From: Mycolicibacterium sarraceniae
GTDB lineage: Bacteria; Actinomycetota; Actinomycetes; Mycobacteriales; Mycobacteriaceae
Length of the DNA: 64,000 bases
Direction: 5' to 3'
NCBI RefSeq assembly: GCF_010731875.1
Contig: NZ_AP022595.1
Coordinates: 3,472,001 to 3,536,000, forward strand
Shown piece by piece: positions 1 through 64,000 of the stretch (positions within the stretch are counted from its first letter, which is position 1; each line of letters starts with the position of its first letter). The notes beneath the pieces are model-generated. The model did not search any database. It had not been told where the DNA came from and saw only the letters and a list, made by a program, of their open reading frames with translations. Position numbers and translations under genes: made by a program.

Positions 1-1
1 A

Positions 2-484
2 TACCCGGCCGGCGGGGTGTCCGCTGAAGCGGTGCAGGAGATCCGGCGCATCAAGGCCCGGGTGGATGCCGAGCGGCTGCCGCGTGGCGCCGATCCCAAT
101 ACCCACACCAAGCTCGGTCGCGGCGGGTTGGCTGACGTGGAATGGACCGTGCAGCTGCTGCAACTGCGTCATGCCCACAACGTGCCGTCGCTGCACAACA
201 CCTCGACACTGCAGACGCTGGACGCCATAGGTGCGGCCGAACTATTGGGCGAGGATGATGTCGACCTGCTGCGCCAGGCCTGGTTGACGGCGACCAGTGC
301 GCGCAACGCGCTGGTGCTGGTGCGCGGCAAACCGACCGACCAGCTGCCCGGCCCGGGGCGTCAGCTCAATACGGTCGCGGTGGCGGCAGGTTGGCATAAC
401 GAAGACGGTAGCGAGTTCCTGGACAACTATCTGCGGGTGACCCGGCGCGCGAAAGCCGTTGTGCTCAAGGTTTTCGGAGGTTAG
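2..484 (+). CDS. glnE: Glutamine synthetase adenylyltransferase/deadenylylase, C-terminal part (5' end outside window)
   Basis: The frame is open from the first bases of the window to the TAG at 482-484, so this is the 3' end of a longer gene. The roughly 160 visible residues include [19 protein letters not shown], the conserved G-L-x-D-[VI]-E-x-x-x-Q signature of the second nucleotidyltransferase domain, followed by the helical C-terminus. GlnE adenylylates and deadenylylates glutamine synthetase in response to nitrogen status. Its target glnA1 lies about 7.7 kb downstream on the opposite strand with its modifiable tyrosine intact. In M. tuberculosis the two genes are neighbours; here an accessory block separates them. 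The identity is secure; only the fragment is visible. Confidence 0.93.
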
Positions 485-489
485 GCGGC

Positions 490-1113
490 GTGGACTTCGA
501 CTGGGGCGTCATCAGCGCCGACGAGCACGACCGGATCGGTGCGCTGCACGAGCCGCTGGCCGAGGCGATACGCAGGCTCGTCGACGCCAGCCTGCACAGC
601 GGCGCCGACGCGGAGACAATCATGGCGGCCCGGCAGACCATCGACGAGGTCACCGAGATGCTCGAGCGCACACCGACTGACCGGCCGCGGGTACTGCGGC
701 ACGAGGGCACCGGCTTGCCGGTGGTGTGGCGCAACCCCGCTGTGGGACGGCACAATCCACTGGCCCCGCCAATGGAGACCCATCATGACGAGGGCCGGGT
801 GTGGACGGAGTTCACATTGGGGTCGGTCTACGAGGGGCCGCCCGGTCTGGTGCACGGTGGCATCTGCGCGCTGCTGCTCGATCAGCTTCTCGGTGAGGTT
901 GCGACCAGGCAGCTGAGCAAGCCCAAGTTCACCGGCACGATCACGCTGAAGTACCTGCGCGGCACACCGCTGGGCCCCTTGCGCGGCGAGGCGTGGGTCG
1001 AGGGGCACGAGGGTTACAAGACATATGCGCGCGGATTTCTGCGCGACGCACAGGGAATCACCGTAGAAGCAGAAGGAGTTTTCATTATGCCGGCGTGGGC
1101 GAGGGATGCATGA
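490..1113 (+). CDS. PaaI/hotdog-fold thioesterase family protein
   Basis: 207 aa with a GTG start 5 nt after the glnE stop, so probably co-transcribed with it. The C-terminal 120 residues look like a hotdog acyl-CoA thioesterase domain: GPPGLVHGGICALLLDQLLG carries the typical H-G-G followed by an Asp in the long helix, then strand-forming segments (TITLKYLRGTPLG, YARGFLRDAQG). The N-terminal ~85 residues are helical and charged. It would hydrolyse an acyl-CoA or similar thioester in the cytoplasm; the substrate cannot be read from sequence. Its stop overlaps the next start in an ATGA, suggesting translational coupling to the following oxidoreductase. Confidence 0.8.
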   Translation: MDFDWGVISADEHDRIGALHEPLAEAIRRLVDASLHSGADAETIMAARQTIDEVTEMLERTPTDRPRVLRHEGTGLPVVWRNPAVGRHNPLAPPMETHHDEGRVWTEFTLGSVYEGPPGLVHGGICALLLDQLLGEVATRQLSKPKFTGTITLKYLRGTPLGPLRGEAWVEGHEGYKTYARGFLRDAQGITVEAEGVFIMPAWARDA

Positions 1114-1970
1114 AGTTCTATGTCAGCGTTGCGTTCCTGGAGACCAGCGAGATCATCGAGATCGCCAAGGCCGCCGATGATTTGGGCTATGAAGGTCTCG
1201 GCATCCCCGATCACGTGGTGAACCTGGAAACCCTGGCCACCCCATACCCATACACCAAGAACGGCGAGCGGCGCTGGCAGCCGTTCACCGACTGGCCAGA
1301 CCCGTGGGTGCTGGTCGGTGCGCTGGCTCAGGCCACAAGTGAGATCAAGTTCGTGACGACGGTCTACATCCCGGGGATGCGCGACCCGTACTCTGCCGCC
1401 AAATCGATTGGCACCGCGGCCTATCTGGCCAACGGCCGGGTGGAACTCGGCATCGGCGTCGGCTGGTGTGAGGAAGAGTTCACGCTGATGGGCCAGCAGT
1501 TCGCCAAGCGCGGCAAGCGCACCGACGAGATGATCGAGTTGATGAGGGCGCTGTGGCAGCCAGGCTGGACGGAGTTCGACGGCGAGTTCTATCAGACCCC
1601 GCGGCTGGAGATGATGCCGACGCCGCCGCACATCCCGATCTACAGCGGGGGACTCTCCGATATCGCGCTGCGCAGGGCCGCAGGCCTGGACGGCTGGATC
1701 GGCGATCTGATCAGCCTGGACCAGGCCATTCTGCGGGTCGAGAAGCTGCGTGAGCTACGCGCCCAAAACGGTTTGACGATGGACGGTTTCGAGATCCTGA
1801 CACCGCTGACCGACGCCTTCACCATTCCGCACTACGAGCGGGCGGCGGCCGCGGGCATCACCGGGATCGTGACGATGCCGTGGATGTTCTACTCCGGGCC
1901 GGATGCTTCGCTGGCGGAGAAGATTGACGGAATGCGACGATTCCGTAAGGATCTGGCGTTGGACGCCTAA
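1110..1970 (+). CDS. LLM-class F420-dependent oxidoreductase (TIGR03619-like)
   Basis: 286 aa. I chose the ATG at 1110, which overlaps the previous stop as ATGA; an in-frame upstream extension to 993 lies inside the thioesterase gene. The protein is a luciferase-like TIM barrel: N-terminal KFYVSVAFLETSEI, then DLGYEGLGIPDHV, the typical NGRVELGIGVGWCEEEF segment around residue 110, and GWIGDL near residue 195. Such proteins transfer hydride between cofactor F420 (sometimes flavin) and small organic substrates; mycobacteria have many and most are uncharacterised. Coupling to the thioesterase suggests a shared minor lipid or xenobiotic pathway (inference). The 280 bases after its stop, up to 2250, show nothing recognisable. 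Confidence 0.82.
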   Translation: MKFYVSVAFLETSEIIEIAKAADDLGYEGLGIPDHVVNLETLATPYPYTKNGERRWQPFTDWPDPWVLVGALAQATSEIKFVTTVYIPGMRDPYSAAKSIGTAAYLANGRVELGIGVGWCEEEFTLMGQQFAKRGKRTDEMIELMRALWQPGWTEFDGEFYQTPRLEMMPTPPHIPIYSGGLSDIALRRAAGLDGWIGDLISLDQAILRVEKLRELRAQNGLTMDGFEILTPLTDAFTIPHYERAAAAGITGIVTMPWMFYSGPDASLAEKIDGMRRFRKDLALDA

Positions 1971-2250
1971 TTGTTCACGGGTTGCAGCAGGTGCAGTGCC
2001 GTGGGTCGGTGACTGACAAATGCTGCAGGGCAAGCCGCCCTTAGTGTCGATGTGGCCGAATCCCGTTGTGCCGCAGCTCGGTCAGGCGGGAAAGAGCCGC
2101 TTTGCGAGACTCCGACCCAAGCGGGTCAGGATGATTCGTCGGCTGGGGTTGTGATGGGCGCGCAAGTCGGGCTCGACGACCGCGGTGTCGTCCGGTGAGC
2201 TGCTTACCGTCCGGCCGACCGCGATCAATGCTCCGCGGTAGGGGTGAGCA

Positions 2251-2547
2251 TCAGGCTGACCCGTCGGTGCCCGCAGGTTCATGAAGCACCGCCAGGATCT
2301 CGCCGATGTGATGACCGCGTTCCACGGGGTGCCGCAACGGGCGGTCGGCTCGGATCCGGTAGTAGTTGCGCCGGCCTTCCCGTAACCGATCCAGGTAACC
2401 GGCTGAGACCAGGTCGCTGACGATGCGTTGCGCCGCACGCTCGGTGACTCCGACCCGTTCGGCGACGTCGCGCAGCCGGATCCCGGGGTCGCGGGCGATG
2501 CACAGCAGGGTGTGAGCGTGGTTGGTCAAGAACGTCCACTCCGCCAT
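2251..2547 (-). CDS. Winged helix-turn-helix transcriptional regulator (MarR/ArsR-like)
   Basis: 98 aa, ATG start. A single compact winged-helix domain: TFLTNHAHTLLCIARDPGIR (helix 1), LRDVAERVGVTERAAQRIV (helix-turn-helix, about residues 25-45), SDLVSAGYLDRLREGRRNYY (recognition helix end and wing with the basic RRNYYRI hairpin). No ligand or metal domain is visible, only a short tail. It is transcribed divergently from the dab operon with 116 bp between the start codons, so it is the obvious candidate regulator of dabB-dabA-PII-carbonic anhydrase (inference from position). The length is usual for this type of one-domain regulator. Confidence 0.78.
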   Translation of the reverse strand: MAEWTFLTNHAHTLLCIARDPGIRLRDVAERVGVTERAAQRIVSDLVSAGYLDRLREGRRNYYRIRADRPLRHPVERGHHIGEILAVLHEPAGTDGSA

Positions 2548-2635
2548 ACCGGAATTTTAGTTCCCCAATAGCAAGACAGGAAATGCGCCGCGCCCGGCGA
2601 TCATCGACACACATGCGATTCATAATTCCAGAAGC

Positions 2636-2664
2636 TTGACACACGTTATACAATACACGTAATT
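2636..2664 (+). promoter_or_regulatory. Candidate promoter/operator of the dab operon
   Basis: The intergenic DNA contains an AT-rich island unusual for the region. TATACAAT at 2647-2654 is a good -10 candidate, which would start transcription near 2661 and leave almost no leader before the TTG at 2664 or the ATG at 2673. A TTGACA lies at 2636-2641 but is too close to that -10 to be its -35. A direct repeat ACACGT occurs at 2641-2646 and 2655-2660, centred on the -10, and could be where the divergent regulator binds. No Shine-Dalgarno sequence is visible. All of this is pattern inference. Confidence 0.4.
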
Positions 2665-4202
2665 TGCGTCGCATGTTGAGCATCTCAAGCGCCGGCCTGA
2701 TGGCAATGCTGGTGGTGCCGGCGGCGATGGCGCTGGGTGCGGGCACCTTCGGCTCGCGGCACTCCCGGGCATGGGGCCGGGCAGGTGCTCTGACCGCCGG
2801 ACTGGGGTTCCTCGGAGCCTGCGCCATGGCCGTCCAAGCCGCGAGTGGAACGCCCGCCTCGGCCACGGTCGCCGGGCTCGTCGTGTCGGCCGATCGCCTT
2901 GCGGCAGTGCTGTTGTTGCTGGTGTTCGGGGTCAGCTCGGTGGTCCAAGCCTTCGCGGTCCGCTATCTCGCCGGTGATCCGCGGGCCGCCTGGTTCACCG
3001 TGGGGGCGTCCCTGTTGACGTCGGCCTCGGCCGGGCTGGTCACGTCCGCGACCCTGGTGGGCCTGGCCGCAAGCTGGACCGTCGCCGGCGTCGCGCTCTG
3101 CCTGCTGCTCGGCATGTACTGGCACCTTCCCGCGGCACGAGACGGGGTACGACGGACCGCGACCGCGTTCCTGATCGGCGATCTCGTGCTGTGGACGGCA
3201 GTGGGCATCTCCACCGCGCGCTGGGGTGCGATCGACCTGCGCACCCTCGGTGCCGACCGACCCGACGGGCCATTGCTGCCGGTGATCGCCGGCCTGATCG
3301 TGGTGGCCGCGCTGTCCCGGTCGGCCCAGATTCCCTTTCATCGATGGCTGCCCGCCACCCTTGCGGCACCCACCCCGGTGTCCGCGCTGCTGCACGCCGG
3401 CGTGGTCAACGCCGGTGGCATCCTCCTGGTGCGGCTGGCCCCCCTGGTCACCGGTGAACTCGCCCGCGGACTGACGATCACCGCCGGCGCTCTCACCATG
3501 GTCTACGCGACGGTGATCATGCTGGTGAAGCCCGACATCAAAGGCGCACTGGCGAATTCGACCATGGCGCAGATGGGCTTCATGATCCTCACCTGCGGAC
3601 TGGGGCTGTGGGGCGCGACGGTCTTTCACCTCGTCGCGCACGGGTTCTACAAGGCCACGCTGTTCCTGTCCTCAGGTTCGGCGATCGCCCAGCGGCGACG
3701 CGCAGCTTCGCGCCCGCCGATGCCCGCTATCACTGCCCGGCGGCGCGCGCTCAGCGTGGCCGCCGCGGTCGCGCTGCCGGCCATCGCCCTGTACGCGGCC
3801 GTCCGGGTGATCCCCCTGACTGTCGGCGACCACACCGCCGAACCGGCGTTGCTGATCTTCGCGTGGGCCACCGGCGCGGCCGCCACGTGGGGCTGGTTGG
3901 CGCGGCGTCGCAGCATCGGTGCCGCCCTCTCGGCCGCGGCGGTGCTGCTGCCGGTCGCCCTGGCCTACCGCGCGTTGGTGGCCGCGGTCAGCGGATTCCT
4001 TGCTCCCGCACTGCCTGCCGAGGCGGCACCGGCCGCGCTTGCTTGGCTGGTCACCGGCACCGCCTGCGCGGTACTGGCCGGTCTGGCGGTGCTGCGGTGG
4101 ATGCCCGCGACCGTGCTGCACCGCGCCGTGTATGCGCGAGCCATCAGTGCCGGCCATCTCCAGATGCCGGTGCTCGCTCAACCGAAAGGAGTACGTTCAT
4201 GA
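2664..4202 (+). CDS. dabB: DabB: proton-conducting subunit of the DAB inorganic-carbon accumulation complex (NuoL/MrpA-like)
   Basis: 512 aa from the TTG at 2664; the ATG at 2673, three codons later, is an equally good start. About 13 hydrophobic segments. The middle carries hallmarks of the proton-translocating complex I/Mrp family: IPFHRWLPATLAAPTPVSAL (with the following LLHAG), and a lysine-containing KPDIKGALANSTMAQMGFM helix, then HLVAHGFYKATLF. The length fits DabB rather than full NuoL (over 600 aa). DabB energises the DAB complex by ion flow while DabA hydrates CO2, trapping bicarbonate (known from Halothiobacillus and homologous pairs). It overlaps dabA by ATGA. The pairing with dabA makes the assignment much stronger than NuoL similarity alone; no other complex I genes are nearby. 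Confidence 0.9.
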   Translation: MRRMLSISSAGLMAMLVVPAAMALGAGTFGSRHSRAWGRAGALTAGLGFLGACAMAVQAASGTPASATVAGLVVSADRLAAVLLLLVFGVSSVVQAFAVRYLAGDPRAAWFTVGASLLTSASAGLVTSATLVGLAASWTVAGVALCLLLGMYWHLPAARDGVRRTATAFLIGDLVLWTAVGISTARWGAIDLRTLGADRPDGPLLPVIAGLIVVAALSRSAQIPFHRWLPATLAAPTPVSALLHAGVVNAGGILLVRLAPLVTGELARGLTITAGALTMVYATVIMLVKPDIKGALANSTMAQMGFMILTCGLGLWGATVFHLVAHGFYKATLFLSSGSAIAQRRRAASRPPMPAITARRRALSVAAAVALPAIALYAAVRVIPLTVGDHTAEPALLIFAWATGAAATWGWLARRRSIGAALSAAAVLLPVALAYRALVAAVSGFLAPALPAEAAPAALAWLVTGTACAVLAGLAVLRWMPATVLHRAVYARAISAGHLQMPVLAQPKGVRS

Positions 4203-6745
4203 CCCACTCTGACGCCCAACGCGCTCGGCTGCGCAGTGACGTCGCGATCGCAGCGCGGGTGTTGCCCACCCACTATCCGCTGGAGACGTTCATCGCGGTC
4301 AACCCGCTGGCCGGTCTGGAGGGCATGCCCTTCGAGCTGGCGATCCGGCGGGCTGGCGACCTGTACGGCATGCCGGGCACTCTGCCGCTTCACACCTTCC
4401 GCAATCTGCACATGGCGGGCCGGATAACCGACGCCGACCTGGATGCGGCGTTGCTGCGCCGTTACCCCAACCTCGGCGCGGCGCCCGCACTGAGCCTGGG
4501 TGCGCTGGAGGTCACTGCGCTGGAACTGATGAGGGCCGATCTGCTGTGCGGCACCGGGGCACCGGAACCACTGCGGCGGTCCCGAATTCGGTCCGAGCAG
4601 CACGCCCCGCGGCTCGCGGCCAGTGTCGACGACCAGGCGGCCAAATGGTGCTCGGCCTTCTTTGGGTACGGCGCGTGGCCGATGCCCGGCCGGGAGGACG
4701 GCTTCTACGCCGCCTGGCGTGCCCTGGCTGCCGGGGACCCCACCCTCAAGCGCAGAGTCCGGGCGCGGTTGCGCGGGACGGCACCGCGGCCCGACGACGC
4801 GGTACTGGCGGCCTTGTCCGCGCTGGACGTCGGGGACTCGGCTCGGATCGCCTACCTGCAGGCGCACCTGACCCGCCTGCCCGGCTGGGCAGCGCACATT
4901 CAGTGGTGCGCGGGCCGGGGCGCCGGGATCGACCTTCTGCAGTACCTCGCGATGCGGCTGGCCTACGAGACTGCCCTGCTGGCCGGTCATCGCGCCGCCG
5001 CCGTCGAGCAGATCCCGGCGCCGCTGCCCTCGGCGCGGGAACGGGCCACTCATCTCGAGCGGGTGTGGGGGTTGACCGCCGTCACCGACCAGCAACGCGC
5101 CGCTGCCGCGAGGGTGCTCTCGGCCCTGCCGGTGACGGCACGAGACATGCTGTGGCAGAACGCGTTCGAGGGTAGCTACCGGGATCAGCTGCTGGTCGGA
5201 CTGGAGCGCAGCGGTGCATCCGGCAGCGCCGGGCCGGTGCATACCCAATTGGTGACCTGCATCGACACCCGATCGGAGGGGCTGCGCCGCCACCTGGAGT
5301 CACTCGGGGGCTACCAGTCCCTCGGCTTCGCCGGGTTCTTCGCGGTCGCCATCCGCTTCTCGGACCTGCTCGGGGGAACCCCCAGCGACCTCTGCCCGGT
5401 ACTTATCGCGCCAAGCCACGACATCCGGGAAACATCCGCACCGCACACCGCCGAACAGGCGGCGAGGCGAGTGTCAGGGGTCCTGCGCCTGGCCGGTGCC
5501 GAGTCGGCATTCCACGCCGCCAAAGAGGCGCTGGCCGCACCTTTCGTGCTGGCCGAGGTGTCCGGCTGGGCTTCGGCTCCGCTGTCGGTGGCCAAGACAC
5601 TGGCGCCTGCGGCCAGCGGCGGCATCCGCAACCGTCTGCACCGCCTGATGGTGCCCGATGCTCCCACCGTGCTGAACGTCGACGCCATACCGCTGGCCGA
5701 GCGGGCCCTGTTCGCGCAGGTGGCGCTCACCACCATGGGGCTGGTCAGCGGGTTCGGCCGCCTGGTGGTCTTCGCCGGACACGGCAGCTCGACCGAGAAC
5801 AATCCCTACCAGGCGGCGCTGGACTGCGGTGCCTGCGGGGGACAGCCGGGAGGTCCCAACGCCCGGACGGCAGCGATGATCCTCAACCAGCCCCAGGTGC
5901 GGGAGGAACTGCGGGCGGTGGGAATCGACATCCCCGACAGCACGTATTTCCTGGCCGCACAACACGACACCGCGACAGATCAGGTCGCGATTCTCGATCG
6001 GCACTTGATCCCGCCGGATCACTACGGGGATGTTGAGCGGCTCGGCGCCGACCTGGTCCGCGCCGGTAGCGAGCTGGCAGCCGAGCGCTGCGCGACGCTG
6101 CCCGGCGCGCGGCGCGGCCTCACACCGCGACGGGCGGCCCGCCACGTTGCGGCCAGGTCACTCGACTGGGCCCAGGTCTATCCCGAGTGGGGGCTGGCCG
6201 GCAACGCCGCCTTCATCGTCGCCCCCCGCGACGTCACCGCCGGCCTGGATCTGAAGCGCCGTACCTTCCTGCACTCCTACCGGGCTGACGTCGACAAGGA
6301 CGGCACCGCACTGGAGACCATCCTCACCGCGCCGCTGGTGGTCGCGCAGTGGATCAACTGCCAGTACTACTTCTCGACGGTCGCCCCGGAGGTATTCGGG
6401 GCAGGCACCAAGACTGTCCACAACGTGGTCGGCACCGCGGGGGTGATCACCGGGTACAGCGGCGATCTACGCCTCGGCTTGCCCTGGCAATCGCTGGCCG
6501 ACGGGTACCAGCTGCGGCACGAACCGCTTCGGCTGCTGGCCGCGATCCAGGCGCCGCTGACCCGGATCGACATGATCGTCGAGCGCAACCCGATCCTGGA
6601 AGATCTGTTCGGCAACGACTGGGTCGCGGTGGCCGCCCGGGCGGACGGCAACGCGCCATGGCACCGATGGAGTCGCTGCGGTTGGCGGCCCTGGTTCGAA
6701 TCCGATTCCACACCAACAATTCTCGATGAGGAGATGGCGTCATGA
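4199..6745 (+). CDS. dabA: DabA: cytoplasmic carbonic-anhydrase-like subunit of the DAB complex (UPF0753/DUF2309)
   Basis: 848 aa. The ATG at 4199 overlaps the dabB stop and follows a strong ribosome site (AAAGGAG, 4183-4189); the frame is open further upstream but only antisense-like inside dabB. N-terminal HYPLETFIAVNPLAGLEGMP is typical of the family. The beta-carbonic-anhydrase-like zinc site is intact: Cys354 and Asp356 with Arg358 in VTCIDTRSEG, His528 in FAGHGSSTENNP, and Cys543 in LDCGACGGQPGG. The His-to-Cys spacing of 15 matches the characterised Halothiobacillus DabA (C351, D353, H524, C539). C-terminal YFSTVAPEVFGAGTKTVHNV is also conserved. DabA hydrates CO2 on the cytoplasmic side, coupled to DabB. 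It overlaps the next gene by ATGA. Confidence 0.93.
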   Translation: MTHSDAQRARLRSDVAIAARVLPTHYPLETFIAVNPLAGLEGMPFELAIRRAGDLYGMPGTLPLHTFRNLHMAGRITDADLDAALLRRYPNLGAAPALSLGALEVTALELMRADLLCGTGAPEPLRRSRIRSEQHAPRLAASVDDQAAKWCSAFFGYGAWPMPGREDGFYAAWRALAAGDPTLKRRVRARLRGTAPRPDDAVLAALSALDVGDSARIAYLQAHLTRLPGWAAHIQWCAGRGAGIDLLQYLAMRLAYETALLAGHRAAAVEQIPAPLPSARERATHLERVWGLTAVTDQQRAAAARVLSALPVTARDMLWQNAFEGSYRDQLLVGLERSGASGSAGPVHTQLVTCIDTRSEGLRRHLESLGGYQSLGFAGFFAVAIRFSDLLGGTPSDLCPVLIAPSHDIRETSAPHTAEQAARRVSGVLRLAGAESAFHAAKEALAAPFVLAEVSGWASAPLSVAKTLAPAASGGIRNRLHRLMVPDAPTVLNVDAIPLAERALFAQVALTTMGLVSGFGRLVVFAGHGSSTENNPYQAALDCGACGGQPGGPNARTAAMILNQPQVREELRAVGIDIPDSTYFLAAQHDTATDQVAILDRHLIPPDHYGDVERLGADLVRAGSELAAERCATLPGARRGLTPRRAARHVAARSLDWAQVYPEWGLAGNAAFIVAPRDVTAGLDLKRRTFLHSYRADVDKDGTALETILTAPLVVAQWINCQYYFSTVAPEVFGAGTKTVHNVVGTAGVITGYSGDLRLGLPWQSLADGYQLRHEPLRLLAAIQAPLTRIDMIVERNPILEDLFGNDWVAVAARADGNAPWHRWSRCGWRPWFESDSTPTILDEEMAS

Positions 6746-7065
6746 ACGTACCGACCCTGACCAAGATGATAAAGATCGAGGTGGTGGTCCCCGGAGGTGA
6801 CGCCTCGGCTGTCCGTGAGCTGATCCAAAGCGTCGGTGCCACCGGCTTCACCAGCCTGTCCGGCGTGTCGGGACTCGGACATCACGGCTACCGGCAGGGC
6901 CGGCTGCTGTTCAACCAGCAGGCGGCCCTGGAATTACTCATCACCGTGGTCCCGGAATCCAAAGCCGACGCGCTGCTGGCCGGTCTGCGGCCGCTGCTGG
7001 ACGCCTCGTCCGGGGTGATGTTCGTGACTGAAACCTACGTCAGTCGACCCGAGTACTTCAGCTGA
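6742..7065 (+). CDS. PII-like signalling protein encoded in the dab operon
   Basis: 107 aa; ATG overlaps the dabA stop (ATGA) after GAGGAG. The sequence fits the PII ferredoxin-like fold: strand KMIKIEVVVPGG, helix DASAVRELIQSVGATGFTSL, a T-loop-like stretch SGLGHHGYRQGR, strand LELLITVVPES, helix KADALLAGLRPLLD, and strand GVMFVTETYVSR. It lacks the Tyr-containing T-loop sequence and the C-terminal RTGERG of classical GlnB/GlnK, so it belongs with the divergent PII-like proteins that accompany inorganic-carbon transporters, for example SbtB with SbtA (family knowledge). By position it probably senses a nucleotide and/or bicarbonate and controls DabAB; the ligand is unknown. Confidence 0.75.
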   Translation: MNVPTLTKMIKIEVVVPGGDASAVRELIQSVGATGFTSLSGVSGLGHHGYRQGRLLFNQQAALELLITVVPESKADALLAGLRPLLDASSGVMFVTETYVSRPEYFS

Positions 7066-7096
7066 GAATGCACACCCACGAAGAAAGGGAAACACC

Positions 7097-7708
7097 ATGT
7101 CCGACCCTCTGATCGCTTGGCAGCGCCTGCGTGCTGGCAACGAGCTTTTCTTCGCCCCGGTCCGCGGTCGCCGCGGCGAGCCGGTTGTCGACCAGCCAAT
7201 CGCGGCGGTATTCCGTTGCGCCGACGCCCCAATCGGAAGCGAGATGGTTCTGGGCCAGAGCTGGGGTTCCCTGCTCGATGTCAGCACGTGGGGGCATGTG
7301 ATCGATGCCGGTGTCCTGGCCACGATGGAATACGCGGTCGAAACGCTCGAAGTGCCGCTGATCGTGGTGCTCGGCCACAACGAATGCGCAGCCATGCGCG
7401 CCGCGCTGCGGGCTTGGGATGAAGCGGTGATACCCGAAGGAGCCACCAGGACCGCTGTCCAACAGGCGCTGTCGTCGATCGTTCGGCGGGGTGCCGGCGC
7501 AGACTCCGTCGATACGGTCACCGCCGCGCATATCGTCGAGGTGGGTGTGGCGTTGCTGGAGCGCTCTCCCGTCATCGCTCGGCGCGTCGACGCCGGTCGA
7601 TGCGGGATCATTTGCACTGCAACAGATTGCAACAGCGGACTGTTGCGCACCCACGCCACCATCGGACCGGTCGGCGAAGCGCCCGACGACCTGCTGGAGT
7701 GCGTGTGA
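7097..7708 (+). CDS. Beta-class carbonic anhydrase with altered Asp-Arg pair
   Basis: 203 aa, ATG at 7097 behind AAGAAAGGGA, 31 nt after the PII-like gene, last gene of the dab operon. The beta-CA zinc ligands are all present: Cys41 in VFRCADAPIG, His94 and Cys97 in LGHNECAAM. Asp43 of the catalytic dyad is kept, but the usual C-x-D-S-R reads C-A-D-A-P: Pro45 replaces the arginine that holds Asp away from zinc. The rest resembles the mycobacterial enzyme (YAVETLEVPLIVVLGHNEC). It may interconvert CO2 and bicarbonate delivered by DabAB, or be a low-activity or structural relative. The fold is secure; activity is uncertain because of the missing Arg. Confidence 0.82.
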   Translation: MSDPLIAWQRLRAGNELFFAPVRGRRGEPVVDQPIAAVFRCADAPIGSEMVLGQSWGSLLDVSTWGHVIDAGVLATMEYAVETLEVPLIVVLGHNECAAMRAALRAWDEAVIPEGATRTAVQQALSSIVRRGAGADSVDTVTAAHIVEVGVALLERSPVIARRVDAGRCGIICTATDCNSGLLRTHATIGPVGEAPDDLLECV

Positions 7709-7911
7709 GGCTTACGATGAGCGGGATGATGGTCGCCGATGGGGCGCTGCGGGTCGGCGATCCGCTTTTCGGCCACCGTTGCATCGGTGCCGTCGACATC
7801 ACCGCGCAGGTGTGCCTCCGCACAGTGGTCGAACAACCCCCGCGGACGGGTTCGTAGCGGGTTCGGAATTTGTCGTCCTGCCAGACTTCACGTGCTTGAC
7901 AGCCATGCGGT
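7709..7911. other. Non-coding or degraded DNA between the dab operon and the doxX remnant
   Basis: With the doxX remnant and terminator it forms a gene-poor stretch of 437 bp (7709-8145). Short open frames exist on the plus strand (for example a 46-codon frame opening at the ATG at 7717) but none has a recognisable domain, a clear ribosome site, or codon use convincing enough to call a gene. I see no terminator directly after the carbonic anhydrase stop. Best read as decayed DNA at the edge of the accessory block. Confidence 0.4.
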
Positions 7912-8084
7912 TCAGCGACGTCCGTGGGCGGCATCTACGGCGTAGGCGCCACCGCCGGTGAACACCAGTAGCAGGAATCCGAAGCATATGGCGACGGCGA
8001 GTTCGCCGCCATTGACGACCGGCCAGAAGCTCTTCTCGATGTGTTGGGTGAAGTAGGCGACGGCCATTTGCAGCGTCAACACTT
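7912..8084 (-). pseudogene. 3' remnant of a DoxX-family membrane protein gene
   Basis: On the minus strand about 55 codons read LQMAVAYFTQHIEKSFWPVV, then NGGELAVAICFGFLLLVFTG and a stop at 7912. This is the typical C-terminal quarter of DoxX proteins (the M-A-V-A-Y-F...FWP...NGGE signature followed by the last membrane helix). The N-terminal three membrane helices are missing: upstream of 8084 the frame runs into unrelated sequence and then the glnA1 terminator. It is therefore a truncated remnant, not an intact gene. DoxX proteins are small inner-membrane proteins of the quinone/thiol redox type. The family call rests on motif memory. Confidence 0.7.
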
Positions 8085-8096
8085 TTCGCCTAGAAA

Positions 8097-8140
8097 GACG
8101 AAACCACCCGTACCGCATTGCGGCACGGGTGGGCTTCGTC
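8097..8140 (-). terminator. Long hairpin downstream of glnA1
   Basis: An inverted repeat begins GACGAAACCACCCGTACCGC and closes with GCGGCACGGGTGGGCTTCGTC around a 3-nt ATT loop, about 20 bp of stem with two mismatches. It sits 5 nt after the glnA1 stop on the minus strand. There is no long T-tract, as is usual in mycobacteria, but position and strength fit a transcription terminator for glnA1. It also ends the doxX remnant. Confidence 0.75.
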
Positions 8141-8145
8141 AGGCG

Positions 8146-9582
<1,437 letters not shown>

Positions 9583-9764
9583 TTACTAATCTCCTTCGGT
9601 GCAGCCGGTTTTTGCCCAGGTCTCGGCACAGGGGTTTGTTAACCCGACGTTGACGCTATGAAGTCGATGTTGCCTGCCCATCAAGGTCATGTTGCGCCGA
9701 CGTTACGCATCCTAGGTGTCGGCGCGACGCTGGGGCCTGCCGCAGGCCCGCATATCCTGGGGCC

Positions 9765-10229
9765 ATGGCGCGCGAGATCGGATCCTGGCTGTCCGGGCCC
9801 GAAGGGGTAAGGCCCGATGACGAGGCAGGATGGCCGGGTCAGGCGCTCGGCCTGCCGAAGTCCGGGCCGGGCTCGCTGGCACGGATGGGACGGCGCTTCC
9901 TGGCGCTTTTGATCGACTGGCTGATCGCGTACGGGCTTTCCGCCTTGGCAATGACGGTGGGCATCGTCAGCATCCCCACGCTGTCGACGGCGGTGTTGGC
10001 GATCTGGTTCGTACTCGGTGTGCTGTCGGTGCGGTTGTTCGGGTTCACCCCTGGGCAGTACGCGCTGGGGCTGATGGTGGTTCCGGTCGACAACCGCCAG
10101 CATGTCGGCAGCGGGCGGGCGATCGCGCGTGGCCTGCTGCTCTCGTTGGTGATCCCAGGGTTGTTCACCGACGCCGATGGCCGTGGCCTGCAGGACAAGT
10201 TCACCGCGACGGCGGTCGTTCGGCGCTGA
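9765..10229 (+). CDS. RDD-family integral membrane protein
   Basis: 154 aa, ATG start, divergent from glnA1. After a ~40-residue soluble N-terminus the R-x-x-A-x-x-I-D motif appears (RRFLALLIDWLIAYGLSALA), followed by two further hydrophobic segments and the second conserved stretch GFTPGQYALGLMVV. This is the diagnostic arrangement of the RDD family (three to four membrane helices). The equivalent gene also stands beside glnA1 in M. tuberculosis. The function of most RDD proteins is unknown; transport of small molecules or ions is suspected in some bacteria. No partner gene indicates a role here. Confidence 0.85.
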   Translation: MAREIGSWLSGPEGVRPDDEAGWPGQALGLPKSGPGSLARMGRRFLALLIDWLIAYGLSALAMTVGIVSIPTLSTAVLAIWFVLGVLSVRLFGFTPGQYALGLMVVPVDNRQHVGSGRAIARGLLLSLVIPGLFTDADGRGLQDKFTATAVVRR

Positions 10230-10257
10230 CGTTTTCTGTCGTACCCCGGTAGCATAC

Positions 10258-10273
10258 TCGAACATGTGTTTGA
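10258..10273 (+). promoter_or_regulatory. SOS box (LexA-binding site) overlapping the start of the DUF222/HNH gene
   Basis: The 16-mer TCGAACATGTGTTTGA matches the mycobacterial SOS box TCGAAC-N4-GTTCGA at 11 of 12 defined positions (one C to T). It covers the GTG start codon at 10266. LexA-type boxes at the head of 13E12-repeat genes are known in M. tuberculosis, so damage-induced expression of the downstream gene is a reasonable expectation. Confidence 0.75.
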
Positions 10274-11726
10274 TGCTGGTCTTCGGTCTTCGGGTGATGT
10301 GGCGGTGGTCGATGCCATCGGCAGCTTCGCCCGGAAGGAAAACCAGGACGCTGCCGGCCGGTTGGCGTCGATCGCGGAGTTGGTAGCCCGCCGTTGCGCC
10401 GATGACGACCGGGCGCACTGGGCTTGCGATCAGTGGGATGCCGCGGCAGCTGAGGTGTCCGCGATCCTGGGGGTGACCCACGGGCGAGCGTCGAGCGAGA
10501 TGATGACCGCGGTCGGGCTGCGGCATCGCTTTCCCCAGGTGGCCGCGCTGTTCACGGCCGGAACCCTGAGCTATCGGGTCTGCGAAGCGATCGTCGACCG
10601 CACCCACCTCGTCCGCGATCCCGACACCCTCGCTGTCCTCGATCGCGCGATCGCCACCGACGCCGTGGAATGGGGACCGAAATCGGCCCTGAAACTGCGG
10701 CGCGCGATCGATTTCTGGGTGGATCGCTACGACCCAGGTGCCCTGCGGCGCACCCAGTCCCGGATGCGGGATCGCGACATCGTGGTCGACCTACTCAACA
10801 TCCACGATGGGGTCGTCGAGATCCGAGGCGACGTATCCGCCGCCGATGGTGCGGCGATCGATCGCCGGCTGGCGGTGATGGCCCACGGGGTATGTGAGGA
10901 CGATCCGCGCACCATCGGTCAACGCCGCTCCGATGCCCTGGGAGCGATCGCCGCCGGCGCAGATCACCTGGCGTGCCTGTGCGGTAATCCTGACTGCCCG
11001 GCCGCCGAGCCCGACGGCCGCGGCGCCAGCGTAGTGGTCCATATTGTGGCCGACGCCGATGTCCTTGAGGTTGAACCCGATCCAGCGATGCACGGCGAGG
11101 CGTCCGCCGAGCCGGCACCTGAGCCGACCAAGCCGGCCGCCGGTGGGGTGTTGACCGGCAATCGTGGGATCGTGCCCGCGCCGCTGTTGGCCGAGTTGAT
11201 CCGCTCCGGGGCGAAGGTGCGGTATCTGCGCCGCCCGGGTGAGGAGCCCGAGCCGCAGTATCGGCCCTCGACCGCGTTGGATGAATTCGTCCGGATGCGG
11301 GATCTGACCTGCCGGTTCCCGAACTGCGATAGGCCCGCCGAATACTGCGACGTCGACCACACCATCCCGTGGCCCCGGGGTGCCACCCACGCCTCGAACC
11401 TGGCGTGCAAATGCCGAAAGCACCACCTGCTCAAGACCTTCTGGGACGGCTGGCGCGATGAGCAAGCTCCCGATGGCACCATCACCTGGACCTCACCGGC
11501 CGGGCGGACCTACGTCACTCAACCCGGCAGCCGACTCGTGCTGCCACGCTGGAACGTCACCACCGCGACCCTGCCGCCACCGGTCGGCCAACCCCCGCCC
11601 ACCATTGGGATCATGATGCCCACCCGGCGAAAAACCCGGGCCGCCCAACGCGCCTACCGCATCACCGCCGAGCGCAAACTCAACGACGCCCGCGTCGCCG
11701 AACGCAACACACCACCACCGTTCTAG
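10266..11726 (+). CDS. DUF222 domain HNH endonuclease (13E12-repeat family protein)
   Basis: 486 aa from GTG 10266 ([20 protein letters not shown]), a usual N-terminus for the family. Residues ~1-300 form the helical DUF222 domain (WACDQWDAAAAEVSAILGVT, AALFTAGTLSYRVCEAIVDR). The C-terminal quarter holds the HNH module: DLTCRFPNCDRPAEYCDVDH, then TIPWPRGATHASNLACKCRK, with its Cys pairs and catalytic His, followed by HHLLKTFW. The family is greatly expanded in actinobacteria and linked with mobile repeats (REP13E12 in M. tuberculosis); the nuclease target is unknown. A near-consensus SOS box overlaps the start. It shares the four bases CTAG (11723-11726) with the convergent amidohydrolase, giving both stop codons. 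Not part of the conserved glnA1 neighbourhood, so probably acquired. Confidence 0.88.
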   Translation: MFDAGLRSSGDVAVVDAIGSFARKENQDAAGRLASIAELVARRCADDDRAHWACDQWDAAAAEVSAILGVTHGRASSEMMTAVGLRHRFPQVAALFTAGTLSYRVCEAIVDRTHLVRDPDTLAVLDRAIATDAVEWGPKSALKLRRAIDFWVDRYDPGALRRTQSRMRDRDIVVDLLNIHDGVVEIRGDVSAADGAAIDRRLAVMAHGVCEDDPRTIGQRRSDALGAIAAGADHLACLCGNPDCPAAEPDGRGASVVVHIVADADVLEVEPDPAMHGEASAEPAPEPTKPAAGGVLTGNRGIVPAPLLAELIRSGAKVRYLRRPGEEPEPQYRPSTALDEFVRMRDLTCRFPNCDRPAEYCDVDHTIPWPRGATHASNLACKCRKHHLLKTFWDGWRDEQAPDGTITWTSPAGRTYVTQPGSRLVLPRWNVTTATLPPPVGQPPPTIGIMMPTRRKTRAAQRAYRITAERKLNDARVAERNTPPPF

Positions 11727-13426
11727 ATCTGGTGGCGGACCTGACCGTTCATCATCGTCATCGTGATGGTCGCCCGGTGGATGTCGTGCGGGTCGACCTC
11801 GAAGATGTTGGTATCCAACACAATGAGATCAGCACGCTTGCCCACCTCTACCGAGCCGACCTTATCGTCCAGTCGGATCTGGTAGGCCGCACCCATCGTG
11901 TTGGCGTGCACCGCTTCCTCGACGGTCAGCCGCTGATCGGCCGGTGCCAGCACGGGGGCGTTCGGTTCGCCGACCAGCTGACGGGTCACCCCGATCTGGA
12001 TGGATTCCAGCGGTTTGTACGTGGAGAAGTACCCGGCCGCTGGCCAGTCGGTACCCAGCGAGATGCGGCCGCCGGAGCGCAGGAGGTCCTGCGGCCGATA
12101 CATCAGATCCTGCCGAGGCTTGCCGTACCGTGCGGCCATGTTCAGTACAGTGTCGGGATCGGCCGACATCCAGTTGGCCGAAAACTGGCCGATCGCACCG
12201 AGTTTGCCGAACCGCTGACCATCGGGATCCTCGACGTAGACCAGATGGGCGACGGTGTGCCTGCGGTCGCGCGGTGGATTGGCCGCGATCGCCGCCTCGA
12301 TGGAATCCAGCCCGGTGCGCACCGTGTGCTCACCGCACGCATGAATGTGGACATCGAACCCGGCGGCATCGACCTCGCGGACCAGCTGGTGCCACTGCTC
12401 TTCGGTGAACGGGGATCCGCCGATCGAGTCGGGCTTGTCGGCGTACGGCTCGATGAGCCACGCGGTGTATCCGCCCTGGGTGCCGTCGCCGATGATCTTC
12501 ACCACGCCGACGTTGACCAGCTCGGTCGAGACCCGGTTGCGGATATCCGTCAGCTTGGCCACCGCGTCATCGACCGGCGGGGATTTCACGCTGTAGGAGG
12601 CGACCACCCGGAATGGCAGCTTCCCGCGCTGCTCCAGGTCGGTGTACAGGCTGATGATCGCGCCCTGGTCTTCGCCGATCGGCGGCACCCCGGCATCGAA
12701 GACAGACGTGATCCCGGCGGCCGAGGCTTTGGGCAGCCACGTCTCCAGCAGCGTCTGCATCGAGTGCGCTGAGATCGGGTCGACGGCGTTGACCAGGCTC
12801 AGCACCGCGTCGACCTCGAGGACATACCCGGTGGGTTCGCCATGCTCATCGCGGGCGTAGTAACTGAACCCGGGAATCGGATCCGGGGTGTCGCGGCTTA
12901 CCCCGGCCTTCTCCAGCGCCTTGCTGTTAGCCCACATGCTGTGGCCGTCGATCGCGAAAAAGAAACCCGGCCGGTCGGGCAGCACCCGGTCCAGCTCCTG
13001 ACGTGTCGGCCCGTTCGGGCCGAACATGTCCACCCGCCAACCGAATCCGCGCACCGGGCCGTCGGGATGTTCCTTCGCGTAAGCGGCGATCGCGGCCAGC
13101 GCATCCGCCCCCGTCGGCACCTGCAGGTCCACACCACTGGTGAGGAACGAGCCGAGGAACGGGTGGATGTGGCCCTCCACGAACCCCGGCAGCAGCAGGT
13201 TGCCCTTGAGGTCGACGACGTGGGTGTCCGGGCCCGCGAGCGCCATCGCGCCGGCATCGTCCCCGACGTACGCGATCGTGTTACCCGTGACGGCCACCGC
13301 CTGCGCCCAGGGTTTGGCCGGCACCACGGTGTAGATCCGCCCACCGCGGAACACGAAGTCAGCGGTCTTGGCGCCCACGGCCGCGGGCGGCTTCGCGCAG
13401 GCGGCCGCCGTCGCCACCGCCGTCAC
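11723..13426 (-). CDS. Tat-exported amidohydrolase of the YtcJ/DUF62-like metal-dependent hydrolase family
   Basis: 567 aa from the first usual start (GTG 13426). Amidohydrolase TIM barrel: LLLPGFVEGHIHPFLGSFLT supplies the H-x-H metal motif, HIHACGEHTVRTGLD and GTDWPAAGYFSTYKPLE further metal or active-site residues, and TMGAAYQIRLDDKVGSVEVG the closing segment with GKRADLIVLD. It should hydrolyse an amide or ester outside the cytoplasm; the substrate is unknown. In frame upstream of GTG 13426 the sequence continues as TRRTALRAAA into VTAVATAAACA, a twin-arginine lipoprotein-type signal; the annotated GTG cuts it in half. The codon before TRRTAL is ATC (13457-13459). See the finding on this start. 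Confidence 0.82.
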   Translation of the reverse strand: MTAVATAAACAKPPAAVGAKTADFVFRGGRIYTVVPAKPWAQAVAVTGNTIAYVGDDAGAMALAGPDTHVVDLKGNLLLPGFVEGHIHPFLGSFLTSGVDLQVPTGADALAAIAAYAKEHPDGPVRGFGWRVDMFGPNGPTRQELDRVLPDRPGFFFAIDGHSMWANSKALEKAGVSRDTPDPIPGFSYYARDEHGEPTGYVLEVDAVLSLVNAVDPISAHSMQTLLETWLPKASAAGITSVFDAGVPPIGEDQGAIISLYTDLEQRGKLPFRVVASYSVKSPPVDDAVAKLTDIRNRVSTELVNVGVVKIIGDGTQGGYTAWLIEPYADKPDSIGGSPFTEEQWHQLVREVDAAGFDVHIHACGEHTVRTGLDSIEAAIAANPPRDRRHTVAHLVYVEDPDGQRFGKLGAIGQFSANWMSADPDTVLNMAARYGKPRQDLMYRPQDLLRSGGRISLGTDWPAAGYFSTYKPLESIQIGVTRQLVGEPNAPVLAPADQRLTVEEAVHANTMGAAYQIRLDDKVGSVEVGKRADLIVLDTNIFEVDPHDIHRATITMTMMNGQVRHQI

Positions 13427-13532
13427 GGCAGCCGCGCGCAGCGCAGTGCGGCGCGTGATGACACCGGTTCCGAAGGCGCTGAAGTGCGGTGCCCACTCAC
13501 ATGCAGTACAGATAACGTGCCCCGAAAACGTG

Positions 13533-14285
13533 TCAGCGCCGGCGGACTGTGCGCTGCACGCCCTTCATCTTTGCCTGTGCGGGCAGCGGACCCTTGGGCA
13601 TCGCTGCCGGACCCACCCGGGTGCCGAGCGCGGTGAGCTTGGATTCCAGCACGTCCATCTGCTTGACAGTGATGTTGGCCGGCAGCCTGGTCAGATGCCG
13701 CTCCAGCTTGGACAGCGGCACCTCGCCCTCGCCGTTGCCGACGATGACGTCGTAGATCGGGATGTCACCGACGAGGCGAGCGGTGCGCTTCTTCTCCTGG
13801 GCCAGCAATGGACGCACCCTCGCCGGGGAGCCCTCGGCGACGAAGATCACGCCGGGCCGTCCGATCACCCGGTGCACCGCATCGAAATGCCCGGTGGCCG
13901 CCACGCCCGGGGTGACTCGCCACTTGCCGCGCAGGTTGTCCAGGGCCCAGGCGGCAGCGCCGGTCTGACCCTCGGCCTTGGTGAACACCGACTTCTGCGC
14001 GCGCCGGCCGAAGATGATGAACGCGACCAGCGCACCCAGCACCACTCCCAGCAGGATCAGCATGTACATGGTGAACCCGCCGATCAGCACCCCGGCCACC
14101 ACCGCGGCGGCCACGATGAGCACGAACGCGCCGATCATGTAGGGGAGCAGCCGCTTGTCTTCCTTGCGCTGTATCTGGAATGCCTGCCACAGCTGACTAC
14201 GGCGCTGCTTGGCAGCGGCCTTGCTGGCAGCCTTTGCCTCGGCCTTGGCCGCCTTGTCTTGGGCAGCGTTGCGGGATTTCGCCAT
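13533..14285 (-). CDS. DUF4191 membrane protein (Rv2219-like)
   Basis: 250 aa from the ATG at 14285 (MAKSRNAAQDKAAKAEAKAA); an upstream GTG adds only three residues. A lysine/alanine-rich cytoplasmic N-terminus of ~45 residues is followed by two membrane helices (MIGAFVLIVAAAVVAGVLIG, MYMLILLGVVLGALVAFIIF) and a soluble C-terminal domain (WALDNLRGKWRVTPGVAATG, HRVIGRPGVIFVAEG). It lies 42 bp downstream of lipA on the same strand and this linkage is conserved in mycobacteria. Function unknown; nothing in the sequence suggests an enzyme. Confidence 0.85.
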   Translation of the reverse strand: MAKSRNAAQDKAAKAEAKAASKAAAKQRRSQLWQAFQIQRKEDKRLLPYMIGAFVLIVAAAVVAGVLIGGFTMYMLILLGVVLGALVAFIIFGRRAQKSVFTKAEGQTGAAAWALDNLRGKWRVTPGVAATGHFDAVHRVIGRPGVIFVAEGSPARVRPLLAQEKKRTARLVGDIPIYDVIVGNGEGEVPLSKLERHLTRLPANITVKQMDVLESKLTALGTRVGPAAMPKGPLPAQAKMKGVQRTVRRR

Positions 14286-14327
14286 AACTACCAAGAATAC
14301 GGGCCGGCGATCAGCGTGACGCCGCGG

Positions 14328-15260
14328 TCACCGGGTGAGCTTGTGCGCCGCCGCAGCCTGCTGATACAGGCGGCCGGCGCGATAGGACGACCGCACCAGC
14401 GGTCCGGACAGCACCCCGGCGAATCCCAGCCCTTCGGCGTAGGTGGCCAGGTCCACGAATTCCTCGGGCTTCACCCAGCGCTCCACCGGGTGATGCCGCA
14501 CCGACGGGCGCAGGTACTGGGTGATGGTGACGATGTCGCACCCGGCGCCGTGCAGATCAGCCAGCGCCGTGTGCACCTCGTCGATGGTCTCGCCCATGCC
14601 CAGGATCAGGTTGCTCTTGGTGACCAGTCCGGCTTCGCGGGCGGCGGTCAACACGTCGAGGCTGCGCTGGTAGCGGAACGCCGGGCGGATCCGCTTGAAG
14701 ATCCGGGGCACGGTTTCCACGTTGTGCGCGAACACTTCTGGCCGCGAATCGAACACCTCCTGCAGCAGGTGCGGCTCGCCGTTGAAGTCCGGGGCCAACA
14801 ACTCCACGCCGGTGGCCGGGTTGAGTTCTTTGATGGCGCGCACCGTTTCGGCGTACAGCCACGAGCCGCCGTCGGGCAGGTCGTCGCGGGCCACCCCGGT
14901 CACCGTCGCGTAGCGCAACCCCATCGTGGCCACACTCTCGGCCACCCGCCGGGGCTCATCGCGATCCAGCTCTGTGGGCTTGCCGGTGTCGATCTGGCAG
15001 AAATCACAGCGCCGGGTGCACTGCTCGCCGCCGATGAGGAACGTTGCCTCCCGGTCTTCCCAGCACTCGAAGATATTGGGGCAGCCGGCTTCCTCGCAGA
15101 CGGTATGCAGACCTTCGCGCTTGACCAGGCTCTTCAGCGCGGTGTACTCCGGGCCCATTCGGGCTCGGGTCTTGATCCACGGCGGTTTGCGCTCGATCGG
15201 CGTTTCAGCGTTGCGGACCTCCAGGCGCAGCAGTTTGCGGCCGGCCGGTTCAACGCTCAC
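14328..15260 (-). CDS. lipA: Lipoyl synthase (radical SAM)
   Basis: 310 aa, GTG start overlapping the lipB stop (GTGA). Inserts two sulfurs into protein-bound octanoyl groups. Both 4Fe-4S clusters are visible: the auxiliary cluster in [12 protein letters not shown] (Cys55, Cys60, Cys66) and the radical SAM cluster in CTRRCDFC (Cys81, Cys85, Cys88). The C-terminal R-S-S-Y motif ([14 protein letters not shown]), whose serine ligates the auxiliary cluster, is also present. Canonical length. It acts on octanoyl groups attached by LipB, and the nearby dlaT product is an expected substrate, along with GcvH. Confidence 0.97.
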
Positions 15261-15931
15261 GTGGTCAAGCTTACGGGCAGGCGGCCGTCGAGGGCGTCAC
15301 ACACCGTCTCGACGACGCGAGCGCAGACCTCCTCGACACCGACGTGACGGCCCAGTTCCGCCGTCAGCGACGTCACCCCGGCATCGGAGATCCCGCACGG
15401 CACGATCGTCGAGTACGCGCCCAGGTCGCAGTCGCAGTTCAAAGCGAACCCGTGCAGCGTGGTGCCGCGGGCCACCCGGATGCCGATCGCGGCGATCTTG
15501 CGGTCCGGGCGAGCGCCCTCGCCAGACACCCACACCCCCGAACGCCCGTGCACCCGGCCAGCATCGACGCCTAAATCGGCACACACTCGAATCAACGATT
15601 CCTCAAGGCGGCGAACATAATTGACCACATCGAGCGGCTCGGCCAGACCGATCACCGGATAGCCCACCAGCTGCCCGGGACCGTGCCAGGTGATCTTGCC
15701 GCCGCGGTCGGTGTCGATGACGGGGGTGCCGTCTATCGGCCGCTCGTGGGCTTCGGTGCGCTTGCCCGCGGTAAATACCGCGGGATGTTCCAGCACCAGT
15801 AACGTGTCGGGGCCGCCGGCCACCCGGGCGTCGGCAACCTCGCGCTGTAAATCCCAGGCGGCCAGGTAATCGACGGTACCCAGCCGGCGCACCTGCACCT
15901 CTGCCGAGCTGGATCGGATGGACTGCCGCAC
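15257..15931 (-). CDS. lipB: Octanoyl-[ACP]:protein octanoyltransferase
   Basis: 224 aa. Transfers octanoate from acyl carrier protein to the lipoyl-domain lysine. The Cys/Lys dyad is present: Cys179 in [15 protein letters not shown] and Lys145 in [10 protein letters not shown]; the substrate loop [17 protein letters not shown] is intact. It overlaps lipA by four bases (translational coupling) and is 12 bp from the epimerase gene upstream on the same strand. Length and motifs match the M. tuberculosis enzyme closely. Confidence 0.97.
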
Positions 15932-15943
15932 CCTTCGACGGTA

Positions 15944-16864
15944 CTACCCGGAAGAAGACGCGGTGGCGTAGGCCAACGCCTCGCCGATGGTGTTGTGGTG
16001 GAAGGCGAATCCGGCCCGTTCGAGCGCGGCGGGGATGGCTCGTTGCCCGTCGAGCAGCCCCTCGTCGGCGAATTCGCCGAGCAGAGTGCGCAACGCGAAC
16101 GCGGGCACCAGTAAGGGGGTCGGCCGGTTCAGTGCCCGCCCGAGTGCCGCGGTGAACTCCGAGTTGGTCACCGGCGCGGGCCCGGTGAAGTTCACCGGGC
16201 CGGAGAGGTCGTCGTTATTGATCGCGAACAGCAGGCTGCGGATCTCGTCCTCGAGGCTGATCCACGGCATGTACTGGCGCCCGCTACCCAGCCGGGCACC
16301 CAGGCCGAGGCCGAACAGTGGCCGCAGCCGGGCCAGGACGCCGCCCCCGGGGGAGAGCACCAACCCTGAGCGCGCCAGCACCACCCGAGCCCCGGCGTCC
16401 TCGGCGGCCAGCGCCGCGGACTCCCAGTCGACGCAGAGCCGAGAGAGGAATCCTGCTCCGGCAGGCGCGGTTTCGTCCACGACGCGACCGCGGGTATCCC
16501 CGTAATAGCCGACCGCGCTGGCGTTGATCAACACCGGAACGCCGGCGTCGGCGACGGCCGCCGAGATCACCTCGGTGGGACCGATGCGGCTGTCGCGCAG
16601 GCTCTGCTTGAACGCACCCGACCACCGCTTCTCGCCGACGTTCACCCCGCACAGGTTGATCACCGCGTCGACACCCTCCAGGCCGGCCGGATCGAACTCG
16701 CCGCTGTCGGGACTCCAGTGCAGCTCGTCGCTGTTGGCCGGCGCTCGGCGCACGATGCGGACCACTCGGTGATCAGCGGCACGCAGCGCCGACACCAGCG
16801 CCGAACCAATCAGGCCGGATGAACCGGCTATCGCAACGACGAGCCCCTCTACCGGTTGGCTCAT
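15944..16864 (-). CDS. TIGR01777-family NAD(P)-binding epimerase-like protein
   Basis: 306 aa, ATG start 4 nt after the dlaT stop, so in the dlaT-lipB-lipA operon. Extended SDR fold: nucleotide motif [19 protein letters not shown] at the N-terminus, [28 protein letters not shown] with the usual catalytic-region Ser and Tyr, and a C-terminal DUF1731-type segment ([20 protein letters not shown]). Substrate unknown in all well-studied relatives (E. coli YfcH, human SDR39U1). Its conserved location between lipB and the E2 gene in mycobacteria suggests a link to lipoate or 2-oxo acid metabolism, but that is position only. Confidence 0.88.
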
Positions 16865-16868
16865 GTCG

Positions 16869-18533
16869 TCACAGGCCCAAGTCGGCCTCGAATGCCCCTT
16901 CTTCGAGCCGCCGCTTGATGGTGGTCAAGAATCGGCCGGCATCGGCCCCGTCGATCAGCCGGTGATCGTAGGTGAGTGGCAGGTAGGACACCGATCGCAC
17001 GCCGATTGACTCGTTACCGGAGTCGTCGACGATCACCCGGGGGCGTTTCACGATCGCGCCGGTACCGAGCATCGCGGCTTGCGGCGGCACCAGGATCGGA
17101 GTGTCGAACAACGCGCCCTGGCTGCCGATGTTGGTGATCGTGAACGTGCCACCGGACAGCTCATCGGGTTTGAGGTTGCCGCTGCGGGCCCGGTCGGCGA
17201 TGTCGTGAATGGCGCGTGCCAGCCCGGCCAGGGACAGGTCACCGGCGTTGTGCACCACCGGCGAGAGCAGACCCTGCTCGGTGTCCACTGCGAAGCCGAG
17301 GTTCTCGGCGTCGTAGTAGGTGATCTCCTTGGTGTCCTCGTTGTAGCTCGCGTTGATGTTCGGATGCGCCTTGAGCGCATCGATCACCGCGCGGGCGATG
17401 AACGGGAGATAGGTCAGGTTGACCCCTTCGCGTTCGGCGAAGCTGGTCTTCGCCTTGGCCCGCAGCGCCACGATCTTGGTCATGTCGACTTCGTGGGTCT
17501 GCGTCAACTGCGCGGTGGTCTGCAGAGATTCGCGGGTCTTCTTAGCGGTGATCTGCCGGATCCGGTTTGCCTTCTGCGTCGTGCCGCGCAGGTGGGCCAG
17601 CGGTGACGGCGCCGATGCCGCTGCCGGGGCGGCGGCCGCCGGTGCCGCAGCCGCGGGAGCGGCCGCAGCGGCGGGGGCCTTCTTGGCCTCAGCAGCAGCC
17701 AGCACATCCTGCTTGCGGATTCGGCCGCCGACGCCGGTGCCCTTGACGCTGGCGAGGTCAATACCGTTCTCGACAGCCAGCTTTCGCACCAGCGGGGTGA
17801 CGTAGGGGCTGCCGTCGCCTGCGGCGCCCTTATCGGCCGCCGCAGGGGCAGGTGCCTGCCTGGGTGCGGGTTCCGGCTTCGGTTCGGGCTTGGGTTCCGG
17901 TTCCGGTTTGGGCGCGGGCGCGGGTGCCGGCTTGGGCTCGGGTGCGGCTTGCGGTGCGGCACCGGCATCGCCGATCTTGGCCAGCTCGCCACCGACTGCG
18001 ACGGTGTCGTCCTCTTCGGCGGTGATCCTGATCAGCGTCCCGGCCACCGGTGAGGGGATTTCAGTGTCGACCTTGTCGGTGGACACCTCGACCAGCGGGT
18101 CGTCGACGGCGACCGAGTCGCCGACCTTTTTCAGCCACCGGGTCACGGTGCCCTCGGTGACGGACTCACCGAGCTCGGGCATCACCACCGAGGTCGAAGA
18201 CCCCGACGACTCAGAGGCTGGCTCGCCGGCTGGTTCGGGTTCTTGAGCGGCCGGCTCCTCGGCTGCGGGAGCGGGCGCTGATTCGGCTGCCTCGCCGGCT
18301 TCGCCGATGACCGCGAGCTCGCCGCCGACCTCGACGGTGGCGTCTTCCTGGGCGACGATTTTGGTCAGCACACCCGACACCGGTGAAGGGATCTCCGTGT
18401 CGACTTTGTCGGTCGACACCTCAAGCAGAGGTTCGTCGACCTCGACGGTATCGCCCTCTTGCTTCAGCCACCGGGTGACGGTCCCCTCGGTGACGCTTTC
18501 ACCAAGTGCCGGCATCTGGACGGAGACGGCCAT
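16869..18533 (-). CDS. dlaT: Dihydrolipoamide acyltransferase E2 (DlaT/SucB)
   Basis: 554 aa, ATG behind GAGGGAG. Domains in order: lipoyl domain 1 (lipoylated Lys43 in [11 protein letters not shown]), an Ala/Pro/Glu linker, lipoyl domain 2 (Lys154), a long Pro/Lys/Glu linker, the E1/E3-binding domain (about 243-280, [20 protein letters not shown]), an Ala-rich hinge, and the catalytic domain (about 315-554) with the H-x-x-x-D-G motif in [13 protein letters not shown]. In M. tuberculosis the orthologue is the E2 of pyruvate dehydrogenase and also takes part in the AhpD/AhpC peroxidase. It was once called sucB (2-oxoglutarate E2); the single-gene locus beside lipB/lipA supports DlaT. Confidence 0.95.
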
Positions 18534-18698
18534 TGTGTTGACTCCCTCGAACGGTCAGTCGTGCGGGTGGGACTTCTGGCTTACCACAGCGTCGTGTACC
18601 CATCCTGTCATTGCCGGACCGCTGACACGCACTCAGGGCGACGTGAGTTTTCTCTGGCACCATCGATGGAAAGAACCACTGAGAGGAGTGCGTCGGAG

Positions 18699-19040
18699 TT
18701 GGGGCTGTTCGACAGGTTCCGGCCCGGTCGCCGGGGCGAATCAGATGTCGCCGCCGACCAGAAACATCTACGGGATTGGGCCGCGCAGCACACTGGGGTC
18801 GAGGCATTCGTCGAGCCCCAGACCAGCGTCACGCCGATGACCATCGTGCTGGTGGCCACCGACGGCGAGTGGACTCGTCGTCCGTCTGGCGGTGCCGTCG
18901 GCGCCCGCCGGCTCGGTGAGCAGCTCGGGATTCCCGTGTACGACGTGCAAAAGGTCGGCTATCCGCAGCGGATGCGCGACTATGACGCCCGACGGCGGAT
19001 CGAACGCCGCCGCCAACGAGACCTAGATCTGGAGTCGTGA
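18699..19040 (+). CDS. Conserved small actinobacterial protein of unknown function
   Basis: 113 aa from the TTG at 18699, preferred because AGAGGAG (18682-18688) stands 10 nt upstream and the product begins with the compact MGLFDRFRPGRR; an ATG at 18666 would add 11 residues without a ribosome site. The sequence has a basic N-terminus, VTPMTIVLVATDGEWTRRPS in the centre and a strongly basic end (RRRIERRRQRDLDLES). No known domain recognised. Its stop overlaps the ephD start (TGATG), so the two are probably translated together. The pairing with ephD occurs in other mycobacteria as far as I recall. Confidence 0.7.
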   Translation: MGLFDRFRPGRRGESDVAADQKHLRDWAAQHTGVEAFVEPQTSVTPMTIVLVATDGEWTRRPSGGAVGARRLGEQLGIPVYDVQKVGYPQRMRDYDARRRIERRRQRDLDLES

Positions 19041-20788
19041 TGACCCTGCGTTATGTCGACGGCAACGATGGGACCCGCCTCGCTGTCTACGAGGAAGGCA
19101 ACCCAGACGGCCCGACCGTCGTGCTCGTGCACGGCTGGCCGGATTCGCACGCGCTGTGGGACGCCGTCGTGCCGCTGCTGGCCGACAAGTTCCGGGTCAT
19201 CCGCTACGACAATCGGGCCGCCGGCGCCTCCTCGGGCCCCGCGTCGTTTTCGTACTACACGATGGCCCACCTCGCCGATGACTTCGCCGCCGTCATCGCC
19301 GAGCTCAGCCCCGGCCAGCCGGTGCACGTGCTGGCCCACGACTGGGGATCGGCCACCATGTGGGAGTACGTGGCCCGTCCCGAAGCCGTCGACACGGTGG
19401 CGTCGTTCACCTCGGTGTCGGGCCCAGCGGCCGATCACTTCAGCCGCTATGTCCGCGACGGCCTGAAGCGGCCGTACCGCCCGAAGTTGTTCTCCCGCGC
19501 GCTGTCTCAAGGTGCCCACCTGAGCTATATGGCCGGATTTTCGATACCGGTGCTGGCCCCGGCGCTGATGCGCGCCGCCGCCGGGCCGCTCAAGCAGCTG
19601 CTGAACCGGGGTATCCCCGTCGAGCAGCGGCACTACGGCCAGACCTACACCGCCGATGCCGCCAACGGTCTGAAGATCTACCGCGCCAACTTCTTTCATT
19701 CGCTGCTGCGCGTCCGCAACGACCGCTACGTCGAGGTTCCCGTGCAGATCATCGTCAACCTCGACGATCCGTACGTGCGGCCCTGGGTCTACGACGACAC
19801 GGCACGCTGGGCGCCGCGGTTGTGGCGCCGCGATATCCGCGCCAAGCATTGGTCGCCGTTCTCCCATCCGCAGGTGCTGGCCGCCGCCGTCACCGAGCTG
19901 GCCGAGCACCTCGACGGCGCGCCGGCCAGTCGCACGCTGCTGCGCGCCGAGGTCACCAGGCCACGAAAGCAGTTCGGCGACAAGCTGGTATCCGTCACTG
20001 GTGCGGGCAGTGGCATCGGCCGCGAGACTGCGCTGCTGTTCGGCCGGCTCGGCGCCGAGGTGGTGATCAGCGACCTCAACGAGGCCGGCGTGAAGAAGAC
20101 CGCCGCGGATATCACGGCTAGCGGGGGCGTCGCGCACTCCTACGTGCTGGACGTGTCCGACGCCGCAGCCGTCGAGGACTTCGCCGAGCGGGTCTGCCGC
20201 GAGCACGGCGTGCCCGACGTCGTGGTGAACAACGCCGGCATCGGCCAGGCGGGCTCGTTCCTGGACACCCCCGCCCAGGAATGGGAGCGGGTGCTCGACG
20301 TGAATCTGGGCGGTGTGGTGAACGGCTGCCGCTCGTTCGCCGGACGGATGGTCGAGCGCGGTCTGGGTGGGCACGTCGTCAACGTGGCCTCGATGGCGGC
20401 GTACGCACCGCTGCAGGCGATGAACGCGTACTGCACGTCGAAGGCGGCGGTCTACATGTTCTCCGATTGCCTGCGTGCCGAATTGGATTCCGCCGGTATC
20501 GGATTGACGACGATCTGCCCCGGCGTGATCAACACCAACATCATCAACACCACCCGCTGGGATCCGCCCAAGGGTAGGGCCGGCGCGGTGGCGGCCCGCA
20601 AGAAACAGGTCGCCGCCGGGTTCGACAAGCGCGGCTACGGCCCGGAGAAGGTGGCCAAGGCGATCGTCGAATCCGTCCTCAAGAACAAGGCGGTCCGGCC
20701 GGTCACCCCGGAGGCCTACCTGCTGTACGGGACATCGCGCGTCGCCCCGCAGATCATGCGCAGCACCGCGCGCCAGAAGCTCATCTAG
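19040..20788 (+). CDS. ephD: EphD-type fusion: alpha/beta hydrolase plus short-chain dehydrogenase
   Basis: 582 aa from the ATG at 19040 (GGAG seven bases upstream). Residues ~1-290 are an alpha/beta hydrolase: oxyanion segment VLVHGWPDSHALWD, nucleophile region HDWGSATMWEYV (the Asp is the epoxide-hydrolase type nucleophile) and C-terminal His in RDIRAKHWSPFSHPQ. Residues ~310-582 form a short-chain dehydrogenase: VTGAGSGIGRETALLF, VNNAGIGQAGSF, and the Y-x-x-x-K in NAYCTSKAAVYMF. In M. tuberculosis EphD has epoxide hydrolase activity linked to mycolic acid composition. The two-domain fusion is intact. Confidence 0.92.
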   Translation: MTLRYVDGNDGTRLAVYEEGNPDGPTVVLVHGWPDSHALWDAVVPLLADKFRVIRYDNRAAGASSGPASFSYYTMAHLADDFAAVIAELSPGQPVHVLAHDWGSATMWEYVARPEAVDTVASFTSVSGPAADHFSRYVRDGLKRPYRPKLFSRALSQGAHLSYMAGFSIPVLAPALMRAAAGPLKQLLNRGIPVEQRHYGQTYTADAANGLKIYRANFFHSLLRVRNDRYVEVPVQIIVNLDDPYVRPWVYDDTARWAPRLWRRDIRAKHWSPFSHPQVLAAAVTELAEHLDGAPASRTLLRAEVTRPRKQFGDKLVSVTGAGSGIGRETALLFGRLGAEVVISDLNEAGVKKTAADITASGGVAHSYVLDVSDAAAVEDFAERVCREHGVPDVVVNNAGIGQAGSFLDTPAQEWERVLDVNLGGVVNGCRSFAGRMVERGLGGHVVNVASMAAYAPLQAMNAYCTSKAAVYMFSDCLRAELDSAGIGLTTICPGVINTNIINTTRWDPPKGRAGAVAARKKQVAAGFDKRGYGPEKVAKAIVESVLKNKAVRPVTPEAYLLYGTSRVAPQIMRSTARQKLI

Positions 20789-20802
20789 CCATTCACGCCC
20801 GC

Positions 20803-20985
20803 TTGGCGCCGCCGGCCTTCGACCTCGACTCCGCGCTGGCCGAAGTGCAGGCCGCCGAGGATTCCTGGAACACCCGTGATCCCTGGCATGTCTGGCTGGG
20901 CTGTTCGCCAGACTCGGTGTGGCGCAACCGCGACACCTTCGTCACCGGACGCGATGAGATCGTCGACTTGCCGCTGCGTCAACCG
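20803..20985 (+). pseudogene. 5' remnant of a DUF1348 (NTF2-like) gene
   Basis: From a TTG at 20803 the frame reads FDLDSALAEVQAAEDSWNTR, then DPWHVWLGCSPDSVWRNRDT and FVTGRDEIVDL. This is the typical first third of DUF1348 proteins (about 150 aa, SnoaL-like fold). After residue ~58 the similarity stops where the frame enters DNA antisense to the 3' end of pepB, although the frame stays open to 21057. The gene has therefore lost its 3' two thirds, most simply by a deletion joining it to pepB. Assignment is by remembered family pattern. Confidence 0.6.
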
Positions 20986-22493
20986 TGGGCGGCGATGTCC
21001 TCCAACACGGCGTACATCGTCCGGGTCGGCACCCCGGTGCCGCCCTTGCCGGTGTAACCCCACGGGCCCGACGCGTTATACGCCGGCCCGGCGACATCGA
21101 TGTGCACCCACTGCACGCCATCGGCGACGAACTCCCGCAGGTAGACCCCGGCGACCAGCATGCCGGCGAATCGCTGCGCGCTGACATTGGCCAGGTCGGC
21201 CACCGACGACTTGAGGTCGTCTTTCAATTCGTCGGGCAGCGGCATCGCCCAGGCGTTCTCGCCCTCATCCTGCGAAATCCTGGCCACCCGGTCGCGGAAT
21301 TCGTCGCTGCCCATCACGCCCGGGATGCGGGCACCCAGCGCGACGGTCTGTGCGCCGGTCAACGTCGAGGTCTCAATGAGGTAGTCGGGTTCGTCCTCGC
21401 AGGCCCGCACGATGGCGTCGGCCAGGATCAGCCGTCCCTCGGCGTCGGTATTGAGCACCTCGACGGTGATGCCGCCGTACTGGGTCAGCACGTCGCCGGG
21501 GCGCTGCGCGGTCGACGACGGCATGTTCTCGGCCATCGGCACCGTGGCGATCACATCGATCGGCAGGCCCTGCTTGGCGGCCAGCACCACTGTGGCGATC
21601 ACCGCCGCGGCACCACCCATATCGGAGGTCATGTGGTGCATCGAGGCGGCCGGCTTGATCGAGATGCCGCCGGTGTCGAACGTGATGCCCTTGCCGACCA
21701 ATGCGACCGTCTTGCCCTTCTTGCCCTTCGCGCCGCGATGGGCGAGACGCACCAGCCTCGGCGGGCGCGAGGAGCCCTTGCCCACCCCGACGATGCCACC
21801 GTAGCCCGCCTTGGCCAGTGCCTTGTCGTCGAGCACCTCGACCTCCAGGCCGGCCACCTCGCCCAAAGCCTTGGCGCGCTTGGCGAATTCGCCAGGGAAC
21901 AGGTGGCTGGGCGGGGTGTTGACGAAATCGCGGGCGGTGGCTACTGCCGTCGCGATGGCGGTGGCCCGCACCGCGTCCCTCTTCGCGCCAGTCGCAGTGC
22001 TCAGTGCGACGATCTTGCCCAGCGCCGCGTCCTTCGGTGCGGTCTTGGCGCTGCGGAACTCAGTGAAGCGGTAGCTGCCCAGGATCAGCCCCTCGACAGC
22101 GGCCTCCAAGTGCAACTCGGTCAGCGTGGTGATGACGGTCTCCACCCCGGACAGCGAGCGCGCCGCCACACCGGCGGCACGCCGGATCACATCGGCCGGC
22201 CACTCGTCACGATCGGCGCCGAGCCCGACGGTCAGAACGCTGCCGACGGCCAGTGACGGCACGTGTAGGCGGGTGACCTGCTCGGGGCCACCCTTGGCGC
22301 CTAGCGCGCGCAGGCTGACCTGGATCTCACCGATGGTCTCGGCGTCGAGGAACGGGCCGCCCACGACCGTCGCGGAGCCGTCGCCATCGGGCCCGGTCAC
22401 GACCGGGACGATCAACACGGCCCCGAGTGCCCGCTTGGGCAGCGAGGTCGCGACGGTGACGGTGGGTGCGGGATAGCCGACTTCAGTGCTCAC
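20979..22493 (-). CDS. pepB: Leucyl (cytosol) aminopeptidase, M17 family
   Basis: 504 aa, GTG or ATG-type start at 22493 immediately divergent from gcvT (40 bp). Two-metal exopeptidase: the C-terminal catalytic domain has [16 protein letters not shown] (metal-binding Lys and Asp), [12 protein letters not shown] and the family signature [14 protein letters not shown] with its metal-ligand Asp and Glu and catalytic Arg. The N-terminal domain (~1-170) is the usual variable alpha/beta regulatory domain. It releases N-terminal residues from peptides in the cytoplasm. Its 3' end abuts the DUF1348 remnant. Confidence 0.95.
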
Positions 22494-22533
22494 GAGGTTT
22501 CACACTAATCGCGGGGCATTAGTGTTGTTGGCC

Positions 22534-23637
22534 GTGACCGACACATCCGATCTGTTGCATGGGCCCCTCGACGCTGCACACCGTGAGCTGGGCGCCACCT
22601 TCGCCTCGTTCGGCGGGTGGCTGATGCCGGTGTCCTACGCCGGGACGGTCGGCGAACACACCGCCACCCGCGAAGCCGTGGGCCTGTTCGACGTCAGCCA
22701 TCTGGGCAAGGCACTGGTGGTCGGCCCGGGTGCGGCGGAGTTCGTGAATTCCGCACTCACCAACGACCTGCGCCGGGTCGGTCCGGGTAAGGCGCAATAC
22801 ACCTTGTGCTGCACACCGGACGGCGGGGTGATCGACGATCTCATCGCCTACTACGTCAGCGATGACGAGGTCTTCCTGGTGCCCAACGCCGCCAACACCG
22901 CGGCCGTGGTCGATGCCTTACAAGCGGCTGCGCCAGAGGGCATTTCGATCACCAACGAGCACCGGTCGTATGCGGTGCTGGCGGTGCAGGGTCCGCGCTC
23001 GGCCGACGTGCTCGGCGCGCTCGGGCTGCCCACCGACATGGACTACATGGGTTACGCCGACGCCACGTACTCCGGTGTGCCGGTGCGGGTCTGCCGCACC
23101 GGATACACCGGGGAGCAGGGCTACGAGCTGCTGCCGCCGTGGGACTCTGCGCGGGTGGTGTTCGACGCCCTGGTGGCCAAGGTACAGGGCGCGGGTGGAC
23201 AACTCGCCGGGCTGGGTGCCCGCGACACCCTGCGCACCGAAATGGGCTACCCCTTGCACGGCCACGAGCTGTCGCTGGACATTTCGCCCCTGCAGGCCCG
23301 CTGCGGCTGGGCGATCGGCTGGAAGAAGGACGCGTTCTGGGGTCGCGAAGCCCTGCTGGCCGAGAAGGAGGCCGGCCCACGCCGGCTGCTGCGCGGCCTG
23401 CGCGCGACCGGCAAGGGTGTGCTGCGCCCCGATCTGACGGTGCTCAATGGTTTGCAGCCGGTGGGTGTCACGACGTCGGGCACGTTCTCGCCGACGCTGA
23501 AAGTCGGTATCGCCCTTGCCCTCATCGACGCCGACGCCGGAATCGACAACGGTGCGCTGGTCAACGTCGACGTCCGGGGCCGCGCATTGGAGTGCGAAGT
23601 GGTCAAGCCGCCCTTTGTCGAGGTCAAAACTCGCTAG
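22534..23637 (+). CDS. gcvT: Aminomethyltransferase, T protein of the glycine cleavage system
   Basis: 367 aa from the GTG at 22534 ([20 protein letters not shown]); a longer frame from 22486 would overlap the pepB promoter. Family features: [20 protein letters not shown] (tetrahydrofolate pocket), [32 protein letters not shown] with the catalytic-site Arg/Asp region, and C-terminal [19 protein letters not shown]. GcvT transfers the aminomethyl carbon from lipoylated GcvH to tetrahydrofolate, releasing ammonia. The other gcv genes are not in the window. It is followed 23 bp later by ilvE. Confidence 0.94.
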
Positions 23638-23660
23638 CGGCCCGGTCTACAATTTCCCGT

Positions 23661-24779
23661 ATGACAGACGGCCCCCTCGAGTTCACGGTTGAGCGCAACG
23701 CGAATCCGGCGAGCGATGAGGTACGGGCTCAGATTCTGGCCGACCCCGGTTTCGGCCGATTCCACACCGACCACATGGTCTCGGTGCTCTACACCGACGA
23801 ACTGGGTTGGCACGACGCCCGCGTCGTGCCCTACGGCCCCATCGAGCTGGACCCGTCGGCCATCGTTCTGCACTACGCCCAGGAGATTTTCGAGGGCCTG
23901 AAGGCGTATCGGTGGGCCGGCGGATCGATCGTGTCGTTCCGCCCGGAGGCCAATGCTGCCCGGCTGCGCAACTCGGCGCGGCGGCTGGCAATCCCGGAAC
24001 TGCCCGAGGAACTGTTCATCGAATCCCTGCGCCAGCTGATCGACGTCGACCAGCAGTGGGTGCCGCCCGCCGGTGGCGAGGCGTCGCTGTACCTGCGGCC
24101 CTTCGTCATCGCCACCGAGCCCGGCCTGGGAGTACGGCCCGCCTCCGAATACCGCTACCTGGTAATCGCCTCACCGGCCGGTGCCTACTTCAAGGGCGGT
24201 ATCAAACCCGTCAGCGTGTGGCTGTCCACCGAATACGTCCGGGCCAGCCCCGGCGGCACCGGTGCGGCGAAGTTCGGCGGTAACTACGCCGCCTCGCTGC
24301 TGGCGCAGGCCGAAGCGGCCGACCACGGCTGCGATCAGGTGGTGTGGCTCGACGCCATCGAACGCCGCTACATCGAGGAGATGGGCGGGATGAACCTGTT
24401 CTTCGTCTTCGGCAGCGGCGGTTCGGCGCGCCTGGTGACCCCGGAACTGTCCGGCTCGCTGCTGCCCGGCATCACCCGCGATTCGCTGCTGCAGCTGGCC
24501 AGCGATGCCGGTTTCGCCGTCGAAGAACGCAAGATCGACGTCGAGGAATGGCGTAAGGGCGCCGCCGCGGGGGAGATCACCGAGGTGTTCGCCTGCGGCA
24601 CTGCCGCCGTCATCACCCCGGTCTCGCACGTCAAGTACGGTAGTGACGGGTCCGGGGGCGAATTCACCATCGCCGACGGGCAGCCCGGTGAGGTGACGAT
24701 GGCGTTGCGCGACACGTTGACCGGCATCCAGCGCGGCACCTTCGCCGATACGCACGGCTGGATGGCCCGGCTCAGCTAG
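23661..24779 (+). CDS. ilvE: Branched-chain amino acid aminotransferase
   Basis: 372 aa, ATG at 23661. Fold type IV PLP enzyme: the Schiff-base lysine is in [16 protein letters not shown], with [18 protein letters not shown] and [16 protein letters not shown] lining the substrate pocket, and [13 protein letters not shown] and [17 protein letters not shown] in the C-terminal domain. Catalyses the last step of leucine, isoleucine and valine synthesis. Its 3' end overlaps the convergent cobS gene by eight bases. Confidence 0.96.
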
Positions 24780-25521
24780 CGCCGGCCACCAGACCGAGGA
24801 TGGTGAGTGTGGTCGTCAGCTCGATCACCGCGCCCAGCACGTCGCCGGTGATACCGCCGAAGCGGCGCACACCGTGGTTGACCACGAGCACCGCGAGGCC
24901 CAGTGCGGCCAAGACCACCAGCGGTCCCTGCCACAGCCGAGGCGTCGCCGTAGCGGCAAGCGCGGCCACGAGTACGGACCAACCCAGGGCGACGGCGAGC
25001 GGCTGACTGCCGGCCACCTGCGCTCCGAGCGAGCTCCCACCGGCCGCAGGCACCCCCCGCCGGCAGGCCAGCACCGCGGCCACCCGGCCGGTGGTCAGGG
25101 CGGTCACCACTGCCAACACCCCGGTCCACGTCGCGGGTGCGGTGGCGAACGCCAGTGCTTGGGTGGCCACCACGATGACGATGGCCGCGACCCCGAACGG
25201 GCCGGCCGTGCCGTCCCGCATCACCTGCAGCGCCCGCTCCGGCGGCCCGTAACAGCCCAGTCCGTCGACGGTGTCGGACAACCCGTCGATGTGCAGGCCC
25301 CGGGTGGCCAGCAGCAGCGCGGCGACGGCCAGCACCCCGGCCAGTGGGTTGTGCCCGCCGAACGCCCATCCGCCGGCCCACAGCACCGCCGCGGCCAGCG
25401 CGCCGAGGACGGCACCGACGATCGGTAGCGCCGTCATCGTCGACCGGCCGAACTCCGCACCCCGCAGCGGGACGGGCAACACCGTTCCGAATGCGAAAGC
25501 GGTTGGCAGCGAAAGAAACAC
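24772..25521 (-). CDS. cobS: Adenosylcobinamide-GDP ribazoletransferase (cobalamin synthase)
   Basis: 249 aa from the GTG at 25521, two bases after the cobT stop; a longer open frame upstream overlaps cobT and is not needed for the family. Integral membrane protein with about six hydrophobic segments. The family signature [20 protein letters not shown] and the following [20 protein letters not shown] are present, as is [16 protein letters not shown] near the C-terminus. Joins adenosylcobinamide-GDP with alpha-ribazole (phosphate) at the membrane, the last assembly step of vitamin B12. Confidence 0.94.
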
Positions 25522-25523
25522 GG

Positions 25524-26573
25524 TCAGTCCGATGCGCGCTCGGAAACGCCGGAACCCTCGAAGGTCGCCATCGACGCCAGCGTCGCGACGGCCGCCCGCA
25601 GCACCGGCAGCGCCACTGCGGCGCCGGTGCCCTCGCCCAGACGCAGGCCCAGGTCGACGATCGGCACCAAGTCCAGGTGGGCGAGCGCCAGGGTGTGCGC
25701 GGGCTCGGTCGACCGGTGCCCGGCCTGCCACCAGGCCCGCGCGCCCGGTGCCAGGCGATCGGCGACCAGTGCGGCCGCCGTGACCACCACACCGTCGAGC
25801 AGCAGGGGAGTGCGCCGCACCGCGGCCTGCGCGCAGAAACCGGTCATCGCGGCCAGATCCGCCCCGCCGCACGTGCGCAACAATCCGACCGGATCCGCGC
25901 GAAACTGCCTGGCCCGAAACATTGCATCGCGCACCGCCGCCGTCTTGCGCGCCCACGCCGCGTCGTCGATACCCGTGCCGCGGCCCACCACCGCCACCGG
26001 CTCGGTGTCGGTCAGCGTGGCGATCAACGCCGTCGCCGCGGTGGTGTTCCCGATACCCATATCGCCGGCGATCAGTAGATCGGCACCGGCGTCGACCTCC
26101 TCGTCGGCGAGTCGGCGGCCCGCCTCCAGGGCGGCGAGCACCTCGTCGGCGCTGAGCGCGTCCTCGATGGCGATATTGCCGCTGGAGCGGCGGACCTTGT
26201 CCGCGCCGATCGCCTCGGTCAGCGGCGCGTCGCAGTCCACCGCTATGTCGACGACGCGAACCGATGCGCCCGCGACACCAGCCAGCACGTTGATCGCGGC
26301 ACCGCCGCCATCGATGTTGGCCACCATCTGCGCGGTGACCTCCGGGGGATAGGCCGAGACTCCGGTGCGCGCGACCCCGTGGTCACCGGCGAACACCACC
26401 ACCCGGGCACGTTCGAATTGCTGTGGTGGACAGAGCCCTTGGCAGCCGGAAACCCACACCGAGAGATCCTCGAGTCGGCCGAGCGCACCGGCCGGTTTGG
26501 TGAGGATGTCTTGGCGGCGCTTGGCCGCGGCGGCGGCACGGGAGTCTGGCGGTGTGACCGCGGGGAAATCCAT
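25524..26573 (-). CDS. cobT: Nicotinate-nucleotide-dimethylbenzimidazole phosphoribosyltransferase
   Basis: 349 aa. Signatures: [19 protein letters not shown] at the N-terminus, [46 protein letters not shown], and the catalytic Glu in [18 protein letters not shown] near the C-terminus. Makes alpha-ribazole phosphate for the lower ligand of B12. Its ATG overlaps the cobU stop by one base (TGATG), so cobU-cobT-cobS forms a tight operon of the nucleotide-loop pathway. Confidence 0.96.
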
Positions 26574-27100
26574 CAGTTCAACGCCTTCGTCGGTTTGACC
26601 CAGACCGGTAGTCCCGCAACCACCAGGATCACCTGCTCACAACACTGGGCGAGTCGTTGGTTGAGTGTGCCGAGCTCGTCTGTGAACCGCCTGGCAGACG
26701 CGGTCGACGCGACCACGGTCAGGCCCACTTCCGGGCTGACCAACGCCAGCGGGCCGGCGAACTCGTCGACGGCGCTGACGAGTCCGTCGATATCGGCGGT
26801 CACCGAACCGCCCTCCCATCCGCGGCGGTCCAGCGCCGCGGTCAGCCAGCCGCCGAGATCGTCGACCAAGGTCGCGGCCGGCGGACCATCGCGCAGAAGG
26901 GTTGCCACATCGGTGGTTTCGACAGTGCTCCACGACGCGGGCCGGCGATCGCGATGCGCGGCGACCCGCTGAGCCCACGCCGGATCGGCGTCGGCGGCCG
27001 CACCGGTGGCGACGTAGCGCACGGCAGGCTCAGCGGCGATCGCCGTTTCGGCCCAACGAGACTTGCCCGACCTGACTCCGCCGAGTACCAGCGTGCGCAC
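26573..27100 (-). CDS. cobU: Bifunctional adenosylcobinamide kinase/guanylyltransferase
   Basis: 175 aa. P-loop [13 protein letters not shown] at the N-terminus, [20 protein letters not shown], the guanylylation-site region [11 protein letters not shown] with its histidine, and the conserved [11 protein letters not shown] and [12 protein letters not shown] segments. Phosphorylates adenosylcobinamide and converts it to the GDP form for CobS. First gene of cobU-cobT-cobS. From memory, in M. tuberculosis cobU lies elsewhere, so the three-gene cluster is the fuller arrangement here. Confidence 0.95.
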
Positions 27101-27114
27101 CGCGTCTGGTCGGC

Positions 27115-27768
27115 TCAGGAGATCTTGGCGCCGCGCTCGACCTGCGGTCGCGGCGCGCGCATACGGCGCATCTGAGAGGCTCGGCCCGCAGCGTACATCC
27201 CGAGCTTGAACGCACCTTCGGCGTTATCCGGGAACTTGGCGTCGACCGCCTTGTTGACCTTGCGGCCCAACAGGATTCCGTCGATCGCCATGACAGCCAT
27301 CAGCACCAGCATCGCCGGGGAGATCAACAGCTGGACCTGGGGCACGGCGAGCATGACGAAGATCAGGCCAAGCGCGGCCGGCATGAACAGCCCCAGCACA
27401 TTGCGCCGCGAGTCGACGATGTCGCGCGCGAAGCGGCGTACCGGGCCCTGATCGCGAGGCAGCAGGTAGGCCTCTTCGCCGGACATCATCCGCTCGCGCC
27501 GCTCGTTCATCGTGGTGCGGCGCTGCGCCTTCTCGGCCTTGCGCTCCTCCTTGGTCAGGGTGGAGCGCATCTCCTTGCGACGCTTGCGCGCCTCGGCCGA
27601 TGTCATCGGTGCCGGCGCGACCGGCCCCCGGCGCTTGGCGGACTCGCTGCGCTTCGGTGTCGGTTTGCCCTTGGGCGCGGTGACCCGCGGCGAGACGGCG
27701 GGTTGGTCGACCTCGGCCGGCTCGGCCTTGGCGTCGCCCTCATCGTTCTTGCGGCCCAGCAGCTTCAC
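27115..27768 (-). CDS. DUF3043 membrane protein (Rv2206-like)
   Basis: 217 aa from the GTG at 27768 ([20 protein letters not shown]); the frame is open for a further 130 codons upstream but that part is antisense to the glycerate kinase. A lysine/proline-rich, basic N-terminal half (about residues 1-110; [34 protein letters not shown]) precedes two membrane helices ([39 protein letters not shown]) and a basic C-terminus. Function unknown. It lies 14 bp upstream of cobU on the same strand and is divergent from the glycerate kinase. Confidence 0.82.
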
Positions 27769-27791
27769 GCCTGCCAGGCTACCCTGCAGGA

Positions 27792-28904
27792 ATGCGGGTG
27801 CTGATCGCGCCGGACTGTTACGGCGACAGCCTGACCGCCGTCGAAGCCGCCGAGTCCATCGCCGCGGGTTGGTGCCAAGCCCGGCCCTCCGACGAGCTGA
27901 CTCTTGCGCCGCAGTCCGACGGCGGTCCCGGCTTCGTGGGGGTGCTGGCCAGCCGGCTCGGCGATATTCATCACACCCGGGTGTCCGGTCCGCTGACCGA
28001 TGCCGTCGACGCCGAATGGGTCTACGACGCCGCGACATCGACGGCCTACATCGAGTGCGCGCAGGCCTGTGGGCTGACTGTGCTGGGCAGCGCGCCCACC
28101 CCGGACACCGCGGTCGCCGCGCACAGCCGCGGCGTGGGCCAACTGGTCGGCGCCGCACTGGACGCCGGCGCGCACCGGATCGTCGTCGGCCTGGGCGGCA
28201 GCTCCTGCAGTGACGGCGGGCGCGGGCTCATCGAGGCTCTCGGCGGGCTCGCCGCGGCCAAGGAGAAGATGACCGGCGTCGAGCTGATCGCCGCCACCGA
28301 CGTCGAACACCCGCTGCTCGGCCCAAGGGGCGCCGCGCGGGTCTTCGGCCCCCAGAAGGGCGCCGATCCGGCGACCGTGGAGATGCTCGAACAGCGGATG
28401 ACCGCGTGGGCAGCCGAACTCGATACGCTGGCCGGTCACCCGATCAGCCCGCTGCCCGGCGCGGGAGCGGCCGGGGGACTGGGGGCCGCACTGCTGGCCG
28501 TCGGCGGCCGGCGCGAATCCGGGGCGGCTGTCATCGCCGAATTCACCGGGCTGGCCGATGACATCGCGGCCGCCGAGGTGATCGTCACCGGCGAGGGCCG
28601 CTTCGATGATCAGTCGTTGCACGGCAAGGTGGTCAGTGCGCTGGCCGGCGGTGCGCTGGCCCGCGGTATCCCGGTGCTGGTGCTGGCCGGGCAGGTCACC
28701 CTTGCGCCGCCGGAGCTGGCGGCCGCGGGGATCACCGCGGCGCACGCGATCGCCGACTACGCCGGCTCGGTGCAGGTGGCCATGGACGACGCCGCCAACC
28801 AGCTCACCGGCCTGGCCCGCCGGACCGCGGCCGACCTGGGCGGTATCCACCGCATCAACTCGGGAATAGCTCCCGGACAAGGTACCGTTGACGAGGTGGG
28901 ATGA
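27792..28904 (+). CDS. Glycerate 2-kinase family protein (GlxK type)
   Basis: 370 aa, ATG at 27792. Begins [20 protein letters not shown], the usual N-terminal nucleotide-binding segment (where most relatives have D-S-F-K-G-S/T, here D-C-Y-G-D-S). Further motifs: [36 protein letters not shown] (substrate loop, where most have N/T-D-G-G), [15 protein letters not shown] and [16 protein letters not shown]. The fold is clear. The lysine of the canonical N-terminal motif is absent, so activity or substrate may differ from glycerate. Divergent from the DUF3043 gene, 23 bp between starts. Confidence 0.85.
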
Positions 28905-28938
28905 ATCCCCACCGACATCTGCTTTTAAGGGAGACGCA

Positions 28939-29304
28939 ATGACTGTTTCCGATCAGTCGACCGAGACCACGACCGAGACCCACGGAGCGGTCCTGACCGA
29001 TGCCGCGGCCGCGAAGGCCAAGGCGCTGTTGGACCAGGAGGGCCGCGACGACCTGGCGCTTCGGATCGCCGTTCAGCCCGGTGGCTGTGCCGGCCTGCGC
29101 TACAACCTGTTCTTCGACGACCGCACCCTCGACGGTGACCTGATCAGCGAGTTCGGCGGCGTCAACCTGACCGTCGACCGGATGAGCGCCCCCTACATCC
29201 AGGGCGCCACGATCGACTTCGTCGACACCATCGAGAAGCAGGGCTTCACGATCGACAACCCGAACGCCACCGGCTCCTGCGCCTGCGGCGATTCGTTCAA
29301 CTGA
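28939..29304 (+). CDS. A-type iron-sulfur carrier (HesB/IscA/ErpA family)
   Basis: 121 aa from the ATG at 28939, behind AAGGGAG. The three conserved cysteines are present: one in QPGGCAGLRYNLFFDD and two in the C-terminal GSCACGDSF. TVDRMSAPYIQGATIDFVDT is the typical central sequence. Assembles or carries Fe-S clusters for enzymes in this genome such as LipA (radical SAM) and QcrA. It is followed by a hairpin terminator. Annotated as Rv2204c-like; ErpA is the closest functional name but I leave the symbol blank. Confidence 0.93.
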   Translation: MTVSDQSTETTTETHGAVLTDAAAAKAKALLDQEGRDDLALRIAVQPGGCAGLRYNLFFDDRTLDGDLISEFGGVNLTVDRMSAPYIQGATIDFVDTIEKQGFTIDNPNATGSCACGDSFN

Positions 29305-29341
29305 AACAATCCTTCACGCTCGTCCGCAAGCGGCCGTCCAG

Positions 29342-31151
<1,810 letters not shown>

Positions 31152-31157
<6 letters not shown>

Positions 31158-33083
31158 CTGGACGGGATACTGCGGCTCGCTGATCGTCGGCACGATGCTG
31201 CGCTCGACGAAGATGGCGTGCCACAGCATGAAGATCAGCACCGTCCACAATCGGCGGCTGTGATCGCCCTCGCCGGCGCGATGCGCATCGAGCATCGCGC
31301 GCACGGCGGCGATATCGACCAGATGGCCGGCCTGTGAGGCGTCGATCATCCCGTAGGCCCAGTCCATCAGCTCGCCAGCGCGCAGCCAGTGCCGGATCGG
31401 CACCGGGAAGCCGAGCTTCGCCCGGTTGAGCACATGCGCGGGCACGATCGGCTCCAGCGCGCGACGCAGTGCGTACTTGGTGGTGGTCCGGGTGATCTTC
31501 TGGTCATGCGGCAGCCGGGAGGCCACCGCGAACACCTCGGGGTCCAGGAATGGCACTCGCAGTTCCAGCGAGTTGGCCATCGTCATCTTGTCGGCCTTGA
31601 CCAGGATGTCGCCGCGCAGCCAGGTGAACAGGTCGATGTGCTGCATCCGGGCCACTGGGTCCCAGCCGGCCGACTCGGCGTAGATCGCCGCGGTGATGTC
31701 AGTGTGCGTCCATGACGGGTCGAAACCCGGCAGCACGGCGCGCAGTTGCTCATCGGAGAAGCTGCGGGCGTTGCCGTAGTAACGCTCCTCGAGCGTCAGC
31801 GAGCCTCGATGCAGCAGGCTTTTGCCGCGCATACCCTCCGGCAACGGCCGCGACGCCCGGCCGAGTGACTTGCGGAGTGGCCGGGGAAGATAGTCGAATC
31901 CCTTGAGCGACAACGGTTCCCGATAGATCGTGTACCCGCCGAAAAGCTCGTCGGCGCCTTCACCGCTCAGCACCACCTTGACGTGCTTGCGGGCTTCGCG
32001 GGCGATGAAGAACAATGGCACCAGCGCCGGGTCGGCGACGGGTTCGTCGAGATACCAAACGATTTCGGGCAGCGCGGCCACGAACTCGGCTTGGCTGACC
32101 ACCTTGGCGACATGGCGCGCGCCGATCGCCTCGGCCGACGCCACGGCGACATCGACCTCGGAGAAGCCTTCCCGCTCGAATCCGGTGGTGAACGTGATCA
32201 GCCGTGGATTGTGCCGGATGGCCAGCGCGGCGATCGCCGTCGAATCGATACCACCCGACAGAAACGCACCGACCGTCACGTCGGCGCGCATGTGCTTGGC
32301 CACCGAGTCCTCCAGGACCGCGGTGATTTCGTCGTAGCGGGCCTGCGCGCCGCCCGAGGTGAATGCGGCGGCGCCGAATTTCGGTACGAAGTAGCGGGTG
32401 ACTTTCGGCTGCTGACCGGGCCGGATCACCGCGTGGCAGCCGGACTCGAGCCGGCGGATTCCGCGGTGCAACGTCTCGGGTTCGGGCACGTACTGCAGCA
32501 CCGTGTAGTGCTGCAACGCGCGCTCCTCGATGGCCAGATTGATGCCGACCTCCACGGCCAGGCCCAGCAGGCACTTCTTCTCACTGCCGACGGCGGTGCC
32601 GCCCGGCCCGGTGGCCATGAACAGCGGCTTGATGCCGAATGGGTCGCGGGCGCAGAACAACTCCTGGTTCTTGGTGTCCCACAGCGCGAACGCAAACATC
32701 CCGCGCAGCCGGCTCAGTGCCGTGGTGCCCCAGTGGTGGTAGGCGGCCACGATCGCCTCACCGTCGCCGTCGGTGGCGAAGACCGCGCCGAACTCGGAAC
32801 GCAGCTGCGTACGCAACTCCACATAGTTGTAGATCTCGCCGTTGAAGACCAGGACGTAGCGGTCGGGTTCCTCGGGCGGCCCCCAGCGCAACGGCTGGTG
32901 CGAATGGGCGATGTCGATGATCGACAGCCGATTGAACCCCAGCACCACCCGGTCGTCCGACCAGGTTCCGGGCTCGTCGGGTCCTCGGTGGCGCATCAGA
33001 TGCGACGCGCCCGCCACCGCCTCGACCATATCTTCAGTGACGGGGAGCGCGGGGTCTCTAACCAGGGCAAGCAGTCCGCACAC
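31152..33083 (-). CDS. asnB: Asparagine synthase (glutamine-hydrolysing)
   Basis: 643 aa. N-terminal class II glutaminase with Cys2 (MCGLLALVR), LMRHRGPDEPGTW, FNRLSIIDIAHSHQPLRW and FNGEIYNYVELR; C-terminal synthetase with the PP-loop GAFLSGGIDSTAIAAL and VVLSGEGADELFGGY. Makes asparagine (or amidates a related carboxylate) using glutamine and ATP. It is about 640 aa, as in the actinobacterial group, some members of which amidate cell-wall diaminopimelate (LtsA of corynebacteria); so peptidoglycan amidation is a serious alternative to free asparagine synthesis. Divergent from ctaC. Confidence 0.93.
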
Positions 33084-33193
33084 CGGGCCTAGTATGCCGC
33101 AAGCGAGCGATCAACCGGGCTGGGTGTTCAGGTGTGGTCTACGCTGCGTAGTATTCGATTCGCGAAAAGTTCCCGCGAGCAGGAGGCGCCTAC

Positions 33194-34237
33194 GTGAAGA
33201 CCCGCGGTTCCCGGTTTCGGGTGCTGGCGCTAGCCGTCACTTTCGGTGCGCTGGCGCTCACTCTCAGCGGGTGCAGCTGGCAGGAAGTATTCGGCCTGGG
33301 TTGGCCCAAGGGCATCACCCATGAGGCGCAGACCAACCGAGACCTTTGGGTCTGGTCGGTCATCTCCGCGTTCGTGGTTGGCATCATCGTGTGGGGCCTG
33401 ACGTTCTGGGCGATGGCGTTCCATCGCAAGAAGAAGAACGCCCCTGCCGACGAGGAGCTGCCCCGCCAGTTCGGCTACAACATGCCGCTGGAGCTCGTGC
33501 TCACGGTTATCCCGTTCCTGATTATTTCGGTGCTGTTCTACTTCACCGTCGTCGTGCAGGAAAAGATGATGCACCGGGATCCCAATCCCGAGGTCGTCAT
33601 CGACGTCACGGCGTTCCAGTGGAACTGGAAGTTCGGCTACCAGAAGGTCGACTTCAAGGACGGCACACTCAACTACGACGGCGCCGATGCCGCCCGCAAG
33701 GCCGCGATGGTCTCCAAGCCCGAGGGTGTCGACGCCCACGGCGAGGAGAAGGTCGGCGCGGTGCGTGGCTTGAATCCGCAGGACCGCACCTACCTGAACT
33801 TCGACAAGGTCGAGACGCTGGGCACCAGCAACGAGATCCCGGTGCTGGTGTTGCCGGTCGGCAAGCGCATTGAGTTCCAGGTCGCTTCCGCCGACGTCAT
33901 CCACTCGTTCTGGGTGCCGGAGTTCCTGTTCAAGCGTGACGTCTTCCCGAACCCGGAAGCCAACCACACCGAGAACAAGTTCCAGGTCGCCGAGATCACC
34001 GAGACCGGCGCGTTCGTCGGGCGTTGCGCGGAGATGTGCGGCACCTATCACTCGATGATGAACTTCGAGGTTCGGGTGGTCTCGGCCAATGATTTCAAGG
34101 CCTACCTACAGGCGCGCATCGCCGGCAAGACCAACGCCGAGGCCCTGCAGTCGATCAATCAGTCGCCAGTGGCCATCACCACCCACCCGTTCGATACCCG
34201 TCGGGGCGAGCAAGTGATCCCGCAGGCGAGCAAGTAG
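33194..34237 (+). CDS. ctaC: Cytochrome c oxidase (aa3) subunit II
   Basis: 347 aa, GTG start behind a perfect AGGAGG. Signal peptide with lipobox LALTLSGC, so the mature N-terminal Cys is probably lipid-modified. Two membrane helices ([38 protein letters not shown]), then the CuA cupredoxin domain: [26 protein letters not shown] and the CuA ligands in [15 protein letters not shown] ~45-residue insertion rich in charged residues between the W-x-W segment and the CuA domain is typical of actinobacteria. Partner of CtaE, CtaF and the bcc complex in the supercomplex. Confidence 0.97.
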
Positions 34238-34248
34238 GGGATGAGCAG

Positions 34249-34668
34249 ATGCATATTGAAGCCAGGCTTTTCGAGATCCTGACCGCCTTTTTCGTCCTCG
34301 CCGCTGTTGTCTACGGCGTGCTGACCGCGGTGTTCCAGTACGGCGGCATCGAGTGGGCCGGCACCACCGCGCTGGTGCTCACCGCCGGTCTGTCACTGAT
34401 CACCGGCACCTTCTTCCGGTTCGTCGCGCGTCGCCTGGATACCCGGCCCGAGGACTATGAGGACGCTGAAATCAGCGACGGCGCAGGGGAGTTGGGGTTC
34501 TACGCGCCGCACAGCTGGTGGCCCATCCTGATCGCGCTGTCCTTCTCGACGGCAGCAGTCGGTGCCGCGCTGTGGCTGCCCTGGCTGATCGCGGCCGGTG
34601 TGGTCTTTGTGATCGCGGCGGTATGCGGTCTGGTGTTCGAGTACTACATCGGACCCGAGAAGCACTGA
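34249..34668 (+). CDS. ctaF: Cytochrome c oxidase subunit IV (actinobacterial)
   Basis: 139 aa, ATG 11 nt after the ctaC stop. Four hydrophobic segments: [40 protein letters not shown], then after a charged loop ([17 protein letters not shown]) [20 protein letters not shown] and [35 protein letters not shown] at the N-terminus is diagnostic for the actinobacterial subunit IV. Structural subunit of the aa3 oxidase in the plasma membrane. Confidence 0.95.
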
Positions 34669-34843
34669 ACGCCTGGGCCAAGGTAACAATCGAGACTTCA
34701 CCTCGCGCGAACGGTGTGCTGCGGTCTACCTGGCCCGCCTGGTTGGGTAGGGTCTTGCCAGGGCAACGGGAGCCGCCGGTGCGCAGCGTGCCAGTCCTTG
34801 GCCCGCGTGCCGCGGTGATGTAGTCGAAAGAGGACAGGCGAGC

Positions 34844-35661
34844 ATGAGCGGGCCGAATCCGCCGGATGAGGAGTCGGGCGAGGTGGGTGAGACACCCACC
34901 GGTACGGGCTTTCACGCCTATTCCGCGCCGGAAGCTGAGCAGTACACCGCAGGTCCCTTCGTGGCGCCCGACCCCGCACTGTATGACTACGACACCTATG
35001 ACTCGGGTACTGAGTTCATCGACGAGGGCCAGCCGCCCAGGTGGCCATGGGTTGTCGGGATCACCGCAATCGTCGCCGCCATCGCACTGGTGGTGTCGGT
35101 CTCGCTGCTGGTGACCAGCACCGATACCAACAAGCTGGCCACTCCGGCGACCACCACCGTCAAGCCCCCGCCGGTGCAGGACGAGATCATCACCACCACC
35201 CTGCCGCCGCCCCGCCGCCCCCGCCGGTGACGACCGAGGAGCCTCCTCCGCCACCCCCCGAGACAGTGACGGTGACGACGGAACCCCGCCCCGCCACCAC
35301 CACCCCGCCAGTAACGACGGAGGCACCACCACCTGTGACTACGACGACGGCGCCGCGGCCCCCGACGACCACCACGACGACGCCGGCCGGCCCGCGTCAG
35401 GTGACGTATTCGGTCACCGGCACGAAGGCTCCAGGTGACATCATCTCGGTGACCTACGTCGACGCCTCAGGGCGTCAGCGGACCCAGCGCAACGTCTATA
35501 TCCCGTGGTCGCTGACGGTGACACCGATTTCGCAGTCCGATGTCGGCTCGGTGCAGGCGTCCAGCCTGTTCCTGGTCAGTAGGCTGAATTGCTCGATCAC
35601 GACCAGCGACGGAGTGGTGTTGTCGTCCAATCAGAACAATGCCGCGCAGACTAGTTGCTGA
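34844..35661 (+). pseudogene. mmpS3: mmpS3 membrane protein gene, reading frame broken in the Pro-rich linker
   Basis: The first frame (34844-35230) encodes [20 protein letters not shown], a membrane helix ([20 protein letters not shown]) and [18 protein letters not shown] before reading out of register to a TGA at 35228-35230. The rest of the protein continues in another frame from about 35210 ([20 protein letters not shown], then the MmpS domain [20 protein letters not shown] and [20 protein letters not shown]) to the TGA at 35659-35661. One base is missing in a CCG/C-rich run at about 35198-35224. With the base restored, the product is about 272 aa, a normal MmpS3. This may be a real mutation, a sequencing error, or slippage. 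MmpS3 has no MmpL partner here and sits between ctaF and the DUF2561 gene, as in M. tuberculosis. Confidence 0.85.
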
Positions 35662-36392
35662 TGGCACGCGAAACAGAGCTCCCGGTGGCCGGGACAACGG
35701 AGGAGGACCGGCGATCACCGGAGACGGTGGATCGACTGCTGGTGGGGGTGTGCGGCGCGATCTGGCTGGTGCTGCTGGCGGTGACGGTCGTGGCGATCGT
35801 CGCGCTGGTCGATATGAGCCGGGGGCATATCGCCGGTAACGACAGCTCGCGCACCCCGTGGCTGCTGTACAGCATTATCGCGGTGTCGGCGCTGATCATC
35901 GTCGGGGCGATCCCGCTGCTGATCCGGGCCCGGCGGACCGCGCTGGCCGATGCACGGCTGACGCCGCCCGAACCGCTCAAGCCGGCGGGTTCATCCCGCC
36001 CCACGCCGGCGTCAGGGGCCTCTGCGACGCCGTCTGCCTCGGCACGCGGCACAGAGGCCCGAACGGAGAAGCTGAAGGTGTTCGGCTCGACCGTGGACCC
36101 GTATGAGCGTTATCAGCCCGATTTCGCCCAATCGTCGGCGTCTCGGCGGGCCGATCCGCTGATCCCCGCCACCGAGCTGGACCGGCTGTGGCTGCGCTGT
36201 ACGGCCATGCTGGGCGGCGCGATCGGACTGGCGCTGGTCGGAGTGTCGACCGCGACGTATCTGCTGGCGGTGGACAACGACACCGCGGCCTGGGTGGCCT
36301 TGGGCCTGGCGGCCGTCATCACGATCGCCATGCCGGCTGTCCCGGTGATCTATCTGCGCCAGCTGGACGGCCAGCTGGCGGTGACGGAGTAG
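35661..36392 (+). CDS. DUF2561-type membrane protein (Rv2197c-like)
   Basis: 243 aa from the ATG at 35661, overlapping the mmpS3 stop (TGATG). Four membrane helices in two pairs: LLVGVCGAIWLVLLAVTVVA with WLLYSIIAVSALIIVGAIPL, then CTAMLGGAIGLALVGVSTAT with AWVALGLAAVITIAMPAVPV, separated by a ~90-residue Ser/Pro-rich cytoplasmic loop (GSSRPTPASGASATPSASAR). No catalytic motif. Constant neighbour of ctaC-ctaF-mmpS3 and qcr genes in mycobacteria, but its role is unknown. Confidence 0.82.
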   Translation: MARETELPVAGTTEEDRRSPETVDRLLVGVCGAIWLVLLAVTVVAIVALVDMSRGHIAGNDSSRTPWLLYSIIAVSALIIVGAIPLLIRARRTALADARLTPPEPLKPAGSSRPTPASGASATPSASARGTEARTEKLKVFGSTVDPYERYQPDFAQSSASRRADPLIPATELDRLWLRCTAMLGGAIGLALVGVSTATYLLAVDNDTAAWVALGLAAVITIAMPAVPVIYLRQLDGQLAVTE

Positions 36393-36501
36393 TTCGGCAG
36401 CTCGGCAGTGGCTTGCCAGACTGCGGTGAGCGCGTGCATCTGGACTGACTGCCGATTGGTGTGCAGACTGGCTGCGCGGTACGCAGACTCGGCCACTCAC
36501 C

Positions 36502-36545
36502 AACGAACGAACCCCGGTCCCTTAGGGGACCGGGGTTCGTTCGTT
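36502..36545. terminator. Strong bidirectional hairpin terminator between DUF2561 gene and qcrB
   Basis: A perfect 20-bp inverted repeat (arms starting AACGAACGAACCCCGGTCCC, loop about TTAG). It sits in the 159 bp between convergent operons, 7 bp from the qcrB stop, and can end transcription from both sides. Confidence 0.85.
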
Positions 36546-36551
36546 GTGGGC

Positions 36552-38239
<1,688 letters not shown>

Positions 38240-38243
<4 letters not shown>

Positions 38244-39394
38244 GATGTGCGCTCCCAGAAGGCGGGTCCGACGGGTTCGGCGAAGTCGCCGTTGGCGACC
38301 AGATACCCGTCCTGGTTAATCGTGATCGGCAACTGCGCCAACGCGCGCGCAGCCGGACCGAAGATCGGCCGTGCGAAATGCAGTGCATCGAACTGCGATT
38401 GGTGGCACGGGCACAGGATGCGGTAGGTCTGCTGCTCGTAGAGCGAGGCCGGGCAGCCCAGGTGTGAGCAGACCTTGGTGTAGGCGAACAGGTCACCGAA
38501 GTTGAAGCTCTCCTGGCCCGCACGCTTGACCACCTTGGGCATGTCGGCTGGCTTGATGCGGATCAGCATCACCGGATTGCGCACACCCATCGCGATTTCC
38601 GCCAGCCGCTCATGGCTCTCGACGGTGGTGCCGTCGCCGTCGCTCTCCCGCCACGGGAACACCGTCTCCATACCGCCGGCGTCGATGTCCTCGGGCCGAA
38701 GCCGGACGAACGGTGACTGGCCAGGCAGGCCGGTAGCGCGAGCGAGGTAGATGGTCTCGCCGGTGAACCGCGGGGTCCAGCCCGACGTCCACAGGATCGC
38801 CTTCTTGCCCTCGGCGGTGGGGACAACGGGCTTCCACGGGTTCTTGATCAGGCCACCGATGAATGCCACCAGAGTGCCCGCGCCGAACGCGCCGAGCCCG
38901 ATCCCCAGCGACAGCCCAACGAGCTTGCGCCGCTTGATCGTCGAGCCTTCGAGCGCGTCGGTGAGGTTGGCCACCACGGTCTTGCGCTCGATCTCCGGGG
39001 AGGCGCCATCGTGACGGTCCTGGACGGTGATCTCTTCGGGGATGAACTTCTTCTGGAACAGCACCGCGCCGATGCCGATCGCCAGGATCGACATGCCGAA
39101 CGTCAACCCGTACAGCGGGGTGGCGTATTCGGCGAGCGAGGCCTCGTTCGAGCCGTCCCACTGCCACGGCCAGAAGATGAACACCAGCAGCAGCGCGAGG
39201 CCGAACAGGCCGCCCAGCAGCAGCCAGATTGCCACCAGGCGCTCGGCACGCTTCTCGGCTTTGGTGCCCTCGACCGGCCAGCGCGGCTCCTTGAGGATGA
39301 TGTCGACGCCGTCGAGCTTGCCGCCGAGCTCGAGGAGCTCCTCGCGTGACATCGCAGCGAGCTGCTCGTCGCTCGGCCGATTCACCTCACTCAT
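38240..39394 (-). CDS. qcrA: Cytochrome bcc complex, Rieske iron-sulfur subunit
   Basis: 384 aa from the ATG at 39394, which overlaps the qcrC stop (ATGA); a start 21 bases further up is possible but unlikely. Three N-terminal membrane helices typical of actinobacteria ([60 protein letters not shown]). The 2Fe-2S domain is at the C-terminus: CSHLGC (Cys309 and His311 ligands, Cys314 disulfide) and CPCHQS (Cys328 and His331 ligands, Cys330 disulfide). Passes electrons from menaquinol to QcrC. All ligands are intact. Confidence 0.97.
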
Positions 39395-40233
39395 GATGAC
39401 CTCGCTCCGATCCACAGCGCCGCCGCGATAGCAGCGACCATGCCGATAATCCAGACCGCCATACCCTCGGACGACGGTCCGAAGCCGCCGAGGCCGTAGC
39501 CGCCGGGATCCGGCGCGCGGGTCGCCATCCGGACATAGGCGATGATGTCGCGCTTCTCCTCGGGGGAGAGCTGGCGGTCACCGAACTTGGGCATGTTCTG
39601 CGGACCGGTCAGCATCGCGGTGTAGATCTGCGCGGGAGTGGCCGGCCCGAGATCGGGCGCGTACTTGCCCGACGACAGTGCGCCGCCCTTACCGGTGAAG
39701 TTATGGCACGAGGCGCAGTTGAGGCGGAACAGGTCACCGCCGCGGGCGACGTTGTTACCGAGCAGCGAGTGGTCGGCGATCTGGCCGTTGGCGTCGCGCG
39801 GAACGAGCGGGCCGCCGCCGTTGGCCTGGACGTAGGCACCGAGCGCGTCGATCTGAGACTCGTCGAAGATCGGGTCCTTGCGCGGCGCCTGGGCTTCGCC
39901 CCGCATCGCCGGCATGCGGCCGGTGGACACCTGGAAGTACACCGCGGCTTCGCCGACACCGATCAGGCTGGGGCCGCGGCCCTCGACACCCTGGAGATTG
40001 GTGCCGTGGCAGGAGATGCATGAGGTGTCGAAGAGCTGCTTGCCGGTGCGCAGCAGGGCTGACTGCGATTCGTCGGCGACCGCGACCTGCGGGGTGGGCG
40101 TGAGTGTTGCGGCCAAGCCGCCGGCAAACCCGAGACCAACCAGCAGCAGCACCGCGCCGGTCAGGCGGCGACGAAGGCGACGACGCGATTTGTCGTTCAT
40201 CGGTTCCTTCACCCGCGCCGATCTTTTGAGCAT
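39391..40233 (-). CDS. qcrC: Cytochrome bcc complex, diheme cytochrome c subunit
   Basis: 280 aa from the ATG at 40233, chosen because it follows GAAGGGG and gives the usual family length; the ATG at 40200 (after AAGGA) would also work. Basic N-terminus ([10 protein letters not shown]), signal-anchor helix ([18 protein letters not shown]), then two heme c motifs: Cys72-Ile-Ser-Cys75-His76 and Cys173-Ala-Ser-Cys176-His177, and a C-terminal membrane helix ([20 protein letters not shown]). The two-heme form replaces a soluble cytochrome c and links directly to aa3 oxidase. Confidence 0.96.
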
Positions 40234-40244
40234 CGAACCCCTTC

Positions 40245-40910
<666 letters not shown>

Positions 40911-40968
40911 TCATAACTGTCCGAAAACCGGGGTGTGGAGTGCCCGTGCGGCATGGGAATATCGGCGC

Positions 40969-42051
40969 GTGACTCACCCCGCATCGCAGCCCGGTGCCGA
41001 CCAGCCGAAATCGTCATGGTCGCAGGTCCTAGACCGGTTGACCGCCAGCCTGGAACTCGAACCGGGGCAGGCGCACTGGGCGATGGACCAGATCATGACG
41101 GGTGCCGCGACGCCGGCCCAAATCGCCGCCTTCGGCGTGTCGATGAAAATGAAGCGCCCGACGCCCGCCGAGGTGCGTGAGTTGGCCGACACGATGCTGA
41201 CGTACGCGCGGATGGTGCCTACCGATGTGATCGGCACCGAGACCGTCGACATCGTCGGCACCGGCGGGGATCGCGCCAACACCGTGAACCTCTCGACGAT
41301 GGCCGCGATCGTGGTCGCCGCCGCCGGCATCCCGGTGGTCAAACACGGCAATCGGGCGGCGTCCTCCAAAAGCGGCGGGGCCGATATGCTCGAGGCGCTG
41401 GGCGTGCGCATCGATCTGGGTCCCGATGCGGTGGCCCGCAGCGTGGCCGAGGTGGGGATCGGGTTCTGCTTCGCGCCCGTGTTCCACCCGTCCTACAAGT
41501 TCGCGGGACCGCCGCGCCGCGAGATCGGCGTACCGACGGTTTTCAATCTGCTTGGCCCGCTGACCAATCCGGCCAGCCCGCGAGCGGGACTGATCGGCTG
41601 CGCGTTCGGCGATCTGGCCGAGGTGATGGCCGGGGTATTCGCCGCCCGGCGCTGCAGCGTGCTCGTGGTGCACGGCGACGACGGCCTCGACGAGCTGACC
41701 ACCACGACGACGAGCACCATCTGGCGGGTGCAGGCGGGCACCATCGACAAGCTGACCTTCGACCCGCTGGGATTCGGTTTCGCGCGGGCCCGCATTGAGG
41801 AGCTCGTCGGCGGCGAGGCCGAGGCGAACGCCCAGTCCGCGCGCGAGGTGCTCGGCGGGGCGCAGGGACCCGTGCGCGACGCGGTGATTCTGAATGCGGC
41901 CGGGGCGATGGTCGCCCACGGCGGACTATCCAGCCACGCCGAATGGTTGCCGTGCTGGGAGGACGGGCTGGCGCGCGCCGCCGAGGCGATCGATTCCGGC
42001 GCGGCCGAGCAGCTCCTGGCACGTTGGGTGCGCTTCACGCAACAGCTCTGA
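40969..42051 (+). CDS. trpD: Anthranilate phosphoribosyltransferase
   Basis: 360 aa from the GTG at 40969 ([20 protein letters not shown]). Second step of tryptophan synthesis, joining anthranilate and PRPP. PRPP site [37 protein letters not shown] with the anthranilate-site residues; [20 protein letters not shown] with the conserved Arg; [11 protein letters not shown]. It stands alone from other trp genes, as in M. tuberculosis. The last 126 bp overlap the convergent nuclease gene. Confidence 0.96.
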
Positions 42052-43872
42052 GTCCAGTCGTTCGGCTTGCTCGGCGGCGATGCGCGCCGATCGGGCCGTT
42101 GCAGCCCACTGCGCCCACCGCCCCGCTGAATGCAGCGGCGACGCCAAACCTGTTGTCGCATTGACGATGCGTACGCCGGGAGCGTTGAGCCACCGGGCGA
42201 TGAGTGCGGTTTCTTCGACGAGTGCCCCGCCCAGCGGGGCCGGGCGGGGGAGCACGGTTTGCGCACACGCTTGTAGGGCTTCGACGACGGGCATCGGGGG
42301 GACGCGACGCGCAGCGACCCCCGCCGCGGCGAGTTGCCCATGCCGCACGATCACGAGTTGCCAGCCGCCTGCACCGTCCGGCGCGGCGGCGACGAGTTCC
42401 TCGAGCGCGGCCAGCGCCCGCAGGCGCTGGCCGCGCCAGAGCACGTCGACTGCCGCGGCGATGTGATCGCGCAGCCGCGCGGCGCTTTCATACCGGGCTC
42501 GCCCGGCCAGCTCAGCGACCTGGTCGACGGCCGCCGCCAGCGCGCTGTTGTCCAGCCCATTGATCAGCGCGGCGACCCGCAGGGGTGCGGCGGCGTAGTC
42601 GGCGGCGGAGATCCCACGCGGTGCGGGACATCCGGCGACCTCGCGCTCGGGACATTTCGGGCCGTGCTCCGCTCCGCGCCCAATGCGGGCCGTGCAGGTG
42701 CGCACTCCGGTGAACCGGGCCGTCAGATCGGCGGTGTCGGTCGCCTCGGCCCGCGACCGGAACGGACCGATCGCGTGGTCGTGGCGCGGTTCGCGGGCAA
42801 CCGAGAGCCGGGGGAACGCCTCGTCGGTGAGCGCCACCCACCACCAGCGGTGCGGGAAGCGGGAGCGGCGATTGTACGGCGGGGCATGGGCGGCCAGCAG
42901 TCGCAGCTCGCGCACCCCGGCCTCCAGCGGATGAGCGCACTCGACGTGGTCGACCTTGGTGGCCAGACCCACCATTTCTTTCATCCGCCCCCGCGGATCG
43001 GCACCGGTGAAGTACTGACCTACCCGGCGGCGCAGATCGGTCGCGGTGCCGATGTAGAGCACCTCGCCGGTCGGCCCGCGGAACAGGTACACCCCCGGGC
43101 GGTGCGGCAGGTCGCGGGCCAGAACCCGCTTGCCCCGTTGGACATTGGAGATGTTGGGCAGGTATCCGCGCAGATCGGTGAAGGTGTGCACGCCCTGATT
43201 GCCGACGCGTTCGATCAGCGCATGTAGCACGTCGACGGTCGCGCGGGCGTCATCCAGGGCACGGTGGTTGGGCTGGGTGGCGGAGCCGACCAGCGCGGCC
43301 AGCGTGGCCAGCCGCACGCTGGGCGCCTCCTCGCGGGTGAGCACGCGCCGGGCCAGCTTCACCGTGCACAGCACCGGGGGGCGGGGCCATTCGATACCGC
43401 ATTGTTCGGCGGCCGAGCGCAGGAAGCCGATGTCGAAGCCGGCGTTGTGCGCCACGAGCACGGCACCGCGGGCGAACTCCAGGAACATCGGCAGCACCGC
43501 GGCGATGGTGGGCGCATCGTGCACCATCGCGGTGGTGATCCCGGTTAGCTGCACGATCTGCGGGGGGATGCTCCGCTGGGGATCCACCAAGGTGGCGAAC
43601 TCGCCGAGCACCTTGCCGCCACGGACCTTGACCGCGCCGATCTCGGTGATGGCATCGCGCAACCCGTCGGCGGAGGCGGTGGCGCGACCGCCGGTGGTCT
43701 CCAGGTCGACGACCACGAAGGTGGTCTCCCGCAGTGACACGTCGGCGGCCGGATCGACATCGGCGAAGCTCAGCTGCGCACCACCCCGGTGCGCAGCACC
43801 AACACCGGCATCTAGGTACCCCGCCACAGCAGTTGACGGTAGGCATCCCCACCGACAGGACGGCGGCGCCAC
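41926..43872 (-). CDS. Fusion of DnaQ-type 3'-5' exonuclease and UvrC-like GIY-YIG endonuclease (Cho-type)
   Basis: 648 aa from the GTG at 43872; a shorter start is the GTG at 43740, but the in-frame [15 protein letters not shown] between them looks like genuine family sequence. Residues ~51-215: DEDDh exonuclease, Asp56 and Glu58 in [10 protein letters not shown], Asp147 in [10 protein letters not shown], His203 and Asp208 in [10 protein letters not shown]. Residues ~258-340: GIY-YIG nuclease, [20 protein letters not shown] with [10 protein letters not shown]. The C-terminal ~300 residues are UvrC-like without a helix-hairpin-helix. Probably incises damaged DNA as an alternative to UvrC and trims it. 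Its 3' end runs 126 bp into trpD. Confidence 0.9.
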
Positions 43873-43943
43873 TCCGGGCGGACCAGGACTTGTCGGGGGT
43901 GGGCGTTAGCCTGCGGCCAACACGATGAGAGAGGAGACCCGAG

Positions 43944-44165
43944 ATGGAAATAGACTCAACCGAACCGGTCGTCATCGACTGCGACGACTGCGCCGTACGC
44001 GGATCGGGATGCCGCGACTGTGTGGTGAGCGTATTGCTCGGTGTACCGCAGACTTTGCTGGAAGATGAGCGCGCGGCACTGGAAGTGCTGGCTGAGGCCG
44101 GTTTGGCGCCGCGTTTGAAGCTGGTGCCGATCCACCGCCACGGAGGTTCAGGACTGGCGAGCTAG
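43944..44165 (+). CDS. Small four-cysteine protein, conserved upstream of ripC
   Basis: 73 aa, ATG at 43944 behind GAGAGGAGA. VVIDCDDCAVRGSGCRDCVV holds four cysteines (13, 16, 23, 26 in a C-x2-C-x6-C-x2-C pattern) as in a small zinc or iron-sulfur knuckle; the C-terminal half (LLEDERAALEVLAEAGLAPR, LKLVPIHRHG) is helical. No named family recognised. The spacing and RBS support a real gene. It may be a metal-binding regulator or assembly factor; no evidence beyond the cysteines. Confidence 0.72.
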   Translation: MEIDSTEPVVIDCDDCAVRGSGCRDCVVSVLLGVPQTLLEDERAALEVLAEAGLAPRLKLVPIHRHGGSGLAS

Positions 44166-44332
44166 GGGCCTGATAGGTTGGACGGAAGGTTGTGACTGGT
44201 GTTGTCGGTGAGGCTGAGAGTCTGTTGAGAACTGTCGCCATGGTTGGACAACGCTGATGCCATTTCGTAACCTATTCGAGACCTGAGGCACTCGATGCGA
44301 TAACATCGACGGCACTTAAAGGATGCGCAATC

Positions 44333-45517
44333 TTGAGCTTTGACCGCAGCTACCTGACTAAACGCGTTGTGAAACGCCCGCTAGTAGGTGTAGTTGCGGC
44401 GCTGACGCTCTTTTCGGTTGTTATCTCCGGGTCGGTGCATGCCGACCCTGCCGAAGACGGTGTGGCAAAGCTGAACGAACTGTCACGACAAGCAGAACAA
44501 CTCACCGAGTCGATGCATTCCGCTCAGCTTGATCTTGAGAAGAAGCTGCAAGCAGAGGGTGCCGCCGAGAAGAAGCACGCCGACGACCTCGTCGCCGCGG
44601 AGGCGGCTAGAGCCCAGTTGACTACCTATCAAGGCGCGGTCGACAAATTTGCTGTCGCGGTATACATGGGCGGCAGCACGGACGGACTGAGCGCCATCCT
44701 GACCGCCGAGTCGCCCCAGGGCCTGATCGACAAGCTGACCGTGCAGCGCGCGATGGCCACCGAGATGTCCGCCCAGATGCAGAACTATCGGCGGGCTGAC
44801 GATGAACTTCGCCAGGCCGAGGCCGCCTCGGCCAAGTCGGCCGCCGACGCCAAGACGGCCGCCGAACAGGCCGCCGCGGTGCGCGCCGACCTGCAGCGCA
44901 AGCAGTCCCAACTTCAGGTCCAGATCACGGCGGTGAAGTCGCGCTACCAGACTCTGACCCCCGACCAGCGGACGGCGCTCGCCGCACCCGGACCGGTCCC
45001 GCCGGCCGACATCGTGGCCTTGGATGCCCCGGCGGGTCTGCCGCCGCTGGCCGATGTGCCCCCGCCAGCGCCGGACGCGCTGCCCGCTCTGCTGCCGCCA
45101 GACGCCCCGCCGCCACCGGACGCAGCGCAGATCATTCCGATGGCCGCGGTCCCCGCCCCCGGTCCGGGTGGCGACCAGGCTGCCGTCGCCGTGCAGGCCG
45201 CCCTGACCCGAATCGGCGACCCCTACGTCTGGGGCGGTTCCGGTCCCAACCAGTTCGACTGCTCCGGCCTGGTGATGTGGGCCTTCCGACAGGCCGGCAT
45301 CTTCCTGCCGCACTCCAGTCAGGCGCTGGCCAACGGCGGTCAGCCGGTCTCGATGGACCAGATGCAGCCCGGTGACGTGGTCAACTACTACTCCGACGCC
45401 TCGCACTCGGCGATCTACATCGGTGACGGCATGATGGTCCACGCTTCCACGTTCGGCCGCCCGGTGATGATCTCCCCGGTCAACAACGCCCCGATCTACA
45501 ACGTCCGCCGCTACTGA
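44333..45517 (+). CDS. ripC: Secreted NlpC/P60 peptidoglycan endopeptidase (RipC-like)
   Basis: 394 aa from a TTG at 44333, with AAAGGA about 10 nt before it. Signal peptide (RPLVGVVAALTLFSVVISGS, cleavage near VHA-DP), a long coiled-coil domain (about residues 45-215, many Ala/Glu/Lys heptads), a Pro/Ala-rich linker, and the C-terminal NlpC/P60 domain: catalytic Cys310 in FDCSGLVMWAF, His358 in SDASHSAIYIGDG and His370 in MMVHAS. Cleaves D-glutamyl-meso-DAP bonds in the wall. In M. tuberculosis RipC is activated through FtsEX acting on the coiled coil. A small hairpin (44292-44309) lies in its leader. Confidence 0.92.
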   Translation: MSFDRSYLTKRVVKRPLVGVVAALTLFSVVISGSVHADPAEDGVAKLNELSRQAEQLTESMHSAQLDLEKKLQAEGAAEKKHADDLVAAEAARAQLTTYQGAVDKFAVAVYMGGSTDGLSAILTAESPQGLIDKLTVQRAMATEMSAQMQNYRRADDELRQAEAASAKSAADAKTAAEQAAAVRADLQRKQSQLQVQITAVKSRYQTLTPDQRTALAAPGPVPPADIVALDAPAGLPPLADVPPPAPDALPALLPPDAPPPPDAAQIIPMAAVPAPGPGGDQAAVAVQAALTRIGDPYVWGGSGPNQFDCSGLVMWAFRQAGIFLPHSSQALANGGQPVSMDQMQPGDVVNYYSDASHSAIYIGDGMMVHASTFGRPVMISPVNNAPIYNVRRY

Positions 45518-45551
45518 CCGGCGGCGCCGGCTGGGCGTCATTCTCGCCGTC

Positions 45552-46367
45552 GTGTTGGTTACCGAACTGCTGGTGGGCTCGGCGCTGATCGCCACGGCGT
45601 CCGTCCCGCCCGGTGCGCCACCCGCGCCGGCCGTCGCGGTTCCCACCCCGGCCCCACTGGTCGTTGGTGACGGGCGCATCGTGCGGCTGATCAGCCTGGG
45701 TGGTGCCGGTACCGATGGCCTGCTCACCCGGATCGCCAGCGCCACCGGCGATGCCGTCGGTGCCGTCGAGAGGTTCTGGGGCACCGACTGGGACCACGAG
45801 ATCGTCGTGATCGCCGCGGACTCGCAAGCCCAGTTCGTCGCCGAGGCCGGCCTGGCGCCGAGTGGGAACTGGGCGGACATCGCCGCGGTATCGGTCGCCG
45901 ACGGCGTCGACTTCGCCCACCACCACGCCACCGGTCAGCGGATGGTGTTCGCTCCGGGGGCCGCCGGCATGAGCGCAGGATCGCTGCGAATTGTGTTGAC
46001 CCACGAGCTGTTTCACTTCGCGGCGCGGGCCGATACCGCACTGGACGCGCCGCGCTGGCTGGTCGAGGGGGTGGCCGACTTCGTGGCGCGGCCGCCCGAG
46101 CCGCTGCCACCCGACGCCGCGGCTAACACCGCGCTTCCGGTCGACGCCGACCTGGACGTGGCCGGCCCGCAGCGCGAGCGGGGTTATGACCGTGCCTGGT
46201 GGTTCGCGCGGTTCGTCGCTGACAGCTACGGCGTCGACGCGTTGCGCCGGCTGTACGGGCAGGCCTGCGGGCCCGGTCACGGCGACTTCGCGACCGCGGT
46301 GCAGCGCGCGCTCGGCGCCGATACCGCGGCGCTACGCGCCCGGTGGGCACAGTGGCTGACCCGCTAG
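45552..46367 (+). CDS. Membrane-anchored or secreted zinc-metallopeptidase-like protein
   Basis: 271 aa from the GTG at 45552, the only usual start codon after an in-frame stop. Upstream in frame the sequence RRRRLGVILAV would complete a signal peptide (VLVTELLVGSALIATASVPP), so the true start may be a non-standard codon. H-E-x-x-H motif in VLTHELFHFAARAD, with a downstream Glu in APRWLVEGVADFVAR, the gluzincin pattern, so a zinc peptidase is likely. C-terminal half is helical (WWFARFVADSYGVDALRRLY). The Asp after the signal region and many Pro/Ala suggest a wall-side linker. Substrate unknown; follows ripC by 35 bp and may be in its operon. Confidence 0.72.
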   Translation: MLVTELLVGSALIATASVPPGAPPAPAVAVPTPAPLVVGDGRIVRLISLGGAGTDGLLTRIASATGDAVGAVERFWGTDWDHEIVVIAADSQAQFVAEAGLAPSGNWADIAAVSVADGVDFAHHHATGQRMVFAPGAAGMSAGSLRIVLTHELFHFAARADTALDAPRWLVEGVADFVARPPEPLPPDAAANTALPVDADLDVAGPQRERGYDRAWWFARFVADSYGVDALRRLYGQACGPGHGDFATAVQRALGADTAALRARWAQWLTR

Positions 46368-46379
46368 CCTAGGTAACCG

Positions 46380-47528
46380 ATGACGCGGATCCTGCTGGTC
46401 ACCAATGACTTTCCGCCCCGCCGTGGCGGTATCCAGTCTTACCTCGAGCACTTCATCGACCGGCTGGCCGACACCGGTGAACACGAGCTCACGGTCTATG
46501 CCCCGAAGTGGAAGGGCGCCGACGACTACGACCAGGCGGCCGGCTACCGCGTTGTGCGGCACCCCGGCACATTGATGATTCCTGAGCCGGGGGTGGACCG
46601 CAGGATGCGGGCCCTGATCCGCGAGCACGGAATCGAAACCGTGTGGTTCGGCGCCGCCGCGCCGTTGGCGCTGCTGGCCAACCGGGCTCGCGGCGCTGGT
46701 GCGCGCCGCGTGCTGGCCAGCACCCACGGCCATGAGGTGGGCTGGTCGATGCTGCCGGTCGCCCGTTCGGCGTTGCGGCGCATCGGCGAGGACACCGACA
46801 TCGTGACGTTCATCAGTCACTACACCCGCGGCCGGGTCGCCGCCGCGTTCGGTCCGAACGCGGCCCTGGAACACCTACCGGCCGGCGTTGACTCCGACCG
46901 GTTCCGGCCGGACCCCGCGGCCAGGGCCGAATTGCGCACTCGCTATCGCTTGGGTCAGCGGCCGACGATCGTCTGCCTGTCCCGGCTGGTGCCGCGTAAG
47001 GGCCAGGACATGCTGATCAAGGCGCTGCCCGGCATCCGCCGCCGGATCAGTGATGCCGTTCTGGTGATCGTCGGCAGCGGACCCTACGCCGAGGACCTGC
47101 ACGAGCTGGCCGGCAACGTCGGCGTGAGCGATCACGTCATCTTCACCGGCGCGGTGCCCAGCGCCGAACTGCCCGGCCACTACGCGATGGCCGATGTCTT
47201 CGCAATGCCCTGTCGCACAAGGGGTTCCGGCCTGGACGTGGAAGGGCTGGGTATCGTCTTCCTGGAAGCATCGGCCACCGGGGTGCCGGTGGTTGCCGGT
47301 GACTCGGGCGGTGCCCCCGAAGCGGTCAAGGAGGGCGAGACCGGCCGGGTGGTCGACGGGCGCTCGATCGAGCAGATCGCCGACGCCGTCTCGGGCATCC
47401 TCGCCGATCCCGCATTGGCCGCGCGGATGGGGGAGTCCGGCCGACAGTGGGTCGAGACGGACTGGAACTGGGCCGCGCACACGGCGCGGCTTTCCGAACT
47501 CCTGGGTGCGGTCGATCGCACCGTGTGA
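46380..47528 (+). CDS. pimB: GDP-mannose-dependent alpha-(1-6)-phosphatidylinositol monomannoside mannosyltransferase
   Basis: 382 aa, ATG 12 nt after the metallopeptidase. GT-B glycosyltransferase of family GT4: N-terminal VTNDFPPRRGGIQSYLEHFI, THGHEVGWSM, PAGVDSDRFRPD linker, and the donor-site C-terminus CLSRLVPRKGQDMLIKALP, VGSGPYAEDLHELAGN, and the E-x7-E motif region EGLGIVFLEASATGVPVVAG. This is PimB' (Rv2188c type), which adds the second mannose to PIM1 on the cytoplasmic face. Length matches. The mptC and mptA genes in this window act later in the same pathway. Confidence 0.94.
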   Translation: MTRILLVTNDFPPRRGGIQSYLEHFIDRLADTGEHELTVYAPKWKGADDYDQAAGYRVVRHPGTLMIPEPGVDRRMRALIREHGIETVWFGAAAPLALLANRARGAGARRVLASTHGHEVGWSMLPVARSALRRIGEDTDIVTFISHYTRGRVAAAFGPNAALEHLPAGVDSDRFRPDPAARAELRTRYRLGQRPTIVCLSRLVPRKGQDMLIKALPGIRRRISDAVLVIVGSGPYAEDLHELAGNVGVSDHVIFTGAVPSAELPGHYAMADVFAMPCRTRGSGLDVEGLGIVFLEASATGVPVVAGDSGGAPEAVKEGETGRVVDGRSIEQIADAVSGILADPALAARMGESGRQWVETDWNWAAHTARLSELLGAVDRTV

Positions 47529-47538
47529 CGATGTGCCG

Positions 47539-47568
47539 ATGAGCATGAGCATGAGCATGAGCATGAGC
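47539..47568 (+). repeat. Hexanucleotide repeat (ATGAGC)5 at the cutinase start
   Basis: Five perfect copies of ATGAGC, each providing an in-frame ATG, so the gene starts Met-Ser five times. Copy number can change without changing the frame. Confidence 0.95.
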
Positions 47569-48207
47569 AGGATCGCGTCACTCGTCGGCATTCTGGCCGC
47601 CGTGACGGTGCTGTTCGCCCCAGTCGGCACCGCACGGGCCGACGACTGTCCTGACGTCGAGGTGATCTTCGCCCGCGGCACCGGCGAACCGCCCGGCGTC
47701 GGCCGGGTGGGCCAGGCGTTCGCCGATGCCCTCGCGGCCCGGCTGGGCGGCCGGACCATGGACACCTACGGAGTGAACTACCCGGCCAGCCTGAACTTCC
47801 TCGCCGCCGCCTCCGGCGCCGACGACGCAGCCGCCCGCATCGCGGACATGGGTGTCCGGTGCCCGCAGACATCGCTGGTGCTGGGCGGGTTCTCCCAGGG
47901 TGCGGCGGCGGTCTCGATGCTGGCCGGTGTTCCGCCGGTCGGACCGCGGATCGGCAGCATCGGATCGGCTCCACCGCTGCCGCCGGCCAGTGCCGGTCAG
48001 GTCGCCGCGGTCGCGGTGTTCGGCAATCCCGGCGCCCGGTTCGGCAGCCCGCTGTCGAGCACGGGCCAGTTCGCCGGCCGCGCGATCGACGTCTGCAGCG
48101 GTGGTGACCCGATCTGCTCGGCCGGACGCGATCGCGCTGCGCACAGCGCCTACGAGCGGCCGCCCTACCCGGACCAGGTTGCGGCCTTCGTCGCCGGTCT
48201 GATCTGA
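47539..48207 (+). CDS. Secreted cutinase-like esterase (Culp family)
   Basis: 222 aa if the first of five repeated ATGs is used, 214 aa if the last. Signal peptide (IASLVGILAAVTVLFAPVGT, cleavage at ARA-DD). Cutinase/serine esterase fold: CPDVEVIFARGTGEPPGVG, nucleophile Ser in VLGGFSQGAAAVS (G-x-S-x-G), Asp in VCSGGDPIC and His in RAAHSAYERP, plus the four family cysteines forming two disulfides. Hydrolyses lipid esters outside the cell. Follows pimB by ten bases, probably same transcript. Confidence 0.92.
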   Translation: MSMSMSMSMSRIASLVGILAAVTVLFAPVGTARADDCPDVEVIFARGTGEPPGVGRVGQAFADALAARLGGRTMDTYGVNYPASLNFLAAASGADDAAARIADMGVRCPQTSLVLGGFSQGAAAVSMLAGVPPVGPRIGSIGSAPPLPPASAGQVAAVAVFGNPGARFGSPLSSTGQFAGRAIDVCSGGDPICSAGRDRAAHSAYERPPYPDQVAAFVAGLI

Positions 48208-48224
48208 GGAGTACCCTCATCCGG

Positions 48225-49361
48225 GTGCGCGTCGGCCCCCACCTCGACCTCCGCGCCGGGGTATCCCGCCGGGTAGGCGGGCGGCGGGACGCGCTCACCG
48301 GGCTGCGGGCAGTGGCGGCGCTGTTGGTGGTCGGCACCCACGCGGCGTTCGCGACCGGCAAGCTCACCCACGGCTACATCGGCCTGGTGTGGGCTCGTCT
48401 GGAGGTCGGCGTCTCGATCTTCTTCGCGCTGTCCGGTTTCCTGTTGTTCCGCCCGTGGGTCGCCGCGGCGGCCGATGCGACGGTGGCACCGTCGGCCCGG
48501 GCCTACGCTCAGCGCCGGCTGCGCCGGATCATGCCCGCCTACGTGGTGACGGTCTTACTGGCCTACGGGGTTTACTCGTTCTACTCGACCGGACCCAACC
48601 CCGGGCAGAGTCTCGCGGGGTTGGTCCGCCACCTCACCCTGACCCAGATCTACACCGACAACTATCTGGTCACCTACCTTCATCGTGGCTTGTCGCAGAC
48701 CTGGAGCCTGGCCGTGGAGGTGGCGTTCTACGCGGTACTGCCGCTGCTGGCCCATCTGCTGCTGGTGGTGCTGTGCGGTGATCAATGGCACCCGCGCCGG
48801 CTGCTGATCGGGCTGGCCGGCCTGGCCGCGATCAGTCCGGTATGGCTGATCGTGCTCAACACAACCGACTGGCTGCCGAATTCGGCGGGGATGTGGCTGC
48901 CGGCGCAGCTGGCCCCCTTCGCGGGCGGGATGGCCGTGGCGGTGCTGCATGTCATGGGAGTGCGCTGGCGGGCCGGGTTGCTGGCGGTTGCCGCGGGGCT
49001 GCTCTTCCTGGTGGTGTCCACCCCGCTGGCGGGCGCGGTCACTCTTGGCCCGGTACCGCTGTGGGAGCCACTGACCAAGGCGATGCTGTACGCCGCCATC
49101 GCGACGCTGGTGGTGGCGGCGCCCACGTTGGGTGAGCGCGGGATGGTCGACCGGCTGCTGGCCAGCAAGCTTATGGTCTGGCTCGGTGAGATCTCCTACG
49201 AGATCTTCCTGCTACACGTCCTGGTGATGGCGGTGGTGCTCGGCACGGTGCTGGGCTGGCCGTTGTTCACCGGCTCACTTCCGGGCTTGTTCCTGCTGAC
49301 GCTGGCCGTCACGATTCCGCTGGCCTGGCTGCTGCACCGCGTCACCGCGGTTCGTGGCTAG
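48225..49361 (+). CDS. Acyltransferase 3 family membrane protein
   Basis: 378 aa from the GTG at 48225. About ten membrane helices with the family start RRDALTGLRAVAALLVVGTH (conserved R-x-x-A and a His), EVGVSIFFALSGFLLFRPWV (F-F-x-x-S-G-F-L), RRLRRIMPAYVV, and QTWSLAVEVAFYAVLPLLAH (S-L-x-x-E). These proteins transfer acetyl or longer acyl groups to cell-surface carbohydrates or lipids; target unknown here. Its place between a cutinase and fadD15 fits envelope lipid modification. The 188 bp after its stop (49362-49549) contain no gene I can support. Confidence 0.9.
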   Translation: MRVGPHLDLRAGVSRRVGGRRDALTGLRAVAALLVVGTHAAFATGKLTHGYIGLVWARLEVGVSIFFALSGFLLFRPWVAAAADATVAPSARAYAQRRLRRIMPAYVVTVLLAYGVYSFYSTGPNPGQSLAGLVRHLTLTQIYTDNYLVTYLHRGLSQTWSLAVEVAFYAVLPLLAHLLLVVLCGDQWHPRRLLIGLAGLAAISPVWLIVLNTTDWLPNSAGMWLPAQLAPFAGGMAVAVLHVMGVRWRAGLLAVAAGLLFLVVSTPLAGAVTLGPVPLWEPLTKAMLYAAIATLVVAAPTLGERGMVDRLLASKLMVWLGEISYEIFLLHVLVMAVVLGTVLGWPLFTGSLPGLFLLTLAVTIPLAWLLHRVTAVRG

Positions 49362-49549
49362 GTATCGGTGCCGGGGCACCCGTCAAACGCATTCCGGGTC
49401 CAGGTGGGGTGCGCTTTCATGTTTTCGGCACACCATGTCGCCCTGTCCTCGGTCGTGCTCGTGCACTCATCGGCATGTTGATCCTTGAGGGCCTGCGCCG
49501 ACGACACCGGCGACGCGCATCATGCGGTACATGAATCGCATGGTGTTGC

Positions 49550-51334
49550 TCACTTTGTATAGATCGCGTCGATATCGGCGGCAAACTTCTCCGCCACCAC
49601 ATTGCGCTTGACCTTGAGTGTCGGCGTCAGCTCGCCGGTGGCAACGGTGAAGTCGCACGGCAGGATCCGGAACTTGCGGATCGATTCCGCATGCGACACA
49701 TGCTGATTGGCGTCCTTGATGGCCAACTCGATCTCGGCGATCAGATCGGGATCCTCCCGCAGGTCACTGACGGAGGCGCCGGCCGACTTGCCGTGGTGGG
49801 ACTTCCACACGTCGAATGCCTCGGGGTCGATGGCGATCAGCACACCGATGAACGGCTGGTTGTCGCCGACGGCCATCGCCTGGCTGATCAGCGGATGGGC
49901 CCGCAGCGCGTCCTCGAGTACCGCGGGGGCAACGTTCTTGCCCCCCGCCGTCACGATGATCTCCTTCTTGCGGCCGGTGATCGACAGGAACCCGTCGGCA
50001 TCCACACTGGCCAAGTCGCCGGTGTGGAACCAGCCGTCGATGATCGCCTCGCTGGTGGCTTTGTCGTTGCGCCAGTAGCCGTCTGATACCACGCCGCCCT
50101 TGACCAGCAGCTCGCCGTCGCCGGCGATCGCCATGCTGTTACCCGGTACCAGCTTGCCGACGGTGCCCACCTTGAGCTCGCCGATCCGGTTCACGGTGAT
50201 CGCCGCACTGGTCTCGGTCAGCCCATAGCCTTCATAGATCGACAGTCCGACGCCGCGGTAGAAGTGGCCCAGCCGTTTGCCCAGTGGCGCGCCACCGGAG
50301 ATCGCCGCGCGGCAGTCGCCACCGAGGGCAGCACGCAGCGTGCCATAGACCAGCCGGTCGAAGACGGTGTGGGCGGCCTTGAGCAGGAGGTTGGGCTGTC
50401 CGGCTTCGAGGGCCTCGCTGTAGGCGATCGCCGTCTTGGTGGCTAGCTCGAAGACCTTGCTCTTGCCACCGTCGCGGGCATTCAATTCCGCTGTGTTGTA
50501 GACCTTTTCGAATACTCGGGGCACCGACACGACGATCGTCGGCTTGAACACCTGCAGCATCGGCACCAGATTCTTGATATCGCTGGTGTAGCCGACGGTC
50601 ACCTTGTTGGTGATCGCGGTCATCGACAGGCCGCGCGCCAGCACATGCGCCAGCGGCAGAAAAACCAGCAGTCGTTCGTTCTGGCGCAGCAGGGTCGGGA
50701 AACAGGCTGTGGCGCCACGGATTTCAGACAGCAGGTTGGCGTGGGTCAGCGCGACGCCCTTGGGGCGGCCGGTGGTGCCCGAGGTGTAGATCAGGGTCGC
50801 CGGGTCGGCGGACCGCAGCCCGGCCAGCCGGCGGTCTAGCTCGGCGGGGTCGGCGCCGGCCGCGGACTCGGCCAGCTCGTCGAGAGCGTCGGCGCGCAGC
50901 GTCTTGCGCAGGGCAGGCAGAGCCTCATGCAGCTCGGACACCATCTGGGCATGCGCCTCGGTCTCGGTGAACACGAGCACCGCGGCCGAATCCTCCAGTA
51001 CCCAGTGGACCTGCTCGGCCGAGGACGTCTCGTAGATGGGGACGGTGACCCCGCCGATCGACAGGATCGCGTAATCGAGAACGACCCACTCGTACCGGGT
51101 CGCCGACAGGATCGCGACCCGGTCACCGGCCTGCACCCCGTGGGCGATCAATCCCAGCGCCGCCGAGCGGATCTGGGCGGCCACCTCGGCACAGGTGACG
51201 TCCGCCCAGGCGCCGTCGATGAGACGCTGGGCGATCACGTAGTCCGGATCGGTGCTCTCGTGGGAGTAGACGGAGCTGGCGACGTTGTCGTGTTCACCGA
51301 TGGTGAACGACGCGGGAACGCTGTATTCACGCAT
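49550..51334 (-). CDS. fadD15: Long-chain fatty-acid-CoA ligase (FadD15-like)
   Basis: 594 aa from the ATG at 51334; a longer open frame runs into the divergent SRPBCC gene. AMP-forming acyl-CoA synthetase: P-loop-like [20 protein letters not shown], adenine motif [15 protein letters not shown], hinge [23 protein letters not shown] split around the GRKKEII lysine region, and the C-terminal [15 protein letters not shown] with the catalytic Lys. Activates long-chain fatty acids as CoA thioesters. It is divergent from the SRPBCC genes (64 bp). Confidence 0.93.
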
Positions 51335-51398
51335 GCCAACCAGCGTAGTCAACGGGCGGGAGGTGGCCGCGGGGGTCCGATATGTGAAGCTAGTGCCC

Positions 51399-51788
51399 AT
51401 GAACAGCATCCAGGTCGCCGACGAGACCTTCGTGGCGGCTGATCCGGCGGCGGTGGGACGTGCGGTCAATGATCGCGCGAGCTGGCGGCGATGGTGGCCG
51501 GATCTGCGGCTGGAGGTCGTCGAGGATCGTGCCGACAAGGGCGTCCGGTGGACCGTCACCGGCCCGCTCACCGGCACTATGGAAATCTGGCTCGAGCCGG
51601 TGCTCGACGGTGTGCTGCTGCACTATTTCCTGCACGCCGAGCCCTCCGGTATTGCGGCCTGGCAACTGGCCAAGATGAAGCTGCCCAAGGTGAACCATGC
51701 GCGCCGGGTCGCTGGAAAACGGATGGCCTTCGAGGTGAAAGCGACACTGGAGGCGGGACGCCCGGTGGGCGTGACGCCCGGGCGCTGA
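51399..51788 (+). CDS. SRPBCC (START-like) ligand-binding protein
   Basis: 129 aa from the ATG at 51399. [20 protein letters not shown] at the N-terminus, then [40 protein letters not shown] and a long C-terminal helix; this is the helix-grip layout of polyketide cyclase/dehydrase-like proteins, which bind hydrophobic ligands. Two such genes stand in tandem here (the second at 51886) followed by an ATPase gene, as in M. tuberculosis (Rv2186c to Rv2184c from memory). Function unknown. Confidence 0.82.
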
Positions 51789-51885
51789 TATCGGGTCACA
51801 CCCTGGGCCGGGAGGGTACCGTTTGTGGCCGAGGGAGCGCGATCGTCTCGGGTCGCGCAGCGCAAAGCGACGGGAATTGGCAACA

Positions 51886-52320
51886 GTGGCTGACAAGACG
51901 GCGCAGACCATCTACATCGACGCGGATCCTCGCACTGTGATGGACGCCATCGCCGATATCGGTGCATACCCGCAGTGGGTCTCTGAATACCAGGAGACCG
52001 AGGTTCTCGATTCTGACGAAGAGGGTTACCCGCTGACCGCCCGGCTGGTGCTGGATGCCGCGGTGCTCAAGGACACCATGGTGCTGTCCTACGAATGGCC
52101 AGCCGACCGCAAGTCGGTGCGCTGGTCACTGGTGTCCAGCTCGCTGCTGAGGGCGCTCGACGGCGCATACACGTTGGCCCCCAAGGGTTCTGGAACCGAC
52201 GTCACCTACGAGCTCTCGGTGGAGCTGGTCATCCCGATAATCGGGCTGCTCAAGCGCAAGGCTGAGCGGCGGTTGACCGACACGGCACTCAAGGATCTGA
52301 AGAAATGGGTCGAGGGCTGA
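51886..52320 (+). CDS. SRPBCC family protein (TB16.3-like)
   Basis: 144 aa from the GTG at 51886 (VADKTAQTIYIDADPRTVMD); a TTG nine bases earlier is the alternative. START-like fold: YIDADPRTVMDAIADIGAYP then QWVSEYQETEVLD, VLDAAVLKDTMVLSYEWPAD, and the C-terminal helix LLKRKAERRLTDTALKDLKK. Matches the length of the abundant M. tuberculosis protein TB16.3. The ATPase gene begins on the very next base after its stop, so translation is coupled. Ligand unknown. Confidence 0.87.
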   Translation: MADKTAQTIYIDADPRTVMDAIADIGAYPQWVSEYQETEVLDSDEEGYPLTARLVLDAAVLKDTMVLSYEWPADRKSVRWSLVSSSLLRALDGAYTLAPKGSGTDVTYELSVELVIPIIGLLKRKAERRLTDTALKDLKKWVEG

Positions 52321-53607
52321 GTGACCTCTGGTGACGCCCCCGCCGATGCGGGCCTGACCGACCAGGCCCGGATCAGCTTCTTCGTCGGCAAGGGCGGGGT
52401 CGGAAAGTCGACGCTGGCCTCGGCGACGGCGGTGCGCGCGGCGCTGGCCGGTGATCGGGTGCTGGCGGTGTCCACCGACCAGGCACACTCGCTCGGCGAC
52501 GTCCTCGGTGTCGCGGTGCCGCCGACCGGTGGGCGCGAGCCGGTGCGGATTTTCACCGAGGAAGGTACCGACGCCGTCGGCGGCGGCCACCTCGATGCGC
52601 TTGCCCTGGACACCCTGGCGTTGCTGGAGGGCAGATGGCGCGCGATAGCGCCGGTGCTGGCCGCCAGGTTCCCGGATTCCGATCTCAAAAATATTGCCCC
52701 AGAGGAGCTTTCCGCGCTACCGGGTATTCAGGAGGTGCTCGGCCTTGCCGAGGTGGCCGCACTGGCCGACTCTGGCCGCTGGGACTATGTCGTCGTCGAC
52801 TGCGCCTCGACCGCCGATGCCATGCGGATGCTGACGCTGCCTGCGGCGTTCGCGATGTACATCGAACGGGCCTGGCCGCGGCACCGCCGGCTGAGCGCGG
52901 CCCTCGACAGCGCGCACGCCGCGGCGACCGTGGCGGTGATCGAGGGGATCAGCGGCGGGGTCGAAGGGTTGTCCGCGCTGCTCACCGATGGGCTGCGGGT
53001 CAGCGCGCACCTGGTGCTCACCGCCGAGCGGGTGGTCGCCGCCGAGGCCGTGCGCACCCTCGGCTCGCTGGTGCTCATGGGGGTGCGGGTGGCCGAGCTT
53101 CTCGTCAATCAGGTTCTGGTCCAGGACGATTCATACGAATACCGCAATCTTCCCGAGCATCCCGCCTTCGACTGGTACTCCGAGCGGATCGTCGAGCAGC
53201 GGGCGGTTCTCGACGAACTCACTGCCGCGATCGGCGACGTGCAGCTGGTGCTGGCACCGCACCTGCCTGGGGAGCCGATCGGGGCCAAGGCGCTCGGCCA
53301 GCTGCTCGACAGTGCGCGCCGGCGCGACGGCTCGCCGCCGCCCGGGCCGCTGAAGCCGGTGGTGGATCGGGAATCGGGCTCGGGGGTCGATGCGATCTAT
53401 CGCATGCGGCTAGAGTTGTCGCACATCGATCCGGGAACGCTGTCGCTGGGCCGGGTCGACGACGACTTGATCATCGGTGCCGCGGGGATGCGGCGCCGCG
53501 TGCGGCTGGCGTCGGTACTTCGGCGGTGCATCGTGGTGGACGCCGCGCTGCGCGGTACCGAGCTGACCGTGCGCTTCCGACCCAATCCGGAGGTGTGGCC
53601 CGCGTGA
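52321..53607 (+). CDS. ArsA/GET3-like ATPase (Rv2184c type)
   Basis: 428 aa, GTG start immediately after the previous stop. Deviant Walker A ISFFVGKGGVGKSTLASATA, switch-like VLAVSTDQAHSLGDVLGV (the D-x-A-H-S-L of ArsA/Get3), and YVVVDCASTADAMRML as the Walker B region. This group of SIMIBI ATPases does not carry arsenite-binding cysteines here, so arsenite export is unlikely; it may act as a chaperone or regulate the SRPBCC proteins with which it is coupled. It overlaps the next gene (GTGA). Confidence 0.85.
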   Translation: MTSGDAPADAGLTDQARISFFVGKGGVGKSTLASATAVRAALAGDRVLAVSTDQAHSLGDVLGVAVPPTGGREPVRIFTEEGTDAVGGGHLDALALDTLALLEGRWRAIAPVLAARFPDSDLKNIAPEELSALPGIQEVLGLAEVAALADSGRWDYVVVDCASTADAMRMLTLPAAFAMYIERAWPRHRRLSAALDSAHAAATVAVIEGISGGVEGLSALLTDGLRVSAHLVLTAERVVAAEAVRTLGSLVLMGVRVAELLVNQVLVQDDSYEYRNLPEHPAFDWYSERIVEQRAVLDELTAAIGDVQLVLAPHLPGEPIGAKALGQLLDSARRRDGSPPPGPLKPVVDRESGSGVDAIYRMRLELSHIDPGTLSLGRVDDDLIIGAAGMRRRVRLASVLRRCIVVDAALRGTELTVRFRPNPEVWPA

Positions 53608-54014
53608 ACGGCCCGCATCCCGACCTGGGGCCCGAGTTACGTGCGCTGGCCCAGGCCATCCTGGACCGGCTCGACCCCGCCGTCCGTGCCGGCGCCGCGA
53701 TGACTGCGGGTGCCGCGCCGGGCCCATGCCAGCAGGTGTGGTGTCCGGTGTGCGCGCTGGCCGCGCTGGTCAACGGGGAGCAGCACCCGCTGCTGACGGT
53801 GGTCGCCGAGCACAGCGTGGCCCTGGTGACGATGATCCGCGCGATGGTCGCCGAGGACGGGCTCGGCGAACCCGGGCCCGATAACCCCGGACCCGATAAC
53901 CCCGGACCCGATAACCCCGGACCCGATAACCCCGGACCCGATAACCCCGGACCCGACGAGCCCGGTCCCGGGCCGAGCCGCTACCAACACATTGCGGTCA
54001 GTGTCGAGGAGTGA
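53604..54014 (+). CDS. Small conserved protein with a CPVC motif and a PGPDN repeat tail
   Basis: 136 aa, GTG start overlapping the ATPase stop by four bases. Residues ~1-90 are conserved-looking: PELRALAQAILDRLDPAVRA, then CQQVWCPVCALAALVNGEQH with Cys-x5-Cys-x2-Cys, a possible metal site, and a helix (LLTVVAEHSVALVTMIRAMV). The last ~45 residues consist of PGPDN repeats. From the tight coupling I infer that it works with the ATPase and SRPBCC proteins; function unknown. The repeat makes length comparison unreliable. Confidence 0.75.
   Translation: MNGPHPDLGPELRALAQAILDRLDPAVRAGAAMTAGAAPGPCQQVWCPVCALAALVNGEQHPLLTVVAEHSVALVTMIRAMVAEDGLGEPGPDNPGPDNPGPDNPGPDNPGPDNPGPDEPGPGPSRYQHIAVSVEE
53871..53960 (+). 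repeat. 15-bp tandem repeat coding PGPDN (six copies)
   Basis: Unit CCCGGACCCGATAAC. First copy has one change (GGGCCC), copies 2-5 are identical, copy 6 ends GACGAG (PGPDE). In-frame minisatellite, so copy number should vary between strains without a frameshift. Confidence 0.95.
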
Positions 54015-54121
54015 TCCACCGCAAGCCTTGTCGATCGGATGTGAACCGGGCCTGACCTGTCGTCGTGGTCGGCGCCCCTGGGTAGAGTTAGCCCAAAGCG
54101 CGTGACCGATCGGGAGGCCCC

Positions 54122-54853
54122 ATGTGGTACTGGCTGTTCAAGTACATCTTCATGGGTCCCTTGCTGGCTTTGCTCGGTAGGCCGAAAGTCGAAGGGCTGG
54201 AACACGTTCCAAGCTCCGGACCGGTGATCCTGGCCAGCAATCACCTGGCGGTGGCGGACAGCTTCTACCTGCCGCTGGTGGTGAGCCGGCGGATCACGTT
54301 CTTGGCGAAGTCCGAATATTTCACCGGTACGGGCATCACCGGCTTCTTCACCCGGTGGTTCTACACCGCGGCCGGCCAGGTGCCGATCGACCGCGCCGAT
54401 GCCGATGCCGCCCAGGCCGCGCTCACGACCGCCGAGCGCCTGCTGAAGCAGGGCAAGCTGCTCGGCATGTATCCCGAGGGCACCCGGTCACCCGACGGCC
54501 GGCTCTACAAAGGCAAGACCGGGCTGGCCCGGCTCGCCCTGGAAACCCAGGTTCCGGTGATTCCGGTCGCGATGATCGGAACCGACGTGGTCAACCCGCC
54601 CGGAACGAAAAGGTGGCGTTTCGGCCGGGTGACGGTGCGCTTCGGCAAGCCGATGGATTTCTCCCGATTCGACGGTCTGGCCGGTAACCGGTTCATCGAG
54701 CGCGCCGTCGTCGATGAGGTCATGTACGAGCTGATGGAGCTGTCGGGTCAGGAGTACGTCGACATCTACGCCGCGACGCTGAAGAACGTCGACCCTAAGC
54801 CGGGTGGACCAGATCAGCCGCCGGCTCGGATCCCGACGAGCGCCGCGGGCTAG
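54122..54853 (+). CDS. 1-acyl-sn-glycerol-3-phosphate acyltransferase-like protein (PlsC family)
   Basis: 243 aa, ATG behind GGGAGG. The PlsC acyltransferase motifs are in order: block [17 protein letters not shown] (N-H-x4-D), [18 protein letters not shown], block [19 protein letters not shown] (E-G-T-R), and block [11 protein letters not shown]. An N-terminal hydrophobic segment ([16 protein letters not shown]) attaches it to the membrane. Transfers an acyl chain to a lysophospholipid or similar acceptor; the precise acceptor is unknown. Its 3' end overlaps the convergent mptC by 59 bp. Confidence 0.91.
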
Positions 54854-56117
54854 TGCCCGCTGTGGCCACCGTCAGTCCCGCGACGACGATCACCGCGAGT
54901 GCCCACCACACGTAGGACATCCCGAGTAGCTGGCGCCACCAGGACGCCGTGTCCTCGTGATGCTTGGGCAATAGCTCCAGCGGAATCCACATCATCAACG
55001 CCACCCCGGTGGCGGTGACGGTGCCCAATGCAACGTTGCGGCGGCGGTAGGCGATCACCGCGCAGGTGATGACCGTCGGCAAGGCCCACACCCAATGGTG
55101 CGACCACGACACCGGCGAGACCACCAGGCCGAACAGGGCCACGCACATCAGCGCCAGCGTCGGTTCTTCTCCCGAATTCCCGCCATCCGCGCGGGTAGCA
55201 CCCAGCACCCGCCGCACCGCCCAGATCGTCAGGCCCAGCGCGGCGAAGCAGGCCAGCGTCCACAACACGAAGTGGGTGCTCTTGTCCATGCCGAGGCGGG
55301 CCAGCGCGCCGGCGATGTTCTGGTTGGTGTTCAGCGCCGCGCTGCCGATGCGATCGGTGTGCATGATCGTCGTGCTCCAGTACTCCGCAGAGTCGCGCCA
55401 GGCCAGGGCGCAGCCCAGCAGGCTGGCGACGACGAAGGAGGCGACCGCGGTCAGCGCGGCACGGCCGTCGCGGCGCAGCAGGAAATACAGCAGGAACACC
55501 GCGGGTGTGAGCTTCAGCGCGATCGCGATACCCAGCAGCAGCCCGCGCGGCCAGGGGGTGCGCCGCGGCAGGCAGTCCGCGATCACCAGCGTCATCAGCA
55601 CCACGTTGATCTGGCCGAAGTCGAAATTTGCGTCGATGGGCTCGAGGTACATCACGGCCAGCGCCACGATGCCGGCGGCCAGCCAGGCCCGACGCAACCA
55701 CGCCGGTTCCCGGGTGATCGCCGAGGAGGGCCACACCGCCAGGCGGCTCAGCATGATCCAGGTGGACAGCAGCACCAGCAGCAGCGTGATCACCGTGATC
55801 GTCACGCTGGCCACCGGCAGTGGCATCCAGGCGAACGGGCTGAACACGATGGCGGCCAGCGGGGGATAGGTGAACGGCAGATCCAGCCCGACCAGCGTGT
55901 GGAACATCGCATCACCGGCATAGAGCGGCCGCCCGTCCAGCCAGGCCTGACCGCCCATCCGGTAGACCTCGATATCGATCCGGTAGGGGATCTTCGCGAA
56001 CAATATCCAGCCGGCGTTCGCCAGCAGCGCGACGATCGCGACCTGCGTCACCCGCCACCCCGTGGTCAGCCGGGGCTTCCCCACACTGCCCAGATCGGGC
56101 AACCGCCGCATACTCAT
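54795..56117 (-). CDS. mptC: Alpha-(1-2)-mannosyltransferase of LM/LAM branching (GT-C, GT87)
   Basis: 440 aa from the ATG at 56117; an ATG two codons later is equally possible and a longer frame upstream is not needed. Polytopic GT-C protein with about ten helices; catalytic-type motif in the first loop, [20 protein letters not shown], with the acidic residue characteristic of polyprenyl-phosphate-mannose enzymes, and [19 protein letters not shown]. Adds the single alpha-1,2 mannose branches on the mannan backbone, using decaprenyl-phosphate mannose outside the membrane. Identity from the layout of the M. tuberculosis locus (Rv2181) and the family motifs. Confidence 0.85.
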
Positions 56118-56212
56118 GTCGCCACCAGAGTATCGGTGTGCTGCGACGCGCCGGGACTCATCCCGGCCGTGCCGGCCCCTCACGGCGGTCATCGGGCGTA
56201 TGTTCTGTCCCC

Positions 56213-57094
56213 GTGCCCTTCCACCTGCACTTCGACGTCGTCGCCCCCGGGCGCGTGCCGTTGATGTGGTGTCTGATCGCGTTCATCCTCACGTTCTTCG
56301 TGACGCGCACGATCGTGCGCTACATCCGCCACAACGCCGGCAACGACATCCCGCGCAAGTGGTGGCAGCCCCGCAATATCTCCGGGCGCGGCGGGCTGCA
56401 CATCCACCACGTGGTGATCGGCATCGTCTTGGTGATGATCTCCGGTATCACCATGGTGACGTTGGCGGTCGACGGGGGAGTCGGCGAATTCACCGCGGCG
56501 GCAACCGTTTTCGGGATCGGTGCGGCTCTGGTTCTGGACGAGTTCGCGCTCATCCTGCATGTGGAGGACGTGTACTGGGCCGAGGACGGGCGGGCCTCGG
56601 TGGACGCGGTGTTCGCCGCGGTCGCGGTCGCGGGCCTGCTGATCATGGGCTTCAACCCGTTGTCCTTCTTCGATATCGGGATCTGGCGCGCGGACGACTC
56701 ACTTGCGGCCCGCGCGGTCGTCGTCGTCCTCGCGGCGCTGACCCTGGCGCTGGCGGTGGTCGTGTTGCTCAAGGGCAAGGTCTGGACCGGCCTGATCGGG
56801 ATGTTCATCACGCCCCTGCTGTTCGTCGGCGCGATCCGGCTGTCCCGACCGCATGCCCCGTGGGCGCGCTGGCACTACCAGGACAAACCCCACAAGATGC
56901 ACCGCGCTCTGGAGCGTGAGCGCTATATGCGCCGGCCCGTGGTGCAGGCCAAGCTGTGGCTGCAGCACTTCATCGCCGGTGAGCCGAGCTTCCCGGCCGA
57001 TGCCGAGGTGGACGCCGAGCTCGACCGCGAGATCCACGCGGCACCGCCACCGCAGTCCGCCGGTGAGACCGAGCCAGCGGTTTCGACGGGATAG
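56213..57094 (+). CDS. Conserved polytopic membrane protein (Rv2180c-like)
   Basis: 293 aa from the GTG at 56213 ([20 protein letters not shown]). About seven hydrophobic segments; conserved polar parts are [20 protein letters not shown] (two His just before a helix, [20 protein letters not shown]), [20 protein letters not shown] and the C-terminal soluble part [20 protein letters not shown]. The His/Asp/Glu-rich loops suggest a membrane enzyme, possibly metal-dependent, but I recognise no family function. Divergent from mptC (95 bp). Confidence 0.78.
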
Positions 57095-57104
57095 GGTGCG
57101 GCAA

Positions 57105-57635
57105 GTGCGGTTCTTCTACGACACCGAGTTCATCGACAACGGCCGGATCATCGACCTGATCTCAATCGGGGTGGTGGCCGAGGATGGGCGCGAGTACTAC
57201 GCGATCTCAACCGAATTCGACCCCGAGTCTGCCGGCAAGTGGGTACGCACCAACGTGCTCCCGAAACTGCCGAGCCCGTCATCGCAGCTGTGGCAGTCCC
57301 GGCGCCAGATCCGGGAAAGCCTGGAGGAATTCTTCGGCATCGACGGTGCCGAGCCGATCGAGCTGTGGGCCTGGGTGGCTGCCTACGACCATGTAGCGCT
57401 GTGCCAGTTGTGGGGACCGATGACCAGCCTGCCGCCCCAGATCCCGCGGTTCACCCGCGAGTTGCGCCAGTTCTGGGAAGAGCGCGGCTGCCCGCGGATG
57501 CCACCTCGTCCCCATGACACCCATGATGCGCTCGTCGACGCCCGGCACAACATGCGCCGGTACGTGCTGATGACCTCCGGCGTCGACGGTGGCCCCGCCG
57601 TTGCCGAGCGGTACCCCCCCGCCTCGGAGCGGTGA
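57105..57635 (+). CDS. DEDDh 3'-5' exoribonuclease (Rv2179c type)
   Basis: 176 aa, GTG at 57105. FFYDTEFIDNGRIIDLISIG gives the first acidic pair (Asp6 and Glu8), WVAAYDHVALCQLWG the third and HDTHDALVDARHNMRRYV the His/Asp pair. It resembles RNase T folds; the M. tuberculosis orthologue has a solved structure and cleaves RNA 3' overhangs. Eleven bases after the preceding membrane protein and 33 before aroG, likely one transcript. Confidence 0.9.
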   Translation: MRFFYDTEFIDNGRIIDLISIGVVAEDGREYYAISTEFDPESAGKWVRTNVLPKLPSPSSQLWQSRRQIRESLEEFFGIDGAEPIELWAWVAAYDHVALCQLWGPMTSLPPQIPRFTRELRQFWEERGCPRMPPRPHDTHDALVDARHNMRRYVLMTSGVDGGPAVAERYPPASER

Positions 57636-59066
<1,431 letters not shown>

Positions 59067-59126
59067 CTCGTCGGACGACGATCGAGCGGCGAGGAACGAG
59101 CCGCGTTGAGGAGTCCGACAATCGGG

Positions 59127-60335
59127 CTACAGTAGGCCGCCCAGATTGGTCCCCAGCGTCCAGCCGGCGGCGGCCACCCCAGCGGTGAGCAGCAGCACGA
59201 TCAGCATCCAGAACACCAGCGACCGCCGGGCGCGCTGCCGCTCCCAGACGAATTCGCCGATGTCGATACCGGCGAATTGTGCTGGTATGTCCAGGCTTTC
59301 GTCGTCGGCCTCGGCGGGCTGCCAGTCTTGCGGATCGCGGATGAGCGCACGAGTGGGATTCTTGACCCCCTGCGGCGCCGGCGGGGGTACCGGCAGGGCA
59401 GCCCGGTAGTCCTCAGTGGGCCGGCTGTGAAACGCCGTCGCGGCGGCGTGCTGGGCGGAGTGGCTCGGCGCCGGCACCCGGAATTTCGGTAGCGCCAACT
59501 CCTGGCTGATCGCGTCGAGATCCTCGGCCATCTCCTCGGCATCGGCGAAGCGGTCGACGGTCGTGCGGGCGGTGGCCTTCGCGATGAACTCGTCGAATTG
59601 GCGTGGCACCCCGCTGATCACCGTGCTGGGTAACGGGACATCGTTGTCCATCCGCTGGTAGGCGACTGTCAGAGGATTGTCACCGGTGAACGGTGTTGTG
59701 CCGGTGAGCAATTCGTAGGCCAGGATCCCGACGGCGTAGACGTCGCTGCGCGCGTCGGCCGCGCCACTGCTGACCTGTTCGGGGGACAGGTAGGCCGCGG
59801 TGCCCAGGATGACGCTGGTCGAGGTGATACCGGCTTCAGCCACCGCGCGCACCAGGCCGAAGTCGACGAGCTTGACCTCGCCGTCATCGGAGATCAGGAC
59901 GTTCTCGGGTTTGACGTCGCGGTGCACCAGCCCGGCGTGGTGCGCGGTGGCCAGACCGCCGAGCACCGGGCGCAGCACCGCGGCCGCGGCGTGCGGGGGC
60001 ATCGGGCCGCGCTCGCGCAACAACTCGCGCAACGTACCGCCTTCGACGAGCTCCATGACAAGAAAAGGGTGACTGCTGTCCAGGCCCTGGTCGTACACCG
60101 CCACCAGGCCCGGGTCCTTCAACCGGGCCACCGCGCGGGCTTCGCGCTGGAAACGGGTCAGGAACTGGCTGTCGCTGGCGTAGCGCGAATCCATCACCTT
60201 CAGCGCCACCGGCCGGTCCAGGCGGACGTCCAGGCCGCGGTACACCGTCGACATTCCGCCGGTGGCAATCTTGGCGTCGACGCGGTACCGGCCTTCCAGC
60301 AACACGCTTATCAAGGGGTCCGACGTCACCGCCAC
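59127..60335 (-). CDS. pknL: Serine/threonine protein kinase PknL
   Basis: 402 aa. Hanks-type kinase domain (residues ~17-275): Gly-rich loop KIATGGMSTVYRG, Lys46 in VALKVMDSR, HRDVKPENVL (Asp140), DFG Asp158 in LVDFGLVRAV, activation loop with Thr171 and Thr173 (GITSTSVILG), and SDVYAVGILAYELLTG. A ~90-residue linker rich in Pro/Ala follows, then a C-terminal membrane helix (SLVFWMLIVLLLTAGVAAAG). The outside tail is only about ten residues, without a sensor domain. Divergent from its partner HTH gene, 32 bp between starts. Confidence 0.95.
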   Translation of the reverse strand: MAVTSDPLISVLLEGRYRVDAKIATGGMSTVYRGLDVRLDRPVALKVMDSRYASDSQFLTRFQREARAVARLKDPGLVAVYDQGLDSSHPFLVMELVEGGTLRELLRERGPMPPHAAAAVLRPVLGGLATAHHAGLVHRDVKPENVLISDDGEVKLVDFGLVRAVAEAGITSTSVILGTAAYLSPEQVSSGAADARSDVYAVGILAYELLTGTTPFTGDNPLTVAYQRMDNDVPLPSTVISGVPRQFDEFIAKATARTTVDRFADAEEMAEDLDAISQELALPKFRVPAPSHSAQHAAATAFHSRPTEDYRAALPVPPPAPQGVKNPTRALIRDPQDWQPAEADDESLDIPAQFAGIDIGEFVWERQRARRSLVFWMLIVLLLTAGVAAAGWTLGTNLGGLL

Positions 60336-60367
60336 ATGGTATCCGCGGGCTGGATCGTCCTAGAATC

Positions 60368-60778
60368 ATGCGGGTGAGCAGCATTCCGGCCGGCCAGGAC
60401 GTACTGGATCCCGATGAGCCCGTCTACAACCTTCCCGAAGTCGCCGAGCTGTTGCGTATCCCCGTGACGAAGGTGCACCAGCAGCTGCGTGAGGGCCACC
60501 TGGTGGCAGTGCGGCGCGGCGGTGTCCCGATGATCCCCAAAGCCTTCCTCAACCAGGACGGCGATGTGGTCAAGAGCCTGCCCGGATTGCTGGCCGTCCT
60601 GCGCGATGGCGGTTATCACGACACCGAGATCCTGCGCTGGCTGTTCACCGCCGATCCGTCGCTGACGATCACCCGCGACGGGTCACGCGAGTCGATCAGT
60701 AATGCCCGTCCGGTCGACGCGCTGCACGCGCATCAGGCCCGCGAGGTGATTCGGCGCGCTCAGGCCATGGCTTACTGA
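60368..60778 (+). CDS. Winged-helix DNA-binding protein, PknL-substrate type (Rv2175c-like)
   Basis: 136 aa from the ATG at 60368; a GTG two codons later is possible. SIPAGQDVLDPDEPVYNLPE leads into a winged-helix region (VAELLRIPVTKVHQQLREGH, LVAVRRGGVPMIPKAFLNQD) followed by three helices (SLPGLLAVLRDGGYHDTEIL). In M. tuberculosis the orthologue binds DNA and is phosphorylated by PknL near its N-terminus, which releases DNA. Here the N-terminal tail is only about five residues long and holds no threonine (see finding). Overlaps mptA convergently by 83 bp. Confidence 0.85.
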   Translation: MRVSSIPAGQDVLDPDEPVYNLPEVAELLRIPVTKVHQQLREGHLVAVRRGGVPMIPKAFLNQDGDVVKSLPGLLAVLRDGGYHDTEILRWLFTADPSLTITRDGSRESISNARPVDALHAHQAREVIRRAQAMAY

Positions 60779-62249
60779 GCGAATACCAGGCCGCCAGTGC
60801 GCAGGCGGTGGCCAGCAGGACGTGGATCCACGAGTACATACCGTGCGAGCCGTCCGGTTTGAAGATCACCATGATCCACGTCGAGAACCCAGCGATCAGC
60901 GCGATCGACGCCCGCGACTGGGCCAGCGCCGCGATCACCGCCAGTGGCCAGGTGTAGTACCAGGGCAGGGCGGCGGGCACGAACAGCACCACCATCAGCA
61001 TCGCCCACGCGATGCCCGTCAGGGCCGCGCGGTCGTCGTGCCGAAACCGCCACCACAGCAGCGGAAGTGACACCGCGATGATCACGATCCCGGCGATGCG
61101 GGTGACTTCGAGGACGGCGTAAAAGTTCACCGGCAGGAACACGCTGCCGACGACGTTGGTGAGGTTGGCGATCGCGGTCGGGACGGTCAGCCAGTTGATG
61201 ATCTTCACCGAGCCGGCCAATGCTGTCAGCCAGCCCAGACCAACGCCGGCCACCCAGGACAACACCACGAACACCGCGACGAAGATGGCCACCGACGCCG
61301 CCGACGCGGTCACGAAAGCCCTTATCGCGCCTAGCTTCCGGGATTCTTGCAGATGCCGCATCCACACCCACACCATGAACGGCAGCGCCAGCACGGCGGT
61401 GGCCTTCACCGCGACGGCGATGGCGATCAGCATCGCGCCGGCGGCGTGATGACGGGCGAACGTCAATGCGATACCGGCCATCATCAGCCCGACCATCAGC
61501 ATCTCGTTGTGCACGCCACCCATCAGATGGATGATCACCAGTGGGTTGAGCACGCAAATCCACAGGGCCACCGCACCATTGGCGCCGATATGGCGGGCCA
61601 CCCGCGGGGCCGCCCAGATCAGCATCGCCAGTCCGGGCAGCATGCACAGCCGCAGCAGCATCGTGCCGGCCACCACATGGTCACCGACCACGCTGGTGAC
61701 GAAGCGGGCCACCAGAATGAACGCCGGCCCGTACGGCGCGGTGGTGGTTGTCCAGATCGGGCTGACGTTGTCCAGCAACGAGTTCTGATTCTCCACCGGC
61801 CCGACGGCGTAGGGGTCGAGGCCGTCGCGCAGCAGTGCACCTTGCGCCAGATACGAGTATGTGTCGCGGCTGAACAGCGGAACGCTCAGCAACAGCGGCG
61901 CCAGCCAGAACCCCGTCGTCGCGATCATCGAGTAATCGCTGACCTCGGCGTCGGTTTGGGTAACGCGTCTGCCCACCCACAGCCAGGCCACCAGCATCAC
62001 CACCACGCCGCCCCACAGCAGCACCGACGACACCACCAGGCCGTGGCCGAACCGCAGCCACGACAGGTGCAGCGACTCGAGCAGCGGGTCGTGCTGGCGG
62101 GTGCTCCCGGCACCCAGGCCGCCGAGGGTGATCAGGACCGCGCCGAGAAAACCGAGCAGCGCCGGCCGGCCCTCGTCGCCGGCCGTGAACGCCGCCAGGC
62201 GGGCAGCGCCGGCCTGCGGTTTTGGTGGGGTGGATGCGCGAGCGGACAT
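60696..62249 (-). CDS. mptA: Alpha-(1-6)-mannopyranosyltransferase of LM/LAM core elongation
   Basis: 517 aa from the ATG at 62249; the open frame upstream overlaps the prenyl synthase gene. GT-C protein with about 13 helices; first loop contains VPLFSRDTYSYLAQGALLRD (the D-x-x-Y motif of polyprenyl-phosphate mannose GT-Cs), WTTTTAPYGPAFILVARFVT and the conserved LMGGVHNEMLMVGLMMAGI. Adds the distal alpha-1,6-mannoses of the lipomannan backbone. Basic/Arg-rich C-terminal tail of about 25 residues. Overlaps the HTH gene by 83 bp at its 3' end. Confidence 0.9.
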   Translation of the reverse strand: MSARASTPPKPQAGAARLAAFTAGDEGRPALLGFLGAVLITLGGLGAGSTRQHDPLLESLHLSWLRFGHGLVVSSVLLWGGVVVMLVAWLWVGRRVTQTDAEVSDYSMIATTGFWLAPLLLSVPLFSRDTYSYLAQGALLRDGLDPYAVGPVENQNSLLDNVSPIWTTTTAPYGPAFILVARFVTSVVGDHVVAGTMLLRLCMLPGLAMLIWAAPRVARHIGANGAVALWICVLNPLVIIHLMGGVHNEMLMVGLMMAGIALTFARHHAAGAMLIAIAVAVKATAVLALPFMVWVWMRHLQESRKLGAIRAFVTASAASVAIFVAVFVVLSWVAGVGLGWLTALAGSVKIINWLTVPTAIANLTNVVGSVFLPVNFYAVLEVTRIAGIVIIAVSLPLLWWRFRHDDRAALTGIAWAMLMVVLFVPAALPWYYTWPLAVIAALAQSRASIALIAGFSTWIMVIFKPDGSHGMYSWIHVLLATACALAAWYSLSKPWPERAESPRGPDARAARRPDGHY

Positions 62250-62253
62250 GGGC

Positions 62254-64000
<1,747 letters not shown>

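Follow-up and report, generated by a model that had tools for sequence, protein, structure and literature searches.

The 64,000-nucleotide stretch of Mycolicibacterium sarraceniae DNA analyzed here (the window) carries four plus-strand genes in the order dabB-dabA-PII-like-CA-like (CA, carbonic anhydrase), with a one-domain winged-helix gene running divergently on the minus strand (Table 1). ATGA overlaps join dabB to dabA (4199-4202) and dabA to the PII-like gene (6742-6745), and the CA-like gene lies directly 3' of the PII-like gene across a gap of 31 bases and has its own ribosome-binding-like sequence. This layout had been described in a sequence-only reading of the same DNA, and the gene order, both overlaps and the divergent one-domain regulator are all present. 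The adjoining of a DabA-family protein (PF10070, 776 bits) and a DabB-family protein (PF00361, 120 bits), with their genes overlapping by ATGA, places the pair among DAB / DAC systems. The listed dabB reading frame opens at TTG 2664; ATG 2673 appears the more likely start, because the conserved TTGACA-N18-TAATTT box ends 7 bases upstream of it.

Table 1. Features of the dab locus, in window coordinates
Feature	Position	Strand	Basis or remark
DUF6671 gene remnant, decayed	2004..2261	-	N-terminal part absent, in-frame stop; just downstream of the winged-helix gene
Winged-helix regulator, one domain, 98 aa	2251..2547	-	Pfam HTH_24 (30 bits), MarR_2 and HTH_IclR above cut-off
Promoter-like box TTGACA-N18-TAATTT	2636..2665	+	Found by reading the sequence; 7 bases before ATG 2673
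dabB, proton-channel-like membrane subunit	2673..4202	+	Pfam PF00361 (Proton_antipo_M, 120 bits), PF00662
dabA, beta-CA-like catalytic subunit of vectorial pump	4199..6745	+	Pfam PF10070, 776 bits
PII-like regulator gene	6742..7065	+	Pfam P-II, 60 bits; phmmer to 5d4n, 3e-18
CA-like gene, probable pseudoenzyme of beta-CA fold	7097..7708	+	Pfam Pro_CA, 71 bits

Matches to the winged-helix protein (42-98% identity) occur in 56 of 68 named dab loci, their adjacency to dabB not being constant; these loci were found with mycobacterial DabA patterns, and the set therefore leans towards close relatives. In 19 aligned divergent regions, picked where a winged-helix gene adjoins dabB, TTGAC is invariant (19/19). 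The dabB mRNA is likely to be leaderless from the TTGACA-N18-TAATTT box, which may possibly also hold the site of the regulator; the winged-helix protein would then govern transcription from a shared divergent promoter. A consensus scan for promoter-like sites at the window locus found none, and a PHROGs search with the regulator returned generic regulators only. The neighboring remnant gives tblastn matches to DUF6671 proteins from five loci, with E values between 3e-19 and 4e-21. A DUF6671 match lies within the fetched stretch of 26 of the 68 dab loci, and one such match was confirmed as Pfam PF20376.

When the pump subunits are compared with the solved DAB2 complex of Halothiobacillus neapolitanus (PDB ID: 9rd0), the likeness is close. 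DabA2 is the single PDB relative of the window DabA at E <= 0.001 (1.6e-108), and the two agree at 16 of 17 checked positions. C354, D356, R358, S359, E453, H528, C543, H589, D594 and L666 correspond to C351, D353, R355, S356, E444, H524, C539, H585, D590 and L658 of DAB2, and the earlier claim that DabA carries all of the CA-like active-site residues is borne out at every catalytic position. In a multiple alignment of 68 sequences, the zinc ligands C354, H528 and C543 and the dyad residues D356 and R358 are shared by every one of the 67 sequences aligned with DAB2, and the membrane finger Glu (DAB2 E444, window E453) is Glu in 67/67. A Lys that a pairwise alignment had placed at this essential Glu was dropped, as the multiple alignment has Glu throughout. 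In DAB2 the mutation R355A impairs function, according to the available text of PMC13144422. DabB aligns to DabB2 of the same structure (1.3e-34), and by eye its seven mutagenized proton-path residues are identical (S240, H244, K293, S299, H322, H326 and K330); the ion-pair set is partly kept (D185 aligned with D173, K235 with R219, R182 with L170), and I151 is aligned with T139. The Leu at DabB R182 and the exchange of the DabA tunnel residue R653 for Tyr (Y661) would count against a DAB assignment.

We suggest that DabB passes protons down the membrane gradient and that this would power one-way CO2 hydration in DabA. A homologous pair, MpsAB of Staphylococcus aureus, supplies carbon in non-autotrophs (available portions of PMC6689103 and PMC8552792) and has been proposed to act as a Na+/bicarbonate symporter (excerpt of PMC13144422). 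That DabA-DabB works in this manner rather than as a proton-driven CO2 hydratase is distinctly unlikely, since the pair retains the zinc ligands and dyad that hydration requires, along with the proton-path residues that were tested in DAB2, and since DAB2 is, in the same excerpt, fully active without sodium. The window thus shares with DAB2 the DabB-DabA pair, zinc site, dyad, finger Glu and proton-path residues (compared with the available text of PMC13144422) and differs from it in that tunnel Tyr, in having a PII-like gene dedicated to it, a regulator of the winged-helix type and a CA-like protein, and in lying in a genome in which a search for RuBisCO found none. With no RuBisCO detected there, the module presumably serves ordinary carboxylases; as suggested earlier, it may supply fatty and mycolic acid carboxylases under alkaline or low-CO2 conditions.

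The PII-like protein resembles the PII / CPII family over its full length (P-II, 60 bits), and its closest solved relative is PDB ID: 5d4n (phmmer 3e-18 over residues 1-106 of 107), which we take to be CPII, the bicarbonate-regulated PII-like protein. CPII is encoded at a carboxysome locus, whereas its sequence relative in the window sits in a DAB operon. The PII-like protein may sense the energy or carbon state of the cell and adjust the pump. On the point of a mycobacterial DAB module that has its own PII-like gene and a divergently oriented regulator, the sequence-only proposal is supported.

The module is not peculiar to the window genome: dabA is present in 61 of 296 genomes of the genus, and dabB-dabA-PII loci lacking the CA-like gene also occur outside it. 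Carriers include environmental species, slow-growing species such as M. gordonae, and a small plasmid typed as mobilizable. In the neighborhood survey that had been called for, 13 relatives out of 14 from the same genus keep the order dabB-dabA-PII-CA, and in the fourteenth (L022) the contig end falls inside PII; recurring in this way, with a contig end as the exception, the four-gene order is not due to chance. Among the matches listed (about 1e-35 or better, together with per-genome best E values), the CA-like gene occurs in 59 of 61 dabA genomes versus 0 of 235 genomes without dabA (Fisher 2e-60, with the kinship of the genomes ignored), and the two dabA genomes that lack it have a contig end in one case and a decayed dabA in the other. 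A further beta-CA match is found in all 61 dabA genomes. A coupling of dabA to RuBisCO was rejected (11/61 dabA genomes versus 33/235 others, p = 0.42). None of eleven dabB-dabA-PII loci without a mycobacterial title, in all of which the contig continues, has a CA directly 3' of PII, and ten of them have a winged-helix match. Among 13 more distant, class-level actinobacterial dab loci there was no CA match (one, L119, ends just after dabA); PII was detected in one and a winged helix in five.

The fourth gene is where the module departs from expectation. By sequence and predicted fold its product belongs to the beta-CA family and it retains the zinc ligands Cys, His and Cys (C41, H94 and C97), so the family part of the label carbonic anhydrase stands; the Asp-Arg dyad is broken, with D43 retained and P45 (7229-7231) at the position of the Arg. 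Among the best 120 of 371 homologues, the Arg is absent in 120/120 while C, D, H and C are kept in 120/120, the position of the transition-state Gln is unconserved, and the CanB motif RTAGH has become S (119/120), T (110/120), W, G and H (each 120/120), with S63 and W65 in the window protein. Compared with the CanB-type beta-CA Rv3588c (PDB IDs: 1ym3, 2a5v), the protein has thus had its dyad Arg, Gln and RTAGH replaced, and it is encoded with dab. The pocket Trp aligns, with numbering by eye, to V66 of the Haemophilus influenzae CA, which we equate with the pocket Val mentioned in the available text of PMC13144422.

These features extend across the operon copies. The 59 open reading frames, less the repeats (nine first-set loci duplicating second-set genomes), give 50 distinct copies, or 51 with the window; locus L028 contributes two of these, arranged in tandem, and a plasmid copy from M. 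aubagnense (L104) is not counted among the 51. Of the 45 named CA-like loci, six are metagenome-assembled genomes without mycobacterium in the title (L040, L042, L053, L086, L089 and L100). The Arg is missing in 49 of the 51, with eleven different residues in its place, and the Trp is kept in 50, whereas 15 of 16 other CA reading frames of the same fetched loci retain the Arg (a raw count that includes same-genome duplicates). Zinc residues are retained in 44 copies, 43 of them without the Arg; both zinc Cys are lost in four M. gordonae-type copies, whereas M. arenosum (L095) and the plasmid copy have all of C, D, R, H and C. In one genome (G085, locus L032), an Arg-less CA-like gene sits divergent from dabB. 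A viral fold search gave two giant-virus CAs below E 0.001.

The CA-like gene is under purifying selection, with dN/dS of 0.03-0.29 in 14 pairs of our choosing (DabA, 0.10-0.24 in the same pairs) and values of 0.08 and 0.16 in two pairs among the copies that lack both zinc Cys. The copies form one clade (support 96/97) in a tree that was built without the truncated L032 CA and in which one distant row carries a flag for long-branch joining. A degenerate active site, and evolution faster than that of PII, are what a decaying passenger would display; such a fate is very improbable, given this selection, the conserved motif, the lack of internal stops in the 60 copies listed and the absence of the gene only at a contig end or beside a decayed dabA.

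The fourth gene therefore probably encodes, to judge from these residues, a dedicated CA-like protein that is non-catalytic and perhaps a regulator or brake. A beta-CA homologue would have been converted to an accessory in which Trp fills the substrate-pocket position, and in which the Asp probably keeps the zinc site closed, the Arg needed to hold this Asp off the metal being absent. We consider it fairly probable that the whole constitutes a DAB pump tuned by PII and under winged-helix control, with a non-catalytic regulatory CA homologue as its fourth component. The sequence-only reading had taken this gene for a functioning beta-CA, one that would keep CO2 and bicarbonate in equilibrium next to the pump, making the module self-contained; with the dyad Arg, the transition-state Gln and the residue usually found in the pocket all lost, that claim is not supported, and a working enzyme is unlikely. 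The beta-CA fold, the conserved zinc ligands and the two Arg-bearing copies speak for activity, as does the putative CA reported immediately 3' of MpsAB in S. sciuri, Bacillus anthracis and B. subtilis (available text of PMC8552792); the eleven substitutes for the Arg, the near-invariant Trp and continued selection in copies that lack both zinc Cys speak against it. An active CA would moreover undo the pump, and the genome already has two Arg-bearing beta-CAs elsewhere. S. aureus itself has no CA. A co-expressed CA slightly lowered the growth of S. aureus with MpsAB (accessible part of PMC8552792), so a functioning CA in a pump operon appears counterproductive. Counting against a non-catalytic protein, a pure scaffold has no need of conserved zinc residues, two relatives do bear the Arg, and an archaeal beta-CA deprived of its dyad Asp showed only a modest drop in kcat (PMC12018205), so that catalysis may survive loss of the Arg.

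A non-catalytic protein would most likely have a regulatory role: it may dock on the pump or PII, or pair with the ordinary cytosolic CA of the cell, sparing pumped bicarbonate from reconversion to CO2. A bolder reading, not quite as likely as not, is a dedicated CanB-like pseudoenzyme with a closed zinc site that blocks a futile cycle between pump and CA, either by inhibiting the CA or by gating the pump with bicarbonate. A carbon sensor or DAB-PII docking subunit, in which the closed zinc site is a structural core or bicarbonate sensor, is possible but doubtful: the strict dependence of the gene on dabA, its place directly after PII and the zinc residues kept without the Arg fit this role, whereas the eleven non-mycobacterial loci manage without a CA-like gene and the gene evolves faster than PII. 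The scarcity of PII in distant dab loci would also weaken a regulatory reading, which partly rests on the PII companion. A brake that joins the CanB-type cytosolic CA in mixed oligomers, inactivating it during pumping, is somewhat unlikely; about 40% identity to CanB may not suffice for mixed oligomers, the adjoining of dab and canB may be a chance insertion in one lineage, and the conserved zinc site is left unexplained. Reuse of a CA in a non-catalytic role has a precedent in CA VIII, a human alpha-CA-related protein of another CA class, which lost a metal-binding His where the CA-like protein lost the dyad Arg (available portion of PMC13253706).

As a bacterial operon for a CO2-to-bicarbonate pump, the locus is of a familiar type, its new point being the degenerate fourth gene. 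In the open-licence literature, searched by titles and the starts of abstracts, we found nothing that describes this operon, nor any CA linked to dab that lacks its dyad Arg. The combination of a bicarbonate pump and a CA has been called senseless in principle, yet it is found in some species (excerpt of PMC8552792). The family-based label carbonic anhydrase may misname the whole clade. Bicarbonate-supplying pumps and free cytosolic CA are opposed, and a pump-tied, Arg-less CA-like protein is a candidate answer in mycobacteria; if this is true, it would be a way for a pump and a CA to share one cytoplasm that is undescribed in the literature searched.

Pfam assigns largely the same names as the sequence-only reading to all five genes, a one-domain winged-helix gene divergent from a dabB-dabA-PII-like-beta-CA-like operon in which dabB/dabA and dabA/PII overlap at ATGA and 31 bases separate PII from the carbonic anhydrase (CA)-like gene. 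At E ≤ 0.001 a single solved structure is related to DabA, namely DabA2 in the Halothiobacillus neapolitanus DAB2 complex (PDB ID: 9rd0; E 1.6e-108), and in a 68-sequence alignment the two agree at 16 of 17 positions, chosen from the available text of PMC13144422. These are the zinc ligands (C354, H528, C543), the dyad (D356, R358), S359, H589, D594, L666, the finger glutamate E453 and six further pocket or tunnel residues; the sole mismatch is DAB2 tunnel residue R653, which is Y661 here. The CA-like active site claimed earlier for DabA is borne out at the zinc ligands and dyad, which, like the finger glutamate, are identical in 67 of 67 rows other than DAB2. In DabB, with the alignment read by eye, all seven mutagenized proton-path residues of DAB2 are identical; in the ion-pair set D185 is conserved as D173, K235 becomes R219 and R182 becomes L170. 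Given these matches, the DabA-DabB half can be filed as DAB, with transport predicted.

Features of the window and of compared dab loci
Feature	Sequence	Coordinates	Strand	Source
Winged-helix gene, one domain	window	2251-2547	-	Pfam
dabB-dabA-PII-like-beta-CA-like, in that order	window	3' end 7708	+	Pfam
Paired ACACGT words, 8 bases apart	window	2641-2660		
DUF6671 remnant, decayed	window	2004-2261	-	
Tandem CA-like pair after PII	L028	7413-8856		
Diverged CA-like gene (CADPQ)	L032 (G085)	2266-2652	-	
Winged helix, TerC, CBS, DUF6671, dabB, dabA, PII, CA-like	L104 (NZ_CP122998.1)	989-9010		
dab operon adjoining canB-mutY	L054, L057, L060, L066, L070, L083, L085, L093, L102, L025			

The fourth gene departs from the carbonic anhydrase that had been proposed: where canonical beta-CAs have C-x-D-x-R and H-x-x-C, its product has C-A-D-A-P and H-N-E-C, and the dyad Arg is gone. 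Among the best 120 of 371 homologues, the window's own protein counted, Cys, Asp, His and Cys are kept in 120 and the dyad Arg is missing in 120, being replaced by Gly, Ala, Asp, Pro, Glu and others; the Gln position is unconserved. At the RTAGH motif of CanB, the cytosolic beta-CA, these 120 have Ser (119), Thr (110) and Trp, Gly and His (120 each). When aligned with H. influenzae CA (numbering by eye), the Trp occupies the position of V66 and the Ser that of R64; V66 is taken to be the pocket Val of the P. aeruginosa enzyme in the available text of PMC13144422.

Of the distinct copies located 3' of PII, 49 of 51 have lost the dyad Arg, the motif Trp is present in 50, and Cys, Asp, His and Cys are retained in 44, with both Cys replaced by Ser in four M. 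gordonae-type copies and the Asp or one Cys lost in three more. The Arg-bearing pair are that of M. arenosum (L095), with a complete catalytic set, and one tandem copy in L028, without one zinc Cys; its tandem partner has no dyad Arg. Outside the 51, the plasmid copy in L104 has the complete set, dyad Arg included. Of the 16 remaining CA ORFs from the same retrieved loci, 15 carry the Arg (a raw count, same-genome duplicates included). A possible independent case comes from a different family of the order, where L032 has a CA-like gene without the dyad Arg, transcribed divergently from a dab locus that includes PII.

Across 296 genomes of the genus, scores for this protein cleanly separate a dab-linked form, at least 189 bits, from other CAs, at most 137. 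The dab-linked form occurs in 59 genomes, all 59 with dabA, and was seen in none of the 235 genus genomes without dabA (Fisher 2e-60, uncorrected for kinship among genomes). In the two dabA genomes lacking it, the contig stops directly after dabA (G176), or dabA is decayed and PII is missing too (G113). All 61 dabA genomes have a further CA match; in the window's genome there are two, each Arg-bearing: a SulP-CA fusion and a CanB-type CA. The proposed four-gene order recurs in mycobacteria; the 45 named loci with the CA-like gene are mycobacterial except for six MAGs with other titles, and 11 loci whose titles mention no mycobacterium have PII and no CA after it. The CA-like gene was therefore probably gained in the mycobacterial line.

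A free CA in the cytoplasm of the pump would let the supplied bicarbonate revert to CO2, and in S. aureus with MpsAB, the homologous pair, co-expressed CA reduced growth slightly (available text of PMC8552792). A CA in a pump operon would thus be odd unless the protein is not a CA. In type II beta-CAs the Asp may close on zinc if the Arg is not holding it, and since the Arg is absent here we infer a closed zinc site. The CA-like protein may then dock on the pump or PII, or may pair with CanB and act as a brake, these two being about equally probable. There is a small but real chance that the protein has remained a CA, because the zinc residues are mostly retained, the complete catalytic set is present in two relatives, and in another beta-CA mutating the Asp removed only part of the kcat (available text of PMC12018205).

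In a sample of 100 relatives dabA is present in 15 of 60 genus genomes, the window's own counted, and 1 of 40 others; larger samples give 61 of 296 for the genus (evenly sampled) and 26 of 393 for the class, six of the 26 from this genus. Among 68 named dab loci retrieved using mycobacterial DabA patterns, PII is immediately 3' of dabA in 58 (the other ten are nine contig ends and one decayed dabA), and a winged-helix match (42-98% identity) is found in 56, at times 3' of the operon or distant from dabB. As 13 more distant class-level loci have the winged helix in 5 and PII in 1, the complete gene set is characteristic of close relatives rather than of Actinobacteria at large. The nearest solved structure to the PII-like protein is PDB 5d4n (3e-18), presumably CPII. 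In M. ostraviense (L102 / L109) dabA is decayed and PII and CA-like matches are absent; in M. helveticum (L093 / L110) the dabA match is split in two, with PII and the CA-like gene present.

A TTGACA-N18-TAATTT box ends 7 bases upstream of the ATG at 2673, and all 19 divergent regions in the alignment share TTGAC, suggesting that dabB probably starts at this ATG on a leaderless message; a consensus scan found no promoter-like site. The paired ACACGT words in this promoter region are a possible target of the winged-helix regulator. The decayed remnant 3' of the winged-helix gene belongs to DUF6671, a function-unknown family with Cys pairs; with matches in the stretches retrieved for 26 of the 68 dab loci, DUF6671 may be an optional component of the system.

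DAB/MpsAB homologues were already known in non-autotrophs and Actinobacteria, M. tuberculosis being listed as without MpsAB (available text of PMC6689103), as was a CA adjoining MpsAB in Firmicutes (PMC8552792, likewise in part). In the literature searched we found no description of a dab-linked CA without the dyad Arg, and this protein is the new aspect.

Loci of the window's type have an F420-type LLM gene next to the dab operon, together with glnA; in 10 of 72 compared loci the operon adjoins the housekeeping canB-mutY, and L104 is a 23.7-kb Mycolicibacterium aubagnense plasmid from mine sediment, typed mobilizable (MOBF). These several sites and the plasmid copy suggest that the operon has probably moved. 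RuBisCO was not found in the window's genome, and across the genus it is not associated with dabA (11 of 61 dabA genomes against 33 of 235 others, p = 0.42); the simplest use of the operon would therefore be to supply ordinary carboxylases.
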